Of a stretch of 64,000 bases of DNA, positions 1 to 64,000 are shown piece after piece. The DNA lies in the NCBI GenBank assembly GCA_030066975.1, contig JASJAO010000002.1:124001-188000 (forward strand), in the 5' to 3' direction. Below the pieces are notes generated by a model that made no database searches, was not told the DNA's origin, and saw only the letters and a program-made list of their open reading frames with translations. The number at the start of each line of letters is the position of its first letter. Within the stretch, counting starts at the first letter, position 1. This DNA comes from Henriciella sp. Lineage in GTDB: Bacteria; Pseudomonadota; Alphaproteobacteria; Caulobacterales; Hyphomonadaceae. Made by a program: the position numbers and the translations under genes.

Positions 1-96
1 CGCAGGATGGTCATTCTGCACACTGCGCACATACCGACCGCTATTGGCCAGCAAACCGACCGTTATGATCCCCAGCAGCACAGCGGTATAGAGCAT
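1..96 (-). CDS. Membrane-anchored protein, N-terminal fragment
   Basis: Reading the minus strand, an ATG at 96 opens a frame that continues off the left edge, giving 32 residues. Residues 2-16 are strongly hydrophobic, followed by a polar stretch (SGRYVRS), so this is either an uncleaved signal anchor or the first membrane segment. It starts 5 bases after the stop of the TPR gene on the same strand, so the two are probably one transcript. The visible part is too short to name a family. Confidence 0.55.
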   Translation of the reverse strand, partial: MLYTAVLLGIITVGLLANSGRYVRSVQNDHPA

Positions 97-101
97 GAGC
101 C

Positions 102-632
102 TCAAACCCGGCGGCCTTCTAAAGCCTGTTGAATACGCGCGACGCCGCGCTTGGCGGATGGAAAATGCGGATAAAGCTCCAGCGCCTTTTCATAGGCGAC
201 CAGCGCCTCATCTTCCGCGCCGAGGCTCTCCAACACTGCGCCAAGACCGCCCCAGGCGCCGAAATGGCGTGGCTCAAGGCGCAGCGCTTCATTCACGTCC
301 CGCAGCGCTTCGGCATAGTTTTCTTTGGCCAGGAACAAGGTCGCCCGACGGTTCCACGCCTCTGCATAGTTCGGCTGAATAGCGATCACGCGGTCATAGA
401 GCGCATGCGCATGCTCCAGATCCCCCATCGCCTGGGCGTTTACCGCCCGCTCCATCACCAGATCCGCTGCAGCCGATCCGCTTTCCATCCACGCGGCCCA
501 GATATCGAGCGCGGTATCATTCGCCTCTTCTTCAGTCGGCGCATCGCGCAACGTTTCGAACATTTCATCCGAAGGTCCGAAGTCTGGGCCGGAGACGAGA
601 ATCAAGCCGGCAAAGGCGAGCGCTTTGATCAT
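102..632 (-). CDS. TPR-repeat protein
   Basis: A 176-residue protein with a short hydrophobic N-terminus (ALAFAGLILVSG), likely a signal peptide, so it probably acts in the periplasm. Residues about 65-170 form at least three tetratricopeptide repeats with the usual spacing (A..AMGDLEHAHALYDRVI, A.LFLAKENYAEALRDVNEAL, G.VLESLGAEDEALVAYEKAL). TPRs are protein-binding scaffolds and no catalytic motif is visible. It precedes the membrane-protein fragment at 1-96 on the same strand. The partner is unknown. Confidence 0.85.
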   Translation of the reverse strand: MIKALAFAGLILVSGPDFGPSDEMFETLRDAPTEEEANDTALDIWAAWMESGSAAADLVMERAVNAQAMGDLEHAHALYDRVIAIQPNYAEAWNRRATLFLAKENYAEALRDVNEALRLEPRHFGAWGGLGAVLESLGAEDEALVAYEKALELYPHFPSAKRGVARIQQALEGRRV

Positions 633-744
633 GAAGTGAAATATGATCTGGCCTTACAAAGGTGCAAGAGAAAAAACTGTAACGAGATGCCGTATTATTT
701 CTACTTTAACGGGATTTTTTACGATTTAGCAGCATTTCCCGTTT

Positions 745-871
745 AGGTTGATTTTTGTCGCAGGCGGTTCTCCATGGCCGTACGGACAGCTCATTGCCTG
801 GATTCCCGCCCCTCTATCCAGGCAGACTTCTAAGCGGGACGGAGTGACACACTGCGTCCCGCTTTTTTTTT
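745..871 (+). ncRNA. Candidate small RNA with C-rich loop
   Basis: There is no plausible plus-strand gene here, yet the plus strand carries two consecutive perfect hairpins and a U-tract. Hairpin 1 pairs TGCCTGGAT (795-803) with ATCCAGGCA (816-824) around a 12-base loop made almost only of C and U (TCCCGCCCCTCT). Hairpin 2 is a Rho-independent terminator (833-871). C-rich loops of this kind in alphaproteobacterial sRNAs are known to pair with Shine-Dalgarno sequences. The 5' end is a guess, because no convincing promoter was seen. Confidence 0.5.
833..871 (+). terminator. Rho-independent terminator (plus strand)
   Basis: AGCGGGACG (833-841) pairs perfectly with CGTCCCGCT (855-863), followed by an uninterrupted run of T to 871. 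The T-run lies on the plus side only, so it terminates a plus-strand transcript even though both neighbouring genes are on the minus strand. That supports the small RNA call. Confidence 0.8.
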
Positions 872-873
872 GC

Positions 874-1341
874 TCAATCCTGACCTGGATCGACTTTCGC
901 GGCATCGGGGTCAAACAGATCAAACTGGTTGGGATTGGGGACAGTTTTCCGGCGCCGTTTGCGATTTCGCCCATGCCGGAAATAGAGGTCATCGGTGTAA
1001 TCTGGCGCGCCGCTCTTCTCTGTCGGTTCACCGGGTTTCGGCCTGGGCGCGATTTTGCGTTTCGCCACTTTCGATCGAGCAAGTTTCCAATAGGTGACAG
1101 CAAGAACGGCATTTCCCTCGCCATCCTCATAGTGTTGCACGAAGCCGTGCGCGGGGCTGGCTTCAATCTTCGCCAACATATCCGGCAGCTCTTCTGGTGA
1201 TGGCGTGAGCCATTCGGTCTCCAGCGATTTGACCTCCCGCTCTCCGGCCAGGTCTTCCGCCTCATACCGCGTTCGCGCTGCAGCCGTCTCCGCCTTCAGC
1301 GCATCTCGGGCCGTCCGTGCGAGGGGATAGGTATGGCTCAT
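874..1341 (-). CDS. Conserved-looking hypothetical protein
   Basis: A 155-residue soluble, highly charged protein. The first half is acidic and helix-prone (ARDALKAETAAARTRYEAEDLAGERE). The middle has a compact VQHYEDGEGNAVLAVTYWKL segment, and the tail has a basic run (HGRNRKRRRK) ending in PNPNQFDLFDP. The last resembles a short docking peptide, but that is only an impression. Codon use fits the neighbours and the competing antisense frames have low-complexity translations. I do not recognise the family. The stop sits 3 bases from the plus-strand terminator's T-run. Confidence 0.7.
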   Translation of the reverse strand: MSHTYPLARTARDALKAETAAARTRYEAEDLAGEREVKSLETEWLTPSPEELPDMLAKIEASPAHGFVQHYEDGEGNAVLAVTYWKLARSKVAKRKIAPRPKPGEPTEKSGAPDYTDDLYFRHGRNRKRRRKTVPNPNQFDLFDPDAAKVDPGQD

Positions 1342-1429
1342 AACCGGCAGCTAGGCGCGCAGGCGCAGTGAGTCCAGAGGTGAACGTCAACCCGGCCATC
1401 AATTCCCGAACCACAACACAGTCCCATTG

Positions 1430-1861
1430 TCAGACCTGCAGCACGGCTTGGTTCAACCGCGTAGCCGCGAGCCGTGCGAACCGCAGCGTCACGGCTTTAC
1501 GCCGCGCCGGGGCGAGCCTGGCTTCTTTCGGCTCTCTTAGAAACGCGCCGCCAAAGGCATCAGCGATGATCAGGCCGGTATGGCCAGGAATCAGGTCACG
1601 GGGAAACCCATCCTCAATGGCGAAGTAAAACCGATCGCAAAACCCGGCATATTCAGGCCATTTCGAATCGGCGCGAAAATCCGCGACCGAGGACTTGATT
1701 TCGACAATGACCACTTTGCCGTCCTGCCCGATCGCGGCCACATCGGCCCGCCTGCCATTGGCGAGTGTGAGTTCGGTTACCCCGGCAAAGCCATGTTCCG
1801 ACAAGAGGCGCAGGACCCCGCGACAGATTCGGCTGGCAGTTGGCAGGTCGGTCTCGATCAT
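1430..1861 (-). CDS. mmcB: MmcB-family DNA repair putative endonuclease
   Basis: A 143-residue protein of the MmcB type, a PD-(D/E)XK-like nuclease fold family. The core is visible as TLANGRRADVAAIGQDGKVVIVEIKSS, with a D...E-x-K pattern near residues 40-56, followed by WPEYAGFCDRFYFAI. In Caulobacter, mmcB belongs to the SOS response and takes part in repair of mitomycin-C-type damage. An upstream in-frame start at 1921 was set aside, because the LexA box (1877-1891) lies between it and the ATG at 1861. A LexA operator belongs in the promoter, not inside the gene. Confidence 0.88.
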   Translation of the reverse strand: MIETDLPTASRICRGVLRLLSEHGFAGVTELTLANGRRADVAAIGQDGKVVIVEIKSSVADFRADSKWPEYAGFCDRFYFAIEDGFPRDLIPGHTGLIIADAFGGAFLREPKEARLAPARRKAVTLRFARLAATRLNQAVLQV

Positions 1862-1876
1862 GGGCTCAAGGTATTT

Positions 1877-1891
1877 GTTCTTAAGATGTTC
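1877..1891. promoter_or_regulatory. LexA (SOS) box of mmcB
   Basis: GTTC TTAAGAT GTTC is an exact match to the alphaproteobacterial LexA operator GTTC-N7-GTTC. It lies 15 bases upstream of the mmcB ATG, where bound LexA would block transcription. It also decides the mmcB start codon. Confidence 0.82.
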
Positions 1892-1931
1892 TGATCTTAG
1901 AAATCTCAGCCTCCGGGTCAACAGATCAAAA

Positions 1932-1966
1932 TAAAAAACCCCCGAACCAAGCGGTCCGGGGGTTTT
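1932..1966 (-). terminator. Terminator of the Bax-inhibitor-1 gene
   Basis: On the minus strand CCCCCGGACC loops over GCTT to GGTTCGGGGG (one mismatch in a ten-pair stem), followed by TTTTTT. It lies 22 bases after the minus-strand stop at 1988. On the plus strand the stem is followed by TTTT, so it may be weakly bidirectional. Confidence 0.85.
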
Positions 1967-1987
1967 CCGATCAGGGTTTGGGTTCGC

Positions 1988-2770
1988 CTACTCGCGTGAA
2001 GCCAGCAGCATCAGCACGAACCGGAACATGTTCACAAACATGATGAAGAAGTTCAGGGCGCCCCAATTGGTCATTACCGCCATGCCGCGCTCATTGCCGG
2101 CAAACTGGTAATACCCTTCTTTGAGTTCCTGGGTCTGCCAGGCGACCAGTACGGCCGACAGCAGCGCAAAGCCACCTGAAATCATCCACTCCATATTGGA
2201 GGACGGTTCCATGATGCCGATCGCTGGCAACAGCATGTAGATCAGGGAGACCGCAACCAGGGCCCAGATCGCCATGATGGCAAAGCTGCCAATCGCGGAG
2301 AGATCACGCTTGGTTGTATAGCCCCAAAGCGAGAGCGCTGCGAACGCTGACGACGTGATGAAGAACGCTTTGGCGATCGTGCCATAGTTCAGAGCCTGCG
2401 AAATGCCGCCTGCAGTGCTCATGTTCAGGCCGGTTTGGGCCATCAGGAAATACACACCCAGGCCAAGCCCGATGAGCGTGACCAAGGTCCAGTACATGAT
2501 CGCTGAGCCAAGTGGGCTCGGGTTCTTCATGAAGAACATGGACCCGAAAATGATCGCGATCGGCCCGAAAGCGACCACATAATAGAGCGGTGTCCCAAAG
2601 ATGAGATTGGTCACAACCGGCACGGTACCCGCGATAAATGCAAGCACACCAGCAAGACCGATCCCGAGGGTCAGTTTGGTGTAGACCCCGAGCATGAATG
2701 TCCGGAGGCCAGCATCCACGCTGGCATCCATCGTCCGGCCCCGGGCGATAGACGTGTTGAAGTCGTTCAT
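1988..2770 (-). CDS. Bax inhibitor-1 / YccA family membrane protein
   Basis: A 260-residue inner-membrane protein with seven hydrophobic segments between about residues 25 and 257. Family signatures include the N-terminal GLRTFMLGVYTKLTLGIGLAG and the C-terminal NWGALNFFIMFVNMFRFVLMLL, with an acidic-residue site typical of these proton- or calcium-sensing channels. Bacterial members include YccA, a modulator of FtsH proteolysis, and YbhL. The exact role here is unknown. The ATG is preceded by AGAGGAAGCC, a good ribosome site. It is monocistronic and ends in a strong terminator. Confidence 0.93.
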   Translation of the reverse strand: MNDFNTSIARGRTMDASVDAGLRTFMLGVYTKLTLGIGLAGVLAFIAGTVPVVTNLIFGTPLYYVVAFGPIAIIFGSMFFMKNPSPLGSAIMYWTLVTLIGLGLGVYFLMAQTGLNMSTAGGISQALNYGTIAKAFFITSSAFAALSLWGYTTKRDLSAIGSFAIMAIWALVAVSLIYMLLPAIGIMEPSSNMEWMISGGFALLSAVLVAWQTQELKEGYYQFAGNERGMAVMTNWGALNFFIMFVNMFRFVLMLLASRE

Positions 2771-2917
2771 GGCTTCCTCTTTTAAAGGCCCGAGCCCTAT
2801 CGCCCGGATTGCTTATCATATGCGATAGATTTTATTGATTTTCAAGAAAAACCGGTTGGCGAGACCGCACTCAGCGGCTTATTCGCAAAGACTGAACGAG
2901 AATTAAGGATATCACAG

Positions 2918-3973
2918 ATGGCGATAGAACACAGACAGCTTGGGCGAACAGATCTGAAGGTCAGCTCCTGCTGTCTTGGTACGATGACCTGGGGCCAACA
3001 AAATACCGAAGCAGAAGGCCATGCGCAGATGGACTATGCGCTCGAGCGCGGGGTCGACTTCTGGGATACCGCGGAAATGTATTCCGTGCCACCGCAAGCC
3101 GAGACGCAAGGCTCCACCGAACGCATTATCGGCACCTGGTTTGCCAAGACTGGCCGTCGCCAGGAGGTTGTTCTGGCAACGAAAATCGCCGGATTGTCAA
3201 AAATGCTGTGGACACGGGATGCAGAGGTCGAGTGGACTCGTCACACCAAGGATCAGATCGACGAGGCGGTCGAGAAAAGCCTGAAACGCCTCCAGACCGA
3301 CTATATCGACCTCTATCAGCTGCACTGGCCAGACCGGCCGGTCAGCCTGTTCGGAGCCAAGATGGATGCGAAAGCCTATGAGCATGCCTATGAGAAGTTC
3401 GAAGACATCCTCAGCCACCTTGATTCGCACGTCAAAGCCGGTCGCATCCGCCATATCGGGTTGTCCAACGAGACCCCATTTGGCGTGATGCGGTTTGTCA
3501 GCGAGGCCGAAAAGAACGGTCTGCCGCGCATGGCCTCCATCCAGAACGCCTATAATCTCGTCAACCGCACTTTCGAAGATGGCGGCCTGGAGGAGGTTTG
3601 TGTCCGCGAGGATGTCGGCCTGCTCGCCTATTCGCCGCTCGGGCAAGGCTATTTGACCGGTAAATATCGCAATGGCGCCCTGCCGAAAGGCTCACGCAAG
3701 CAATTATTTGATCGCCTGCAGCGTTATGAGAGCCCGCAAGCCCTGCGCGCGATCGAATCATACCTTGTCCTTGCCGATCGGTACGGCATCGATCCGTCAA
3801 AACTCGCAATCAAATTCTGCGACACGCGCCCGTTTATGGCCTCAACGATTATCGGGGCAACCACGATGGATCAGCTGAAGATCTGTATCGATGCGTTCGA
3901 CATGGATTGGACCGACGATCTGGAGGCCGACGTCAATGCGCTTCACGCTGAGCAGCCTTCGCCGTGTCCATAG
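2918..3973 (+). CDS. Aldo/keto reductase (Tas-like)
   Basis: A 351-residue NADPH-dependent oxidoreductase with a TIM-barrel fold. Catalytic tetrad residues are recognisable: Asp and Tyr in VDFWDTAEMY (about 48-57), Lys in VLATKIAG, and His in DLYQLHWPDRP. The N-terminus (HRQLGRTDLKVSSCCLGTMTWG) and length match the Tas/YghZ subgroup. The cofactor-binding C-terminus reads FMASTIIGATTMDQLK. The start has the weak ribosome site AAGGATATCACAG. The physiological substrate cannot be read from sequence. Confidence 0.93.
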   Translation: MAIEHRQLGRTDLKVSSCCLGTMTWGQQNTEAEGHAQMDYALERGVDFWDTAEMYSVPPQAETQGSTERIIGTWFAKTGRRQEVVLATKIAGLSKMLWTRDAEVEWTRHTKDQIDEAVEKSLKRLQTDYIDLYQLHWPDRPVSLFGAKMDAKAYEHAYEKFEDILSHLDSHVKAGRIRHIGLSNETPFGVMRFVSEAEKNGLPRMASIQNAYNLVNRTFEDGGLEEVCVREDVGLLAYSPLGQGYLTGKYRNGALPKGSRKQLFDRLQRYESPQALRAIESYLVLADRYGIDPSKLAIKFCDTRPFMASTIIGATTMDQLKICIDAFDMDWTDDLEADVNALHAEQPSPCP

Positions 3974-4081
3974 ATGAGACGACACCCAATTTAATTGACA
4001 TTCCAGGCGACGCCGTGCAGCTTCCGTGCAACTGCAGGCTGTGCTACAGGTTGCAGGGTGGACGATTAAAGGGGAACCGAC

Positions 4082-4414
4082 ATGGCTGACGCCTCAAAAT
4101 ACGAAGATAACGTCAAAAAGTACGCCAACGGCTACAATCAGGCTGCGGCAGAAAAAATCGTGGGACATCTCGGCATTGCACTGCGCAATCGCGACAGTTC
4201 GCTGGTGTCGTGCTCTGACGAGACAGAACTTCAGCGTGTGCGCGAGAAATGGTGCCGCGGAAAGCTTGCCCTCGCACAAACCAATGATGAGTTGGACGCT
4301 GCCATCGCTGCGGTGTGTGAGAAGCTGAAACCCGAAGGCGGGAACAAAAGCCGCGTCACGTTCTACTATTTGCTGGCCGAACATTTCGGCAAACTGGGCG
4401 ATCTGGCTGGCTAA
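4082..4414 (+). CDS. DUF2853 family protein
   Basis: A 110-residue helical protein matching the DUF2853 pattern: an N-terminal YEDNVKKYANGYNQAAAEKIVGHLGIALRNRDSSLVSCSDETEL-type segment and a C-terminal SRVTFYYLLAEHFGKL. No function is established for the family. A strong ribosome site (AAAGGGGA) precedes the ATG, and a hairpin terminator follows. Confidence 0.85.
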   Translation: MADASKYEDNVKKYANGYNQAAAEKIVGHLGIALRNRDSSLVSCSDETELQRVREKWCRGKLALAQTNDELDAAIAAVCEKLKPEGGNKSRVTFYYLLAEHFGKLGDLAG

Positions 4415-4441
4415 GCCGCGCTGCAATCAGTGATAAGACAG

Positions 4442-4470
4442 AAACCCGGCCTGAAAGGGTCGGGTTTCCT
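4442..4470 (+). terminator. Probable terminator after DUF2853 gene
   Basis: AAACCCG pairs with CGGGTTT around a loop that can extend the stem by two more pairs. It is followed by TTTCCTACATTT, a poor U-tract, so termination may be incomplete and could read into thpR. Confidence 0.55.
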
Positions 4471-4498
4471 ACATTTGCCTTCAGAACCTGACGCCACC

Positions 4499-5038
4499 AT
4501 GCACCGTTTGTTTGCTGCTTTACCCATATCGGACGACCTTGCCGAGCGCCTTGTACCGTTGCGCACAGACCTGCCGGGCACACGTTGGCGTTGGCGCGAG
4601 CATTTCCACATTACGCTGCACTTCTATGGCCGGGTTGACCGAGACACAGCCGAAGAGATTGCGAATGCGCTGGAACGGATCAGCGCGCCAGCCCTGGAGT
4701 TGCAGATTGCCGGTGTCGGCTGGTTCGGTCGCCGTGAACCGCGCGCGCTCTACGCGCGGGTCGCCGCTTCCGACACCTTGTCCGAGCTTGCCCGCGCCTG
4801 CCGCCGGATCGCGCGGGAGCTGAACCTGAAACTCAGCGCCGACCCGTTCGTACCGCACATTACGCTGGCCTACTGCAATCAAACCCCGCTGGAAGCGGTG
4901 CGCAGCTGGAGCGAAACCTTCCAGACGCTGCAGTCAGAGCCGATCCTGTTTGATCGGTTTCATCTGTATGAGAGTTTCACCTCAGCCAACAAACCCAGTC
5001 GCTATGTCGCCCAGGCCGACTATCCGCTGACTGGATAG
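4499..5038 (+). CDS. thpR: RNA 2',3'-cyclic phosphodiesterase (ThpR/LigT)
   Basis: A 179-residue member of the 2H phosphoesterase family, with two HxTx motifs: HITLHFYG near residue 38 and HITLAYC near residue 120. These two histidines and threonines form the active site that opens 2',3'-cyclic phosphates on RNA ends. The start at 4499 (MHRLFAALPI) matches the family's N-terminus, and the earlier in-frame ATG at 4430 falls inside the preceding terminator. Length is normal. Confidence 0.92.
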   Translation: MHRLFAALPISDDLAERLVPLRTDLPGTRWRWREHFHITLHFYGRVDRDTAEEIANALERISAPALELQIAGVGWFGRREPRALYARVAASDTLSELARACRRIARELNLKLSADPFVPHITLAYCNQTPLEAVRSWSETFQTLQSEPILFDRFHLYESFTSANKPSRYVAQADYPLTG

Positions 5039-5082
5039 ACCGAGCTTTCGCCTGCAGACCTTGCGCGGCCTAAAACTATAAA

Positions 5083-5111
5083 TTGACATTCTGACTGCCA
5101 ATTCATACAAA
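5083..5111 (+). promoter_or_regulatory. Sigma-70-type promoter of the sulfatase operon
   Basis: TTGACA (5083-5088), a 17-base spacer and TACAAA (5106-5111) form a near-consensus promoter. The predicted transcription start (about 5118) coincides with the annotated ATG at 5117. Either the mRNA is essentially leaderless or translation begins at a later in-frame Met such as 5174. Confidence 0.55.
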
Positions 5112-5116
5112 GCTGT

Positions 5117-6916
5117 ATGGCTTTGGCTGAGCAACTCCTGAAACGCTGTCTTGGTGCTGCGATCATCACGCAAATGGCTGTCCTCGCTGCAATTGGAGCC
5201 GTATCGGTCGCACACGCACAGGACGTCACCCAGCCGAATTTCGTGATCATTCTGGTGGATGATGCCGCGCTGATGGATTTCGGCGTCTATGGCGGCGAAG
5301 CCCGCACGCCTCATATCGATGCGCTCGCCGCGCGCGGGGCGATGTTCACCCAATACCGAACCTCGCCGCTCTGCTCGCCCTCACGCGCCATGCTGCTGAC
5401 AGGAATGGACAATCATCTGACCGGCGTGGCCACAATCCCGGAAGTCCTACCAAAGGAACATGTCGGACAGGACGGCTATACGATGTCGCTGGAGCCCGGC
5501 GTCCTGACGCTTGCGGATCGCTTGCGTCCGGCAGGATACCGCACACTGATGACCGGCAAATGGCACATGGGCAGCGGCGACGGCGACTTGCCGTCCGATC
5601 ACGGGTTTGACCGTTCTTTCGCGCTCGATGCGTCCGGGGCCGACAATTGGGAAGACAAATCCTACATGCCCTTTTACCATGACGCGCCGTGGTATGAGGA
5701 TGGCGCGGCTGCCGATCTGCCCGAAGATTTCTATTCGTCTGAGTTCATTGTCGACAAAATGATCGACTATCTGGGTGAAGGCGACGCGGACCGCCCCTTC
5801 ATGGCCTTCCTCGGCTTTCAGGCCATTCACATCCCGGTACAGGCCCCGCCTGAATTCACCGCGAACTATGATGGCGTCTATGATGCTGGCTGGCGTGCCC
5901 TGCGCGAACAACGTCACCAGACCGCAAAGACCCTCGGCCTCATCCCGGAGGGCGCCCCGCTTGCGCCGATGCCGGAAGGGTCGCGCGACTGGGCCGCGCT
6001 CAGCGATAAGGACCGCGAGCTTTATATCGCGCGCATGCAAGTCAATGCCGGCATGATGGAAGCCATGGATCATCATATCGGCCGCTTCGTCGCGCACCTG
6101 AAACAGACGGGTGACTATGACAATACCGTCTTCGTGATCACCTCCGACAATGGCCCGGAACCCAATCGCGGTGACGATGATGCACGTCTGGCTATGTGGA
6201 TGCGTTTTAACGGCTACCATGTCGATCTGGACGGCATGGGCGAGCGCGGGAGCTGGGGCTTTATCGGTCCGGAATGGGCAAATGCGGCAGCCTCGCCCGG
6301 CGCGCTTTACAAGTTCTACGCCGCAGAAGGCGGGATCAGAGTGCCGCTGATCATGGCAGGTCCGGGTATCGCGCCCCAGCGGGTTGAGTCGATGGCGCTG
6401 GTGAGTGATGTCGCCCCCACCCTGCTCGACATGATCGCCTCAGAGCCGCCCGCACCGGACGGTGACGCGATGACCGGTCGCAGCTTGCTGCCCGTCCTGA
6501 CCGGGGCAGAGGCTGAGGTCTATGGCGATGATGAGCCGATCGGCATGGAAGTGTCGGGCAATTCCGCGCTCTACAAAGGCGACTACAAGATCACCCGCCA
6601 CATGGCCCCGGTCGGCGATGCGACATGGCGCCTATACAATATCGCCAACGACCCTGGTGAGACAACCGACCTGTCAGATATGATGCCTGACAAGAAGACT
6701 GAGCTGATCGCTGATTATCGCGCTTATGCCGAGCAGGTTGGCGTGCTTGAGATGCCAAAAGGCTACAATTCGCACGAACAGGTACAGGCGAACGCCATTG
6801 CCAAACTCCGCAAGCGGTTCTGGTGGATCTATCTGGTCGGCGCGCTCCTCATACTAGGGATCGCTTACGCAATATGGCGCATCGCACGCCTAATTATTCG
6901 GTCTGGGAGGGCCTGA
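5117..6916 (+). CDS. Membrane-anchored sulfatase (FGly type)
   Basis: A 599-residue arylsulfatase-family enzyme. A signal peptide (residues 1-35, ending AHAQ) is followed by the metal-binding NFVIILVDDA motif and the sulfatase signature C-S-P-S-R (86-90), whose Cys is converted to formylglycine in active enzymes. TGKWHMG and the ITSDNGPE motif complete the active site. The C-terminus has a transmembrane helix (about 570-592, IYLVGALLILGIAYAIW) and a basic tail, so the catalytic domain should sit in the periplasm tethered to the membrane. No sulfatase-modifying enzyme is encoded in the window. The stop overlaps the next gene as TGATG. Confidence 0.93.
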   Translation: MALAEQLLKRCLGAAIITQMAVLAAIGAVSVAHAQDVTQPNFVIILVDDAALMDFGVYGGEARTPHIDALAARGAMFTQYRTSPLCSPSRAMLLTGMDNHLTGVATIPEVLPKEHVGQDGYTMSLEPGVLTLADRLRPAGYRTLMTGKWHMGSGDGDLPSDHGFDRSFALDASGADNWEDKSYMPFYHDAPWYEDGAAADLPEDFYSSEFIVDKMIDYLGEGDADRPFMAFLGFQAIHIPVQAPPEFTANYDGVYDAGWRALREQRHQTAKTLGLIPEGAPLAPMPEGSRDWAALSDKDRELYIARMQVNAGMMEAMDHHIGRFVAHLKQTGDYDNTVFVITSDNGPEPNRGDDDARLAMWMRFNGYHVDLDGMGERGSWGFIGPEWANAAASPGALYKFYAAEGGIRVPLIMAGPGIAPQRVESMALVSDVAPTLLDMIASEPPAPDGDAMTGRSLLPVLTGAEAEVYGDDEPIGMEVSGNSALYKGDYKITRHMAPVGDATWRLYNIANDPGETTDLSDMMPDKKTELIADYRAYAEQVGVLEMPKGYNSHEQVQANAIAKLRKRFWWIYLVGALLILGIAYAIWRIARLIIRSGRA

Positions 6917-7902
6917 TGGACACGATAAGAACACCTGACGCGCAGTTTGAAGCGCTTTCGGGCTATGATTTCAGCCCAAACTATCACGAAATCACAGCTC
7001 AAGACGGAACCTTGCTCTGGATCCATTATCTCGACGAAGGTCCGCGCGATGGCGAGACCATCCTCTGCATGCATGGCCAGCCAAGCTGGAGCTATCTCTA
7101 TCGCAAGATGATCCCGCTTCTGACCGAGGCGGGTTACCGGGTCATTGCGCCGGACCTCATAGGCTTTGGCCGGTCCGATAAACTGACCACGCAGGACGAT
7201 TATACCTATCAGAATCATGTCGACTGGATGAGCAGCTGGCTGACCGGGCTCGATCTCAAGAACCTCACTCTGGTTTGCCAGGATTGGGGCGGCCTGATCG
7301 GTCTGCGCCTGGTCGGCGCTCACCCCGACCGGTTCAAGCGGCTCGTGATCGCCAATACCGGCTTGCCCAGCACGAAAATGATCACAGACGACATGTCCGA
7401 AATGCTGGGGCAAATGTACCAGACGATTCCGGTGCCGGACGCGGCCATGGTGCAGGAACAGTTCGCAGGCGGGGCACCGGGCGCCTTCCTCTATTGGGTA
7501 AAGTATGCTGCCGAAAGCCCAAGCTTCTCGGTACGGGATGTGTTTGGCATCCTGTCCGGTATTGAGGATGAGGCCATTCTCGACGGCTATACCGCGCCAT
7601 TTCCCGATGATCGCTATATTGCGGGTGCGCGGAAATTTCCGTCCCTGGTGCCACTGCGCCCGGAGGGGAAACCAGATCGCGAAGCGGGAGACAAAGCCTG
7701 GGCAGTTCTTGAACAGGCCAATCTGCCGGTCCTCACCGCGTTCAGCGACGGCGACCCGGTCACGAACGGCGGCGAACAGGCCTTCATCGACCGCCTGAGC
7801 AATGTGAAGAATGTCACGATCAAAGGCGGCGGTCATTTCCTGCAGGAGGATACGCCCGAACCACTGTCGCGCGAGATCATCACCTTCATGCAAGACACGT
7901 GA
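6916..7902 (+). CDS. Haloalkane dehalogenase (HLD-I, DhlA-like)
   Basis: A 328-residue alpha/beta hydrolase that hydrolyses carbon-halogen bonds to alcohol plus halide. The oxyanion motif HGQPSWSYLYR (53-63), PDLIGFGRSDK and the nucleophile elbow CQDWGG (nucleophile Asp123, halide-stabilising Trp124) match DhlA-type enzymes. The catalytic His lies in GGGHFLQED near the C-terminus. I chose the ATG at 6916 because it overlaps the sulfatase stop (TGATG) and follows GGGAGG. An earlier in-frame ATG at 6823 lies inside the sulfatase's membrane helix. The gene is coupled to the upstream sulfatase and 8 bases from the downstream one. Confidence 0.9.
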   Translation: MDTIRTPDAQFEALSGYDFSPNYHEITAQDGTLLWIHYLDEGPRDGETILCMHGQPSWSYLYRKMIPLLTEAGYRVIAPDLIGFGRSDKLTTQDDYTYQNHVDWMSSWLTGLDLKNLTLVCQDWGGLIGLRLVGAHPDRFKRLVIANTGLPSTKMITDDMSEMLGQMYQTIPVPDAAMVQEQFAGGAPGAFLYWVKYAAESPSFSVRDVFGILSGIEDEAILDGYTAPFPDDRYIAGARKFPSLVPLRPEGKPDREAGDKAWAVLEQANLPVLTAFSDGDPVTNGGEQAFIDRLSNVKNVTIKGGGHFLQEDTPEPLSREIITFMQDT

Positions 7903-7909
7903 GGCAGCC

Positions 7910-9571
7910 ATGTTGAAACGCGTGCTGATCACACTCATCGTCCTCATCGTTGCGGGAATAGGATTGGCCTGGTTGAACCGGACTTCGATCCTGCTGCACC
8001 TTGTGGAACGTCAGAAAGTGCCCGTCGCGCCTCACCAAGCGATCGCGTGGGCCAAGGGACCAGATACAGCAACCCTGCCCGCTACAGAGCGTCCTCCCAA
8101 TATCATCTTCATTCTGCTCGATGATGTCGGCATCAACGATATCTCCACCTATGGCGGCGGTGTGGCCGAGGGGCGTGTGCCGACCCCGCATATTGATCAA
8201 CTCGCGGCCGACGGCGCGAATTTTCTGCAGGCCTATGCCGGAACGGGCACCTGCGCGCCCTCCCGGGCGATGCTGCTAACCGGGCGCTATCCGACCCGGA
8301 CCGGATTTGAGTATACACCGACGCCGGACGGTATGGGCCGGGCAGTGGCAATGATTGGCAATCAGATGCAATCCGAGCATCTGCCACCGATTGTGTTTGA
8401 CTCCGATCGCGACGCTGCCGCCCCGCCGTATGAAGAAAAAGGGTTGCCTTCTGAAGAGGTAACGATTGCAGAGGTTCTGAAAGCCCGGGGCTATCACACA
8501 GCCCATATCGGCAAATGGCATCTGGGGCGCGGTGAAGGATTCCGTCCTAATGATCAGGGCTTTGACGAAAGCCTGCTCATGGCCAGCGGTCTGTTTCTGC
8601 CAGAGGACGACCCGAATGTCGTGAACGCGAAACTCCCGTTTGATCCAATTGACCAATTTCTCTGGGCCCGGATGCAGTATGCAGCCTCCTTCAATGGCGG
8701 CGAATGGTTTGAGCCGCGCGGCTACCTCACCGACTATTGGACCGAAGAGAGCCTGAACCTCATCGAGGCCAACAAGCATCGCCCGTTCTTTCTATATCTT
8801 GCCCATTGGGGCGTGCACACGCCGCTGCAGGCCACGAAAGAAGACTATGACGCGGTCGGCGATATCGAGCCGCATCGCCTGCGGGTCTACGCCGCCATGC
8901 TGCGCGCGCTTGATCGAAGCGTTGGCCAGATCGTTGAGAAGCTTGAGCAGGAAGGCTTGAGCGAGAATACGCTGATCGTGCTTTCCAGCGATAATGGCGG
9001 GGCAGGCTATGTCGGCCTGTCAGACATTAATGCGCCTTATCGGGGGTGGAAGATTACCCTGTTTGAAGGCGGCATCCGGGTGCCCATGCTGGTCAAATGG
9101 CCCGCGCAGATTACCGCCGGGACGATCAGCGACACGCCGGTCGCCCATATCGACGTGATGCCGACGCTCGCATCTGCGGCGAATGCACCGCTGCCTCAGG
9201 GAGTGGCGATCGATGGCCAGAACATGCTGACAGAACTGCTCGGCACGGGTGAGATCCAACGTCCCGATGATGCCCTGTTCTGGCAATCAGGCTATACGAA
9301 AGTGGTGCGGGCAGGCGACTGGAAGCTGCAAGTCGATGGCCGCCAGGACAAACGCTGGCTGTTTGATCTCGCCGCAGATCCCACTGAGCAAAACAATCTC
9401 GCCGCCCTTCGCCCCGACAAGCTCGCCGAACTTCAGGCCTTGCTTGATCAACATGCTGCCAGTGCACGCGAGCCCTTGTATCCGTATACCATTGAGTCTG
9501 CGATCGCGATCGACAAGACTTTGGCCGATCCTATCGAACCCGGCGACGAATATGCCTGGTGGCCGAATTGA
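7910..9571 (+). CDS. Second membrane-anchored sulfatase (FGly type)
   Basis: A 553-residue sulfatase of a different subgroup from the one at 5117. An N-terminal hydrophobic anchor (about 4-21) is followed by NIIFILLDDVG and the signature C-A-P-S-R (115-119, Cys to be converted to formylglycine). HIGKWHLGRGEGFRPNDQGFDE and LSSDNGG are also present. Length is normal. It starts 8 bases after the dehalogenase stop with GAGGCAGCC before the ATG. Two sulfatases of different types flanking a dehalogenase suggest one pathway that removes sulfate and halogen from an organic substrate. That is inference. Confidence 0.92.
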   Translation: MLKRVLITLIVLIVAGIGLAWLNRTSILLHLVERQKVPVAPHQAIAWAKGPDTATLPATERPPNIIFILLDDVGINDISTYGGGVAEGRVPTPHIDQLAADGANFLQAYAGTGTCAPSRAMLLTGRYPTRTGFEYTPTPDGMGRAVAMIGNQMQSEHLPPIVFDSDRDAAAPPYEEKGLPSEEVTIAEVLKARGYHTAHIGKWHLGRGEGFRPNDQGFDESLLMASGLFLPEDDPNVVNAKLPFDPIDQFLWARMQYAASFNGGEWFEPRGYLTDYWTEESLNLIEANKHRPFFLYLAHWGVHTPLQATKEDYDAVGDIEPHRLRVYAAMLRALDRSVGQIVEKLEQEGLSENTLIVLSSDNGGAGYVGLSDINAPYRGWKITLFEGGIRVPMLVKWPAQITAGTISDTPVAHIDVMPTLASAANAPLPQGVAIDGQNMLTELLGTGEIQRPDDALFWQSGYTKVVRAGDWKLQVDGRQDKRWLFDLAADPTEQNNLAALRPDKLAELQALLDQHAASAREPLYPYTIESAIAIDKTLADPIEPGDEYAWWPN

Positions 9572-10002
9572 GCCGCCTCCTGCCTGCGTCGACCAATGGT
9601 CGCTACTGTGGTCCCAAACCGGCGGCTTGGGCGCTCACCGCCCTGTCGGTCGGCATCATCGGTCCAGCGTGCATCCACCTCTTCCTGCCGGATGGCGGCG
9701 CAAATGTGATCGCCGGTCTGGGCATTGATCTTGCCAGTGAAGACGGTCGACGGGTCGTGAGCCTGTTTGCCTGGGCCGGTGGAACCCAATTGGCCTGGGG
9801 CATTGTCTTGCTGACCATCTCGCTGCGCTATCGCAATTTCATTCCCGCAGCGTTCACGTTGCTGCTGTTTGAACGCTCAATTCAGGCGTGGACCCTGTGG
9901 GGACCAAAGTCCGGCGATCACCATCCACCTGAAGCCTATGGCACTCTGGCGATATTGCCGGTGCTGGCATTGTTGGTCTTCTATTCGCAGCGGCGTCACT
10001 GA
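9559..10002 (+). CDS. Small integral membrane protein, unknown
   Basis: A 147-residue protein with about four hydrophobic segments (PAAWALTALSVGIIGPACIHLFL, LFAWAGGTQLAWGIVLLTISL, FIPAAFTLLLFERSIQAW, LAILPVLALLVFYS). The GTG at 9559 lies inside the sulfatase's end, and a TTG at 9568 overlapping the sulfatase stop is an alternative. It belongs to the sulfatase operon by spacing and ends head-on with the TetR gene, overlapping it by 7 bases. I do not recognise a family. Confidence 0.7.
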   Translation: MAELSRLLPASTNGRYCGPKPAAWALTALSVGIIGPACIHLFLPDGGANVIAGLGIDLASEDGRRVVSLFAWAGGTQLAWGIVLLTISLRYRNFIPAAFTLLLFERSIQAWTLWGPKSGDHHPPEAYGTLAILPVLALLVFYSQRRH

Positions 10003-10592
10003 TCTTCTGTCAGTCTCTCCACCATATGTCGCACCACATCTTTCGCCTCATCCGCCGAGAGACCGCGAACCCGGCGTAACCGGCACCAGACATCGAAACT
10101 GAGTGCAGTATCCAACGCCTGAACCAGTGTTTTGTCGGCGCGAACCGGGTCTGGCAGAATGGCCACCAGCCGATCCAGCTCTTGTGAATGAAACTGCAGA
10201 TAGTCCTCGCTCAGAAAATCTGAATTCGACCGCCGCGCATTGGCACTGATCCGCAGCATCATGATCCGCTCATAGACATAGGCCCGCCGCTCACAGGCTT
10301 CGAAACAGCGCGCGGTCCAGTCCTCGCTCTCAAACGGGGCCTCGACCACAGGCATCACCTCGGCCTGAATCAGGCGGGTCACTTCGGCGTAGATCGAATC
10401 CATATCCTCAAATAGACGAAACACGGTGCGCACACCGACACCCGCCGCCTTGGCGACATCGGCCGCATGCGGATCGAGATCGCCCGCCCGGATCAGCTTG
10501 ACCATGGCTGCAACGATCAGCTGCTTGTTGCGCGCACTGCGCCGTCGGCGACCGTCGGTTTCGGTCAAGGAGAGGTCGTTTTCAGCATTCAT
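9996..10592 (-). CDS. TetR/AcrR family transcriptional regulator
   Basis: A 198-residue one-component regulator. The N-terminal helix-turn-helix is at about 20-65 (RNKQLIVAAMVKLIRAGDLDPHAADVAKAAGVGVRTVFRLFEDMDSIYAEV), and the C-terminal ligand domain has the low conservation usual for TetR proteins. It is the last gene of a minus-strand operon with the DUF1330 and metallo-hydrolase genes. The palindrome at 12184-12206 in front of that operon is its most likely operator, which would make it self-regulating. It could also control the convergent sulfatase block, but no second copy of the palindrome was seen there. Confidence 0.9.
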   Translation of the reverse strand: MNAENDLSLTETDGRRRRSARNKQLIVAAMVKLIRAGDLDPHAADVAKAAGVGVRTVFRLFEDMDSIYAEVTRLIQAEVMPVVEAPFESEDWTARCFEACERRAYVYERIMMLRISANARRSNSDFLSEDYLQFHSQELDRLVAILPDPVRADKTLVQALDTALSFDVWCRLRRVRGLSADEAKDVVRHMVERLTEDQ

Positions 10593-10601
10593 GGCGATCT
10601 T

Positions 10602-11690
10602 CTAGCGCATAAGTTGCGTCACCGTCACGCGGTCCGTACCAGCTGGCAAGCTGACCCGCATACCGTCCTCGCTGACGGTGATCTTCCCGTCAAAAGCCTT
10701 GCCAGCGTCGCCCAGAAAGGTCGGGTATAAGAGCCGCGTCGGGAGCGGCGGCACGACATGGTAGAGGATCAGTTGCCCGGCTCCGGCTTCAGAGGCGGCC
10801 TTTGCAGCGTCTTCGGGCGAGGTATGATAATCCAGAATGTCGTGAAAGATCGTCGCAATTCTTTTATTTCCGACCTGCTCGGCCATCTCCTGCATCGCCT
10901 TGACCATTCGCGGCTGCAAGGCCTCATGGAACAGCACGTCCACATCCCTCGACGCCCCGATCAGTCGCTGATCATAGATCGTATCGCCACTGATCGAGAT
11001 GGACCGATCCTTATAGTCGATCCGAAATCCCATCGCCGGTTCGACCGGGGAATGATCGACAGCGAAAGCGGTGATCGTGAGATCCCCCTCATCGAGGATG
11101 ATTTCACGCCCACCCGGCCCAATAGGCAAATCAATTTCCTCAGCGCGGCCCCCAAAGCCTCCCGGATCGGCGATGTCGGGGCCGTGATGGGCGGTGCGAT
11201 AGGTCGAATCAATCCGGTAAGCGGCATTGAACCCCGCGACCACGTCCGCTGTGCCAACCGGACCGCGGATCGGTAGCGGCTCGCGACGTCCCCCGCCCAC
11301 CCAGGCCTGCAACATCAACCCGCCCAGGCCATCAATATGATCGGAATGCAGATGCGTGAGATAGACCGCCTCCAGCTCACCAACCGGAAACCCCATTTGC
11401 AGCAGATTGGCCCAGCCGCCATCGCCGCTATCGACAATGAAACCCCGCTCGCCCGCCAGGACGCCCATACAGGCCCCAGCCCGCTGCGACGGCATCGGCG
11501 AGCCGGTCCCGCACATATAGACGTGCAGGCCGTCCGACAGCTCCTGAACCGGGTCATCGGTCAGCCGCGTCTCCATGACCCGGGTGAACAGGCTCCAACT
11601 GATTTGCTTCTTGAACAGCTGAAAGCCGACAAAGGCCATGACCAGCAGGACAAGCGCGCCAATCAGAAGCCGACGCCCCCAAAGCCTCAT
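10602..11690 (-). CDS. Membrane-anchored MBL-fold metallo-hydrolase
   Basis: A 362-residue metallo-beta-lactamase-fold protein with an N-terminal membrane anchor (about 9-26) and the zinc site T-H-L-H-S-D-H-I-D (112-120). Further ligands are recognisable in AFAVDHSPVEPAMGF, SGDTIYD and the C-terminal YHVVPP. It resembles the RNase Z / arylsulfatase-like branch. The anchor suggests a periplasmic substrate. Its start overlaps the stop of the DUF1330 gene (ATGA), and its stop is 9 bases before the TetR start. Confidence 0.88.
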   Translation of the reverse strand: MRLWGRRLLIGALVLLVMAFVGFQLFKKQISWSLFTRVMETRLTDDPVQELSDGLHVYMCGTGSPMPSQRAGACMGVLAGERGFIVDSGDGGWANLLQMGFPVGELEAVYLTHLHSDHIDGLGGLMLQAWVGGGRREPLPIRGPVGTADVVAGFNAAYRIDSTYRTAHHGPDIADPGGFGGRAEEIDLPIGPGGREIILDEGDLTITAFAVDHSPVEPAMGFRIDYKDRSISISGDTIYDQRLIGASRDVDVLFHEALQPRMVKAMQEMAEQVGNKRIATIFHDILDYHTSPEDAAKAASEAGAGQLILYHVVPPLPTRLLYPTFLGDAGKAFDGKITVSEDGMRVSLPAGTDRVTVTQLMR

Positions 11691-12157
11691 GCGGGCTTGC
11701 CAATCATCGCCAGAATGGGGTCCAGCAAGCCCGATTGTGCAAATCCCGGTGTCAGCACGGACTCCAGGTTCAACTGCCCCTTCAGGCCAGCGGCGCGGTG
11801 CACAGACGCCTCTTGCCAGGCTTCCGACATGGACATGTCGAGCAAGGCCTTACGGTTCGGATAGGCCGCGATCGCGACCTCGTCCCATAACTCTTCAACT
11901 TTTCCGAGAGACAGATGCGTGACGTCGGCCACGAAGATCGGAAGTCCGCCATACTCCAGAAGGATCTGACTGACGGCGGCCCCATAGACCATGTAAGCAT
12001 CGCGCCCGCTCAGATCCGTCTCGCGGCCATCCTCATACTCTGCTTTGTCTTTGAATTTCAGAAGGTTGACCATGAAGATGGGTCCCTCCGGGCCCGGCTC
12101 CATCATCTTCTGGATCTGCTCTGGCTCGGTCGGCAGGACTTGATTGATCACTTCCAT
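11687..12157 (-). CDS. DUF1330 domain protein
   Basis: A 156-residue protein with a dimeric alpha-beta barrel-like DUF1330 domain (GPIFMVNLLKFKDKAEYEDGRE, YMVYGAAVSQILLEYGG, DEVAIAAYPNRKALLDMSMSEAWQ). The ATG at 12157 is preceded by GGGAGCGTGTG, and an upstream GTG at 12160 is less likely. It is first in a three-gene operon with the metallo-hydrolase and TetR. Related small barrels often act on reactive or aromatic compounds, but no specific reaction can be assigned. Confidence 0.85.
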   Translation of the reverse strand: MEVINQVLPTEPEQIQKMMEPGPEGPIFMVNLLKFKDKAEYEDGRETDLSGRDAYMVYGAAVSQILLEYGGLPIFVADVTHLSLGKVEELWDEVAIAAYPNRKALLDMSMSEAWQEASVHRAAGLKGQLNLESVLTPGFAQSGLLDPILAMIGKPA

Positions 12158-12183
12158 CACACGCTCCCTATCATGCCTTATAA

Positions 12184-12206
12184 TATTGGCACACTAAATG
12201 CCAATA
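12184..12206. promoter_or_regulatory. Palindromic operator (likely TetR site)
   Basis: TATTGGCA, 7 bases, TGCCAATA is a perfect 8+8 inverted repeat, 27 bases upstream of the DUF1330 start. The operon encodes its own TetR repressor at 9996-10592, so this is a natural binding site. Confidence 0.75.
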
Positions 12207-12243
12207 CACAAGATAGAGCCCGTTCTCAGTGATTGAGAGCCGG

Positions 12244-12987
12244 TTATCCGCGCGGATCGTTCCACTCTCTGGCGACGCCCTGCCCGCCTCGGCGGGTCAG
12301 CCAGAACATGCCCAGCAGGTCAAAGATCCCCGCGCCCAGGCGGCCGAGAAACCCATACTTGGACTGGCCATGCCAGCGCGCCCGGTCATTGACGAGTTCT
12401 TCGCGTACATCCCAGCCCGCCCGCTTGATCAGGGCCGGCAGAAATCGATGCATGCTGGCAAAATAGGGCAGCTCCCGGAACGCCTCGGTGCGGATCAGCT
12501 TCCAGCCGCAACCTGTATCAGTGGCGTCATCTCGCAGGACGAATTTGCGCACGCCATTGGCGATCCGCGACTGCAGCCATTTGAAACCGCTATCGTTTCG
12601 GCTGTTTCGCTTGCCTGCCACAATGCCGAGCCTGCCGGTGTCCTGGCCGTCGATCACCTCCGACCAGAGACGCGCCGTGTCATGAATATCGTTCTGGCCA
12701 TCGCCATCAATCAGCTGCGTCCAGGTCCCCCGTACGGCCTTCAGCCCGGTAAACAGCGCCGCTGATTTCCCGGCGCGCTCAATATGGGTGAAGACACTGA
12801 CTGTCTCTGGCCAGCGCGCAGCGGCGTCAGCCAGCTGTGTCCCGGTGGCGTCTTCAGAACAATCGTTCACACAGATCACTTCGAACGAAATACCGTTCAG
12901 GGCCTCATGCACTTCTTCCAGCAGCGGGAAGATGTTTCCAGCTTCATTGTAAAACGGAATCAGCACCGTCAAATCGGGTTGGGTCAC
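12244..12987 (-). CDS. Family 2 glycosyltransferase (DPM1-like)
   Basis: A 247-residue cytoplasmic GT-A transferase. Signatures are the N-terminal LTVLIPFYNEAGNIFPLLEEV, VICVNDCSEDATG, and the metal-binding D-G-D in LIDGDGQND. The C-terminal part (HRFLPALIKRAGWDVREELVNDRARWHGQSKYGF) is typical of polyprenyl-phosphate sugar transferases of the dolichyl-phosphate mannose synthase type, though without a C-terminal membrane pair. Its start overlaps the zapA stop (12984-12987), so it shares zapA's transcript. Confidence 0.9.
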   Translation of the reverse strand: MTQPDLTVLIPFYNEAGNIFPLLEEVHEALNGISFEVICVNDCSEDATGTQLADAAARWPETVSVFTHIERAGKSAALFTGLKAVRGTWTQLIDGDGQNDIHDTARLWSEVIDGQDTGRLGIVAGKRNSRNDSGFKWLQSRIANGVRKFVLRDDATDTGCGWKLIRTEAFRELPYFASMHRFLPALIKRAGWDVREELVNDRARWHGQSKYGFLGRLGAGIFDLLGMFWLTRRGGQGVAREWNDPRG

Positions 12988-13295
12988 GTGGATCCCTCAA
13001 TCCGGTTGACCAGGCCAAGAATGCGGTCGGCGGCATCATCCAGCGCTTGCACAGCCCGGTCAACATCCGGTCCGGTCGCTGTGGCCTGGCCGTGGCGTGC
13101 CGCATCCAGCTCGTCCAACAGCGCAAGTGAAGTGATCAGCAGGATGCGATCATCACCAATATCCCCCACCGCGTCGGCGATCTGTTGCACGCGCGAATCG
13201 AGCTCTTTGGACAGCGCCGTCAGCCGCACTTCCTGACCCGGGGCGCAGGCCACCGAATAGGATTTTCCGCGTATGATAATATCGGCTTTGGCCAT
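12984..13295 (-). CDS. zapA: Cell division protein ZapA
   Basis: A 103-residue ZapA. The N-terminal beta-rich domain reads ADIIIRGKSYSVACAPGQE, followed by LTALSKELDSRVQQIADAVGDIGDDRILLITSLALLDEL and a C-terminal helix. ZapA binds FtsZ filaments and helps focus the Z-ring. It overlaps the upstream coiled-coil gene by one base, the arrangement known for the zauP-zapA pair of Caulobacter. Confidence 0.9.
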   Translation of the reverse strand: MAKADIIIRGKSYSVACAPGQEVRLTALSKELDSRVQQIADAVGDIGDDRILLITSLALLDELDAARHGQATATGPDVDRAVQALDDAADRILGLVNRIEGST

Positions 13296-13570
13296 TAGTT
13301 TTTACCCTGTCGGCCAAGCGCAGCCTGAACTTCGGAAATCGCTGCACCAAGCGCTTCTGAGGCCTCGTCGGCAAGTGTTTGCAGCTCCTGCTCACGCGCC
13401 AGCGCCTCATCCAGCTGTTCGGCGAGATTGGCCCGATCTTCAATCATCGCGGCGAGTTCCTGGCGGGCCAATGCCGGGTTGCCGGTCTGCTCGAACATCC
13501 GATCCACCGCGACTTCCAGTCGGCTCACAGCCTCTTGCAGGCGGCTTGCAGATCTTTCTATCACGCTCAT
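13295..13570 (-). CDS. zauP: ZauP-like coiled-coil division protein
   Basis: A 91-residue protein that is almost entirely heptad coiled coil (ASRLQEAVSRLEVAVDRMFEQ, NLAEQLDEALAREQELQTLADEASEAL). In Caulobacter the gene directly upstream of zapA encodes ZauP, which binds ZapA and with it focuses the Z-ring. Position, size and composition all match. The sequence alone, without alignment, is not proof. Three GANTC sites sit in its upstream region. Confidence 0.75.
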   Translation of the reverse strand: MSVIERSASRLQEAVSRLEVAVDRMFEQTGNPALARQELAAMIEDRANLAEQLDEALAREQELQTLADEASEALGAAISEVQAALGRQGKN

Positions 13571-13607
13571 CTCCTCGGTTTGCAGTCATTGCACAAAAAA
13601 CTCAATA

Positions 13608-13638
13608 GACTCCGCACCCCGCCAACTTGACTCGACTC
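13608..13638. promoter_or_regulatory. Cluster of GANTC methylation motifs
   Basis: GACTC occurs at 13608-13612, 13629-13633 and 13634-13638 between divergent zauP-zapA and tkt. GANTC is the CcrM target, and in many alphaproteobacteria methylation state helps GcrA activate division genes. The clustering is directly visible. The regulatory role is inferred. Confidence 0.4.
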
Positions 13639-13681
13639 TCTTGCATGTTCATTGCCAACCCGAACGAATTCGGGAGTGAAC

Positions 13682-15646
13682 ATGACTGTGTCGAACAGAG
13701 ATATGGCGAATGCCATCCGGGCCCTGTCTATTGAAGCCGTTGAGCACGCCTCTTCCGGCCATGTCGGATTACCCCTCGGTATGGCCGATGCAGCAACCGT
13801 CCTGTTTACCAAGTTTCTAAAGCACAATCCGGCAGATCCGGCCTGGGCCGATCGCGACCGGTTCGTCCTGTCTGCGGGCCATGGCTCAATGCTGATTTAC
13901 GCCCTGCTCAACCTCACCAGATATGATAGCGTCAGCCGGGACGATATTCGCAATTTCCGGCAGCTTGGCAGCAGCACACCCGGCCATCCTGAAAACTTTG
14001 TCACGCCCGGCGTAGAGACAACAACTGGCCCGCTCGGTCAGGGCATCGCCACCGCAGTCGGCATGGCGATCGCTGAACGCCACCTCAATGCCCGCTTCGG
14101 CGATGATCTCGTCAATCACAAAACCTATGTCATCGCTGGCGACGGTTGCCTGATGGAGGGAGTCAGCCAGGAAGCGATCACCCTCGCTGGTCATATGCAG
14201 CTCTCCAATCTGATCGTCCTGTTTGACGACAATGCCGTGACCATTGACGGCGGCACCGATATGGCTGATCGCACCGACCAGTGCGCCCGGTTTGAAGCCT
14301 CAGGCTGGATCACGCGCCAAGTCAACGGCCATGATGCCGCCGATGTCGAGGCCGCGCTCAGCTGGGCCCAGTCCCAGACCCAGCCGGTTATGCTCGCAGT
14401 GAAAACCATTATCGGCTTTGGCGCGAAACGCGCGGGCACAGGCCCGGCTCATGGTGGGCCTTATGGCGCAGACGAAGTCGCAACGGTTCGCGAAAGTCTC
14501 GGCTGGACGCATGCACCGTTCGAGGTTCCTGCCGAGATTGAAAGCGCCTGGCAAACAGCCGGGCAGCGCGCGATCGGCGACTATGACGCCTGGCAGGCGC
14601 GGCTTTCAAGCCACAGCCAGAAAGCCGCGTTCGAGGCTGCAATGGCCGGGGCCCTGCCTGCGAACCTGTCCGACATTGTCAACGCGCATAAAAAGGCAGT
14701 GGTTGAAGGCGGCAAGGATGACGCGACCCGCAAATGGTCCGGGGCTGCGCTGGAGGCATTAACCGCTGCCATCCCCGAAATGATTGGGGGATCGGCCGAT
14801 CTCACCGGCTCCAACAACACCAAGACGAGCCATACCGCGCCGCTGTCTCCAGAAAACTGGGGCGGGCGCTATATCCACTATGGCGTGCGCGAGCATGGTA
14901 TGGCCTCTGCGATGAACGGCCTCGCCCTGCATGGCGGCGTGATCCCCTATTCTGGCACCTTCCTGGTCTTTGCCGATTACAGCCGTGCGGCCTTGCGGAT
15001 CGGCGCGCTGATGGGCGAACGCGTCGTGCATGTCATGACGCATGACTCGATTGGCCTCGGCGAAGATGGCCCCACCCACCAGCCGGTCGAACATGTCGCG
15101 AGCCTCCGCGCGATGCCGAACATGCTGGTTTTCCGCCCCTGTGACGGGGTTGAAACCGCCGAAGCCTGGGAACTGGCGCTGCGCAATGAAACCGGCCCGT
15201 CCACACTGGCGCTCACGCGTCAGAAAGTGAAAAGTGCGCGCACCACCCACACAGACGACAATCTGACCGCCAAAGGCGGCTATATCCTGTCTGATGCCGA
15301 CGGCACCAAAGCCGTGCTGATCGCCACCGGCTCAGAGGTTGAAATCGCCCTCGAGGCCCAGGCAGCCCTGGCCGCGAAAGGCATCCCGGTCCGGGTGGTC
15401 TCTATGCCCTGTATGGACCTTTTCGAACAGCAGTCTGCGGCCTACCAAAAAGACACGCTTGGCGGCGACCTGCCAAAGGTCGCCATCGAAGCCGGAGTCC
15501 GATTCGGTTGGGACCGCTGGATTGGCTTCGATGGCGGGTTTGTTGGCATGTCCTCGTTTGGCGCTTCTGCCCCGTACAAACAGCTGTTTGAGAAATTTGG
15601 CATCACAACAGATGCCGTGGTCGCGGAAGTGGAAAAACGGATCTAG
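13682..15646 (+). CDS. tkt: Transketolase
   Basis: A 654-residue thiamine-diphosphate enzyme of the pentose phosphate pathway, moving two-carbon units between sugar phosphates. Visible motifs are HASSGHVGLPLGMADAA, the ThDP-Mg motif G-D-G-C-L-M-E-G followed by N (FDDNAVTIDG), and in the second domain IGLGEDGPTHQPVEH. The start at 13682 follows GGGAGTGAAC, and the upstream ATG at 13652 lacks such a site. Its TAG stop shares the bases CTAG with the convergent pstS stop. Confidence 0.97.
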   Translation: MTVSNRDMANAIRALSIEAVEHASSGHVGLPLGMADAATVLFTKFLKHNPADPAWADRDRFVLSAGHGSMLIYALLNLTRYDSVSRDDIRNFRQLGSSTPGHPENFVTPGVETTTGPLGQGIATAVGMAIAERHLNARFGDDLVNHKTYVIAGDGCLMEGVSQEAITLAGHMQLSNLIVLFDDNAVTIDGGTDMADRTDQCARFEASGWITRQVNGHDAADVEAALSWAQSQTQPVMLAVKTIIGFGAKRAGTGPAHGGPYGADEVATVRESLGWTHAPFEVPAEIESAWQTAGQRAIGDYDAWQARLSSHSQKAAFEAAMAGALPANLSDIVNAHKKAVVEGGKDDATRKWSGAALEALTAAIPEMIGGSADLTGSNNTKTSHTAPLSPENWGGRYIHYGVREHGMASAMNGLALHGGVIPYSGTFLVFADYSRAALRIGALMGERVVHVMTHDSIGLGEDGPTHQPVEHVASLRAMPNMLVFRPCDGVETAEAWELALRNETGPSTLALTRQKVKSARTTHTDDNLTAKGGYILSDADGTKAVLIATGSEVEIALEAQAALAAKGIPVRVVSMPCMDLFEQQSAAYQKDTLGGDLPKVAIEAGVRFGWDRWIGFDGGFVGMSSFGASAPYKQLFEKFGITTDAVVAEVEKRI

Positions 15647-16749
15647 CTCTCCGGCTCGTCCTCCAGCGCTGTATCTTCGCTACGCAGCTTCTCCAGCACG
15701 CTTTCGCGCACCGCAACGCGATCCTCAGCGCTGAGCGGGATCAGACCTTTTTCAATCAGATAGCCTTCCGGCCCCCAGGCATCTTCCTGGGTGAACTCGG
15801 ACACATATTCAACCAGCCCCGGCGCGAGGTTGAGGTTCTGAGCCTTCACATAGAAATACATTGAGCGGGAGATGCCATAATCGCCGCTGGCAATCTGATC
15901 AAACTGCGGGGTCACACCCCCGACTTTAGCCCCTTTGATCCGGTCCAGATTCTGTTCCAGGAACGAGTAGCCCATCACCCCGATACTGTCGTCATTCTTC
16001 AGCAAAGTCTGCACGATGCCGCTATCATTTTCGCCGCTATCAATCCACGCCCCGTCATTGCGAACCCGGTGGGCCCGGCGTTTGAATTCATCGCTATCGG
16101 TTTCTTTCAAAGCGGCCAGTTCAGGGATTTGCGCTGCTCCGCCTTCCATCGCGATCTCGACAAAGGCGTCGCGCGTTCCCGACGTTGGCGGCGGCCCGGA
16201 GACCAGGATCTGCATGTCCGGCAGGTCGTCGGAAATGTCCCGCCAGCTCTTGTTCGGGTTATCGATCCATCCCCCCTCGCCGTCCGGCAGTTCTGCGGCG
16301 AGCGCGCGGTAGATCTCTTCCTTGGTCAGATCGAGATCGGGCGCCGATTTGGCATTGGCCAGCACAATACCGTCAAACCCAATGCGGACCTCGATAATCT
16401 CATCAATGCCGGCTTCCAGGCAAAGTTGCTGTTCGGAGGCTTTGATCTTGCGCGAGGCGTTGGTGATGGACGGGGTGTCGCTGCCAATGCTGCGACAGAA
16501 GGCCTTGAACCCACCGCCTGTGCCCGTGCTTTCGACAATCGGGGTCGCGAATTTTGACGCGGCGCCAAACTGTTCCGCCACCGTGGTCGAAAACGGCGCA
16601 ACCGTAGAGGACCCGACAATCTTGATCCGCTCTTCTGTCGCTGAGGCAAAGATGGGCGGGCTGTCAGGCTGTTCCGGGATTGACGACAGATCCACGGACG
16701 GACTGCAAGCTGCCAATCCAAAGGCGATGATCACTGCGGTCAAACGCAT
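15643..16749 (-). CDS. pstS: Phosphate-binding lipoprotein PstS
   Basis: A 368-residue periplasmic solute-binding protein. The lipobox L-A-A-C (12-15) predicts a lipid-anchored protein. The phosphate-binding loop KIVGSSTVAPFSTTVAEQF, STGTGGGFKAFC and SGPPPTSGTRDAF match the PstS family. Transport genes pstC, pstA and pstB are not in the window, so this copy stands alone. A candidate Pho box lies at 16786-16803. The stop codon overlaps that of tkt head-on by 4 bases. Confidence 0.88.
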   Translation of the reverse strand: MRLTAVIIAFGLAACSPSVDLSSIPEQPDSPPIFASATEERIKIVGSSTVAPFSTTVAEQFGAASKFATPIVESTGTGGGFKAFCRSIGSDTPSITNASRKIKASEQQLCLEAGIDEIIEVRIGFDGIVLANAKSAPDLDLTKEEIYRALAAELPDGEGGWIDNPNKSWRDISDDLPDMQILVSGPPPTSGTRDAFVEIAMEGGAAQIPELAALKETDSDEFKRRAHRVRNDGAWIDSGENDSGIVQTLLKNDDSIGVMGYSFLEQNLDRIKGAKVGGVTPQFDQIASGDYGISRSMYFYVKAQNLNLAPGLVEYVSEFTQEDAWGPEGYLIEKGLIPLSAEDRVAVRESVLEKLRSEDTALEDEPES

Positions 16750-16785
16750 GCAAGTCTCCTGAACCGGGGTTTCGGACTCAATCCT

Positions 16786-16803
16786 AATGCAGAATTGTGA
16801 CAG
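16786..16803 (-). promoter_or_regulatory. Candidate Pho box of pstS
   Basis: On the minus strand CTGTCAC AATT CTGCATT resembles the PhoB direct repeat (CTGTCAT-N4-CTGTCAT) with one good and one weak half, 37 bases upstream of the pstS start. The gene content makes the assignment plausible. Confidence 0.4.
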
Positions 16804-16829
16804 TGATGTACGGCGCGCCCTGACACATG

Positions 16830-17669
16830 TCAGTTGTTTGTCACATCGATGGTTCTGACTGTGCGGAAACCAAATCTTCGACAGACTTCAACCAGCCGCA
16901 GATGGGCTTTCGGGTCACTGGTGAGCCAGACCGTTCGCCCTCCCGTCTGGTTCTCCGTTTGGGTTAGACCGGCCGGCAACACACGCAGGGTCTGGCGCGC
17001 GATCGCTTCGCCACTGTCAATGAAGGTGACCGGATGCGGCACGGTCGCTGCCAACTCACCTCGAATCAGCGGGAAGTGCGTACAGGCCAGAACGACTGTA
17101 TCGATCTGATCGCCGCCTTCTGCCTCGTAGAGCGGCGCTTGCGCAGCGCGAAACGCCTCCAGCGAGACCGCGCCGCCTGCGGCCTGTTCCTCCGCCAGAC
17201 GTACCAGCTCGACAGAGCCATGCAGCATAACCCTGCAGGATAGCGCAAAGCGCCTGATCAGCTCTGCCGTATAGGCCCGGCGCACGGTCCCCGGCGTGGC
17301 AAGTAAGCCGATGGTTCCGGTCTGGCTGCGCTCAGCAGCGGGTTTGATCGCGGGCACAGTCCCCACCACCGGAATGTCCAATACAGCCCGAACCTCGTCC
17401 AGCGCGAGCGTGCTGGCTGTGTTGCAGGCGATGACAAAGACATCTGGGCGACAGGCCTCGACCAGCGCCTTGGCCACAGGCGGCAGACGCCCCCTCAAGG
17501 CGTCATCGGATTTGTCACCATAGGGGAAAAAGCCGCTATCGGCGACATAGATCAGCTCAAGCTCTGGGGCCCGTGCGGCGACTTCTCGCGCAACCGTCAA
17601 CCCGCCCATGCCGGAGTCAAAGACCAGAACGCGACCGTATCGCGACACCGAAGAAAGCGCAGACATCAT
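16830..17669 (-). CDS. murI: Glutamate racemase
   Basis: A 279-residue enzyme making D-glutamate for peptidoglycan. Both catalytic cysteine motifs are present: ACNTAST (about 80-86) and ACTHFPL (about 195-201). The N-terminal FDSGMGGLTVAREV and YVADSGFFPYG segments are also family-specific. Two ATGs in a row (17669, 17666) are possible starts. It is divergent from the phasin-like gene at 17785, and lies far from the mur cluster at 55 kb. Confidence 0.95.
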   Translation of the reverse strand: MMSALSSVSRYGRVLVFDSGMGGLTVAREVAARAPELELIYVADSGFFPYGDKSDDALRGRLPPVAKALVEACRPDVFVIACNTASTLALDEVRAVLDIPVVGTVPAIKPAAERSQTGTIGLLATPGTVRRAYTAELIRRFALSCRVMLHGSVELVRLAEEQAAGGAVSLEAFRAAQAPLYEAEGGDQIDTVVLACTHFPLIRGELAATVPHPVTFIDSGEAIARQTLRVLPAGLTQTENQTGGRTVWLTSDPKAHLRLVEVCRRFGFRTVRTIDVTNN

Positions 17670-17784
17670 GCCGTTGAATTACGGCGCTTTGCATGCGGCG
17701 AAAACAGGGCATCGTAGGGGCGATCTTGATTGGGACTTCACTTGCTGTTATTGTGCAGCGCAGCATTTGCAGGAGTCGCCGACC

Positions 17785-18402
17785 ATGTCTCAACAGTCTC
17801 TTCCGCCCAGCGAACGCCCGCTCACGCCATTTGGTTATATGCAGGAAAGCTTTTCGATCTGGGTCGATTTCAATCGCCGCGCCGGTGAGCTGTTCATTCA
17901 GCACACCACCGCCACGCGGGCAGTCACATCAGACGAGGAAGACACCGTCACCGCCGAACTGCTGAGAACCTTTTCCGACTTCAACCTGCGTCACTGGCAG
18001 AACACAGCCCGTTTACTGGACTCCATGCCAGGCTGGATGAGAATGCCGCAAGTCATGACGGGCGCTGCGATGACAGACTGGTTCGACGAACTGCGCCGCG
18101 CACAAACCGAATTCGTCGTTGCCCCTGCCGCCACGGACGAGAATGAGTTCACGGCCCCGGCATCGCTGACGGCACCGGACGGCGATGCAGACGATCTGAC
18201 GCGGATCAAAGGCATCGGCCCGAAACTGTCGGCCAAGCTTAATGATATTGGCATCTTCCACTTCAAACAGATCGCCGACTGGTCCCAGACAGACGCGGCC
18301 TGGGTGGAAGACTATCTTTCCTTCAAAGGCCGGGTCATGCGCGAGAACTGGATTGCACAGGCGCGCGGGTTCACCGCCAATGGCAAAGCCACGCTGCACT
18401 AG
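17785..18402 (+). CDS. Phasin-like protein with C-terminal HhH domain
   Basis: A 205-residue protein. Residues about 12-100 are helical and amphipathic in the manner of phasins (FGYMQESFSIWVDFNRRAGELFIQHTT, LLRTFSDFNLRHWQNTARLLDSM). Residues about 140-200 form a helix-hairpin-helix-like domain (DDLTRIKGIGPKLSAKLNDIGIFHFKQIADW), of the kind also fused to NuoE and ribosomal proteins in alphaproteobacteria. The ATG at 17785 follows AGGAG; an open frame upstream to 17608 overlaps murI and lacks a ribosome site. The combination suggests a granule- or nucleoid-associated role, which is inference. Confidence 0.75.
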   Translation: MSQQSLPPSERPLTPFGYMQESFSIWVDFNRRAGELFIQHTTATRAVTSDEEDTVTAELLRTFSDFNLRHWQNTARLLDSMPGWMRMPQVMTGAAMTDWFDELRRAQTEFVVAPAATDENEFTAPASLTAPDGDADDLTRIKGIGPKLSAKLNDIGIFHFKQIADWSQTDAAWVEDYLSFKGRVMRENWIAQARGFTANGKATLH

Positions 18403-18416
18403 GGGACAGACCCGAG

Positions 18417-19865
18417 CTAAACGGCCATCATCTCTGCGGCCAGTTTCGACTTCAAAGTGTGAATGTTGTCAATCGCATGCGGTGTAATTTGGCGCAGGGC
18501 TTCCAGCAATGCGAGATTGTCCGGGTCCTGCATCTGCGCGTCTGTCGTGAGATCACGAAAGCAATTCAGGCGCATGTTTCGGATCCTTTGATTCAAGTCT
18601 CGGTTCTGCCCCCATTGATGCTGGTTCATCAGGCTGAACAGCGTGCCATCAAGCAGGTCGGCAGGCCCATCCGGCAATGGCACAACATTGGTCATCGCGT
18701 TCTGCAACTCCTGATCCGGCACAGCCGCTTCAATCGCCGCGATCACGGCCGCACTAAAACACGGCTGGCAGGTCCGGACGGTCTGCAGCGTGATGGTAGA
18801 CCCCTGGAACACGGTCCGCGGCGGGCGTTTTGACCAGGCCGAGGCTGTGCAGTCGACATATAGCGTGCCGGGCGGCATGGGTTGCGTGCCGCGCTCCATC
18901 AACATGCCGCGCTTTTCGATCTGATTGATCCGGCCTTTGCGGATGACGTTTTTCACGCGTTTCAGCAGCGCCAACTCGGCTTCGGAGACCATCGCGCAGT
19001 GATACATCTCCGGTCGATGGTCGCGATCAAGCCGCAACATTTGCTGGGTCTCTTCCAACCGATCGAACAGCCCCTCAACCGTTTCGGCCTCAGCCATGGC
19101 CTGCATCAGGTGCATGACGCCGCCCATGGTCATCTTGAACGACGTGGCGCATGGCTGATTGAAGGCCCGGTTCAGCAGCCAGGCATCCCGCGGTACAACC
19201 CAACTGATCGCATCCGGCTCAACGCCCGCCTCCAACAGCCAGACAACAACGTCAATCGCGGTCTTGCCGCCGCCGAGGACGGCATAGTGTGGCGGGGTCA
19301 GCTCCGGACGGCGCCACATCTGCGCCAAACCATTCGGTGAAACGACATCGACCTCCGGTCCGTGGCGAAACGGTCGCGTATGGGTCATCGGGATCGAGGT
19401 CTGAAAGAACGTTCCATCCACGATCTTTCGACGCACATTCACACGCGTTGACTCGCCCGAGACGAGCGAACTGAAAACACTGTCGCCACGAAAATGGCTC
19501 ATCGGAAAATACTGCACGCGTCCTGATGGCAGCAGCACTTCGTTCATCACGCGGCTGAAATACCCAAGTATTTCAGGACCCGCGGACAGTTCCATCAGGC
19601 CTTTGTTCAAGCCATCCGTATCTATGCGCTCGTCTCCGAGCGGTAGTGAATTCACGCCATACATGGATGCCGGCTGGTGCAATTTGACAAAGGGATAGGC
19701 GTCATTCCAGTGCCCGCCCGGCGTTGCTCGCCGGTCCACGATGGCCATTGTTGCACTGGTGTCGCTCAACAATTGATCCGCGAAGGCCAGTGACATCGCA
19801 CCGGCACCCACGATCAAATAGTCGACATCAAGAGTCTTCACCACTTCGCCCACCTTGCTCCCCAA
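18417..19865 (-). CDS. FAD-dependent oxidoreductase, monooxygenase-like
   Basis: A 482-residue flavoprotein. The FAD dinucleotide-binding motif is VDYLIVGAGAMSLAFAD (about 14-30), followed by DRRATPGGHWNDAYPFVKLHQPA, which matches flavin monooxygenase-like proteins. A second nucleotide-binding segment reads YAVLGGGKTAIDVVVWLLEAG (about 210-230). The substrate is unknown. It is alone on the minus strand, convergent with the phasin-like gene, and no hairpin terminator was seen between them. Confidence 0.82.
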   Translation of the reverse strand: MGSKVGEVVKTLDVDYLIVGAGAMSLAFADQLLSDTSATMAIVDRRATPGGHWNDAYPFVKLHQPASMYGVNSLPLGDERIDTDGLNKGLMELSAGPEILGYFSRVMNEVLLPSGRVQYFPMSHFRGDSVFSSLVSGESTRVNVRRKIVDGTFFQTSIPMTHTRPFRHGPEVDVVSPNGLAQMWRRPELTPPHYAVLGGGKTAIDVVVWLLEAGVEPDAISWVVPRDAWLLNRAFNQPCATSFKMTMGGVMHLMQAMAEAETVEGLFDRLEETQQMLRLDRDHRPEMYHCAMVSEAELALLKRVKNVIRKGRINQIEKRGMLMERGTQPMPPGTLYVDCTASAWSKRPPRTVFQGSTITLQTVRTCQPCFSAAVIAAIEAAVPDQELQNAMTNVVPLPDGPADLLDGTLFSLMNQHQWGQNRDLNQRIRNMRLNCFRDLTTDAQMQDPDNLALLEALRQITPHAIDNIHTLKSKLAAEMMAV

Positions 19866-20013
19866 GCTCTTTATACGGACAAAAAGGATAGGTTTTTATT
19901 AATCGAAACCGCCAGATCTTAAATAAAGGTACTTTCTTGACTTTGCTCCGCCACCGCCGTCTTGACCCGATCGAAACTCAGCTTACCCGGTAGGGGGTCG
20001 AGTTGGAGAGCAA

Positions 20014-20955
20014 ATGCCGGAAAAGAAAAGCGCGCTGGACTGGGGCTTGTTTGCGGCTCTGACTCTGCTTTGGGCAGGCGCTTATGCATGCACACGCTAT
20101 GCGGTGAACCAGGATGACCCAGCAGCGGGCCTGCCTACCAACCTCATCGTGCCCACGCGCATGACGATCGGCGCGGCGGTATTGCTGATCGTGGCAACGG
20201 TCTCGTCCCAGCGCTGGCCGCCTGTCTCCCATTGGCGCAGTTGGGCCGCGATGGCCGGTATGGGTCTGGTCGGCACCGCGTTCCCATTTTACCTCATCAC
20301 CACGGCGCAAAAAACCGTCGATTCCAGTCTGGCGGCGCTTTATGTGGCCGCAGCACCCTTATTTGTCGCGGTCATGGCACATCTGGTTTTCCATGATGAC
20401 CGGATCTCGCCCGCCAAAGTGTTCGGCCTGATTGTTGGCTTCTCCGGCGTCGCGCTCCTGTTTGGCGGCGATGCCCTGATCGCGTTCAACTCTGCCAGTG
20501 TCACCGCCCAGGCCTTTCTCCTGCTCGCCACCGCCTTCTATGCCTCCTCCACAATCATCGCCCGCTTCGCACGTGATATTCCGCCTTTCATCTTTTCAGC
20601 TGGTTTCGTCACCATGGGCGCGATCACGACCTGGCCGCTCTTGCTGGACGTCGACTATGGCTCCCTCGCCCCGGCGCGCAGTTCCATTCTCGGCGTCATC
20701 GGTCTTGGCGTCGGCCCAACGGCAACCGCATCACTGCTTTACGTCATTCTGGTCCAGCGCACGAGCGCGACTTTCCTGTCGCTCACCGGCTACACGATCC
20801 CCGTCGTATCGGCGATCCTCGGCTATATTCTGTTCACGGAAGTTCAGAGCTGGACCGCGATCATTGCCTTTATCATGATCCTATCCGGCGTCTGGTTTGC
20901 GCAACGTGGCAATACGGTTCCAGTTAAAGCTGAAACGTCCCCTCAATCACCGTAA
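20014..20955 (+). CDS. EamA-family (DMT) transporter
   Basis: A 313-residue inner-membrane protein with ten hydrophobic segments in two EamA repeats. The first contains LTLLWAGAYACTRYAVN and SLAALYVAAAPLFVAVMAHLVFHDDRISPAKVFGLIVGFSGVALLFGG, and the second SATFLSLTGYTIPVVSAILGYILFTE. These proteins export metabolites. The substrate is not predictable. Its 3' end overlaps the convergent phzF-like gene by 32 bases. Confidence 0.93.
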   Translation: MPEKKSALDWGLFAALTLLWAGAYACTRYAVNQDDPAAGLPTNLIVPTRMTIGAAVLLIVATVSSQRWPPVSHWRSWAAMAGMGLVGTAFPFYLITTAQKTVDSSLAALYVAAAPLFVAVMAHLVFHDDRISPAKVFGLIVGFSGVALLFGGDALIAFNSASVTAQAFLLLATAFYASSTIIARFARDIPPFIFSAGFVTMGAITTWPLLLDVDYGSLAPARSSILGVIGLGVGPTATASLLYVILVQRTSATFLSLTGYTIPVVSAILGYILFTEVQSWTAIIAFIMILSGVWFAQRGNTVPVKAETSPQSP

Positions 20956-21742
20956 CGCTGGACCCGCGCAGTTTCACCCGATCATCAACCAGCTCACAGC
21001 CGACATACGCGCCGCGCCCGGGATAGGCCTGATAGCACTCAAACGCGGTCTTCGATGTCTTCGCCGCGAGGATGGGCGCAATCATTGTGTGCCAGGATCC
21101 GGTCGCCGGGTCTTCGGGGATACCGCTGCCCGGCGCAAAGAACCGGCTGGTCGCGTCGACGCCCTCCCCGCCCAGCGCCAGACAGCCGAAATTGCCGAGG
21201 CCCCAGACGCTGTCAGCGAGGCCCAGCGCCGCGAGCGCGCCGAGATCAGGGGCTAGGTTTTTCACCACATCCGGGCTCTCAAACACCGCGCAATAGGTTG
21301 GCCCGCCCCAGGCCTCGACAGGGGTCGCGCCCATCGCGGCGCTGATGGCCTCATCAATCTCAATCGGGTGCACCTTCGCAGCTGGAAAGTCCATTTCAAG
21401 ACGACCATCGGACAGACGCGAGACATAAAGCTCCCCCGACTGACGCGTCACAAACGTGATCTCATCACCCGCAAATCCGCCATGAGTGTAAAGATAATGG
21501 CCGGACGCCAAGGTCGCATGTCCGCAGAGCGGCACTTCAACGGTCGGCGTAAACCAGCGCAAGGCCCAGCTGCCGTCTCCGTCCGGCACAATGAAAGCCG
21601 TTTCGGCAACATTGTTCTCAGCCGCGATCGCCTGCAACACGTCATCGGCGAGAAACTGAGCAAGCGGCATCACACAGGCCTGATTGCCTTCAAACGGCCT
21701 GGCGGCAAAAGCATCAATCTGGGCAAACGGTATCTTCATCAC
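20924..21742 (-). CDS. PhzF-family isomerase
   Basis: A 272-residue protein of the PhzF / diaminopimelate-epimerase-fold family. Signatures are the N-terminal IDAFAARPFEGNQACVMPL, AETAFIVP with the conserved Glu, CGHATLASGHYL, and EDPATGSWHTMIAPIL. Family members isomerise small acids, and the one here has no phenazine genes nearby, so the symbol phzF is not used. It reads toward and overlaps the EamA gene. Confidence 0.9.
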   Translation of the reverse strand: MMKIPFAQIDAFAARPFEGNQACVMPLAQFLADDVLQAIAAENNVAETAFIVPDGDGSWALRWFTPTVEVPLCGHATLASGHYLYTHGGFAGDEITFVTRQSGELYVSRLSDGRLEMDFPAAKVHPIEIDEAISAAMGATPVEAWGGPTYCAVFESPDVVKNLAPDLGALAALGLADSVWGLGNFGCLALGGEGVDATSRFFAPGSGIPEDPATGSWHTMIAPILAAKTSKTAFECYQAYPGRGAYVGCELVDDRVKLRGSSVTVIEGTFQL

Positions 21743-21849
21743 GGGTCTCCTGAGACGCCGTCATCTCACACCGGTGCGCAGCCGACAAACCATGAATTCT
21801 CGACCATCTGTCAGCGTTTCTGATCCGTTGAGGTGGGCTGATCGAACGA

Positions 21850-22674
21850 TCAGCTCTGCTGATCTTTCAGCCGCCAATTGTGCGCCACGGGCCCATGCCC
21901 TTTGCCGAGGCCCGGCGCGTTCAGGATCGCCCCACGCAGATAGTCTCGGCCCTGCTCCACGGCCTGGTCGATAGGCTTGCCAAGCGCAAGCCCGGCTGCC
22001 GAAGCGCTGGCCAGTGTACAGCCCGTGCCGTGCGTCGAGCGGGTCTCAATCCGTTCGCCTTCAAAGATCCATTCGCCATCCACGGTCTGCAAGACATCAT
22101 ACAGGATCTTGCCCTCCACATGCCCGCCTTTGACCAGGGCCCCTTTGGCGCCGGCCTCCAGCAGAGCCTCCGCAGCCCGGCGTTGACCATCCAGGTCCGC
22201 AACCTCCTTTTGGGTCAGAATGGCCGCCTCAATCGCGTTCGGCGTCACCAAAGCGGCACCCGGGATCAAAATAGATTGATAGGCCTCAATCGCGTTGACA
22301 TTCAGCAAGCGGTCGCCGCTGGTCGCCACCATGACCGGATCGATCACTCGCGGCAGATCCGGGGCTATTTCACTCAGTGTTTCCGCCACGCGTTCAATCA
22401 TCGCGGTATCGACCAGCAGTCCGGTCTTGATCGCATCGGCACCAAGATCGCTCAGTGTCACGCGGATTTGCGCCTCCACGGCCTCAAGCGGCAGCGGCCA
22501 GACCCCGTGCACGCCGAGCGTGTTTTGCGCCGTCACAGTGGTGATGGCGGTCATGGCAAAACCGCCCAGCATGGTCACGGTTTTGATATCAGCCTGAATA
22601 CCTGCCGCCCCCCCACTATCGGACCCGGCAATGATCAGGACCCGCCCTTTCGGCGTCTCAGTCAGCTCACTCAT
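21850..22674 (-). CDS. thiD: Hydroxymethylpyrimidine/phosphomethylpyrimidine kinase
   Basis: A 274-residue ribokinase-fold enzyme that phosphorylates HMP and HMP-phosphate for thiamine synthesis. Motifs: IAGSDSGGAAGIQADIKTV (about 15-33), TVTAQNTLGVHGV, DPVMVATSGDRLL, and the anion-hole GTGCTLASASAAGLALG. Its ATG overlaps the stop of the acyl-CoA synthetase (TGATG), an unusual operon partner. No TPP riboswitch was seen before it, unlike thiC at 40.9 kb. Confidence 0.95.
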   Translation of the reverse strand: MSELTETPKGRVLIIAGSDSGGAAGIQADIKTVTMLGGFAMTAITTVTAQNTLGVHGVWPLPLEAVEAQIRVTLSDLGADAIKTGLLVDTAMIERVAETLSEIAPDLPRVIDPVMVATSGDRLLNVNAIEAYQSILIPGAALVTPNAIEAAILTQKEVADLDGQRRAAEALLEAGAKGALVKGGHVEGKILYDVLQTVDGEWIFEGERIETRSTHGTGCTLASASAAGLALGKPIDQAVEQGRDYLRGAILNAPGLGKGHGPVAHNWRLKDQQS

Positions 22675-24461
22675 CAGAACTTCACAGCACCCGACTGCAA
22701 CGTGTCATAGGCATCCTGTGTCAGCGGCTCATACTTGCCCGCTTCAGGATCGAAATACCAAATCGGGTCTTCAACCTTGTTCGGGTCAAACCCGTCATTC
22801 ACAAGGTCGACTTTGCGATACTTGAACGTGCCCGTGGTCTCCGCCTGTTTCTGGATGCGCACAAAAAGCGGAATCGCATATTTCGGCAGGCGGGCTTCAA
22901 GCCAGCTATACAGGTTGGCGAAATCTACATCGCCTTTGGTCGTGATCGCCGCCATTCCGGCCCGGCCATCTGTGCGCGGCACCTCGACGCCATAGACATT
23001 CGCAGTGGCAACGCCTGGAGCCTTGGCAAAGATTTCGGCCACCTCATTGGTGGAGACATTCTCGCCTTTCCAGCGGAACGTATCGCCAATCCGATCGACA
23101 AAATAGACATAGCCCTCGGCATCTTTTTTCATCAGATCGCCGGTGCGGAACCACATATCGCCGGGCTCAAACACATCGCGCAGCAGTTTCTTCTGCGTCG
23201 CGCCATCATCATTATAGCCTTCAAACCGGGTGCGGACTTCCTCGCCAATCCGGCCCAGCACTTCCCCGGCTTCGTCGTCATCAGCGCGGATGCAGAAGCC
23301 GTCTTCACCGCGCACCGGCGCCTCTTCGACCACGTCAAACTTGACGAAGGCCACATGCGCAAAGGTGTTCTTGAGATAGTTTGGCATACGACCGACGGCG
23401 CCGACGGTGCCGTCAAAGTTCATCATACTGACATTGCCTTCGGTCGAGCCGTAAAACTCCGCCAGACGCGGAATGTTGAACCGCTCATGAAAGGCTTCCC
23501 AGATGTCGGGGCGCAGCCCGTTCCCAAACCCGGTCCGGATACGGTGGGCCCGCTCCTTTGGATGCGGTGGCTGGTTCATCAGGTATCGGCAGAGTTCTCC
23601 GATATAGACAATCACCGTGGCGCCCTGATCGGTGACATCATCCCAGTACTGGCTGGCAGAAAAGCGCCGACGAATGATCAGACACGCCCCGGTCATCAAG
23701 GCGATGCCAACACCGCAAATCCCGCCGGTGCCATGATACAGCGGCAGCGGCAGATAGACCCGGTCCCTCGAGGTCGTGCTGGTTGGCGCAATAAAGGTGC
23801 GCATCATCCCCTGCACCCGGTAATGCGGCAGGCGCGCCGCTTTGGGCAGCCCGGTGGTCCCGGATGTATAGACATAAAGACACAGGTCACGGCCGCGCAA
23901 ATGCTCGCGGTGGGTCCGGAGGGGTCGTGTTTTCGGCACCGCGACCAGCGCAGCATTGAGATCTTCACCAACCTGTCCGCCAAGCGTCCAGACTTTCGGA
24001 TCGCCCTCCAGCCGACCCGCGACAGAATTGATCCCCTCATCCTGGTTCTCACTCGATATGACCAGTTTCGCATCTGCGATATTGATACAATGGGCGAGCG
24101 CTTCACCGCTGAGATTGTGATTGATCAGCGCCGAGACCACACCGATTTTCGACAAGCCAAACCAGACGGCAACGTAATCCGCGCAGTTTTCCATATAGAC
24201 GGCGACCACATCCCCGGCCTTCAACCCTTTGCCCAAGGCCCAGTTGGCAATCCGATTGGCGCGGGCATCAAACTCGGCATAGCTGGTCACAGACCCTTCG
24301 AACCGAAACGCGGCATTGTTCGGATACTTGTCGACCACACGTTCGAAATCATCCGGCACCAGCTCGACCCCTTCCGGGCTCAGATCCTCGGTCCATTTTT
24401 TGAGCTTTAACAGCACGCTCATCGTGGATGCTTCACGCGAAATGGTCTTGAAAAAACCCAT
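22674..24461 (-). CDS. Long-chain acyl-CoA synthetase (FATP-like)
   Basis: A 595-residue adenylate-forming enzyme. The AMP-binding P-loop is YTSGTTGLPKAARLPH, with further motifs YLPLPLYHGTGG, YGSTEGNVS, WFRTGDLM and DRIGDTFRWKGENVSTNEVAE. The FATP-like VYGVEVPRTDGRAGMAAI stretch favours the very-long/long-chain transporter-type subgroup. Start candidates are 24497, 24461 and 24422. I chose 24461 (MGFFKT) by its spacing to an AGGG sequence. It is divergent from tesB and shares its transcript with thiD. Confidence 0.9.
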   Translation of the reverse strand: MGFFKTISREASTMSVLLKLKKWTEDLSPEGVELVPDDFERVVDKYPNNAAFRFEGSVTSYAEFDARANRIANWALGKGLKAGDVVAVYMENCADYVAVWFGLSKIGVVSALINHNLSGEALAHCINIADAKLVISSENQDEGINSVAGRLEGDPKVWTLGGQVGEDLNAALVAVPKTRPLRTHREHLRGRDLCLYVYTSGTTGLPKAARLPHYRVQGMMRTFIAPTSTTSRDRVYLPLPLYHGTGGICGVGIALMTGACLIIRRRFSASQYWDDVTDQGATVIVYIGELCRYLMNQPPHPKERAHRIRTGFGNGLRPDIWEAFHERFNIPRLAEFYGSTEGNVSMMNFDGTVGAVGRMPNYLKNTFAHVAFVKFDVVEEAPVRGEDGFCIRADDDEAGEVLGRIGEEVRTRFEGYNDDGATQKKLLRDVFEPGDMWFRTGDLMKKDAEGYVYFVDRIGDTFRWKGENVSTNEVAEIFAKAPGVATANVYGVEVPRTDGRAGMAAITTKGDVDFANLYSWLEARLPKYAIPLFVRIQKQAETTGTFKYRKVDLVNDGFDPNKVEDPIWYFDPEAGKYEPLTQDAYDTLQSGAVKF

Positions 24462-24579
24462 AAGTCTAGCCCTGTATCGAACCGTCGAACGCGTCACGTT
24501 CGCCGAGATGCCAAATTCGTTTCCAGCCCCAGCAAAGGTGGTTATACGAGCGAGGTCAAAAAAGAATGAAGGATTCCCA

Positions 24580-25458
24580 ATGGCAGACCCTGTCGGCGAC
24601 CTCTTGAACCTGATGGACCTTGAACGGCTTGAGATTGATCTATTCCGCGGTCAAAGCCCGGCAAATGAAACAAATCAGAGAGTGTTTGGCGGACAGGTGA
24701 TCGCCCAGTCTCTGGTGGCGGCCTACCGCACCGTTGATCTCGATACCCGCACCTGTCACTCCATGCATGCCTATTTCATGCGCCCCGGTGATCCATCGAT
24801 CCCGATTATCTATGAGGTGGACCGGTCTCGTGATGGAGGCAGTTTCACCACCCGGCGCGTCATCGCCATTCAGCACGGCAAACAGATTTTCAATCTCGCC
24901 GCCTCGTTCCACAAGCAGGAAGACGGCTGGCACCACCAGCACGACATGCCCGACGTGCCGATGCCGGAAACACTCGATGATCGCATCGCATGGCGCAAGA
25001 AGTTCGCCGAACGCCTGCCAGAGCGCCACCGCGCCAACTTCCTTCGCCCGCGCCCGATTGAGATCCGTGAAGTGGATCCTCTGGACCCGCTGAAACCGGA
25101 ACCGGTCAGCGACGTGCAGCATCTCTGGTTTCGCGTCGCGCGTCCGATTGATGAAGCCCCGTGGCTGCATCATTGCCTCATGGCCTACGCCTCAGACATG
25201 GCACTTCTCGGCACCGGGAACCGACCGCACGGGGTCAGCTGGATGACCGGAGAGCTGATGTCAGCCAGCCTCGACCACTCGATGTGGTTCCATGCGCCGC
25301 TGCGCTTTGACGATTGGCACCTTTATACGATGGACAGCCCGTATGCCGGCGGCGCCCGCAGCTTTAATCGCGGATCCATCTACAACCGCGAGGGCAAGCT
25401 GATCGCAAGCGTCGCTCAGGAAGGTCTGATGCGGCCGGTTCGAAAAGACCGGAAATAG
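24580..25458 (+). CDS. tesB: Acyl-CoA thioesterase II
   Basis: A 292-residue double-hotdog enzyme hydrolysing acyl-CoA to fatty acid. The family pattern is clear: LFRGQSPANETNQRVFGGQVIAQSL at the N-terminus, SMHAYFMRPGDP, DGGSFTTRRVIAIQHGK, and in the second half AYASDMALLGT and ASLDHSMWFHAPLRFDDWHLY (the conserved Asp/His region). The ATG at 24580 follows GAAGGATTCCCA. A long upstream in-frame extension to 24316 runs through the divergent synthetase gene and was rejected. It opposes the synthetase functionally as well as in direction. Confidence 0.95.
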   Translation: MADPVGDLLNLMDLERLEIDLFRGQSPANETNQRVFGGQVIAQSLVAAYRTVDLDTRTCHSMHAYFMRPGDPSIPIIYEVDRSRDGGSFTTRRVIAIQHGKQIFNLAASFHKQEDGWHHQHDMPDVPMPETLDDRIAWRKKFAERLPERHRANFLRPRPIEIREVDPLDPLKPEPVSDVQHLWFRVARPIDEAPWLHHCLMAYASDMALLGTGNRPHGVSWMTGELMSASLDHSMWFHAPLRFDDWHLYTMDSPYAGGARSFNRGSIYNREGKLIASVAQEGLMRPVRKDRK

Positions 25459-25491
25459 CTTGATTGTCTGGGCCCGGCCCGCAGGCAGGCC

Positions 25492-25968
25492 CTAACCGAT
25501 CTCGTAAATCGTGTAGATCGGGTTGAAGCCAGACTGCTCGCCTGTGCCTACCGCGATCACATTGTTCAGCCAGAAATAGCGCTCGTCGCCAGTTTCAAAC
25601 TTCGCCACTGTGGCCAGCGAATAGCGCTCCGGGGCCAGCACCTTGCCTTGCGCCAGATCGGCGAGCGCCCTGGCATCGCCAACAAACCGCCCCTGATAGG
25701 TCAGGTAGATCATCGCCCCGTCGCCCGTTTTCAGGGTCAAACGCACATCAATCTGCATCACACCATCGGCGCGAAACAGCACCCAGTCAGCCCCGCCCGG
25801 CAAGACCTCGCCGGACAGGCGCTCGCCCTCAAACGTGCCGCCATGCACCGGCACAATGGAGCGGCGCCCAGTCGGCGTAACGCCGATCTGGGCACTCTTG
25901 TCGGCGCCGACATTCAGCCGCAACGTCAACAAATGCTGATGTTTCAGCGGCTTCACCATGTCGCTCAT
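25492..25968 (-). CDS. DUF3237 family protein
   Basis: A 158-residue beta-rich protein matching DUF3237 (HQHLLTLRLNVGADKSAQIGVTPTGRRSIVPVHGGTFEGERLSGEVLPGGADWVLFRADG-type layout, then YLTYQGRF and YFWLNNVIAVGTGEQ). No function is established. Its start lies 4 bases after the stop of the Rieske oxygenase gene, so the two are co-transcribed and probably act on the same compound. Confidence 0.87.
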   Translation of the reverse strand: MSDMVKPLKHQHLLTLRLNVGADKSAQIGVTPTGRRSIVPVHGGTFEGERLSGEVLPGGADWVLFRADGVMQIDVRLTLKTGDGAMIYLTYQGRFVGDARALADLAQGKVLAPERYSLATVAKFETGDERYFWLNNVIAVGTGEQSGFNPIYTIYEIG

Positions 25969-25972
25969 CGGT

Positions 25973-27382
25973 CTAGTCTTCCGCGGCCATGTACGCGTCG
26001 AGCGTCTTATGGAAGTGGCGAATGCGGCTTTCCTGATAGGTCGCCAGCGTTGCCCCCGGCTTGCGGGTGGTCCGAAGACCTTTCTGAATACGTTTCAGAT
26101 TATCCGTATCTTGATCGATGACCATAGACGCAGAGCCCATCGCCTCAACCGTTGACCATGGCTCATCCTCGGTCAGCCAGACGATATCCGGGGTTGGCGG
26201 GTGAGAGCCATCCTCGGCTTTCGGGAACAGGAAGTAGATCTCCATGATCGAGCGCTCTGGATCATCGCCATAAGGCCGGAAACGATACCCTGCCGACAGG
26301 CCCAGGCCGCCATAAGGCACGAAATTCGGGAACACCGTATACTGAATGAGATCAATCGCGACGGAGTCTGAGGTCTCCGAGACATCCCGGTTCGAAGCGG
26401 CCGAGATTTTCTTGCGGGCCACATCGGCAAAACGCTCGCGCGGCGACTGGCCCTCAATCAGCGGATCAGACGACTTGTAGAACGGCGTATCACGCTCCAT
26501 CAGTGTGCGCGTCTTTTCCGGATCGATCCCGGCCCGTGACGGGCTCGGCACGCCCTGCGCGCTGATCATCCGGTTAATGTGGCGCACACCCGGATAGGTG
26601 TCATACTGGGTGTTGCTGTCGCCATAATAGGGCAGTGATTGCGGGTGCGCATAAGGCACGTGATAGGCTTCAACAAACGCTTCCGCACACAGCTTCCAGT
26701 TACATGGCATGATCTTGGCGACATGGATCGCCTTGTAGCGGTTTTCGAGATCATACTCAGCGAAATGTTCTGGCAAAATCTCAAGATAGGACATCAGGTC
26801 TTCACAGTCCTGATCGAAATTGATGAACACAAACCCGCCCCAGGTATCGACGCGTGCCTCAGGCAGTGTGAACTCTTCCCAATCAATGTGTTTGAAGTCC
26901 CAGGCACCCGGCACCTCTTTCAAGGACCCATCCAAGGCCCAGGTGAAGCCGTGGAAGGGACAGCGGAACTGTTTCACACAGCCGCCTTCTTTGCGCAGCA
27001 GCGTACCACGGTGCAGACAGGCATTGATATAGGCCTTGATATCCTTCGGCCCCGTGCCGGTGCGCACCACGATCAGCGAGTCATGCACGATGTTGTAAAC
27101 GACATGGTCGCCAACATTCGGAATGTCTTCGACGCGGCAGGCCCATTGCCAGGTCTTGCGCCAGATCTTCTCAACTTCCTTGTCGTGAAACTCTTTCGTC
27201 CAGTAGCGCTCAATCGGAATGTCCTCATTGCCCATATCGACGCGTGATTCCTCACGCATGTGGGCGGGCGGCGCGATTTTATCGGTCTTGTAAATGTCCT
27301 GCAGTGACGGCTTCGGACGATCTTCCGGCCCTTGCGAACTGTGCTTTCCAACAAGAAAATCGTCTGGTTTCACGATGCCCAT
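25973..27382 (-). CDS. Rieske aromatic ring-hydroxylating oxygenase, alpha subunit
   Basis: A 469-residue oxygenase component. The Rieske [2Fe-2S] ligands are C122-x-H124 (NACLHRGTLL) and C141-x2-H144 (FRCPFHGFTW). The catalytic mononuclear-iron histidines lie in AFVEAYHVPYAHP and the carboxylate in VIDQDTDNL. No small subunit or ferredoxin reductase lies next to it, so electron transfer partners must be encoded elsewhere. GGGAGGA lies about 10 bases before the ATG at 27382; the in-frame codons upstream (27400, 27391) overlap or abut it. It is divergent from a TetR gene with a palindrome in between. Confidence 0.92.
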   Translation of the reverse strand: MGIVKPDDFLVGKHSSQGPEDRPKPSLQDIYKTDKIAPPAHMREESRVDMGNEDIPIERYWTKEFHDKEVEKIWRKTWQWACRVEDIPNVGDHVVYNIVHDSLIVVRTGTGPKDIKAYINACLHRGTLLRKEGGCVKQFRCPFHGFTWALDGSLKEVPGAWDFKHIDWEEFTLPEARVDTWGGFVFINFDQDCEDLMSYLEILPEHFAEYDLENRYKAIHVAKIMPCNWKLCAEAFVEAYHVPYAHPQSLPYYGDSNTQYDTYPGVRHINRMISAQGVPSPSRAGIDPEKTRTLMERDTPFYKSSDPLIEGQSPRERFADVARKKISAASNRDVSETSDSVAIDLIQYTVFPNFVPYGGLGLSAGYRFRPYGDDPERSIMEIYFLFPKAEDGSHPPTPDIVWLTEDEPWSTVEAMGSASMVIDQDTDNLKRIQKGLRTTRKPGATLATYQESRIRHFHKTLDAYMAAED

Positions 27383-27435
27383 GACGGTCATTCCTCCCAA
27401 TTTTTAGCTTGATTGACTTTGCCTGCGACAAACTT

Positions 27436-27457
27436 ACAGACAGATTGGTCGGTATGT
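27436..27457. promoter_or_regulatory. Imperfect palindrome, likely TetR operator
   Basis: ACAgACaGAttggTCgGTaTGT (capitals symmetric) is an inverted repeat with 8 matching positions per half, located between the divergent Rieske and TetR genes. The position suits control of both. Confidence 0.6.
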
Positions 27458-27484
27458 TGTAAAAAGTCAATCAGGGAATCGATA

Positions 27485-28099
27485 ATGGGACACGCTTTAT
27501 CCACACAAAGACCGCGCCCCACTCAGGCTGAGCGCCGCGACGCGATGCGGGCGCGCTTGCTGGAGGCGACCCTTGATCTGATTGCTGAGCAGGGGTGGGC
27601 TCAGACGAGCACTCAAAAAATCTGCAAACGCGCTGGCGTCTCGCGCGGTGCACAAACCCATCACTTTCCAACTAAGGACAGCCTGTTCATTGCCGCGGTG
27701 ACCGAGATCGTATCGCGCTATCAGGACCAGATGGACGCAGTGCTACAGGATGACGATGCGCAGAAGCCCGACCTTGAAGGCCTGTTCGACTTCCTCTGGG
27801 ACGCCTGTTTTGAAGGCAATCTGCTAAAATGCTGGATGGAGGTGATGACGGCTGCCCGAACGGATCGGGCCTTGAAACTCGCCGTCAGAACAACTGACCG
27901 CCGCTCCATCGATGCGATGCGCGCCCTGGGTGAGGCCTGCGCCGACGCCCACCCGACCCGTTCAGCCGACGCCGCCGACCTGGTCGAACTCACCGTCTAT
28001 CTGCTGCGCGGGATGGTGGTGCAGACCGGCGTGCATGCCGACCCGGAAAACCGGGCGAGGCTGTTTGCGCTATGGAAGCAGATGGTGCTCGCGACCTAG
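27485..28099 (+). CDS. TetR/AcrR family transcriptional regulator
   Basis: A 204-residue regulator. The helix-turn-helix is at about 18-64 (MRARLLEATLDLIAEQGWAQTSTQKICKRAGVSRGAQTHHFPTKDSLF), and the C-terminal domain is of the TetR_C type with TVYLLRGMVVQTG. The start at 27485 follows AGGGAATCG; the in-frame upstream extension runs through the palindrome and was rejected. It is divergent from, and probably represses, the Rieske oxygenase / DUF3237 pair. Confidence 0.92.
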   Translation: MGHALSTQRPRPTQAERRDAMRARLLEATLDLIAEQGWAQTSTQKICKRAGVSRGAQTHHFPTKDSLFIAAVTEIVSRYQDQMDAVLQDDDAQKPDLEGLFDFLWDACFEGNLLKCWMEVMTAARTDRALKLAVRTTDRRSIDAMRALGEACADAHPTRSADAADLVELTVYLLRGMVVQTGVHADPENRARLFALWKQMVLAT

Positions 28100-28202
28100 C
28101 GCTTGGCGGAGCGACAGCCTCCGCATAAGGACAATCACATATTCTCTAAGCCCCTCAAGCGTCTAACCTGACAGGTTGTAGATAGGACCGGGGAGACTGA
28201 CG

Positions 28203-29141
28203 ATGAGTGAAACCATAATTGCGAATGGTGTTATGGCACCCGAAGGCGAGATCGAAGCGCAAACACAAAACCCCGGCACAATTGGCCAACAGCGCCACGA
28301 TCCCGATCGAATTCGCCAGCTGTTTGAGAACGGCGAATACCCCTACAAGAACAAGATGCGGCGCAAGACCTATGAGCGCCACAAGGCTGACCTGCAGGTC
28401 GAACTGCTGAAAGTCCAGCACTGGGTCAAGGAAACCGGTCAGAAGATTGTGGTCCTGTTTGAAGGGCGAGACGCGGCCGGCAAAGGCGGCACGATCAAGC
28501 GGTTTACTGAACACCTGAATCCACGCGGCGCTCGTGTCATCGCGCTTGAAAAGCCAACCGAGACCGAACGCGGGCAATGGTATTTTCAGCGCTATATCCG
28601 TCATCTGCCAACCGAAGGCGAAATCGTTTTCTTCGACCGGTCCTGGTACAATCGCGCCGGCGTTGAGCGCGTCATGGGCTTCTGCCGGGCGAATGAATAT
28701 CTGGAATTTATGCGCCAGGTTCCCGACCTGGAGCGGATGCTGACCCGCTCTGGCATCAAACTGTTCAAATACTGGTTCTCCGTCACGCAGGACGAGCAGA
28801 AACGGCGCTTCCAATCCCGCGAACACGACCCGCTCAAGCACTGGAAACTGTCTCCGATCGATCGGGCCTCGCTGGCGCGCTGGGATGACTATACCGAAGC
28901 CAAAGAGGCGATGTTCTTCTATACAGACACAGCTGACGCGCCCTGGACGATCATCAAGTCCTCGGATAAGAAACGCGCCCGAATCAATTGCATGCAGCAC
29001 TTCCTGAACTCGCTGGATTATCCAGACAAGAACAAACAGGTGGTCCGCGCCCCTGACCCGCTTATCGTCGGGATCAGCCAGCACGTCATCGGCAACAGCG
29101 ACCACATCCTCGGCCGCTCCCTCCACCCCGATCAGGCGTGA
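28203..29141 (+). CDS. ppk2: Polyphosphate kinase 2
   Basis: A 312-residue PPK2-family kinase that uses polyphosphate to phosphorylate nucleotides. The Walker A loop is FEGRDAAGKGGTIKR (87-101), the Walker B and lid regions are EIVFFDRSWYNRAGVERVMGF and RFQSREHDPLKHWKLSPID, and the C-terminal APWTIIKSSDKKRARIN is family-typical. Length and one-domain form fit class I (GDP/ADP-preferring), though class cannot be settled by eye. It has GGGGAGACTGACG before its ATG and stands alone. Confidence 0.95.
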   Translation: MSETIIANGVMAPEGEIEAQTQNPGTIGQQRHDPDRIRQLFENGEYPYKNKMRRKTYERHKADLQVELLKVQHWVKETGQKIVVLFEGRDAAGKGGTIKRFTEHLNPRGARVIALEKPTETERGQWYFQRYIRHLPTEGEIVFFDRSWYNRAGVERVMGFCRANEYLEFMRQVPDLERMLTRSGIKLFKYWFSVTQDEQKRRFQSREHDPLKHWKLSPIDRASLARWDDYTEAKEAMFFYTDTADAPWTIIKSSDKKRARINCMQHFLNSLDYPDKNKQVVRAPDPLIVGISQHVIGNSDHILGRSLHPDQA

Positions 29142-29210
29142 TGGGCGGCGAGATTACAGATCGAGCAGACAACTTCTGATCCGACGCTCACACCCCACCG
29201 CCAAAATCTC

Positions 29211-29226
29211 TTAAGGTGTGATTAAC
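29211..29226. promoter_or_regulatory. CtrA-type binding site
   Basis: TTAA GGTGTGA TTAAC matches the full CtrA consensus TTAA-N7-TTAAC exactly. It lies about 140 bases upstream of the gene at 29364, and a further TTAAC half-site occurs near 29255. CtrA is the master cell-cycle regulator of Caulobacter-like bacteria. Confidence 0.65.
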
Positions 29227-29363
29227 CTATTTGTCCGATTTGTAGAGACTGTGTTAACTGTTTTGTCGATCGGCACCCTCGTTCCTGTAGCCTGTTCTAG
29301 TCTGCGTTTCACGAATCGTCCTAGTGCTGATCAATCGGAGATCGGCTCAGGGGGCCTGCGAAG

Positions 29364-31457
29364 ATGACATTGCTGGAACTGGTGATTGTGGCGCATCGCT
29401 GCCGCTCGACCCACCACTTCATTGCGTTTGACGCCCTGCAGATCCTGAAAGGCCAGGATGCGGGCGACTGGAAGAATTTGATGCTGCGCCATCATGTGCA
29501 GCTGTTGAAAGGCGCGAAAGCCCCTGACACACAGTTCAAGGACTTTCAGAACCACGTCCTCCACGTGCAGGAAGGCGAGTGGGGCGGCGCACGTGACAAG
29601 GCGATGGAATGGTATGGCCGCGCGGTCGATGCGCTGCGCCGCAAGAAATGGTCGGACGCGGCCTTCGCGCTGGGCGTGATGACCCACTATTATGCCGACC
29701 CAGTCCAGCCCTTCCATACCGGTCAGACGGAAGAAGAAGGCGCGATGCACCGCGCGCTGGAATGGTCGATCGCGAAATCCCGCGACACGATCAAGGCGAT
29801 GATCGATGTCCGCGGCTATCCAACGGTTGAGGCAGGCTCAGAGACCGGCTTCGTCGCCGACATGGTGCTAGAGGGTGCGCGTTTCTCGAACCAATATTAT
29901 CAGACCTTCATTGACCATTACGATCTCGATCGCGGCGTCAAAGACCCCGAAGCCGGGCTCGATCAGACCTTGCTCGATGTGCTTGCCGATCTGATCGCCT
30001 ATGCCACAGCGGGCGTCGCTACCCTGTTTGAGCGGGCCTTTGCGGAAGCGGGCGTCAAACCTCAGAAAATCGATCTTGACCTGCCAGGCTATCTTGCCGC
30101 GCTCGACATTCCCATCCGCAAGATCACCAAACGCATCGCCGACGCGTCTGATCGCAGGCAGGTCGAAGCCATGTATGCCGAGCTGCAGGCCACCGGCAAA
30201 GTCATCAAGACGCTGCCCGCCGATGACAAGAAGATCCGCAAACTGCACGCAAAACAGGTTCTGCGGGTCCCGCTTGGCGCGCTGGACGCGCAAAACCTGA
30301 AACCTCTTGGCACCAAACATGTGCCACGCGCCAACAAAGACCTGCCCGCCCGTTACGAGCTGAAAGTCGTTCCGGTGCCCGTAGATCCTGCGGCAACACC
30401 AGCCAAGGCAAAGCCAACGACCCCGGCCCCGGCTGCGGTGACTGCGAAAAGTACCGCGAAGAAGGCCAAGCCCGACCAGAAAGACGTCGATGCCCAATGG
30501 GCTGAGTTGGAGGCCAAACGCCTGGCGGAACAGGACGCGTCGCAAGCCGCAGAAGCTGAAACAGCGCGCCTCGCCGACGAACAAGCCGAGATCGAGCGCA
30601 AGGTCACCGAAGCCAACAAGGCCTGGGCCGAGCGCCAGAAACGCAAGACCGAAGCAGCACGCCGCGCCGCTGAGAAGGCAGAAGCTGAAGAAGCCGCCCG
30701 CCTTGAGGCAGAAGCGAAAGCCGCAGCCGAAGCAGAAGCCGCGGCCAAAGCTGAACGCGAAGCCAAAGACAAAGCTGAGGCCGCGCGCCGGGCTGAAGAA
30801 GAAGCACGCGCCGCTGAGGCAAAAGCCAAAGCCGAGCAGACCGAAAAAGACGCAGCCGAGGCTAAGACAGACGATCCGGTTGCCGAAACCGTGCTCGCTG
30901 AAATCGAAGCCAGTGTCCCAAAAGACGCGTTGGGCAGCGCGATTGCGAGCCTGGGGGGCACCGCCAAAACAGAGGAAGACACATCCAAACCGGCCAAGGA
31001 CGGCGACAAAACCGTCATCAAGGCCGAGCGCCGGGATCGCCTGACCCATGACGCCCCCGTGGTCGATGCACCCTCAATTGGCCCCAAAACCGCCGAACGC
31101 CTTGCCAAGGTGAACATTGTCACGATCGGCGATCTGCTCTCGGCCGATGTCGACGAGACGGTGAAAGCCCTCAACGTGCGCTACATCACCGCCAAGACCA
31201 TGACCGACTGGCAGGACCAGACCCGACTAATGATCGAAGCGCCCGGCTTGCGCGTGCTCGACAGTCAGATCCTGGTCGGCGCGGGCATTCGTAACGCGAA
31301 TGAGCTTGCCAAGTCTTCGGCCACGAAAGTGCTGAAAGCGGCTACCAGTTTCCTCGACACGCCGAGCGGCGCACGAGTTCTATGGGGCGCCGAAGCCAAA
31401 GTCGGCGAAGGCGAAGTCAAGGAATGGATCAGTTTTGCCAAGTCTGCGCGAAACTAG
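29364..31457 (+). CDS. Zn-phospholipase-C-like / coiled-coil / HhH protein
   Basis: A 697-residue three-part protein. Residues 1-245 resemble zinc-dependent phospholipase C / S1-P1-like folds, with candidate zinc ligands in HHFIAFDAL, MLRHHVQLL, H68 (HVLHVQEGEW) and GVMTHYYADPVQPFHTG. About 335-370 is a Pro/Ala/Lys linker. About 373-503 is a continuous Ala/Glu/Lys coiled coil. About 566-697 is a DUF4332-type helix-hairpin-helix domain (SIGPKTAERLAKVNIVTIGDLLSADVDE). There is no signal peptide. The mixture of an enzyme-like fold with a DNA/RNA-binding fold is odd. The CtrA box suggests cell-cycle-timed expression. Confidence 0.78.
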   Translation: MTLLELVIVAHRCRSTHHFIAFDALQILKGQDAGDWKNLMLRHHVQLLKGAKAPDTQFKDFQNHVLHVQEGEWGGARDKAMEWYGRAVDALRRKKWSDAAFALGVMTHYYADPVQPFHTGQTEEEGAMHRALEWSIAKSRDTIKAMIDVRGYPTVEAGSETGFVADMVLEGARFSNQYYQTFIDHYDLDRGVKDPEAGLDQTLLDVLADLIAYATAGVATLFERAFAEAGVKPQKIDLDLPGYLAALDIPIRKITKRIADASDRRQVEAMYAELQATGKVIKTLPADDKKIRKLHAKQVLRVPLGALDAQNLKPLGTKHVPRANKDLPARYELKVVPVPVDPAATPAKAKPTTPAPAAVTAKSTAKKAKPDQKDVDAQWAELEAKRLAEQDASQAAEAETARLADEQAEIERKVTEANKAWAERQKRKTEAARRAAEKAEAEEAARLEAEAKAAAEAEAAAKAEREAKDKAEAARRAEEEARAAEAKAKAEQTEKDAAEAKTDDPVAETVLAEIEASVPKDALGSAIASLGGTAKTEEDTSKPAKDGDKTVIKAERRDRLTHDAPVVDAPSIGPKTAERLAKVNIVTIGDLLSADVDETVKALNVRYITAKTMTDWQDQTRLMIEAPGLRVLDSQILVGAGIRNANELAKSSATKVLKAATSFLDTPSGARVLWGAEAKVGEGEVKEWISFAKSARN

Positions 31458-31532
31458 CCACACCATCACTCTTTTCAGCCTTCGCAGCTTCGCTCATAGT
31501 TCCACCTGATTCTTCTCAACCTGTCGGAGACC

Positions 31533-32288
31533 TTGGTGCGGGCCGTGTGTGGAATGTTATTGGGATGTTTGCTGCTCGCCGCCTGTGGGGACAGCGAAAC
31601 CCGTGATGATCCCACCCAGGCCTGCCACGCGATCGAACATCTCGGCATGCCCTACACCGTCTGCTCCTATACGCGGGCAGAGACCGATATTCGCCTGTTT
31701 CACAGCGATGCAGACGGCGCCCCCTATCTCCAGTTTGATACGTTGATCGCGGATCTCGACGCCCAGGACAAAACCCTTGCTTTCGCCATGAATGGCGGCA
31801 TGTATCACGAGGATCGCAGCCCCGTCGGCTTCTATCGCGACGCCAATGGTGACCAGGCCAGCGTGAACACAAATGAGGGTCCAGGCAATTTCCATATGCG
31901 TCCAAATGGCGTGTTCTGGCTCTCTGAAGACCGCGCCGGCATTACCGAAAGCCAGGCCTATCTCGATGCCGGGATCGATCCGGACTTTGCCACCCAGTCC
32001 GGACCCATGCTGGTCATCGATGGGGCGCTGCATCCGGGTCTCAATCCGGACGGAACCTCCCGCAAGCGCCGCAACGGGGTTGGCGTGTCCGCCGATGGCA
32101 CGCTGATCCATTTCGCCATCTCCGACACGGTCGTCTCTTTCCATGATTTCGCGACACTGTTCCGTGATGCGCTGGGCGCCGACAATGCGCTGTTCCTTGA
32201 TGGTCAGGTTAGCCGCATCTACGCTCCGGAGCTGCAGCGCAATGAGACTGGTGTCGATCTCGGCCCCATCGTCGGCGTGGTGGAATAG
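31533..32288 (+). CDS. Phosphodiester glycosidase family lipoprotein
   Basis: A 251-residue protein of the NAGPA-like (DUF2233) family, which cleaves sugar-phosphodiester links. The lipobox L-A-A-C (15-18) predicts lipid attachment. AFAMNGGMYHEDRSPVGFYR, FHMRPNGVFW, ATQSGPMLVIDG, NGVGVSADG and ALFLDGQVSRIY are family motifs. The start is TTG 31533 or GTG 31536 after CGGAGA; ATG 31554 would remove part of the signal sequence. It forms an operon with the metallo-hydrolase 9 bases downstream. Confidence 0.87.
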   Translation: MVRAVCGMLLGCLLLAACGDSETRDDPTQACHAIEHLGMPYTVCSYTRAETDIRLFHSDADGAPYLQFDTLIADLDAQDKTLAFAMNGGMYHEDRSPVGFYRDANGDQASVNTNEGPGNFHMRPNGVFWLSEDRAGITESQAYLDAGIDPDFATQSGPMLVIDGALHPGLNPDGTSRKRRNGVGVSADGTLIHFAISDTVVSFHDFATLFRDALGADNALFLDGQVSRIYAPELQRNETGVDLGPIVGVVE

Positions 32289-32297
32289 GAGGTTTGC

Positions 32298-33122
32298 ATG
32301 TTTGGCAAAACCATAGTCTTTTTAGCGCTGACATTGGGTCACCTGTCCGCCGCCGCGCATGAGCATGGCCATACCGGTGCAGAAGCGACTTATCTCGGCA
32401 ACGAGGCCATCATGGTAACAGAAGACGGGGCGAAGATCCTGTTCGATCCTCTCTTTCCCAACGGCTTTGGCATTTACCAGATGGTACCGAGCGATATGCG
32501 CTCTGCTCTGATGGCCGGTGAAGCGCCGTATGACAATGTCGATGCGATCTTTGTTAGCCATATGCATGCCGATCATTTCGAGGTCGGGGCCGTGATCGCC
32601 TACCTGGAACGCCATCTCGAAACCCGACTCTACGCGCCGCAACAGGCGGTTGAACTGATGAAGGTCGAAACCGATCCGGACAGTGCCATTTTCGACCGCG
32701 TCATCGGCATTGGGCTTGAGCGCTTGGACACCCCGGAAACCTACACGCTCGGCGACATTCAGATAGATGCGGTCCGCATTCCCCATGCGGGCTGGCCGGG
32801 CCGCGCTGAGATCTCAAACCTCGTCTTTCGCGCTACTCTGCCGGATGGCACCACGGTTATGCATATGGGCGATGCCGATCCCAATCTCGTCCATTTCGAA
32901 CCGTATGAAGATCACTGGAACGCCAAGCGGACCGATACCGCCTTCCCGCCCTATTGGTTCTTTCTCGGCGGCGACGGGCCTTTGATCCTGTCACAAACCT
33001 TGAACGCCAAAACGGCCGTTGGGGTACACGTGCCCATGGTCGTTCCCGCAGACCTGATTGCCAGCGGCGCGGACTATTTGTCGGTCCCCGGTGAAACACG
33101 GGCGGTGTCCGATGCCGACTAG
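32298..33122 (+). CDS. Secreted MBL-fold metallo-hydrolase
   Basis: A 274-residue protein. A signal peptide (residues 1-20, ending SAAA) precedes a His-rich stretch (HEHGHTG) that may bind metal. The zinc site is S-H-M-H-A-D-H (87-93), with DADPNLVHFEP and VHVPMVVP contributing further ligands. It belongs to the UlaG-like branch of the superfamily. It overlaps the next gene by 11 bases, consistent with one operon from 31533 to 33686. Confidence 0.87.
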   Translation: MFGKTIVFLALTLGHLSAAAHEHGHTGAEATYLGNEAIMVTEDGAKILFDPLFPNGFGIYQMVPSDMRSALMAGEAPYDNVDAIFVSHMHADHFEVGAVIAYLERHLETRLYAPQQAVELMKVETDPDSAIFDRVIGIGLERLDTPETYTLGDIQIDAVRIPHAGWPGRAEISNLVFRATLPDGTTVMHMGDADPNLVHFEPYEDHWNAKRTDTAFPPYWFFLGGDGPLILSQTLNAKTAVGVHVPMVVPADLIASGADYLSVPGETRAVSDAD

Positions 33123-33357
33123 GCTTCGCATCGATCCAGAGCGCCGCGAGACCTTGATCGCAGAGCTACAAACCCTTTACCGCGATGAGCTCGACGAAGA
33201 GATCAGCGCATTTCGGGCCGAACAGATCTTTGACTTGATGATCAACACGCTTGGCCCAGGCATCTATAATCAGGCGGTGCAGGATGTCCGCGCCCACCTG
33301 CAAGGCAAGCTCGATGACCTCGATGGAGAGGTCTATTTCGATGGAGACACTGAATGA
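33112..33357 (+). CDS. DUF2164 family protein
   Basis: An 81-residue protein matching DUF2164 (RLRIDPERRETLIAELQTLYRDELDEEISAFRAEQIFDLMINTLGPGIYNQAV layout). No function is known. The ATG at 33112 sits inside the end of the metallo-hydrolase gene, and its stop overlaps the next ATG by 4 bases. Confidence 0.88.
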   Translation: MPTRLRIDPERRETLIAELQTLYRDELDEEISAFRAEQIFDLMINTLGPGIYNQAVQDVRAHLQGKLDDLDGEVYFDGDTE

Positions 33358-33686
33358 GCCTCACCCTCTATGGCCTCAAGAATTGCGACACTTGCAAAAA
33401 GGCCCTGAAAGCGCTCGAAGCCTCCGGTGCGTCTGTCACATTCGTGGACATCCGCGCCGAAGCTGACCTTGCCCGGAAAGTCCCGGTTTGGCTCGCCGCG
33501 GCGGGCGCGAAAGTCCTTCTCAATACCCGCTCAACTACCTGGCGCGGCCTGTCAGAGACCGAGCGCGCAGGCGATCCGGAGGCGCTGCTGATGGCCCATC
33601 CGACCCTGATCAAACGCCCGGTGATCGAACAGGGTTCAAAAATCTATGTCGGTTGGACCAAAGACACCCAGGCTGCCCTGCTCTAG
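33354..33686 (+). CDS. ArsC/Spx-family thiol reductase-like protein
   Basis: A 110-residue protein with the thioredoxin-like ArsC/Spx fold. The N-terminal C11-x2-C14 motif (KNCDTCKKALKAL) and the C-terminal LIKRPVIEQGSKIYVGW match the family. CxxC is typical of the Spx/YffB type rather than of a classical arsenate reductase, and no arsenic genes are near. It is the last gene of the operon and ends head-on against the MAPEG gene, overlapping by 4 bases. Confidence 0.9.
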   Translation: MSLTLYGLKNCDTCKKALKALEASGASVTFVDIRAEADLARKVPVWLAAAGAKVLLNTRSTTWRGLSETERAGDPEALLMAHPTLIKRPVIEQGSKIYVGWTKDTQAALL

Positions 33687-34075
33687 GTTAGCGCAAACCA
33701 GAGACAAGCCCCGGCCGTAATCAGAATAGCCAAAAGCGAAATGATCGTACCGAGCAGACGCGGCAACCCGGTCCCGGTGGCACTGCCAAGTCCCAGCGCG
33801 TGCAATACCCGGCCAACAAAGAACGTCCCGCCGAGCGCATGGATCAGCACAACCGGCGCAGACACCGCAGCCAGACCGATAAGACCCAGCAGCACAATCG
33901 GCACATCTTCAACCGCATTGGCCTGAACCCGCATGGCTTTCGCCATCGCTTCATTGTCGCCTTCGCCGTAATTGACCTGCGTTGCCACGCGGACCCTGCC
34001 GCAATTCAGCTTCAGCGCCGCAAACAGTAACGCAAACAGCCCCAGATACAGGGTTACAGCTTCAAAACCTGTCAT
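33683..34075 (-). CDS. MAPEG family membrane protein
   Basis: A 130-residue protein with four hydrophobic segments. The family motif is visible in AMRVQANAVEDVPIVLLGL, followed by FFVGRVLHALG. Bacterial MAPEG proteins are often glutathione-dependent enzymes, though a specific activity cannot be assigned. It overlaps the convergent ArsC-like stop (CTAG-type overlap). Confidence 0.9.
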   Translation of the reverse strand: MTGFEAVTLYLGLFALLFAALKLNCGRVRVATQVNYGEGDNEAMAKAMRVQANAVEDVPIVLLGLIGLAAVSAPVVLIHALGGTFFVGRVLHALGLGSATGTGLPRLLGTIISLLAILITAGACLWFALT

Positions 34076-34107
34076 TGTCTTTCCTCCCGATCAGGTAAGC
34101 ATAAGCC

Positions 34108-34944
34108 TCAACGCCGCCGTCGCGGATTAAGGTAAAGGTCATCCTCGTGATGATCGATCTGCGGCCGCAATTTGCCAAGCCGCACCTGTTTGCCGAGGCG
34201 GCGAATGTGGCGGCGTGCGGAGCCTTTGAACTTCAATACCGCACAGAACAGCTGCAACACCGCCTCCAGTTTGGCATTGGCGTAGGCCGGATCCAGCTTG
34301 ACCATCCAGGCTCCGCCAAGATTGACCACGCGCCCGTCCAGTTTGCCAATTTTCCGGCCCTGCTGATCCAGCACTGAGAAGTCGGTGCCAAAGCACATGA
34401 CGTTTCGCTTCAAGCGATAGAATTTCGGTCCGGATTTGGTCTGCAGAAAGAAGGAATAGGATTCGGGAAAGAATGGCAATTGATGCGCGGACCGCTCCAG
34501 CTGGATCAACTGCTCATGCCGGCCCAGATTGATCGAAAAGGACGGCACCGCGAGGCCCCCTGCCCCGAGCGTCAGCTGCATTGACCGCCCGAGCAGGAGT
34601 TCCGCCGTACCGCGCCAGTGCAAGCGCTCGGAAAACAGCTTGACCACCAGACGCCGCTCAAAATCCTCGCTCGCGTCCCAAAGCTCCTGGCGATAGGCCA
34701 GCAAGGCCTTGCGCTCCTTGTTGATCACGGTCTGACCAAAAATCTCCATATCCTTGGTAAACTGATCCGACGCCGCCTCGTTCTGGGTCCGCTTCATGAT
34801 CCCGATTTCGGCGAGATTGAAGTCCGTCGCCCAGAAATCGACCTTGAACTTGCGCATCTTCCGGGCCGCACGCGGCGCCGCTTTCGCCTTGACCGGTTTG
34901 GCCTCGGCTTCAGGAATATCGGCGAGGGCAGAGCCATCAGCCAT
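34108..34944 (-). CDS. Unknown soluble protein, possibly LURP-one/tubby-like fold
   Basis: A 278-residue basic protein with no membrane segment. Residues 1-30 are Ala/Lys/Pro-rich. About 30-110 are helical, and about 160-260 look beta-rich (FYRLKRNVMCFGTDFSVLDQQGRKIGKLDGRVVNLGGAWMVKLD), reminiscent of the LURP-one-related / scramblase fold, where strands alternate in just this way. The tail is very basic (ending NPRRRR). The ATG at 34944 follows ATGGAGACG. I do not recognise a named family and the fold suggestion is weak. Confidence 0.65.
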   Translation of the reverse strand: MADGSALADIPEAEAKPVKAKAAPRAARKMRKFKVDFWATDFNLAEIGIMKRTQNEAASDQFTKDMEIFGQTVINKERKALLAYRQELWDASEDFERRLVVKLFSERLHWRGTAELLLGRSMQLTLGAGGLAVPSFSINLGRHEQLIQLERSAHQLPFFPESYSFFLQTKSGPKFYRLKRNVMCFGTDFSVLDQQGRKIGKLDGRVVNLGGAWMVKLDPAYANAKLEAVLQLFCAVLKFKGSARRHIRRLGKQVRLGKLRPQIDHHEDDLYLNPRRRR

Positions 34945-35125
34945 GATCGTCTCCATATCAGATCAGGTGTCTGCTGCCTTGATGCGCGACAAGCGTCAGC
35001 ATTTGGTTAACGGATTGCTCGCTCCTGTTAAGAATTTGCAGTTGGTTCACAAGACACCGAACTTGCTCTTGTCGGCAGCCCGCCCGGCGACTACTTCACC
35101 TGCAAAGTCAGGTTAGGAGACAAGT

Positions 35126-36340
35126 ATGCGAGACGTGGTCATATGCGCGCCGAGGCGCACAGCCGTTGGGGCGTTCGGCGGAGCCTTCAAGACAACCCCG
35201 GTTCACCATCTCGCCTCTGCTGTTGTTCGTGACATCATGGATCGCACCAAACTGAATGGCGACCTGGTGGACGATGTCATCTTCGCCAATTGCTACCCGA
35301 CTATGGACGCGCCCGCACTTGGCCGCGTTGTGGCGCTCGATGCCGGACTGCCGATCACAGCGGGCGGGATTCAGATTGACCGGCGCTGCGGGTCCGGCCT
35401 GCAAGCGGTCATTTATGGCGTCATGCAGGTCGCCAGCGGTGGCAGTGATCTCGTCATCGCAGGCGGGGCTGAAACGATGAGCCGCGCGCCCTTCTACAAT
35501 GTCGAGAGCCGTTGGGGGGTCAAAACCCCCGGCATCATGCTCGAAGACGGTCTCACCCGTGGCCGCGTCACCGCGGGCGGCGACAACTATCCCGTACCCG
35601 GCGGCATGATCGAAACCGCTGAAAACCTGCGCAAGGAATATGGCATCACCCGCGAAGCCCAGGATGAGCTGTCGGCCCGCTCTCAAGCCCGCGCCACCGC
35701 TGCCCAGGAAGATGGCCGCTTCGCCGAAGAGATCGTGCCTTTCACGGTGCCCGGCCGCAAACAGGACACGCTGGTCGACAAGGACGAACATGTCCGCCCC
35801 GGCACCAAAGTTGAGAAGCTCGCCACCCTGCGCCCAATCCGCCTGAAAGCCGATCCGGACGCCACCGTCACGGCTGGCAATGCTTCTGGACAGAATGACG
35901 GCGCGGCGGCCTGTATCGTCACCACCCGCGAGATTGCGGAACGCGAAGGCCTCAAACCCTTGGCCCGCATGGCCTCCTGGTCGCTTGCCGGTGTGGGACC
36001 GGCGACCATGGGCATCGGCCCTGTGCCGGCCAGCCAGAAAGCACTTGAGCGCGCCGGCTTATCCCTGAAAGACATGGACCTGATTGAGCTGAACGAAGCG
36101 TTCGCTGCCCAGGTTCTCGCCTGCACCAAAGCGCTCGAACTCGGCGACGCGGATCATGACCGCATCAATGTCAACGGCTCCGGCATCTCCATGGGCCACC
36201 CGGTCGGCGCCACCGGCGCGCGCATCCTCACCACACTGCTGATGGAAATGGATCGGCGCGAGTCCCGCTACGGCCTTGAAACCATGTGTATCGGCGGCGG
36301 CCAGGGCCTCGCAGCGGTGTTCGAACGCATCGCGGCCTAG
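35126..36340 (+). CDS. Acetyl-CoA acyltransferase (thiolase)
   Basis: A 404-residue thiolase of beta-oxidation or acetoacetyl-CoA metabolism. The nucleophile is in DRRCGSGLQAVIYG (about Cys90), followed by GGAETMSRAPFY. The C-terminal LIELNEAFAAQVLA, NVNGSGISMGHPVGATGAR and CIGGGQGLA carry the His and second Cys. It is convergent with a CoA-transferase gene, only 3 bases apart, but direction rules out a shared transcript. Confidence 0.95.
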   Translation: MRDVVICAPRRTAVGAFGGAFKTTPVHHLASAVVRDIMDRTKLNGDLVDDVIFANCYPTMDAPALGRVVALDAGLPITAGGIQIDRRCGSGLQAVIYGVMQVASGGSDLVIAGGAETMSRAPFYNVESRWGVKTPGIMLEDGLTRGRVTAGGDNYPVPGGMIETAENLRKEYGITREAQDELSARSQARATAAQEDGRFAEEIVPFTVPGRKQDTLVDKDEHVRPGTKVEKLATLRPIRLKADPDATVTAGNASGQNDGAAACIVTTREIAEREGLKPLARMASWSLAGVGPATMGIGPVPASQKALERAGLSLKDMDLIELNEAFAAQVLACTKALELGDADHDRINVNGSGISMGHPVGATGARILTTLLMEMDRRESRYGLETMCIGGGQGLAAVFERIAA

Positions 36341-36343
36341 GTT

Positions 36344-37666
36344 TCAGTCAATCAAAGCCAGCTGCCTGGCAGCCTCGGTTAGTTCGCTGCGATGATCGGG
36401 ATGAGCAAGCGCGATCAGGGCTTTCGCGCGCGCCTCGGAGCCGAGCCCGATCAGGCAGGCTGACCCGAACTCGGTGACCACCGTGTCAACATCATTGCGC
36501 GGGGTCGTCACCGGCCCCGTCAGATCCGGCACAATGCGCGAGACCGTGCCTTTTTTGGCCGTCGACCGGCAGGCAATGATCGACCGGCCCCTTTTCGACG
36601 CCCGCGCGCCGCGGACAAAATCCAGCTGACCGCCCGAGCCGCTATACTGCTTGCCGCCCAGCGTCTCGGAGTTACACGCCCCGGTCAGATCAATCTCAAG
36701 CGTGGCATTGATCGAAACGACACCCGGATTCTTCGCGATATGACGCGGGTCATTGACGATATTGACCGGATGGCTGTTCACAGATGGATTGTCATCAATC
36801 AGATCATACATCCGCTGATGGCCAAGCGCGAAGGTGAACACGGTGCGTCCGGGGAAAGTGATCTTGCGCCGATTGGTCACCGCGCCGCATTCGATCAGAT
36901 CGACCAGGCCGGGTGACAAGAGCTCTGTATGGATGCCGAGATCATGGCGTTCCCTCAAATGACCGCATACCACTTCCGGCAGCGCCCCGATCCCCATTTG
37001 CAGGCACGCCCCATCCGGTACCATTTCGGCAATGATCCCGCCAATCGCCTCCTCTTCCGGGCTCGGCGCGCGGCTCGGCAGCTCAAACAGCGGCGTGTCA
37101 TGTTCGACGACAGCATCGACCTCGGAAATATGGATCATCGAGTCGCCAAAGACGCGTGGCAATTGCGGGTTCACCTCGACAATCGTCTTCTTCGCACAGC
37201 GCGCGGCGGTGGAAATATAGTCATTATTGGCGGCGAACGAGAAATAGCCGTGCTGATCCATCGGCGCGACCGTGGTGATCACCGCATCTAGCGGCACATG
37301 GCGCTCAAACAGGCGCGGCGCATCTGAAAACGCAACCGGCACAAAATCAATCAGTTTGCGCCCTTCGGCCTCGCCTTGTTTGATCAGGTCCCGCTCAATC
37401 GGGCCCATGAACATGCAATGCGGGATCACCCGTCCCAGCAGTTCGATCCGCAACAGGGTTTCGGCCGCAATCGGCATCGAATGAAAGTACCAGAGGTGCA
37501 GGTCGGTCAAGTCAACTGCATCCACGCGATCCGACAGCGCCTGCAACAGCGCCGGTGGTGCGCCAAGCGCCATACCCATCGCCGTGTGGTCTCCGGATGA
37601 GATCAGCTTGGCGGCCTCAGCAGCCGACTTGCATTTCTCCTGATATGCCCGCGCATAGTCTCGCAT
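36344..37666 (-). CDS. Acetyl-CoA hydrolase / CoA-transferase family protein
   Basis: A 440-residue class I CoA-transferase of the 4-hydroxybutyrate / acetyl-CoA hydrolase type. Visible segments: ISSGDHTAMGMALGAPPALLQAL near the N-terminus, PDGACLQMGIGALPEVV, HTELLSPGLVDLI, the catalytic Glu in SINATLEIDLTGACNSE, and GSGGQLDFVRGARASKRGRSIIA. The start at 37666 was preferred to 37681. With the thiolase next door it may serve short-chain acyl-CoA turnover. Confidence 0.88.
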   Translation of the reverse strand: MRDYARAYQEKCKSAAEAAKLISSGDHTAMGMALGAPPALLQALSDRVDAVDLTDLHLWYFHSMPIAAETLLRIELLGRVIPHCMFMGPIERDLIKQGEAEGRKLIDFVPVAFSDAPRLFERHVPLDAVITTVAPMDQHGYFSFAANNDYISTAARCAKKTIVEVNPQLPRVFGDSMIHISEVDAVVEHDTPLFELPSRAPSPEEEAIGGIIAEMVPDGACLQMGIGALPEVVCGHLRERHDLGIHTELLSPGLVDLIECGAVTNRRKITFPGRTVFTFALGHQRMYDLIDDNPSVNSHPVNIVNDPRHIAKNPGVVSINATLEIDLTGACNSETLGGKQYSGSGGQLDFVRGARASKRGRSIIACRSTAKKGTVSRIVPDLTGPVTTPRNDVDTVVTEFGSACLIGLGSEARAKALIALAHPDHRSELTEAARQLALID

Positions 37667-37756
37667 GCCTGTCCTCAGCAACCCGTGATCGACCGTTTAC
37701 GCTCTAGCACGCTGCGGGTCGCCTGTTGCCAGTCCTAATTGCGAAATGTGGAATTA

Positions 37757-38287
37757 TTAATGTGGGCGCGCCTCGTCAGGCTCCACCCGCGCGACCGCAA
37801 CGACATAATTCTTGCCATAGGTCTTCGCGCATTTCGGACAGGTCATGTAGAACAGGTACATCTCCTCCTCGTCCAGCCCCTGACGCTCCAGCTCATCCTC
37901 AAACGCGTCCATCCATTTCGGGGCCATCCGGTACGGGCCTTCAAACACTTTGGTGCGATAATCACCGCTCAGGCTGACCATGTCCTGCCCCGGCACATCC
38001 TTGGTTACCGCAAACAGATGTTCGCCTTGCCAGGGTGACGGATCGCGGCTCAGGACCAGGGTTTGGCTGACATCCAGCGCATCGGCCTCTTCAATCGCCT
38101 TGAACGTCCGATTGAACACCCGGTTCATGTTGAGCGGAATATGAAACAGGCCGCGCGTCGTCGCCCGTACAAACCGTTTGTCCTTGAAGTCGAGCTGCTG
38201 ATTGTCCCAGGGCTCGGGCTTGAATCTCGGGCAGCATTCGGTCGGGTTGTCGCTCATATCGTAAAGGGGGGTCTCATTGGTTTTCAT
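37757..38287 (-). CDS. Conserved hypothetical protein with CxxC pair
   Basis: A 176-residue soluble protein. It begins MKTNETPLYDM and has ECCPRFKPEPWDNQ near residue 17, a conserved-looking middle (GLFHIPLNMNRVFNRTFKAIEE, LVLSRDPSPWQGEHLFAVTKDVPGQ), and a C-terminal YFMTCPKCAKTYGKNYVV-like segment whose C-x2-C and the N-terminal Cys pair could bind a metal. The start at 38287 follows GGAGGCAGAG; the longer frame to 38353 lacks such a site. The family is familiar in outline, but no function can be given. Confidence 0.75.
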   Translation of the reverse strand: MKTNETPLYDMSDNPTECCPRFKPEPWDNQQLDFKDKRFVRATTRGLFHIPLNMNRVFNRTFKAIEEADALDVSQTLVLSRDPSPWQGEHLFAVTKDVPGQDMVSLSGDYRTKVFEGPYRMAPKWMDAFEDELERQGLDEEEMYLFYMTCPKCAKTYGKNYVVAVARVEPDEARPH

Positions 38288-38424
38288 CTCTGCCTCCACG
38301 GCCTCACTGATTGTGAACTCTGATCGCTTATGCAGATCGATGCCTTGCGCCAAATCAAAGCAAGACGGGGGCAGCTTTGCCTAGTCTGGGTCCCAACACG
38401 CCAGACCTCAAAGGAACCTCCACC

Positions 38425-38937
38425 ATGAAAGAAGCCCTGAAAACCAAAGCGCTCGAAATCCTCGATGCCTGTCACGACCTCGCTATTGCCACAGTACGCG
38501 AGGATGGCTTTCCACAAGCCACCACGGTCTCCTTCGTTCACAATGGCCTGACCCTTTATGTGGGGGTAGGCAAGGGCTCTCAAAAAGCAAGAAACATGCG
38601 CCGCGACAAGCGTGTCTCGATGACCATGACGGCCCCTTACAAAGACTGGGACAGCATTACCGGCCTGTCCATGGCCGCCCATGCCGATGAAGTGGACGTG
38701 ATCGATGAAATGGACCTGATCGGCAAACTGATGCTGAAACGCTTCCCCGAAATCGCTGATATGGATGACGCCGCCGAAATGGGCGAGGCGACCTTCTTCC
38801 GCTTTACGCCGGAGGTGATGTCGATCCTCGACTATTCCAAAGGCTTTGGCCACGCCGATACGGTCAAAGTCGACGAATATGATATCGCCGAAAGCCTGGA
38901 AAGCATGCAGCACAGGTGGCTGATTCCGGCTGCATAA
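38425..38937 (+). CDS. Pyridoxamine 5'-phosphate oxidase-like flavoprotein
   Basis: A 170-residue split-barrel FMN-binding protein (LAIATVREDGFPQATTVSFVHNGLTLYVGVGKGSQKARNMRRDKRVSMTM layout), which ends in a variable domain. Proteins of this type bind FMN, F420 or heme. The reaction is unknown. The ATG at 38425 is preceded by AAAGGAACC. The intergenic region to 37757's gene is a shared divergent promoter of about 140 bases. Confidence 0.85.
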   Translation: MKEALKTKALEILDACHDLAIATVREDGFPQATTVSFVHNGLTLYVGVGKGSQKARNMRRDKRVSMTMTAPYKDWDSITGLSMAAHADEVDVIDEMDLIGKLMLKRFPEIADMDDAAEMGEATFFRFTPEVMSILDYSKGFGHADTVKVDEYDIAESLESMQHRWLIPAA

Positions 38938-39019
38938 CGGTTGCGCGCAACGACCCGACACAACAGGAGTCATCTGATTTCGCTTCCCAATCCCCTTCAG
39001 ATATGGCTAGGCGATAGGC

Positions 39020-39718
39020 ATGTCTTTGATCGGTCTTATTGGCGGGGTCAGCCCCGAAGCCACGAAAATCTATTATGGCCTGCTGAATGACAGCGCGCGC
39101 ACCCATCGCGGCGGGCAGCACTCAGCTGAAACCCTGTTCTATATGCTCGATTATGGCGTCATGTTCGGCCACTACCAGACGCAGGACTGGACCGCCTTCA
39201 AGGCCGAGGTCGTCAAGGCCGCCCTCGCCCTGAAAGCGGCCGGGGCGGGCGCCATTGCCATCACGTCGGGCACAACCCATGTCGGCGCCGACGCTGCGGC
39301 CGAGGCCACCGGCCTTCCGCTGATCCACATGCTCGACTGCCTCAGTGAGGCGATGGTCGCCAAGGGCTCAACCCGCCCGCTCCTGCTCGGCACGCCTTGG
39401 GTGATGAGCGGCGACTATTTCGCCCCGGCGCTGGCGGAGCGTTATGATGGCACCCCGATTGTGCCCAGCGAAGCCGACCGCAATCTGGTTGGCCGGGTGA
39501 TCTTCGAAGAACTCGTCGAAGGTGTGGTCAAAGACAGCTCCCGCGCCGAAATGTCGGCCCTGGTGGCCCGCTATGCCGACCAAGGCGCCGACGGCGTCAT
39601 CCTCGGCTGTACCGAACTCTGCATGATCCTGAGCCAGGCCGATTGCGACGTGCCGGTCTTCTCCACTACACACATCCACGCCGAAGCGATTGATGCGTGG
39701 ATGCAGGAACAAACGTAA
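39020..39718 (+). CDS. Aspartate/glutamate racemase family protein
   Basis: A 232-residue racemase-fold protein (GLIGGVSPEATKIYYGLLND at the start). The second catalytic Cys is present in ILGCTELCMIL, but the first motif reads ITSGTTHVGAD, with Ser83 where classical members have Cys. The YgeA-type racemases have Thr at this position paired with Cys, so activity on amino acids is still possible. A terminator follows at 39740. Confidence 0.88.
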   Translation: MSLIGLIGGVSPEATKIYYGLLNDSARTHRGGQHSAETLFYMLDYGVMFGHYQTQDWTAFKAEVVKAALALKAAGAGAIAITSGTTHVGADAAAEATGLPLIHMLDCLSEAMVAKGSTRPLLLGTPWVMSGDYFAPALAERYDGTPIVPSEADRNLVGRVIFEELVEGVVKDSSRAEMSALVARYADQGADGVILGCTELCMILSQADCDVPVFSTTHIHAEAIDAWMQEQT

Positions 39719-39739
39719 CCATTCGCTTTTGCGAGGTTG

Positions 39740-39767
39740 GCCCTGAGACCAAAAAACTCGGGGCTTT
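39740..39767 (+). terminator. Probable terminator after racemase gene
   Basis: GCCCTGAG pairs with CTCGGGGC (one G-U pair) around a 9-base A-rich loop, followed by TTTC. The stem is good, the U-tract short. Confidence 0.6.
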
Positions 39768-39799
39768 CATCTTCGAAAACCCCCGCTACACTTTGAACG

Positions 39800-40780
39800 A
39801 TGAGACAAACACTGCGATGGCTAGCCCTCTGTGTGGGACTGTGCGTTCCCACAGCACTGGCGCAAGACACGCCGGCCGCTTCACCCACGTGTCCAAGATT
39901 TACCTATGAACTTATCGAAGCGCTGAGTCTGAAAGCGTTCACAGCGATCGATGCAGAGACGCCAGATCCCGAAACCCTTCAGCAAGTCTATGCCGAGGCC
40001 ACTGACCTTCAGACGGCTTGCCCCTCCGAAACTGACGTCAATTTACGACTGCCTGCGATATTCTGGGGCCTGTCAAAGTTCTCCAGCTCCGATCAGGAGG
40101 ACGTGATGCTCGCCAGTCAGGCCTATCGCTCTTACCAGGCATACTTTGAGAATAAACGGCTCGCCGAACCTGTGGAGGATGATCCCAGCCACATTGCGAA
40201 CCTTTTACGCGCTCAAACGGTGGAAGATATTGAAGCAAACCTGCTGCCGGTCATGCAGAGTTTCATTGCGCCGAGCCTCATCCAGCTGGAACATGCCGGG
40301 TTTGAACATCCGGCATACACTCTGCCGGACGGGGTCGCGTGTCCTTATGGCGCGCTTGAAGTCTACTCCACCTTTGAAGGCGGTGCCTATGTCGCGCTTC
40401 TTCTGGACGTGCTTCAAAGCAACGCCGACCCGGCTTATGTGTTCCTGACCCCGCCGGGAACAAACCGCCTGTCTGCGCTGCGGAAGGCCTGTCCCGAACA
40501 GTCTGGCGACCTGACGCTGTCCATGGCCCAGCTCTACTTCCTCACCGCGACATATACGTCTTTCTACCCTGACAAGCCGCTAAAGAATGGCGAGCCACAA
40601 CCCGGCAACGCAGCGCGGTCAATCGCCGAAACCGCCTTGACCCTGCTGGACGAGGTCGACGCCAACCCCGCAGCAACGAGCGAAGACCTCGCAAACGCCA
40701 GCACGGCCCTGCGCGCTGACCTGGGCGCGCTTATGGCGAAGCTGGACGACGAGGCGGCCTTTTCAAACCCAGCTGAATGA
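39800..40780 (+). CDS. Secreted protein of unknown function
   Basis: A 326-residue protein with a signal peptide (MRQTLRWLALCVGLCVPTALA, cleavage near 21). The mature part is helical and acidic with several cysteines (CPRF, QTACPSE, GVACPYG, RKACPEQ) that could form two disulfides. No repeats or catalytic motifs are evident. It is upstream of the thiC riboswitch, but independent of it. I do not recognise a family. Confidence 0.75.
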   Translation: MRQTLRWLALCVGLCVPTALAQDTPAASPTCPRFTYELIEALSLKAFTAIDAETPDPETLQQVYAEATDLQTACPSETDVNLRLPAIFWGLSKFSSSDQEDVMLASQAYRSYQAYFENKRLAEPVEDDPSHIANLLRAQTVEDIEANLLPVMQSFIAPSLIQLEHAGFEHPAYTLPDGVACPYGALEVYSTFEGGAYVALLLDVLQSNADPAYVFLTPPGTNRLSALRKACPEQSGDLTLSMAQLYFLTATYTSFYPDKPLKNGEPQPGNAARSIAETALTLLDEVDANPAATSEDLANASTALRADLGALMAKLDDEAAFSNPAE

Positions 40781-40796
40781 CTTAAGACAAAGCCAT

Positions 40797-42829
<2,033 letters not shown>

Positions 42830-42909
42830 TGCATGTCTGATTAGCCGCGAGACAAAACTGGTCTGACAAGGGTCGGCCAAACCTGAAACCTTGTACATAG
42901 GCGGAGAGA

Positions 42910-43704
42910 TTGAGCGAAGATCGGAATAATCGAGTACATACCATACCCCAGTTTTTGAATGCGGTTGAGCAAAACAGCGTCGTACAGTCTGTAAAGGGAG
43001 GAACGACTGAGGCACTTTTCCGAGGTCACAGCTCGATAGATTATGAGCTTTTACCCACGATATACCGAGATGCCGAGGCAAATCATTATGAACGAGAGAT
43101 GGTCCGTGATTTTATCAACAATTGTTCCCATCTTATCAGTACAGCCCCTAGGAACTACATCGAATGGCTGTTCTTAATGCAGCATCATGGTCTCCCCACG
43201 CGGCTTTTAGATTGGAGCGAATCTGCCCTTGTGGCACTTTTCTTCGCTGTCGAGAGCTCCAACGCTTACACTGATAAAAATGTAGATTCTTGCGTATGGA
43301 TACTGAACCCTTGGCGGCTTAATGACCATGCCGATTTGGATCGTAACACTTTACCGTCAACGACTTCGAAGGATGTAGATAGTTACACGATAGATATAGA
43401 TGATCCCGAAGTACCGAGAGCACCATCGGCTGAGTTCCCACTATGTGTTCGTTCTCTAAGAAACTCAGCCAGAGCAGTAAATCAGAAAGCAATGGTCACA
43501 ATTCACGGCTCTGAACGTATAGCACTTGAGAAGTATGAAGACTTACTCAGAGCCGGCTTTCTTTCCAAAATTGTTATAGCAGGTAGCTATAGGCAGAGTA
43601 TTTTAAGTGACTTAGATCGTTTGGGGATATCACACGATTTCATCTATCCTGGTTTGGATGGTCTTGCACGAACAATAAAGTTTAAGCATCTTCAACGGGA
43701 ATAG
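42910..43704 (+). CDS. FRG-domain protein, horizontally acquired
   Basis: A 264-residue protein with an FRG domain: LFRGHSSIDYELLPTIYR (about 37-53) and QHHGLPTRLLDWSESALVALFFAVE (about 91-115). Base composition is clearly richer in A/T than its neighbours and codon choice differs (many AAA, ATA, TTA), a sign of transfer. FRG domains occur in uncharacterised defence-like and toxin-like proteins, usually beside mobile elements. The start is TTG at 42910 after GGAGAGA. It stands alone, directly between thiC and a repeat cluster. Confidence 0.85.
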   Translation: MSEDRNNRVHTIPQFLNAVEQNSVVQSVKGGTTEALFRGHSSIDYELLPTIYRDAEANHYEREMVRDFINNCSHLISTAPRNYIEWLFLMQHHGLPTRLLDWSESALVALFFAVESSNAYTDKNVDSCVWILNPWRLNDHADLDRNTLPSTTSKDVDSYTIDIDDPEVPRAPSAEFPLCVRSLRNSARAVNQKAMVTIHGSERIALEKYEDLLRAGFLSKIVIAGSYRQSILSDLDRLGISHDFIYPGLDGLARTIKFKHLQRE

Positions 43705-43722
43705 ACACGATGCTCCGCATCG

Positions 43723-43780
43723 GTAGGGCGGGATTTATCCCGCCATTTGACGGTGATGGCGGGTCAAGACCCGCCCTACG
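43723..43780. repeat. Palindromic repeat, family R1
   Basis: A 58-base element bounded by GTAGGGCGGG and CCCGCCCTAC. The left arm continues ATTTATCCCGCC, identical to the copy at 48742. REP-like elements of this kind are spread by RAYT-type transposases, none of which is in the window. Confidence 0.75.
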
Positions 43781-43984
43781 TTTTACGCTCCCCGTGGCTT
43801 GTCCATGGGGTCCATCACCCGGTCTTTGATCTGAGACGGGAGATGTGTTTTCGCTCCCGGCCTTGCGGCACCCTTGGATAATGGGCCCTCGGATCAAGTC
43901 CGAGGGCGCGTAAAACCACCTGATCTCAAAAAACTTATCCTACACCTTGGCTCCACCCGTATAGACAGCATCGCTCCGCGATGC
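43781..43984. other. Gene-free stretch between repeats
   Basis: No convincing coding frame. Contains two more short inverted repeats, such as GGGCCCTCGGAT (43882-43893) with ATCAAGTCCGAGGGC (43892-43906). Confidence 0.5.
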
Positions 43985-44066
43985 GTAGGGCGGGTTGAGG
44001 CCGATAGGCGGATACCCGCCTTGGGGGCTTCGTCAGGCGGGTGTCGCTGCACTCGACCCGCCCTAC
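43985..44066. repeat. Palindromic repeat, family R1 (longer copy)
   Basis: An 82-base copy with the same ends (GTAGGGCGGG ... CCCGCCCTAC) and a different interior, containing a GGCGGATACCCGCC hairpin. Confidence 0.72.
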
Positions 44067-44092
44067 AGCTTCGTTCGCCCCTCAGTCCGCCA

Positions 44093-44123
44093 ATGCCCGC
44101 GCAGGCGGGCATCCATGGACCGA
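44093..44123. repeat. Repeat family R2, single arm
   Basis: Begins AATGCCCGCGCAGGCGGGC and continues ATCCATGGACC. The same sequence forms one arm of the inverted pair at 47847-47937. Confidence 0.75.
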
Positions 44124-44216
44124 ACTTAGCCCCGAGCGCTTTGCCAAAAACATGGATAGGCATTCTCTCTATCCCCCCGCGCCACCCCGTTTCCTCACCC
44201 AACTCAGCCCGTTGCG

Positions 44217-44295
44217 CCCCTCTCCCGCGTCCGGGAGAGGGGAACGCCACAAAATCAATCCGACCGAATTGCGGGGCCCCTTACACTCCCGGCCC
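44217..44295 (+). repeat. Upstream copy of duplicated segment (R3)
   Basis: Starts with the perfect palindrome CCCCTCTCCCGCG/TCCGGGAGAGGGG (44217-44242). The 79 bases up to the next ATG match, in inverted orientation, the DNA upstream of the paralogous gene at 47945-48319. Confidence 0.8.
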
Positions 44296-44670
44296 ATGGA
44301 AGTTCGCTTCACGCTTCAGGCCGTTGCCCATGTGCCCATCTATTATTGGCCTTGGGTCTGGTGGCAGCTTTATCGCCTCCGCCAGCAATGCCGCGCGGCG
44401 CGCTGTGAGGTGCTTTGGGAGGTTGATGAACACGGGTTTGTCTATGTGCCCTTCGTATCAGATCTGGAGACCGATCTGCTCGCCTGGTTCTACAAAGAGG
44501 TCAGAAAGACCCGCGCGCATTGGGCTCCGATGGACAATGCGTCCGGAGAGATGCATCTGAGTGCGATCCACTATCTAACGGGCCGGCTGATGGAATGCGG
44601 CGAGCGGTGCTTGCCGGGGTTGGTGATTGACGCGGAATGCGCCGCACCCGCTATTCAGGACAGTAGCTAA
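44296..44670 (+). CDS. Unknown 124-residue family, copy A
   Basis: A 124-residue protein with an aromatic, partly membrane-like N-terminus (HVPIYYWPWVWWQLYRLRQQ). It has one clear paralogue in the window (47945-48319): both have 124 residues, align without gaps, and share YxWPWVWWQL, VSD, SGEMHLSAIH, RxMECGER and PAIxDSS, about half of all positions. No function or family name is known to me. The start at 44296 is fixed by the paralogue; the open frame continues upstream to 44041 through repeat DNA and that part is not coding. Confidence 0.7.
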   Translation: MEVRFTLQAVAHVPIYYWPWVWWQLYRLRQQCRAARCEVLWEVDEHGFVYVPFVSDLETDLLAWFYKEVRKTRAHWAPMDNASGEMHLSAIHYLTGRLMECGERCLPGLVIDAECAAPAIQDSS

Positions 44671-44715
44671 AGGTTGGTTTTGGCCCGGCCCTGAGGTGCT
44701 GCGCACCAGCCGGGC
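44671..44715. other. Short gap before R4 element
   Basis: Nothing recognisable besides GC-rich sequence leading into the palindromic element. Confidence 0.4.
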
Positions 44716-44871
44716 GAAGCAGGTTCCGTATCGCGCTTCGCGCTCACATGAACCAAGCTCAGGGCTGTATTTCTCAAGGTTCGGAGCCCTCAGCCCGGTT
44801 CATCGGACGAGCGCAGCGAGGATCGGGAACCTGCTTCGCAAAGCGTGAGGCGAAGCCTCTTAGCGCTTTGC
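44716..44871. repeat. Palindromic element R4, intergenic copy
   Basis: A near-palindrome: outer arms GAAGCAGGTTCC (44716-44727) and GGAACCTGCTTC (44826-44837); inner arms 44748-44766 and 44785-44803 (ATGAACC...AGGGCT / AGCCCT...GGTTCAT). A second hairpin follows, GCAAAGCG (44838-44845) with CGCTTTGC (44864-44871). A related half-element lies inside the next gene. Confidence 0.7.
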
Positions 44872-44986
44872 AAAACCACAACCCCCTCCGAATCTCCCCC
44901 ACCGCCGCATCCGCGGCCGCACGCGCTGCCCCCAGCTCGACTGGGGGCGCTGGTCAAATCTCGGTCGGCGCTCTAAACGGACCTGC

Positions 44987-45538
44987 ATGCCGCCGTTTCA
45001 CCTCGCCTTTCCGGTTCACGATCTTGCTGCCGCGCGCGCCTTTTATGGCTGTCTGCTTGGCTGCCCGGAGGGACGAAGCAGCGAACATTGGGTCGATTTC
45101 GACTTTTTCGGCCATCAGATCGTTGCGCATCTGGCACCAGACCAGTGCAATGTGTCCGAAGGCGAGAGCCCTCAGCTTGTTTCATGCGCCGAAGGCGCGG
45201 AACCTGCTTCTGCCGCTCGCCCGAAGAGCGTCAGCGCGGCAGCAAATAGCAGCCTTGAGCACGATCCATCGCGACGGGCGCAAGCTCAAAGCGGGGATCA
45301 AACAAATAAAGTCGACGGCAAATCCGTCCCCGTTTGCCATTTTGGCCTCGTACTGGACATGCCAACCTGGCGCGATCTCGCTGACAAACTCAACGGTAAA
45401 GTCGAGTTTCTCATCGCGCCTTATACCCGCTTTGAAGGCCAGCCCGGCGAACAGGCGACCATGTTCTTCTCAGACCCGAGCGGCAATGCGATCGAACTCA
45501 AAGCCTTCGCCGATCGCACGCAACTGTTCGCAAAATAG
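44987..45538 (+). CDS. VOC-superfamily protein carrying an in-frame R4 insert
   Basis: A 183-residue glyoxalase-fold (VOC) protein. The usual family runs from [23 protein letters not shown] through [13 protein letters not shown], directly to [16 protein letters not shown] and the C-terminal [27 protein letters not shown]. Here about 45 residues (roughly 54-100) lie between those halves, made of low-complexity Ala/Ser/Glu and encoded by DNA resembling the R4 element (45167-45241). The frame is intact, so a protein with a loop insertion could be made; without the insert it would be a normal ~137-residue VOC protein. It may be a metal-dependent lyase or dioxygenase; no substrate is known. Confidence 0.75.
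45167..45241. repeat. Palindromic element R4, in-gene copy
   Basis: Shares AGCCCTCAGC...TTCAT (45167-45185) and GGAACCTGCTTC (45199-45210) with the intergenic copy. It is followed by a hairpin with different sequence but the same position (TGCCGCT 45211-45217 with AGCGCGGCA 45233-45241). The left outer and inner arms are missing. Confidence 0.65.
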
Positions 45539-45577
45539 CGCCGCTTTACTTCAGGCGAAAGGACACCGCGCAACCTC

Positions 45578-46189
45578 ATGATCCTTTACACCTATCCAAC
45601 CGGCCCTAATCCGCGGCGCGTTCATATCTATCTCGCCGAAAAAGGCATCCAAGTGCCGTGCGAGACCGTTGATATCCTGACCCGCCGAAACCGGGAGCCT
45701 GACTTTCTGGCGCGGAACCCGACCGGCGGCCTGCCGATCCTGGAATTGGATGATGGCACCTGCATCTCCGAGAGCCTCGCGATCTGTCGCTATTTCGAAG
45801 CGCTTCATCCCGATCCTCCGCTGTTCGGAACAGATGCAAAAAGCCAGGCAATGATTGAGATGTGGCTGCGCCGGATCGAGCTGAACGTCATGGTCCCGAT
45901 CGGCATGGTCTGGGTACATGGCCATAGGCTGACCGCGAAACTGATCAAACAGATCCCCGAAGCGGCCGAGCAGAATCGCGTCCGCGCCGCCCTCGGCTAC
46001 AAACTGCTGGATGATCAACTCGCACAGACGGCGTTCATAGCAGGTGACACTTATACGGCCGCCGATGCCGTCGCGCTCGCAACACTCGACTTTGGAACCG
46101 GCTTGGTTGGCGTGCCTTATGAAGACAGCCTCACAGACCTGAAACGCTGGCACGACGCGGTCTCTGCTCGACCAAGCGCCAGCGCCTAG
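45578..46189 (+). CDS. Glutathione S-transferase
   Basis: A 203-residue GST. The thioredoxin-like domain reads MILYTYPTGPNPRRVHIYLAEKG, then FLARNPTGGLPILELDDGTCISESLAICRYFE, with the conserved cis-Pro and Glu-Ser of the glutathione site. The all-helical C-terminal domain follows to residue 200 (FIAGDTYTAADAVALATLDF). It starts 39 bases after the VOC gene's stop and likely shares its transcript. Confidence 0.93.
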   Translation: MILYTYPTGPNPRRVHIYLAEKGIQVPCETVDILTRRNREPDFLARNPTGGLPILELDDGTCISESLAICRYFEALHPDPPLFGTDAKSQAMIEMWLRRIELNVMVPIGMVWVHGHRLTAKLIKQIPEAAEQNRVRAALGYKLLDDQLAQTAFIAGDTYTAADAVALATLDFGTGLVGVPYEDSLTDLKRWHDAVSARPSASA

Positions 46190-46197
46190 ACGCCCGT

Positions 46198-46434
46198 CTA
46201 GCGCCGGAGCATAGCTGCGATCTCATCTTTCAGCAGCATCCGCTGCACCCGAAGGCCGCGTTCGGGGCGCTCATCAACCGGCTCCACGCGGGTCTCATAG
46301 CGGTGAATGGCGCGGTTTACCTCATGATAGCGCTCCGCCAGATTGGCAAAATGCGGGCTGGTCGTTTTCAGCGTGTGGATCTTGTCCTTTGCATGCGGAA
46401 ACTCTTCACTTAGCTCATGTGGGGTATGGGACAT
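46198..46434 (-). CDS. YdcH family protein (DUF465)
   Basis: A 78-residue helical protein matching DUF465 (ELSEEFPHAKDKIHTLKTTSPHFANLAERYHEVNRAIHRYETRVEP, ending VQRMLLKDEIAAML). Function is unknown. GGAGG lies before the ATG. It is convergent with the GST gene. Confidence 0.88.
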   Translation of the reverse strand: MSHTPHELSEEFPHAKDKIHTLKTTSPHFANLAERYHEVNRAIHRYETRVEPVDERPERGLRVQRMLLKDEIAAMLRR

Positions 46435-46572
46435 GAGGGTCCTCCTTGTTTGAACATCTGCCTCACATCAAACGGATCACCGAGCGCCTTGTCACTCAGG
46501 GTCTCTACGTAGGTTTTGCTTGTCGCCGCGAGAGGGCTGTTCAGCTTAGCGCGGCGATTTAAACTGCAAGTC

Positions 46573-47763
46573 ATGGATCTATCAGCCAATCCCGCCCTCG
46601 CCCCTTTCCGCGCCGAAGTACGCAACTTCTTCGAGACGGACTATCCGCAGGACATTCGCACCAAGACCGCACGCGGCGAAAGCCTGTCCACCGCAGATGT
46701 CCGCCGCTCGGAAATGGCGCTTGGAGAAAAAGGCTGGCTCGCCTCGGCCTGGCCGAAAGAGTATGGCGGTCCCGGCTGGAGCCTGGAACAGCAATACGTG
46801 TTTGACGAAGAACTTGAGCGCGCCGGGGTCCCCACCGTGACCCCGATGGGCGTGATCTATGTCGGGCCGATCATCTACACGTTCGGGTCTGAGGCCCAGA
46901 AGGAAAAATGGTTGCCCGGCACGCGCGATGGCTCGCTCGGCTGGGCCCAGGGCTATAGCGAGCCCGATAGCGGATCAGACCTCGCTTCGTTGCAATTCTC
47001 CGCCAAACGAGACGGCGACGATTACATCCTCAATGGCACCAAGATCTGGACCTCGGCGGCCCAGCATGCCGACTGGATCTTCCTGCTCGCGCGCACCTCA
47101 AAGGAAGAGAAGAAACAGCAAGGCATCAGTTTCATTTGCTGCGAGATGGACCGCCCTGGCGTGACGCTCAACCCCATCATCACCATCGATGGCAAACATG
47201 TCCTCAACTCCGTCACGTTCGAGGAGGTCCGCGTCCCGGCAGCCTATCTGATCGGCGAGGAAGGCAAGGGCTGGACCTATAGCCAATATCTGCTCGGCTT
47301 TGAGCGGACCTCTTATGCGCGCATTGGCGGCAAGCGCAAACAGCTGCGCCATATCCGGCAGATGGCCGAGGCTGAACCGACCGGTGGCAATCGCCGCCTG
47401 ATCGATGATGAGATGTTTGCGGCCAAGCTGACCGAAGCCGAGATGGCGGTAGATGGCCTCGAAATGACGGTGATGCGGGTCCTCTCCGCGGTGAAAGATG
47501 GCGGCAGCCCGGGCAAGGAAGCCTCGATCGTGAAAATCCTCGCAACCGAAACCGCCCAGCAGATCACCACGCTCTATCTCGACACCGCCGCGGCTGCCGG
47601 TCAGCGCAAGTTCGCCGACAGTGTCAGCCCCGGCTGGACCGGCCATGCCGCCTATGCCGCGCCTGGCGTCTCAACCTATTTCGGCGCCCGCGCCCAAAGC
47701 ATCTATGGCGGCACGAACGAGATCCAGAAGAACATTATCGCGAAACGGGTTTTGGGGCTTTAG
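46573..47763 (+). CDS. Acyl-CoA dehydrogenase
   Basis: A 396-residue FAD enzyme of beta-oxidation. Motifs: GWLASAWPKEYGGPGWSLEQQYVFDEEL at the N-terminus, GYSEPDSGSDLASLQ, GTKIWTSAAQHADWIFLLART, and the C-terminal YGGTNEIQKNIIAKRVLGL. The upstream in-frame start at 46516 gives an unlikely basic leader, so 46573 (MDLSANPAL) was chosen. It is alone on the plus strand. Confidence 0.95.
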   Translation: MDLSANPALAPFRAEVRNFFETDYPQDIRTKTARGESLSTADVRRSEMALGEKGWLASAWPKEYGGPGWSLEQQYVFDEELERAGVPTVTPMGVIYVGPIIYTFGSEAQKEKWLPGTRDGSLGWAQGYSEPDSGSDLASLQFSAKRDGDDYILNGTKIWTSAAQHADWIFLLARTSKEEKKQQGISFICCEMDRPGVTLNPIITIDGKHVLNSVTFEEVRVPAAYLIGEEGKGWTYSQYLLGFERTSYARIGGKRKQLRHIRQMAEAEPTGGNRRLIDDEMFAAKLTEAEMAVDGLEMTVMRVLSAVKDGGSPGKEASIVKILATETAQQITTLYLDTAAAAGQRKFADSVSPGWTGHAAYAAPGVSTYFGARAQSIYGGTNEIQKNIIAKRVLGL

Positions 47764-47846
47764 CGGCGTGGCATTGGCTTGAGGGCAGCACGTGCGGCCG
47801 CAGGATGCGGCTTTGGGGAAATGAGTTGTAGTTGGGGTTTCGCTGA

Positions 47847-47937
47847 CACCCGCGCAGGCGGGTGTCCATGGACCACATGTTCCTCAGGCGCTTGGGGCTG
47901 AGATGGGTCCATGGATGCCCGCCTGCGCGGGCATTGG
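47847..47937. repeat. Repeat family R2, full inverted element
   Basis: Two arms in opposite orientation (47847-47874 beginning CACCCGCGCAGGCGGG, and 47907-47937 containing TGCCCGCCTGCGCGGGCA) flank a 32-base centre. One arm equals the 44093-44123 copy. Confidence 0.75.
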
Positions 47938-47944
47938 CGGGTTT

Positions 47945-48319
47945 CTAGCTTGAGTCTTCGATCGCGGGCGTCGTCCGTGCCGCTTGGGACACCGCGCGAT
48001 ACATCAACCGCTCACCGCATTCCATGATCCGGCCCATCCAGAAGTGGATGGCACTGAGGTGCATCTCGCCGGACTCATTGTACAGGGCGTACCAGTGCGG
48101 TCGGTAGAGCTTGTTCTGTTGGTGGCACCAGGCCGTGAGGTCTTTCGGATCGTCGGACACAAAAGTGACCCAGACTTTGCCATTCTCGTCGGCTTGCCAA
48201 AGCACTTTGCGTTTGTTCACCCGGCACCAGCGCTTCACCGCAAACAGCTGCCACCACACCCAAGGCCAGAGATAGACCGGGAGGTGCTGTACAGCGGCAA
48301 GGGTGAAGCGAATGTCCAT
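47945..48319 (-). CDS. Unknown 124-residue family, copy B
   Basis: A 124-residue paralogue of the protein at 44296-44670, in the opposite orientation, with the same aromatic N-terminus (HLPVYLWPWVWWQLFAVKRW) and C-terminal AIEDSS. Differences lie mostly in the middle (residues 30-80). No function known. The two genes and their upstream segments form a large inverted repeat, which could invert the intervening 3.7 kb by recombination. Confidence 0.7.
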   Translation of the reverse strand: MDIRFTLAAVQHLPVYLWPWVWWQLFAVKRWCRVNKRKVLWQADENGKVWVTFVSDDPKDLTAWCHQQNKLYRPHWYALYNESGEMHLSAIHFWMGRIMECGERLMYRAVSQAARTTPAIEDSS

Positions 48320-48397
48320 GGGGAGGAAGCATAAGGGCCCCGCAACTCGGTCGGATTGATTTTGGGGCTTTCCCCTCTCCCGGACGCGGGAGAGGGG
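48320..48397 (-). repeat. Upstream copy of duplicated segment (R3), inverted
   Basis: Inverted equivalent of 44217-44295, with the identical palindrome at 48372-48397. The leader between palindrome and ATG differs by only a few bases. Confidence 0.8.
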
Positions 48398-48741
48398 CCA
48401 GGGGTGAGGGCGACAGGCTCGCCGAACATGTTCTATAGTTGCGCTGCGCCGGACGCTTACGCCTGCATCAGTCTAGGGCCCGCGCGTCAATTACAGACAC
48501 CGCGCCCTCATCCCCGACCCTTCTCCTGCATCCGGGAGAAGGGGGCGCGGGGGCCTTAAGTTGGGTGAGGAAACGGGTGGAGCTGTTGGATGGAGAAAAT
48601 TTTATCCATGGTTTTTGGGGCGTGGATCGGGGGATTGGTCCCTGCCCCCTCCGCCCTTTGGGCACCTCCCCCGCTGGCGGGGGAGGAAAGAAACGGGAGA
48701 TAACCAGACTCCGCGGAGCCGGTGGGCTGCACTGTAGGACT
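48398..48741. other. Gene-free repeat-rich stretch
   Basis: No convincing gene. It contains two GC-rich inverted repeats: around 48520-48545 (CTTCTCC / GGAGAAG), and around 48649-48688 (CCTCCGCCCTTTGGGC and CCCCCGCTGGCGGGGG). A segment at 48560-48580 matches, in inverted orientation, 44184-44204 (CCGTTTCCTCACCCAACT). Confidence 0.6.
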
Positions 48742-48802
48742 GTAGGGCGGGATTTATCCCGCCGGGTCGGAGCCGCATTGGTGGGACGAACCCTACCCTA
48801 CG
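48742..48802. repeat. Palindromic repeat, family R1 (degenerate right end)
   Basis: Left end identical to the 43723 copy for 22 bases. The right end reads CCCTACCCTACG and is degenerate. Confidence 0.65.
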
Positions 48803-48873
48803 GATTGCGGCGCGGACACACGGCGAACGAGATAGATTGGGCGAGTATCAACTGCCACACCCGTAGGCCTCGT

Positions 48874-49152
48874 TCACATTCTGACTGGTGCGGTCTCTGT
48901 CGCCTTCCATTTAAGGAGCCCACGCAAGTTCATCACTAGAAAAATGAAATTTGCTATGGGGTTTGCAACACTTCCGGCCATGATACCGAATGAGGCCCAA
49001 CTGATCGTAGCGAGTATGCCAAAGATAAACCCGGCCCGCTTGCCATTTCCGAGCAGATACAATTGCGCGAATGTGAAGAACATCGCGGCCCAGTCGGTTC
49101 CGTAGTATTTTGTAGCCAGCTCAAACAGCTGACCGAGATCGACGCTCCACAT
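48874..49152 (-). CDS. Small membrane protein, unknown
   Basis: A 92-residue protein with three hydrophobic segments (WAAMFFTFAQLYLL, AGFIFGILATISWASFGIMAG, ANFIFLVMNLRGLLKW). The layout resembles half-transporters such as SemiSWEET or PnuC-type repeats, but no diagnostic motif is visible. The start at 49152 is the only ATG in the frame. It is isolated on the minus strand. Confidence 0.65.
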   Translation of the reverse strand: MWSVDLGQLFELATKYYGTDWAAMFFTFAQLYLLGNGKRAGFIFGILATISWASFGIMAGSVANPIANFIFLVMNLRGLLKWKATETAPVRM

Positions 49153-49340
49153 TCACTTCTCCATTTTGATGGAAAAGTCGTACGCGAATACGATGTTAAA
49201 AACAGCGCACTTCATCAGTTTTGAATCCGAAAGCGCGAGGCGCAGTGTTTAAAAGCAATATGAAGAAGCAATGGGCGTCAAATGGCTCAAACGGGGTGAG
49301 TATCAGCCTCTAAGGTCGGAACTTGCTGGCCTCAGCCAGA

Positions 49341-49820
49341 TCATTCGGCTTTCAGGGGTGGTCGATGATCCAGGTTCACGCTCGCCTCATCTCCGATGAA
49401 CTTCGCCCATACACCTCCCGGTCTCCAGACCGTATCCATCGTTTGTCGTGCCTGCGCTTCCTCCAGGCCCAACACGTCACGTTGGTATTTGTATAAGAAC
49501 GCCGTTACGCGGAAGTTCGCAATGCAATGCACGTGAACAGGTGCATCTCCAATCTGTGACATGGCGGTGCAGAAGCGATTAAAGTCCATCTCGGTCGGGT
49601 TGGTCATTTCCACCGGGATATGGGTATAGACCATGCCGAGGCGTCTTACGCTCGTTGCTTCGTCAGCCAAGGCCCGCTCATGATCGTGCATGCCCAGATT
49701 GATGATATGGGTGACCCCCAGCTGCTTGAGCTCAGCAAGCTGTTCCTCGGTTGGTTGGCCGGAAGTGGTTACACGTGCGTCTACGCGCCGCCAGTTATAG
49801 ATGTTAGATGGATCATGCAT
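49341..49820 (-). CDS. Protein-tyrosine-phosphatase-like protein
   Basis: A 159-residue protein of the cysteine-phosphatase fold (Blh/DUF442-like). The P-loop reads H-C-I-A-N-F-R, that is C-x4-R, one residue shorter than the canonical C-x5-R; the Asp/Thr of the acid loop may lie in TNPTEMDF. Segments such as ARVTTSGQPTEEQLAELKQLGVTHIINLG match small phosphatases of this type. Activity is uncertain. Confidence 0.8.
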   Translation of the reverse strand: MHDPSNIYNWRRVDARVTTSGQPTEEQLAELKQLGVTHIINLGMHDHERALADEATSVRRLGMVYTHIPVEMTNPTEMDFNRFCTAMSQIGDAPVHVHCIANFRVTAFLYKYQRDVLGLEEAQARQTMDTVWRPGGVWAKFIGDEASVNLDHRPPLKAE

Positions 49821-50118
49821 ATCGGCACCCTTTTCGTTTGGATGCCCAGGCGAGCGGCATTTATGATCATGCTCCCCGGTGGTACCCCACCTTTTGATCG
49901 CCAGTCACATGACCAAGTCTGTATGCCACAGATCAGCTGTTCCATAAAGACGGAACAAGCGATTGGTTTCCAGCTTTGCCCCATGATCTGGCATTGCATG
50001 GGCGACGGCTTGGGTCTGGCGAGTTTCGAGCGTCCACGATCGCTCACCTGCCCTTGCGCCTCGCAATGTTTGCAAATCTGAGGTCGATGTGTGACTTCAG
50101 CACTGTTTGATGGGGGTC
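49821..50118. other. Intergenic region
   Basis: Contains no convincing coding frame and no clear hairpin terminator. It serves as the divergent upstream region of the phosphatase-like gene and the acetyltransferase gene. Confidence 0.5.
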
Positions 50119-50574
50119 ATGATGATATTCCGAGACGCAATCAGGGACGATTTGCCAGCGATCGTGCAGATGCTCGCTGATGATCGGCTGGGTGCCACGC
50201 GGGAAACGTTCGCTGATCCGCTTCCAGATGCCTATGCCACCGCGTTTGACGATATTTGTGATCAGACCGGCAACCGGCTGATCGTTGCCGTGGATGAGTA
50301 TGACCGCGTGTCGGCCTGTTTGCAGCTGACCTTTATCCCCGGAATAGCGCGGCGCGGTATGAAACGCGGGCTGATCGAAGGGGTCCGCGTTCGGCGGGAT
50401 CTGAGGGGAACCAATATCGGCACGCGCCTGTTCGAGTATGCGATTGAGGCGGCGCGGACTGCGGGGTGCGGGCTGGTTCAACTGACGACCGATAAACAAA
50501 GGCCTGACGCGCACAGCTTTTATGAAAAACTCGGTTTCGAAGCGAGTCACACGGGTATGAAGCTGATCCTGTAG
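50119..50574 (+). CDS. GNAT-family N-acetyltransferase
   Basis: A 151-residue acetyl-CoA-dependent acetyltransferase. The acetyl-CoA-binding motif A is VRRDLRGTNIGTRLFEYAIEAARTAGC (about 94-120), and motif B continues LTTDKQRPDAHSFYEKLGFEASHTGM. Start at 50119 after GATGGGGG; the TTG at 50107 is less likely. Confidence 0.9.
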   Translation: MMIFRDAIRDDLPAIVQMLADDRLGATRETFADPLPDAYATAFDDICDQTGNRLIVAVDEYDRVSACLQLTFIPGIARRGMKRGLIEGVRVRRDLRGTNIGTRLFEYAIEAARTAGCGLVQLTTDKQRPDAHSFYEKLGFEASHTGMKLIL

Positions 50575-50666
50575 CGTCGATGTCGTTTGTCGAAATTTTG
50601 TTGCAAGGTGGCCCTTTTCGGCGAAGGCTTATTGGGTAACCGAGTACGAGCTGAGAAGGGTTGTGC

Positions 50667-51017
50667 GTGACACAAGAAGAGTTCGACAATGGCCCGATCC
50701 TGAGGCTGTTTCAGGTCCAGACGAAACCGGGGCGGGCGCAAGACTTGCTGGAGAAATTCGCAACGACATCTATCCAAGTCGTGCAGGGGGAGCCCGGGAA
50801 TCAAGGCTGTTTCTTCGGCCGCGGTACGGTCACGGATGAGGACTATGTGGTCTTCGCCTCAATCTGGCAGGACATGGACGCGGTGAGGGCTCGGTTTGGC
50901 GAGGATTGGCAGGTCTCATTTCTGCCGCCGGGTTATAGCGACCTGATCGAGGACTGTTCGGTGCGTCACATTGAATTGAGTGCGGGCTGGCACGTGAATT
51001 TGGGTGGTTCGCGATGA
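50667..51017 (+). CDS. Antibiotic-biosynthesis-monooxygenase (ABM) domain protein
   Basis: A 116-residue dimeric barrel protein. Features are LRLFQVQTKPGRAQDLLEKFATTSIQVVQGEPGNQGCFFGRGTV and YVVFASIWQDMDAVRARFGEDW. Such domains include quinol monooxygenases such as YgiN. Activity unknown. The start is GTG at 50667 with AGAAGGG 7 bases before it. It overlaps the next gene by 4 bases. Confidence 0.82.
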   Translation: MTQEEFDNGPILRLFQVQTKPGRAQDLLEKFATTSIQVVQGEPGNQGCFFGRGTVTDEDYVVFASIWQDMDAVRARFGEDWQVSFLPPGYSDLIEDCSVRHIELSAGWHVNLGGSR

Positions 51018-51619
51018 TCCGCTCCCCTGAGACCCCGCTGCCGCAAGACCTGTCGAATGGGTACGAAGAGGTGGCGGAGGCGTTTATGGCCGCGCGCTCA
51101 AGCTCGGGCCGGGCAGTGGTGGCGGGCTGGGCGGCGTCACTGCCGCGTGGAGCGTCTGTGATTGATCTTGGTGCCGGGTCAGGCGAGCCGATGACGGCGG
51201 CTTTGATTGAAGCGGGTCTGACGGTGTCTGCGATTGATGCAGCGCCGAGTTTGGTGAAGGCGTTTCAGCGGCGGTTTCCGGGTGTCGAGATTGCCTGCGA
51301 GGCGGCAGAGGAGAGCGCCTTTTTTGGGCGCACGTTTGAGGCAGCGCTGGCGGTGGGGCTGGTGTTTCTGCTGTCGGAGGCGCGCCAGCGGGCATTGATG
51401 GAGAATGTGGCCAGCGCGCTGAACGCCGGCGGGCGATTTTTGTTCTCCGCCCCGCATCAGGTCTGTGCCTGGGACGATGTGCTGACGGGGCAGAGATCAC
51501 GCTCGCTCGGCACAGAGGCCTATGCTGACATCCTCGCCGCGTGCGGGCTACATATTGTTGCAACGCATGAGGATGAAGGCGGCACGCATTATTTCGAAGC
51601 GGAGAAATCGGCGGACTAG
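51014..51619 (+). CDS. SAM-dependent methyltransferase
   Basis: A 201-residue class I methyltransferase. Motif I is VIDLGAGSGEPMTAALIEAGLTVSAIDAAPSLVKAF (about 39-75), followed by a conserved acidic ECAAEE-like region and the substrate-binding half. It overlaps the ABM gene start-to-stop (ATGA). The substrate is not identifiable. Confidence 0.9.
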   Translation: MIRSPETPLPQDLSNGYEEVAEAFMAARSSSGRAVVAGWAASLPRGASVIDLGAGSGEPMTAALIEAGLTVSAIDAAPSLVKAFQRRFPGVEIACEAAEESAFFGRTFEAALAVGLVFLLSEARQRALMENVASALNAGGRFLFSAPHQVCAWDDVLTGQRSRSLGTEAYADILAACGLHIVATHEDEGGTHYFEAEKSAD

Positions 51620-51630
51620 CGGACCCAGCC

Positions 51631-51852
51631 TCACATCCAGCGCCGCAACATTGGCATCACGCCGAGCACCATGAGCGGCACCATGAGAGCGCTCATGATC
51701 AGAGTCTGGAGCCAAATCGGCATCGCTATGAGCAGCGGGTTCAGGCCCCAGGCGACGAGTGTCAGGATCGGGTAGACCCCGAACCAGGTGAGCAGGACGA
51801 GGCGGCCAAGACCGCCTCGTCCGATGAGGATGCGACCTAAGCGGGCCATCAA
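51631..51852 (-). CDS. Small membrane protein
   Basis: A 73-residue protein with two hydrophobic segments (LGRLVLLTWFGVYPILTLVAW and LIAMPIWLQTLIMSALMVPLMVLGVMPML). Its start overlaps the stop of the aldo/keto reductase gene on the same strand (ATGA). No family recognised. Confidence 0.65.
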   Translation of the reverse strand: MMARLGRILIGRGGLGRLVLLTWFGVYPILTLVAWGLNPLLIAMPIWLQTLIMSALMVPLMVLGVMPMLRRWM

Positions 51853-52631
51853 GAGGGCTTCCCGGCCGTCATGTTTTCTTCCAGGTGGGCGATGGAGGTG
51901 GTGCCTGGAATGACAATGATGTTCGGGGCGCGCTGCAGCAACCAGCGCAGGGCGCTAACGGGTCTGAGGGTTGCTCCGGGTTGCATCGGATGCGCGCCGA
52001 GCGGACCATAAGGAATGAAAGCGATCTGGCGCTCGGCAGTGAAATCGACCAGGTCGTCGCCAGCCTGCTCAGCCATGTTGAAGCGGTTTTGAACGCTGGC
52101 AACCGGTGCAACGGTCAAGGCGCGTTCAAGTTGAGAGAGATCGACATTTGACAGTCCGATATGTCGGATCAGCCCCTCTTGCTGGGCCGCCGCAAGGGCC
52201 TCGACAGAGCGTTCGATTGGCACGGCCGGATCAACGCGGTGGAGCTGAAACAGATCAATCGTGTCGCGGCGCAGATTGTCCCGTGCTTTCAGGATTTGTC
52301 GGCGCAAGGTGGTTGGCGAGCCGTCGATCACGATCCGTCCTGGGGCGGGCTTATCGACCCCTCCCTTTGTCGCGATGACGACATCGCGCCCCTCCAGGGC
52401 TTCGCCAATCAGCTGGTCTGCCGTTTCAGGACCATAGGCCCAGGCGCTGTCGAAAAAGTTCACCCCAAGATCTGCTGCCCGTCTCAGCAGCGCCAAGCCG
52501 CCCTGCCAATCGTGATACGGGCCAAAATTGCCCGGCTGCCCGGTGAGCCGCATGGCACCATAACCAAGCCGTTGGACGCGAAGATCGCCGCCAAGTTCAA
52601 AGATCGTGGGCGTGTCGAATGTATCAAACAT
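51849..52631 (-). CDS. Aldo/keto reductase
   Basis: A 260-residue NADPH-dependent oxidoreductase of the AKR family. The tetrad is in NFFDSAWAYGPETADQLIG (Asp, Tyr), VVIATKGG (Lys) and DLFQLHRVDP (His). The cofactor site includes IVIPGTTSIAHLEENM. GGAGACAAAC precedes the ATG at 52631. It is divergent from the LysR gene at 52740, so that regulator probably controls it. Confidence 0.92.
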   Translation of the reverse strand: MFDTFDTPTIFELGGDLRVQRLGYGAMRLTGQPGNFGPYHDWQGGLALLRRAADLGVNFFDSAWAYGPETADQLIGEALEGRDVVIATKGGVDKPAPGRIVIDGSPTTLRRQILKARDNLRRDTIDLFQLHRVDPAVPIERSVEALAAAQQEGLIRHIGLSNVDLSQLERALTVAPVASVQNRFNMAEQAGDDLVDFTAERQIAFIPYGPLGAHPMQPGATLRPVSALRWLLQRAPNIIVIPGTTSIAHLEENMTAGKPS

Positions 52632-52717
52632 GTTTGTCTCCATTTTCAAGTCGGCGACCATCGCCGATGGGGAGAAGGTGTTCGATCACATGGAATTACG
52701 GTAGACGATTAATGTGA

Positions 52718-52730
52718 GTATCAGTAATAC
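52718..52730. promoter_or_regulatory. Candidate LysR-type operator
   Basis: GTAT-N5-ATAC palindrome in the divergent spacer of the aldo/keto reductase and LysR genes. The form (T-N11-A with dyad symmetry) suits LysR regulators. Confidence 0.45.
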
Positions 52731-52739
52731 GCATGACAA

Positions 52740-53699
52740 ATGAGCAAAAGTCTCGATCGTCTGACCCTTCTTGCCAGCTTCGTTCGAATTGCCGAACGCG
52801 GCTCGATCTCAGCTGCAGCGCGTGACCTTGGTTTCTCACAGGCGTCTGTCAGTCGTCATCTTGGCGAGCTTGAAACGCGGCTGGAGACCAGGCTGATCGA
52901 GCGGACGACGCACAGTCTGGCCCTGACGGATGCCGGTGAAGCGGCGCTTCTTGAGGCGCGCCAACTGCTTCAGGGCTGGGGGGCTTTGGCCGAGCGGTTT
53001 AAGGATCAGGACCAACTGTCCGGTACGCTGCAGGTGATCGCGCCGGTCGCGCTGGGCCAGCTGCATCTGATAGACGCCGCGCTCGACTGGCAGGTGAAAC
53101 ATCCGGATGTGCGATTGAACTGGAGGCTGGATGATGCCGAGATCAATCTGGTGCAATCCGGCTATGATCTCTGGGTCCGGATCGGGCGACCGAAAGATGA
53201 TCGGTTGATTGTCAGGGAACTGGTACAGGTTGAGCGTTTGGTTGTTGCGGCGCCGGAGCTTGCCCGCAGCCTCGTCACCCCTCATCCAGATGCGCTGAAA
53301 TCTGTGCCCGGCGTGTCTCTGGCGCCATTTGAAGGTGCCCGCCTGCCGCTTACCTCATCAGAGGGACAGAGGATGACGGTCAGCCTGCCACCGGCCTTCT
53401 CAACCAATAATATCTTCGCAGCTCTCAAGGCGGCGCGAAAAGGATTGGGGTATGCCGTGATGCCGAAATGGCTGGTTGCGGACGAGGTTGACCGCGGCGT
53501 GCTGATTGACGCCCTGCCGGATTGGCGGGCGCCCCCTTTGATGGTGACGGCGTGTTATCTGCCCTCAAGACGGCAATCACGGTTGCTGTCAGCGTTTGTC
53601 GACCGGGCGAGCGAGGCCTTGCCGAGGTTGCGTGGGTTTCAGCTCATAACAGACGAGGCGGGTCTCTCTGATGACGTGTCGCAGATCCGTGTGACTTGA
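52740..53699 (+). CDS. LysR-family transcriptional regulator
   Basis: A 319-residue regulator. The N-terminal winged helix-turn-helix is at about 5-62 (LDRLTLLASFVRIAERGSISAAARDLGFSQASVSRHLGELETRLETRLIERTTHSLALTDAG layout), followed by an effector domain from about 90 on (GTLQVIAPVALGQLHLID). It is divergent from the aldo/keto reductase gene and 43 bases upstream of the desaturase gene. Confidence 0.93.
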   Translation: MSKSLDRLTLLASFVRIAERGSISAAARDLGFSQASVSRHLGELETRLETRLIERTTHSLALTDAGEAALLEARQLLQGWGALAERFKDQDQLSGTLQVIAPVALGQLHLIDAALDWQVKHPDVRLNWRLDDAEINLVQSGYDLWVRIGRPKDDRLIVRELVQVERLVVAAPELARSLVTPHPDALKSVPGVSLAPFEGARLPLTSSEGQRMTVSLPPAFSTNNIFAALKAARKGLGYAVMPKWLVADEVDRGVLIDALPDWRAPPLMVTACYLPSRRQSRLLSAFVDRASEALPRLRGFQLITDEAGLSDDVSQIRVT

Positions 53700-53742
53700 A
53701 ATACCGCTGGTTCGTGTCAGGTTTTGGAGAAGAGAATGCAGG

Positions 53743-54675
53743 ATGGACCAAATGGCGACCATGCAGATTGATGAGAAAGCCGAGGCGCGCGCCCTGACAC
53801 CAAATGTTGCGGTGCCGACTATGTTTTATGTCGGGCTCATCTGGTCGGTACATGCGGCCATGCTTTATGCGGCGCTGTCGGGTGTGGGTGAGTACTGGAT
53901 GTGGACGATCCCGCTCGGCTATATCGCCTTTTGCCACTACACTTATGTGCATGAGGCCATTCACGGAAACATCCTGCCGAAAGGGCGCGTGAACCGGTTG
54001 ATCCAGGACGGCCTCGGCTGGATCGGGTCGATCACCCTGTTTGCCAACTGGCCGCTGCTGAGCCGGACGCATAAGGGCCACCACAGTCACACCAATACCG
54101 ACCAGGACCCGGATGTGTTTGTGCAAAAGGCGCTTTGGAGATTGCTGCTGCGCAATTCGATCACGACGATGCTGTTGCTCATCCCGATCCCGGTTTTGAA
54201 ACTGATCGTGCGGGACCGCTCGCCGACGGTTGGCTATTTGAACGCAGATCTCGCCATGACAGCAGCCGAGCGGCGCGGCCATTATGTGTCAAACCTGATC
54301 ATGGTTGGCGCCGTTTGGGGGCTGGTCTTCACCGGCTTTGCGGCCGAAGTGTTCCTGCTCTATTTTGTCCCGGCTATTCTCGGTTACAGCTTCCTGGCGG
54401 TTGTGTTCATTTGGCTTCCGCACCATCCGTTCGAGCGCGGGGATCGCTATCACACGACCCGAAATCTCGGGCATCGCTGGCTCAATCCGATCCTGCAGCA
54501 GCAAAACTGGCACCTGATGCACCATCTCTGGCCGTCCGTGCCGTTCTACAATTATGAGAAACTGTATCATCGCCTGAAACCGATCCTGATTGAGAAAGGC
54601 GCGCGCCACAATGATGGGATCGTGCCAACGCAGCCGCGTGCCGATAACGGGTCTGCTTCGGTGCCTGCCGAGTAG
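53743..54675 (+). CDS. Membrane fatty-acid desaturase / carotene hydroxylase family protein
   Basis: A 310-residue di-iron membrane enzyme with three histidine clusters: HEAIHG (about 70-75), HKGHHSH (about 110-116) and NWHLMHHLWP (about 263-272). Four or more membrane segments surround them. Such proteins introduce double bonds in fatty acids or hydroxylate carotenoid rings; the latter is plausible because the histidine layout resembles CrtR-type enzymes, but no other carotenoid genes are in view. GAGAATGCAGGATGG at the start gives alternatives for the first Met (53743 preferred). Confidence 0.85.
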   Translation: MDQMATMQIDEKAEARALTPNVAVPTMFYVGLIWSVHAAMLYAALSGVGEYWMWTIPLGYIAFCHYTYVHEAIHGNILPKGRVNRLIQDGLGWIGSITLFANWPLLSRTHKGHHSHTNTDQDPDVFVQKALWRLLLRNSITTMLLLIPIPVLKLIVRDRSPTVGYLNADLAMTAAERRGHYVSNLIMVGAVWGLVFTGFAAEVFLLYFVPAILGYSFLAVVFIWLPHHPFERGDRYHTTRNLGHRWLNPILQQQNWHLMHHLWPSVPFYNYEKLYHRLKPILIEKGARHNDGIVPTQPRADNGSASVPAE

Positions 54676-54967
54676 GCAGACATCCCCGGATTGTTAAAAA
54701 GTCAGCGATTGTGACAATTATTTTTTGCGATCGTAACGATATTGTTAACAGACTGTAAATGCAGCGGATTTTGACGCGCTATACGGTAAACATCTTGAAT
54801 GTTCCGAATAATTCTTGCTTCGTTTCTAATGTGTTCCCGTCCTCTATGCTTGTGGATAATTCGAATCGCGCCTTTGCCCCATTTGAATCCAATCAATCCC
54901 ATGTTATCCCAGCTTAGAACAAGCTGAACCCAATCCGGTTCAGTTGGGGCATGATGGGAGTTGGCGC
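54676..54967. promoter_or_regulatory. AT-rich upstream region of the dcw cluster
   Basis: About 290 bases, AT-rich, with no gene. It contains ATCGT-A-ACGAT (54729-54739), the hairpin AGCTT-AGAAC-AAGCT (54911-54925) and the inverted repeat CCCAA/TTGGG (54929-54933, 54944-54948). The promoter of the large division operon must lie here but no single site is convincing. Confidence 0.5.
54945..54959 (+). promoter_or_regulatory. MraZ operator overlapping the mraZ ribosome site
   Basis: TGGGG-N5-TGGGA is the 10-base-spaced TGGGN repeat that MraZ binds in other bacteria (E. coli has three). The second repeat contains GGGAG, the Shine-Dalgarno of mraZ at 54968. MraZ could therefore repress both transcription and translation. 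Confidence 0.65.
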
Positions 54968-55462
54968 GTGTTTGTCTCGACGCATGAGACTTCGTTGGAT
55001 GCAAAAGGCCGGGTGTCTGTGCCAGCCTCGTTTCGCCATGCGCTGGGCGGAGGCACGCGCATCTTCTTATGGCCCGCCTCAGACGGATCGCCCTGTCTGG
55101 AAGGCGGCGGCGAAGCGCTGATGGCGACCTATCGCCAGACGCTCGCACGAATGAGCCCGACCGATCCGGCGCGCCGAGCCTTCATGCATGCGATCTTTAC
55201 CCGCTCTGCGGATCTGAAAATGGATGATACAGGCCGGATTTCGATCCCCAAGCCGCTGCTGGCCGGGGCCGGGATCACCAAGGAGCTGGTCTTTGCCGGA
55301 TCATTCGACCGGTTCCATGTCTGGGCGCCCGACCGGTTTGAAGCGTTTGACGCTGAGATGGCCGAGCAGTTGGAGACCCACCAGTCAGCGATTGATGCGC
55401 CCTTCCAGGCCGCGCTCGCAGCTGGCGGCATTCTGGGTGTCGTCAGCGAGGAGGAGGCGTAA
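54968..55462 (+). CDS. mraZ: Transcriptional regulator MraZ
   Basis: A 164-residue AbrB-like regulator that represses its own dcw operon. It has the two swapped-hairpin repeats: FVSTHETSLDAKGRVSVPASFR near the start and MDDTGRISIPKPLLAGAGITKELVFAGSFDRFHVW (about 85-125). I chose the GTG at 54968 because MraZ proteins begin M-F-x-S with this alignment, and the TTG at 54944 lies inside the operator. It overlaps the next ATG by one base (TAATG). Confidence 0.94.
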   Translation: MFVSTHETSLDAKGRVSVPASFRHALGGGTRIFLWPASDGSPCLEGGGEALMATYRQTLARMSPTDPARRAFMHAIFTRSADLKMDDTGRISIPKPLLAGAGITKELVFAGSFDRFHVWAPDRFEAFDAEMAEQLETHQSAIDAPFQAALAAGGILGVVSEEEA

Positions 55463-56454
55463 TGGGACATGTGCCTGTGCTCCTCGAGGAAGTCATCGAG
55501 GCCCTGCAGCCGCGCGACGGTGAGACCTATGTCGATGGCACCTTTGGTGGCGGCGGTTATGCGCTGCGGGTTCTGCAGGCGGCCAACTGTACCCTGTATG
55601 GGGTCGACCGTGATCTGGATGCGATCGAACGGGCCGAAGAGCTTGCGGCGGAAGAGCCGCGTCTGATCCCGCTGATGGGGCGGTTCGGAGACCTCGAGCC
55701 GCTGTTGCTGAATGCGGGCCTGCGCGCGGTTCACGGCATCATGCTGGACATTGGCGTATCCTCTTTTCAGATCGATCAAGGTGAGCGCGGCTTCTCTTTC
55801 ATGCGTGATGGGCCGCTGGATATGCGGATGGGCCAGTCGGGCCCAAGTGCAGCCGATGTCATCAATTCACTATCTGAACCCGACCTGGCGGCGATCATCC
55901 GTCAACTCGGGGAAGAGCGCCAGGCGCGGCGGATCGCCAAAACCCTCGTGGAGCGCAGACTTTCGCAACCTTTTTCGACGACGCTCGACCTAGCGGAAAC
56001 AATCGAACAGGCGGTTGGCGGTCGGCGCGGCAAGAAAACCCATCCGGCAACGCTGACCTTTCAGGCGGTGCGTATGTTTGTGAATGATGAGCTTGGAGAA
56101 TTGGCGCGGGGTCTGGCGGCCGCGGAGCGAATGCTGGCTCCGGGCGGGCGATTGGTCGTGGTGACGTTTCATTCCCTGGAGGACCGACTGGTGAAGCGGT
56201 TCCTGCGCGAGCGCTCCGGTGAGACAGGCGGGGGCTCTCGCTATCTGCCTGAGCGCGACAAGGGGCCGGAGGCGACCTTCACGCTGCCACGGCGCAAGGC
56301 GATTGAGCCAAGTGAGGCGGAGATTGCGGCCAATCCGCGGGCCCGCTCGGCGCGGTTGCGCGTAGGGGTACGCACAGAGGCGCCGATCTGGGACAAGGAC
56401 GTCGATAGCGGCATGCGCTTGCCCAGCCTGTCTGACGTGGAGATTGCGGCATGA
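55462..56454 (+). CDS. rsmH: 16S rRNA (cytosine-1402-N4) methyltransferase RsmH
   Basis: A 330-residue methyltransferase (MraW) that modifies C1402 of 16S rRNA. The N-terminus GHVPVLLEEVIEAL, the SAM motif YVDGTFGGGGYALRVL (about 24-39), MLDIGVSSFQID and the C-terminal VVVTFHSLEDRLVKRF are all characteristic. The stop overlaps the ftsL start by 4 bases (ATGA). Confidence 0.97.
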   Translation: MGHVPVLLEEVIEALQPRDGETYVDGTFGGGGYALRVLQAANCTLYGVDRDLDAIERAEELAAEEPRLIPLMGRFGDLEPLLLNAGLRAVHGIMLDIGVSSFQIDQGERGFSFMRDGPLDMRMGQSGPSAADVINSLSEPDLAAIIRQLGEERQARRIAKTLVERRLSQPFSTTLDLAETIEQAVGGRRGKKTHPATLTFQAVRMFVNDELGELARGLAAAERMLAPGGRLVVVTFHSLEDRLVKRFLRERSGETGGGSRYLPERDKGPEATFTLPRRKAIEPSEAEIAANPRARSARLRVGVRTEAPIWDKDVDSGMRLPSLSDVEIAA

Positions 56455-56795
56455 GCAAGCGGGCCTTCTTCTTCGGATTGGCGGTGATCGCGGTGCTGAT
56501 TTTCAGTCTTTACCGGGCAAAATTTGGCGCGCGCGAGACGGTGGCGCAGATTGCCGAAGTCGATGCGCAGATTGAGATCGCACTGGCCGAGCAGACCGAG
56601 CTGCTGGCGGAGTTCAGCCACCGCTCGCGGCAGGAATGGATTGAGGATTATGCCCGCACGCAGCTCGGCATGGTGCCAGCGCGGGCCGAACAGTTTGTCC
56701 GCATTGTCGACCTGGACGGCCAGATCGGTCCGCCGGTCGAGTTGGAGGACCAGAACGCGGCCCGAGACCGGGAGGGTGGCGATGCAGGCAATTAG
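56451..56795 (+). CDS. ftsL: Cell division protein FtsL
   Basis: A 114-residue bitopic protein: a short basic N-terminus (MSKR), one membrane helix (about 5-21), then a periplasmic coiled coil (VAQIAEVDAQIEIALAEQTELLAEF) and a short tail. FtsL helps activate septal peptidoglycan synthesis with FtsB and FtsQ. Position between rsmH and ftsI is diagnostic, since the sequence itself is poorly conserved. Overlaps ftsI by 14 bases. Confidence 0.9.
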   Translation: MSKRAFFFGLAVIAVLIFSLYRAKFGARETVAQIAEVDAQIEIALAEQTELLAEFSHRSRQEWIEDYARTQLGMVPARAEQFVRIVDLDGQIGPPVELEDQNAARDREGGDAGN

Positions 56796-58437
56796 AGATT
56801 CTGCGGCGACCATGCAGGGCGGCGGGATGCGCTCGCGTCTGGTCTCGATCAGCCTGTTGCTGGTCTTTGCCGTGATCGCGGCCAAGGGCGCGGCGGTGGC
56901 GCTATCGGGCGAGCGGGCAACGGGCGGAGTTGCAACCGTGTTTGAAGCGCCGATCAAGCGGGCCGACATTGTCGATCGCAATGGCGACCTGCTGGCGACC
57001 TCAGTGACCGTCTATTCCCTTTTCGCTGACCCGCGCGCGATGATGGATGGTGATCTGGTGGCGCAGGAACTGGCGAGCGTGTTGCCGGGTCTGGATGTTG
57101 AGCGGATCGCAATGCGGCTGTCGAACAAGGAACGCGCCTTTGTCTGGATTGAGCGGGGGCTGACCCCGCGCGAGCGTCAGGCTGTGTTTGATCTTGGGCT
57201 GGAAGGCCTCGGGTTTCGCGAGGAATCGCGCCGGGCCTATCCGCGCGGTACTCTGGCCGGGCACGTGCTTGGCTATGCTGGCGCTGATGGACAAGGTTTG
57301 GACGGGGTCGAATACGCGCTCGATGATCGGCTCGTCAAAGGCGGCGATCCGCTGGCGCTGACCATCGACTCGAACGTGCAGTTCAGTCTGGAAGCAGAAC
57401 TCGCGGCCGCGGTCGGGGAATATGATGCCGAGGCCGGTGCCGGGATCGTCATGGCGGCGCAGTCTGGTGAGGTTCTGGGCCTGGCGAGCTGGCCACCGCT
57501 TGATCCGAACCGGGCGACTGAGCTGAAGCGCGATGACCCGACTTTGCTGAATCGGGCCACCGGCGCGGTGTTTGAGCTCGGCTCTGTGTTCAAGCCGCTA
57601 ACCGTGGCAGGCGCGATTGATGCGGGCGCGGTGCGGCCAAGTGACAAGTTCGACGTGCGCGATCCCCTGATCATTCGCGGTATGGAAATCTCTGACACCC
57701 ATCCGATCGCCGCACGCGCCACGCCAGCCGAAATCGTCTCTGAAAGTTCGAATATCGGCACGGTGAAAGTCGCCTGGCAGATGGGCATGCGCCGTCAGCA
57801 AGAGTTCATGTCCTCGCTCGGTCTGTTTGAACGCTCTCCGATCGAGCTGTCCGGAAGCGCCGCGCCACTCCTGCCGAAGCCGTTTGATGATCTTTCCAGT
57901 GCGACCGCGAGTTATGGACACGGGATTGCGGTCTCGCCAATGGCCTTTACCGCCGCCTTTGCCGCTTTCGCCAATGCCGGAGAAACGGTAACGCCGACCT
58001 TGGTGCTGGACCCTGACCGCAAAGTGCGCCGCAAGCGGGTTCTGTCAGCGCCGACCGCTGCTCTAGTCACCCAAATGATGCGCAGCGCGGTTCTGAGTGG
58101 GACCGGAACGCGGGCTGAAGTGGCCGGGTATCGGATTGCCGGAAAGACCGGGACGGCGGAAAAGCCGATTGATGGGGTCTACTCTGCGACGGAGAATATT
58201 TGCAGCTTTGCCGCGCTGTTTCCCGCAGATAGCCCTGAATATGTCGTATTGATCGTGCTGGACTCTCCCAAGGCGGGTGCGGATCGCGGTCGGACAGCAT
58301 CCTGGAATGCTGCGCCGACGGCTGGACGTGTGATTGAACGAATTGCGCCCATGCTGGGTGTGGAGCCGCGGTTCGAAGATCTGACGCGCTCTGGTCCGCC
58401 GGTTCGCTCCGTCTCTGAGAGAAGGAGTTCGCTTTGA
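56782..58437 (+). CDS. ftsI: Peptidoglycan transpeptidase FtsI (PBP3)
   Basis: A 551-residue septal cross-linking enzyme. A membrane anchor (about 20-36) is followed by the PBP dimerisation domain (RADIVDRNGDLLATSVTVYSLFADP) and the transpeptidase domain with Ser268-x2-Lys271 (ELGSVFKP), the SSN motif (SESSNIGT) and K455-T-G-T-A. A ribosome site (GGGAGGGTGGCG) precedes ATG 56782. The much longer frame upstream (from 56524) is out of frame with ftsL and is not used. The stop overlaps the TTG of murE. Confidence 0.97.
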   Translation: MQAIRDSAATMQGGGMRSRLVSISLLLVFAVIAAKGAAVALSGERATGGVATVFEAPIKRADIVDRNGDLLATSVTVYSLFADPRAMMDGDLVAQELASVLPGLDVERIAMRLSNKERAFVWIERGLTPRERQAVFDLGLEGLGFREESRRAYPRGTLAGHVLGYAGADGQGLDGVEYALDDRLVKGGDPLALTIDSNVQFSLEAELAAAVGEYDAEAGAGIVMAAQSGEVLGLASWPPLDPNRATELKRDDPTLLNRATGAVFELGSVFKPLTVAGAIDAGAVRPSDKFDVRDPLIIRGMEISDTHPIAARATPAEIVSESSNIGTVKVAWQMGMRRQQEFMSSLGLFERSPIELSGSAAPLLPKPFDDLSSATASYGHGIAVSPMAFTAAFAAFANAGETVTPTLVLDPDRKVRRKRVLSAPTAALVTQMMRSAVLSGTGTRAEVAGYRIAGKTGTAEKPIDGVYSATENICSFAALFPADSPEYVVLIVLDSPKAGADRGRTASWNAAPTAGRVIERIAPMLGVEPRFEDLTRSGPPVRSVSERRSSL

Positions 58438-59873
58438 GATTAAGAGATCTGTTTCCGGACCGCACAGGCGCAGAGGGTGACACACCGGTCACCGGACTGA
58501 CCGCTGACAGCCGCAAGGTTGAGCCGGGCTACGTCTTCGCAGCGCTGCAAGGCGTGGTCGCCGATGGGCGAACCTATATTCCGCAGGCGATTACGGCAGG
58601 TGCTGTCGCCGTGATCGGCAAGGATTTGCCTGCGATGGACGCGATTGCGATTGAAGCTGATGAGCCCCGTCTGGCGCTCGCAAAAGCCTCTGCGCGGTTC
58701 TATCCGCAGCAGCCAGGACTGATCGTGGCGATTACCGGCACCAATGGCAAAAGCTCGACGGTCGATTTCCTGCGACAGATCTGGTCGAGCCAAAGCCTGA
58801 AAGCGGCCTCCATGGGCACGCTCGGCGCCTCCGGGCCGAGCGGTCAGATTGATCTCGGCCATACCACGCCCGATCCGGTGGCGATCCATGAGACGCTTGA
58901 AACCCTCGCCCAGGAAGGCGTGCAGCATGTGGCGATGGAAGCCTCCTCGCACGGGCTCGCGCAGTTTCGCCTTGACGCCGTGCAACTGGGGGCGGTGGCC
59001 TTCACCAATCTGACGCAGGACCATCTCGATTATCACCATACAATGGACGCCTATCGCGCGGCGAAGACCCGGCTCTTCTCTGACCTTGCCCCCGCAGGCG
59101 TGCCCGCAATCGTCAATGCCGACAGCGATCAGCGCCTGTTCTTTGAAGAGGCTGCCAGGAATGCGGGGCTAGAGCTCGTTTCGGTGGGCTGGCGCGGTGA
59201 AGACTTGAAGATTGAAGAGCTGATGCCGAAGGCGACCGGGCAACGCCTGTTTGTCAGCTGGCGCGGGGCAAAAGCCGCGATCGATCTGCCGCTGATCGGA
59301 GAGTTTCAGGCCCTGAATGCCCTCACCGCCGCAGGACTCGCCCTGGCAACGGGAACCGAGCTACAGGCCGTGGCAGAGGGGCTCGCCGCGCTCAAGCCGG
59401 TGAAGGGCCGGCTCGAATATGTCGGTGAGACCGCAGAGGGCGCGGGCGTATTTGTGGATTATGCTCATACACCGGCTGGTCTCGATGTGCTGATCCGGGC
59501 GGCGCGTCCGCATACCGCCGGAAAGCTGGTCGTCGTGTTCGGCTGTGGCGGGGACCGGGACAAAGGCAAGCGCCCGCAAATGGGCGAGATCGCCGCCAAG
59601 CATGCCGATCTGGTGATTGTCACTGACGACAATCCGCGCTCAGAGGACCCCGCAGCGATCCGCGCCGAGATCATGGCGGCGGTGCCGGGCGGGGTTGAGA
59701 TTGGCGACCGGGGCGAGGCGATCCGCCAGGCCATTTCAGGCTTGCAGAAAGGCGACACGCTGCTCATCGCGGGCAAAGGCCACGAGACCGGACAGATTGT
59801 CGGCGACACAGTTATTCCCTTCTCGGATCAAGAGACCGCCATCGCGGCGCTCCGGGAGGTGGCCAATGTCTGA
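58434..59873 (+). CDS. murE: UDP-MurNAc-tripeptide synthetase MurE
   Basis: A 479-residue cytoplasmic ligase adding the third amino acid to the peptidoglycan precursor. The ATP loop is TGTNGKSSTV (101-110). The DNPRSEDP motif (about 398-405) marks the meso-diaminopimelate-specific subgroup. GRLEYVGETAEGAGVFVDYAHTP is also typical. The start is TTG at 58434, overlapping the ftsI stop (TTGA), with GAAGGAG before it. Its end, GCCAATGTCTGA, is duplicated 139 bases later at the start of murF. Confidence 0.97.
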   Translation: MRLRDLFPDRTGAEGDTPVTGLTADSRKVEPGYVFAALQGVVADGRTYIPQAITAGAVAVIGKDLPAMDAIAIEADEPRLALAKASARFYPQQPGLIVAITGTNGKSSTVDFLRQIWSSQSLKAASMGTLGASGPSGQIDLGHTTPDPVAIHETLETLAQEGVQHVAMEASSHGLAQFRLDAVQLGAVAFTNLTQDHLDYHHTMDAYRAAKTRLFSDLAPAGVPAIVNADSDQRLFFEEAARNAGLELVSVGWRGEDLKIEELMPKATGQRLFVSWRGAKAAIDLPLIGEFQALNALTAAGLALATGTELQAVAEGLAALKPVKGRLEYVGETAEGAGVFVDYAHTPAGLDVLIRAARPHTAGKLVVVFGCGGDRDKGKRPQMGEIAAKHADLVIVTDDNPRSEDPAAIRAEIMAAVPGGVEIGDRGEAIRQAISGLQKGDTLLIAGKGHETGQIVGDTVIPFSDQETAIAALREVANV

Positions 59874-60015
59874 TCCAATTACTGGCTACAATACCCCCCA
59901 CCCTAACCCTCCCCACAAGGGGGAGGGGACGCCTGCGGCGCTCCCGGTTTTCTCCCTCCCCACTTTGGGGAGGGTCGGGGTGGGGCTGTCTCTGGAGGGC
60001 GCCAATGTCTGATCC
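59862..60015. repeat. Palindromic insert with duplicated murE/murF junction
   Basis: GCCAATGTCTGATCC occurs at 59862-59876 (end of murE) and at 60001-60015 (start of murF). Between them lie long inverted arms CCCCACCCTAACCCTCCCC (59896-59914) and GGGGAGGGTCGGGGTGGGG (59967-59985). Each arm also forms a local hairpin, with GGGGGAGGGG and CCCTCCCC respectively. Before insertion the two genes probably overlapped by 8 bases. Confidence 0.8.
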
Positions 60016-61456
60016 GCTTTGGACCTCTGCAGAAATTGCCGCACCGACGGGCGGGACCGCGACCGATGCGTTCGATGTGACCGGCTTGTCGATTGATACG
60101 CGCAGCCTGCAGCCGGGCGATCTGTTCGTGGCGTTGAAAGATGCCCGCGATGGGCATGATTTTGTTGCCAACGCGTTCAAAGCTGGCGCCAGCGGTGCGT
60201 TGGTCAGCCGCGCGGTGGATGGCGGGCCGCTTGTGCAGGTTGATGACGTGCTTCCGGCACTTGAGGCTATGGGGCTTGCCGCTCGAGATCGGGCGCAAGA
60301 TTGTTACCGCGTCGCTGTGACAGGGTCGGTCGGCAAGACCAGCGTCAAAGAGATGCTGGCGCGGATCTTCCGTGCTTTTGGCCCGGCCCATTGGAACGTC
60401 AAAAGCTTCAACAATCATTGGGGCGTGCCGCTGACGCTCGCCCGCATGCCGCGTGAGACCGAGCGGGCCGTGTTCGAGATCGGTATGAACACACCCGGCG
60501 AGATCGCCCCGCGCTCACGCATGGTTCAGCCGCAGGCCGCGATGGTGACCAAGATCGCTCCGGCCCATCTGGAAGGCCTGGGTAGCATTGAAGGCGTGGC
60601 GCGCGAAAAGGCTGACATCTTCGCCGGATTGCAGCCGGGCGGTGTTGCCATCCTGCCCCTGGATGATGATTTTGCCCCCCTTCTCGCCGAACGCGCCAAG
60701 GCGCTGCAGCCGGACTGTCGGATTATGACTTTCGGGGTCGGGCCGGGCCCGGACGCGTCCGTGATCGAGACGGTGAGCAATGGCGAGACCACGACCTGTC
60801 TGCTGAGCGTGCATGGCCGCGACGTGGCGGTCACGCTGAACGCGGTCGGCGACCACTGGGCGCTGAATGCGGCAGCGGCCCTGCTGGCGGCCTGTCCGGA
60901 TGGAGCTGAACAGGTCGGGGCAGCGGCCAATGCGCTTGATGGCTACACACCCCCGCCCGGGCGCGGCACAGCTGAGACCCTCGCGCTGCCGAAGGGCGGC
61001 GAGATTGTGCTGATAGATGACGCTTACAACGCCAATCCTGAAAGCATGCGCGCGGCGCTGGCGGGCTTTGCTGCCCGGCCATGTACGGGGCGCCGCGTCG
61101 TGGCGCTTGGCGAAATGCTTGAGGTTGGCGCAACATCGGAGGCTGAACATGCCGCCCTGGCCGAGCCGATTCTGGCTGCCGGGGCTGATTTCGTGTTCCT
61201 TGCCGGCGACGGCATGCAACCTCTTGTGGATAAGCTCCGTGAACGAACAGAGTCCAAATGGGCGGTCAAGGCGTCAGAGCTGGAATCTGACCTTAAAATT
61301 ACCTTAAAACACGGCGATCTCCTGTTGCTAAAAGGGTCGAATGCCTCCGGAATGGGACGGCTCGCAGATCACTTGCGCCAATGGAGCGCAGCGGCAGACG
61401 AGACGATGATGGCGAGCGGTGCAGAAAGCGCTGCGAGGGGTAACAATGTTGTATGA
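60005..61456 (+). CDS. murF: UDP-MurNAc-pentapeptide synthetase MurF
   Basis: A 483-residue ligase adding D-Ala-D-Ala to the precursor. The ATP loop is [14 protein letters not shown] (about 107-120), followed by [33 protein letters not shown] and [20 protein letters not shown]. The ATG at 60005 lies in the second copy of the duplicated junction and has GGAGGGCGCCA before it. It overlaps mraY by 11 bases. Confidence 0.96.
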
Positions 61457-62639
61457 ATGGTTCGCCGCGGATGACGGCGTATTCAGACTCTTAAACTACC
61501 TGACCTTCCGGACAGGAGCCGCGCTGATGACGGCTTTTCTGTTCACTGTGCTCACCGGTGGCTGGCTGATTGATGTTCTGCGCGCGCGCCAGGGCAAGGG
61601 CCAGCCGATCCGCGATCTGTCACTGGAAGCGCAAATGGCTAAACAGGGCACGCCAACCATGGGTGGGTTCCTGATCTGGATCGGACTGCTGCTGGGCACG
61701 CTGTTATTTGCGGATCTGAAAAACCCCTACATCTGGGTGGTTCTGTTTGTTTCGATCGCCTTTGCGATCCTCGGCTTTCTTGATGACTATGCGAAAGTCA
61801 CCAAACAAAGCACGGACGGGGTTTCGGCCCGAGTGCGTCTGCTGACAGAGTTCATTGTTGCCGGTCTAGCAGGCGCGTTCATCATGGGCCTTCACGGCGC
61901 GCATACACCGCTCGGGCATGCCGAGTGGGGCAGCCTGACCCCGCTCGCAGAATGGATTGCGAGTGTTGCGCCGGAAACCTCGGTTGAGCGCAATGAGGCG
62001 AGCTTTTCCGGCGGTGTCGCGGTGCCGTTTGTGAATGATTATTTCTTCCCGCTGGGCGGGCTGTTCATCATTTTTGCGTCCGTCGTCATTGTCGGCTTTG
62101 CCAATGCCGTGAACTTCACCGATGGCCTGGATGGGCTTGCAATTGTGCCGATGATGTTTTCGGCGGGTGCCTATGCGATGATTGCCTATCTCACCGGCAA
62201 CTTCGTGTTCGCCGATTATCTCGGCATTCAGTTTACACCGGGCGCGGGTGAACTCGCTGTTCTGCTAGGCGCGATGATGGGCGCGGGCATGGGCTTCCTC
62301 TGGTACAATGCCTATCCGGCCAAAGTGTTCATGGGCGATACTGGTTCGCTGGGGCTTGGCGGCATGATCGGCGTCGTCGCCGTGGCGATTAAGCACGAGT
62401 TTGCGCTGGTCGTGATTGGCGGCCTGTTTGTGCTGGAAGTGCTGTCTGTGGTGACCCAGATCGGCTGGTTCAAGATCACGCGTAAACTGACCGGGGAAGG
62501 TAAACGCATCTTCCTGATGGCGCCTTTGCATCACCATTTTCAGAAGAAGAACTGGCCCGAGACGAGGGTCGTCGTGCGCTTCTGGATTGTCTCGCTCCTC
62601 TTCGCCCTTGTCGGCCTCTCAACGCTGAAGCTGAGGTGA
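61446..62639 (+). CDS. mraY: Phospho-MurNAc-pentapeptide transferase MraY
   Basis: A 397-residue, about ten-helix membrane enzyme that makes lipid I. Motifs: [74 protein letters not shown] and [22 protein letters not shown]. It is about 30 residues longer than the usual 360-370, owing to a polar loop (about 152-195, [30 protein letters not shown]) between two membrane segments. Start at 61446 overlaps murF. Confidence 0.96.
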
Positions 62640-62649
62640 CGACACGCGC

Positions 62650-64000
62650 ATGATCCCCATCACCGAATATGCAGGGCGCGATGTCGCCGTCTACGGTCTC
62701 GGACGGACCGGCCTGTCAGCGGCTAAAGCGCTGACAGCAGGCGGCGCGCGTGTGCATGCCTGGGATGATGGGGAGGCCGCACGCGACCGCGCTGAGGCGG
62801 CCGGCATCAATGTGTCGGACATCAACAAACGCGACTGGCAGCGCTTCTCCGCGCTCGTCCTGTCGCCAGGTATTCCCTACAGGTTCCCGCAGCCGCATCG
62901 TCTGGTGCGTCTCGCCGAAATGACGGGTGTTCCGGTGGTTGGCGATATGGAATTGTTCGCCCGCGCAGTGCAGACCCTACCGGAAAAAGCGCGTCCAAAA
63001 ATTGTTGGGATCACCGGCACGAATGGCAAATCGACGACCACCGCGCTGATTGGGCATATCCTGAAAGAGGCGGGTCGCGATGCCCGGATTGGCGGAAACA
63101 TTGGCACCGGCGTGCTCGACATGGCGTCGCTGCATGCGAATGCGGTCTATGTGCTGGAGCTGTCATCCTACCAGTTGGACCTCTGCGAGAGCCTGCATTG
63201 CGACGTCTCCGTCCTGCTCAATATTTCGCCGGATCATCTCGACCGTCATGGCGGCATGGAGGGCTATATTGAGGCGAAGAAGCGGATCTTCCTGAACCAG
63301 CGGTCGCGCGATGTGGCTGTGGTCGGCATTGATGATGCCGTGACGCAATCGATTGCCATGGGGCGCTCGCGTCCGGGTGAGGCGCGTGTGGTGCCGATCT
63401 CGTCCGAGTTTGGTCTCGCCGGTGGGGTGAGCGCCGTCGACGGACACCTTTTCGACAGCACGGGCGGGCAGGCGATCCGGGTTGGCGATCTCGCCGAAGC
63501 GGAGTCGCTGCCCGGGCGACACAATTATCAGAATGCGGCGGCTGCCTATGCGACCTGTCAGGCGCTGGGCGTCGCACCTGGTCGGATCATGGCCGGATTG
63601 CGCAGCTTTGGCGGCCTACCCCACCGTATGGAGCGCGTGGGTGAGATTGACGGCGTGCGCTTCATCAATGACAGCAAGGCGACCAATGCGCAGGCCGCCG
63701 AACAGGCGCTTAAAACCTGGCCCAAGGTCCACTGGATTGCAGGCGGGATGCCCAAAGCCGAAGGGATTGAGCCGCTAGCGCCGCTGTTTGACCGGATCGC
63801 AGGCGCGTATCTGATTGGCGAGAGCCAGGACGCGTTTGCCAAGACGCTCGGGCCGGATTTGCCGGTGACCAAGTGCGGGACCCTGGAGGCAGCCACGCAG
63901 GCGGCGTTCGACGCGGCCAAGGCTTCAGGTGAACCGAACCCGATCGTGCTCTTGTCGCCCGCCTGTGCGAGTTTTGACCAGTACAAGGATTTCGAAGCGC
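62650..64000 (+). CDS. murD: UDP-MurNAc-L-alanine:D-glutamate ligase MurD (partial)
   Basis: The ATG at 62650, 10 bases after mraY's stop, opens a frame that runs to the window's end (450 codons) without a stop, so it is missing only its tail. The N-terminal VAVYGLGRTGLSAAKAL, the ATP loop GITGTNGKSTTTALIGHIL (about 118-136), LELSSYQLD, NISPDHLDRHGGM and FINDSKATNAQAAEQAL identify MurD. It adds D-glutamate, the product of murI at 16.8 kb. Confidence 0.97.
   Translation, partial: MIPITEYAGRDVAVYGLGRTGLSAAKALTAGGARVHAWDDGEAARDRAEAAGINVSDINKRDWQRFSALVLSPGIPYRFPQPHRLVRLAEMTGVPVVGDMELFARAVQTLPEKARPKIVGITGTNGKSTTTALIGHILKEAGRDARIGGNIGTGVLDMASLHANAVYVLELSSYQLDLCESLHCDVSVLLNISPDHLDRHGGMEGYIEAKKRIFLNQRSRDVAVVGIDDAVTQSIAMGRSRPGEARVVPISSEFGLAGGVSAVDGHLFDSTGGQAIRVGDLAEAESLPGRHNYQNAAAAYATCQALGVAPGRIMAGLRSFGGLPHRMERVGEIDGVRFINDSKATNAQAAEQALKTWPKVHWIAGGMPKAEGIEPLAPLFDRIAGAYLIGESQDAFAKTLGPDLPVTKCGTLEAATQAAFDAAKASGEPNPIVLLSPACASFDQYKDFEA

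Follow-up and report, generated by a model that had tools for sequence, protein, structure and literature searches.

The junction between murE and murF in this genome (G000) probably carries a non-autonomous, REPIN/RIME-like element, which would have entered an 8-nt overlap of the two genes, with a DUF559 protein as its inferred mover. The history of this junction given in the original prediction is right in its core. Coordinates refer to the window, that is, the whole stretch of 64,000 nucleotides analysed, and the features are as follows.

58434-59873, plus strand: murE (Mur ligase), open frame as mechanically listed, with stop TGA at 59871-59873.
59855-59876, plus strand: left copy of the doubled murE/murF junction, last 15 nt exact.
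59877-59993, no strand: insert of 117 nt between the junction copies, a spacer absent from the 18 overlapping junctions described below.
59896-59927, plus strand: left inverted arm, type A, with an internal hairpin at 59907-59927.
59954-59985, minus strand: right inverted arm, type A, with an internal hairpin at 59954-59974.
59994-60015, plus strand: right copy of the doubled junction, carrying GGAGG and the murF start.
60005-61456, plus strand: murF (Mur ligase), intact open frame.

The sequence GCCAATGTCTGATCC is found at 59862-59876 and again at 60001-60015, 139 bases from start to start, exactly as had been described for the end of murE and the start of murF. Extended upstream, the direct repeat covers 22 nt with 20 identical, in agreement with the proposed target-site duplication of at least 15 bases. 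Both copies of GCCAATGTCTGATCC contain the stop/start overlap ATGTCTGA, and in each junction copy GGAGG stands shortly 5' of the ATG. The duplication was expected to spare both genes and the murF ribosome site. This is what we see: with murE taken from the mechanical ORF listing and murF starting with ATG at 60005, both frames are intact and match Mur ligase domains, and GGAGG precedes murF. As for the inverted arms, they are present but longer than the 19 bases claimed, with 32 nt each, 84% complementary, one hairpin per arm and a 26-nt spacer between them. The predicted fold of the 161-nt junction stretch has an energy of -84 kcal/mol (z -3.8). An altered murE:murF ratio, as suggested in the original prediction, is hypothetical; the terminator prediction gave nothing at the insert, its sole site falling within murF. 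Rfam returned only sub-threshold microRNA matches, which were discarded as hairpin artefacts.

Six further sites in G000 match the insert. Its type-A 19-mer occurs 10 times in this genome, two of these being the murE/murF insert, and is present in 11 of the 29 genus genomes, with none in the backwards-read control. Arms of this same type stand at the DUF559 locus L005/L053 of G000, which has three DUF559 genes and three arm types. At G000:C14:56503-56975, a 134-aa DUF559 gene lies between type-A arms with 36 of 37 bases alike, and this unit follows a gene whose product has a MutS domain. Since type-A arms are found around DUF559 in this genome, the cargo-less murE/murF copy appears to be a small form derived from a DUF559-bearing unit of this kind.

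Some further copies were observed in passing. The window contains a second family, type C, as a cargo-less pair at about 48370-48555 (CCCCTCTCCCG...CGGGAGAGGGG, with the CCCTCATCCCC arm), together with a single type-C hairpin at 44218-44241 and a single type-B arm at 48665-48686. Elsewhere in G000, two type-A copies (L001 and L002, on contigs C18 and C22) have, by eye, longer similar flanks, pointing to a larger duplicated stretch. A two-arm type-A element of G017 (L275, 18480-18575) corresponds to a single short palindrome in G001 (L265, about 16944), as if its two arms had collapsed into one.

The association between DUF559 and such arms was then scored over 130 loci, which came from searches of the genus, the family and the class, with one Rhizobium locus in addition, and are nearly all from the class of G000. 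This class would be Alphaproteobacteria, to which the best eight among the named MurF matches listed belong, at 40-44% identity. One contig search with one DUF559 query gave 1 relative. From L036-L118, 6 loci were dropped at contig ends (L045, L073, L088, L093, L105, L106) and 7 as weak partial matches (L049-L052, L062-L064), leaving 70; the 60 others were picked from a longer list of matches, with E-value and distance to the contig ends as criteria, and the 130 are a non-random selection. Inverted repeats were scored in the 220 bases on each side of the gene, with a cut-off of 13, and the controls were windows shifted by 1100 bases and ordinary ORFs of two genus genomes. Of the 130 loci, 104 have arms and 26 have none by this test. 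In the controls, the cut-off is reached by 1 of 253 shifted windows and by 8 of 1020 ordinary ORFs, or 5 of 339 for the short ones.

Additional loci gave arms at 7/13 in the same class (controls 0/26) and at 8/15 in other classes of the phylum (controls 1/30). For named plasmid loci, one set had arms at 7 of 10, all 20 controls scoring below 13, and the other, first set at 2 of 8, four of these eight being one site in four strains of Azospirillum brasilense. There are variations of this arrangement. L055, L091 and L156 have a complete element on each side of DUF559, L053 and L067 have a single arm instead of a complete element, and in Azospirillum and Shinella the paired palindrome is only upstream of the gene. 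In terms of the protein itself, residues D44, E55, D57 and H61 are kept in 99-100% of the 130, a nuclease-like pattern.

An IS-like unit was observed in Deinococcus psychrotolerans (L337, 1404-1898), in which DUF559 is enclosed by inverted repeats at the termini, about 56 nt long and differing by one mismatch. It lies directly 3' of the paaD stop codon and is missing in Deinococcus sp. QL22, where the empty paaD/paaZ site is too diverged for a duplication to be read. In Sphingomonas parapaucimobilis YK209, one DUF559 gene is located between sufB and sufC, with no arm pair by the test (L331), and another between two transhydrogenase subunit genes, with an arm pair (L332).

Arm type also follows the relationship of the DUF559 proteins. 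The comparison covered 94 armed loci in 61 genomes; between genomes, the similarity of the arms correlates with protein identity with a rho of 0.24, a value reached by none of 1000 permutations. For genomes with several DUF559 genes, the nearest protein abroad had a more similar arm than the home paralogues in 33 of 50 tests, with 1 tie, and in 25 of the 29 tests where identity reaches 0.65, a limit chosen afterwards and with partly reciprocal pairs. Within the genus, 9 of 11 genomes with type-A arms and 4 of 18 without them have a strong DUF559, whatever its type (E at most 1e-15). This genus table is not clean. The single contig of G017 has 20 type-A matches and no type-A DUF559 was seen on it; of its three strong DUF559 genes, one has type-B arms, one has type-C arms and the third is adjoined by type-C-like matches. 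As a correlation, the association of DUF559 with arms is strong.

A possible, if somewhat doubtful, alternative is that some other enzyme moves the palindromes, with DUF559 as a passenger or as a repair nuclease living beside the hairpins. It would fit with the presence of type-A copies in places for which no type-A DUF559 was seen, and with the VsrA protein of Caulobacter, which contains a DUF559 domain and, in the accessible text of PMC12907096, is treated as a repair nuclease of the Vsr kind and discussed for mismatch repair. Against it, the gene has arms on both sides, their type follows DUF559 relationship across genomes, and D. psychrotolerans has an IS-like unit with long terminal repeats. 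We keep DUF559 as the inferred mover of the repeat. A wider proposal, which we regard as quite possible but tentative, is that DUF559 proteins move widespread bacterial palindromic repeats as a system of the REP/RAYT kind, with a Vsr-like PD-(D/E)XK nuclease at its core, in Alphaproteobacteria, other classes of the phylum and Deinococcus, with cargo-less copies entering essential operons by doubling gene overlaps.

In terms of movement, the evidence is indirect and comes from the comparison of filled and empty sites. This was made between G001 and G017, at one site also against G006 and G012, and gave three clean pairs. At site 1, the empty state is a 4-nt gene overlap and the filled state doubles ATGAT only, which is little more than function requires. 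At site A, the insert is polymorphic: the empty state is a 4-nt overlap between two genes, with 220 and 197 aa, and in the filled state both lengths are kept and 12 of 15 junction bases are doubled. At site B, the insert lies between convergent genes, and its clean filled/empty pair reveals no clear long duplication. The remaining flagged sites are complex replacements, a copy that has collapsed and another that lies within a coding frame. This last kind of position was observed for a type-B element (L287, 9068-9137; G001:C5, about 174047), where the frame has 785 aa across the element in G001 and 702 aa in G017, which lacks it, so that the repeat seems to be read through.

In Azospirillum no empty site was found, all 7 records that cover at least 80% of the query spanning the gene. 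The Shinella empty site, compared with the Sinorhizobium DUF559 locus, has no clear duplication. Direct repeats scoring at least 9 were found at 14 of the 94 armed DUF559 loci, against 2.3 expected. A long target duplication was considered as a rule of the family and rejected, since the seven strongest of these repeats (L055, L091, L135, L129, L121, L164, L132), when read, belonged to palindromic elements on both sides. The expectation of other copies with long direct repeats held only in part: related copies exist, but long repeats are not general. Only insertions that double the overlap leave overlapping genes whole, so survivorship may explain the duplications seen at gene overlaps.

For the age of the insertion, 29 genus genomes were searched, G000 included, of which 20 (again with G000) match MurF in full and could be read at the junction. 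The count omits the 9 genomes with no full MurF match; in these (G009, G013-G016, G019-G022), MurF matches are weak only, at about 25% identity or partial. In 18 of the 20, murE and murF overlap with no spacer, by 1, 4 or 8 nt. In G005 and G011 the MurF match begins a few codons late and the sequence itself has an ATGA overlap. The anticipated 8-base ancestral overlap is seen in four genomes (G023, G027, G028 and G010). With 18 of the 20 genomes free of the spacer, the proposed history holds.

The two junctions with an insert are those of G000, with 131 nt from stop to start, and of its sister species G018, with 179 nt. The insert in G018 has a different palindromic arm type, and ATGTCTGA is doubled there too. 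A single insertion in their common ancestor, with the element type later replaced and G023 branching off earlier, is rather unlikely. It would agree with the murF tree, which groups G000 with G018 (support 89/79), with the doubling of the overlap at the same point in both, and with the 4 type-A arm matches that G018 holds elsewhere. On the contrary, the two inserts differ in arm type, and the G000 duplication looks younger than the species split because both of its junction copies have a lineage-specific GATCC, whose T is absent from the other five clade members. The junction inserts of G000 and G018 are thus probably two separate events, and the one in G000 most likely postdates the split from the nearest relatives compared.

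Movement by a RAYT (Y1 transposase), as for classical REPINs, is very unlikely: the architecture is REPIN-like, but Y1_Tnp has no match in G000 and is matched in 3 of the 29 genus genomes. Finally, hairpins form easily in GC-rich sequence, but a coincidence or a tandem-duplication artefact with no insertion is hardly credible, because the GCCAATGTCTGATCC pair is the sole exact 15-mer direct repeat at most 300 nt apart in the whole window (mean of 0.05 and maximum of 3 in 60 dinucleotide shuffles), related copies occur elsewhere in G000 and genomes with no insert exist, all of which supports the original view that the repeats are real.

The preferred explanation remains that a cargo-less palindromic element, made of an arm, a 26-nt spacer and an arm, would have entered the ATGTCTGA overlap of murE and murF, doubling at least 15 and probably about 22 target bases. 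By this doubling, murE and murF would both have kept their ends and murF its ribosome site. A DUF559 nuclease would most likely recognise and nick the folded arms and also nick a target, acting in trans on copies with no cargo, and staggered nicks at the target, with repair synthesis while the copy is joined, would produce the duplication.

The association of DUF559 with the arms, hypothetical as a mechanism, is the bigger result, and appears untreated in the literature found. No tie of DUF559 to palindromic repeats was found in a search of titles and abstract openings, with most subscription papers outside its scope. Rhizobial genomes contain dozens of such intergenic repeats, whose function is given as unknown in the accessible text of PMC2573895. 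If the proposal is true, an enzyme partner matched type by type would explain them, the DUF559 family would gain a role, and small DNA would have a further way to move, outside the HUH and DDE types. How a repeat can get into a gene overlap of an essential operon and leave both genes unbroken is illustrated by murE/murF.

Compared with known systems, the murE/murF insert has the two inverted hairpins and short spacer (26 nt) of a REPIN and multiple copies in the genome, although copy number is low here (10 arm matches) and G000 has no linked RAYT (Y1_Tnp). In the accessible text of the original reports, REPIN/RAYT systems consist of scattered inverted hairpin pairs with a repeat type per enzyme (PMC2817692; Bertels and Rainey 2011, PMC3116915), and every RAYT gene stands between two inverted REPs (Nunvar 2010, PMC2817692). 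RAYTs were tied to REPs by this bracketing anatomy, and here we see the same anatomy with an unrelated enzyme: the gene is bracketed by inverted repeats of the same type, and a genome may have more than one enzyme, each with a repeat type of its own, but the linked gene is a PD-(D/E)XK DUF559 and not an HUH Y1 transposase.

The insert is also similar to a MITE, being short and cargo-less, with inverted ends and a target duplication at murE/murF. MITEs come from transposons whose target duplications are short and fixed, whereas the duplications here are not constant (15-22 nt at murE/murF, about 15 at site A, 5 at site 1 and none clear at site B). RIMEs are intergenic repeats of rhizobia, and in Sinorhizobium paired palindromes, which we take to be RIMEs, flank DUF559. 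The likeness is to this Sinorhizobium look-alike pattern only; the arm sequence differs here. RIME was reportedly first described, by Osteras in 1995, inside an essential two-component system. Bru-RS1/RS2 of Brucella, likened here by description, are also palindromic interspersed repeats, of 103-105 bp, and the accessible descriptions of both RIME and Bru-RS1/RS2 name no mover.

As for Vsr and VsrA, the likeness is in the DUF559 domain of VsrA and in 3hrl, the nearest solved chain by sequence to the L005 protein. The setting differs, as it is mismatch repair, and the accessible main text of PMC12907096 has no palindromes or transposition. Lastly, for the proposed DUF559-linked element, the arm type of the murE/murF insert matches that of a DUF559 locus in the same genome (type A, L005/L053).
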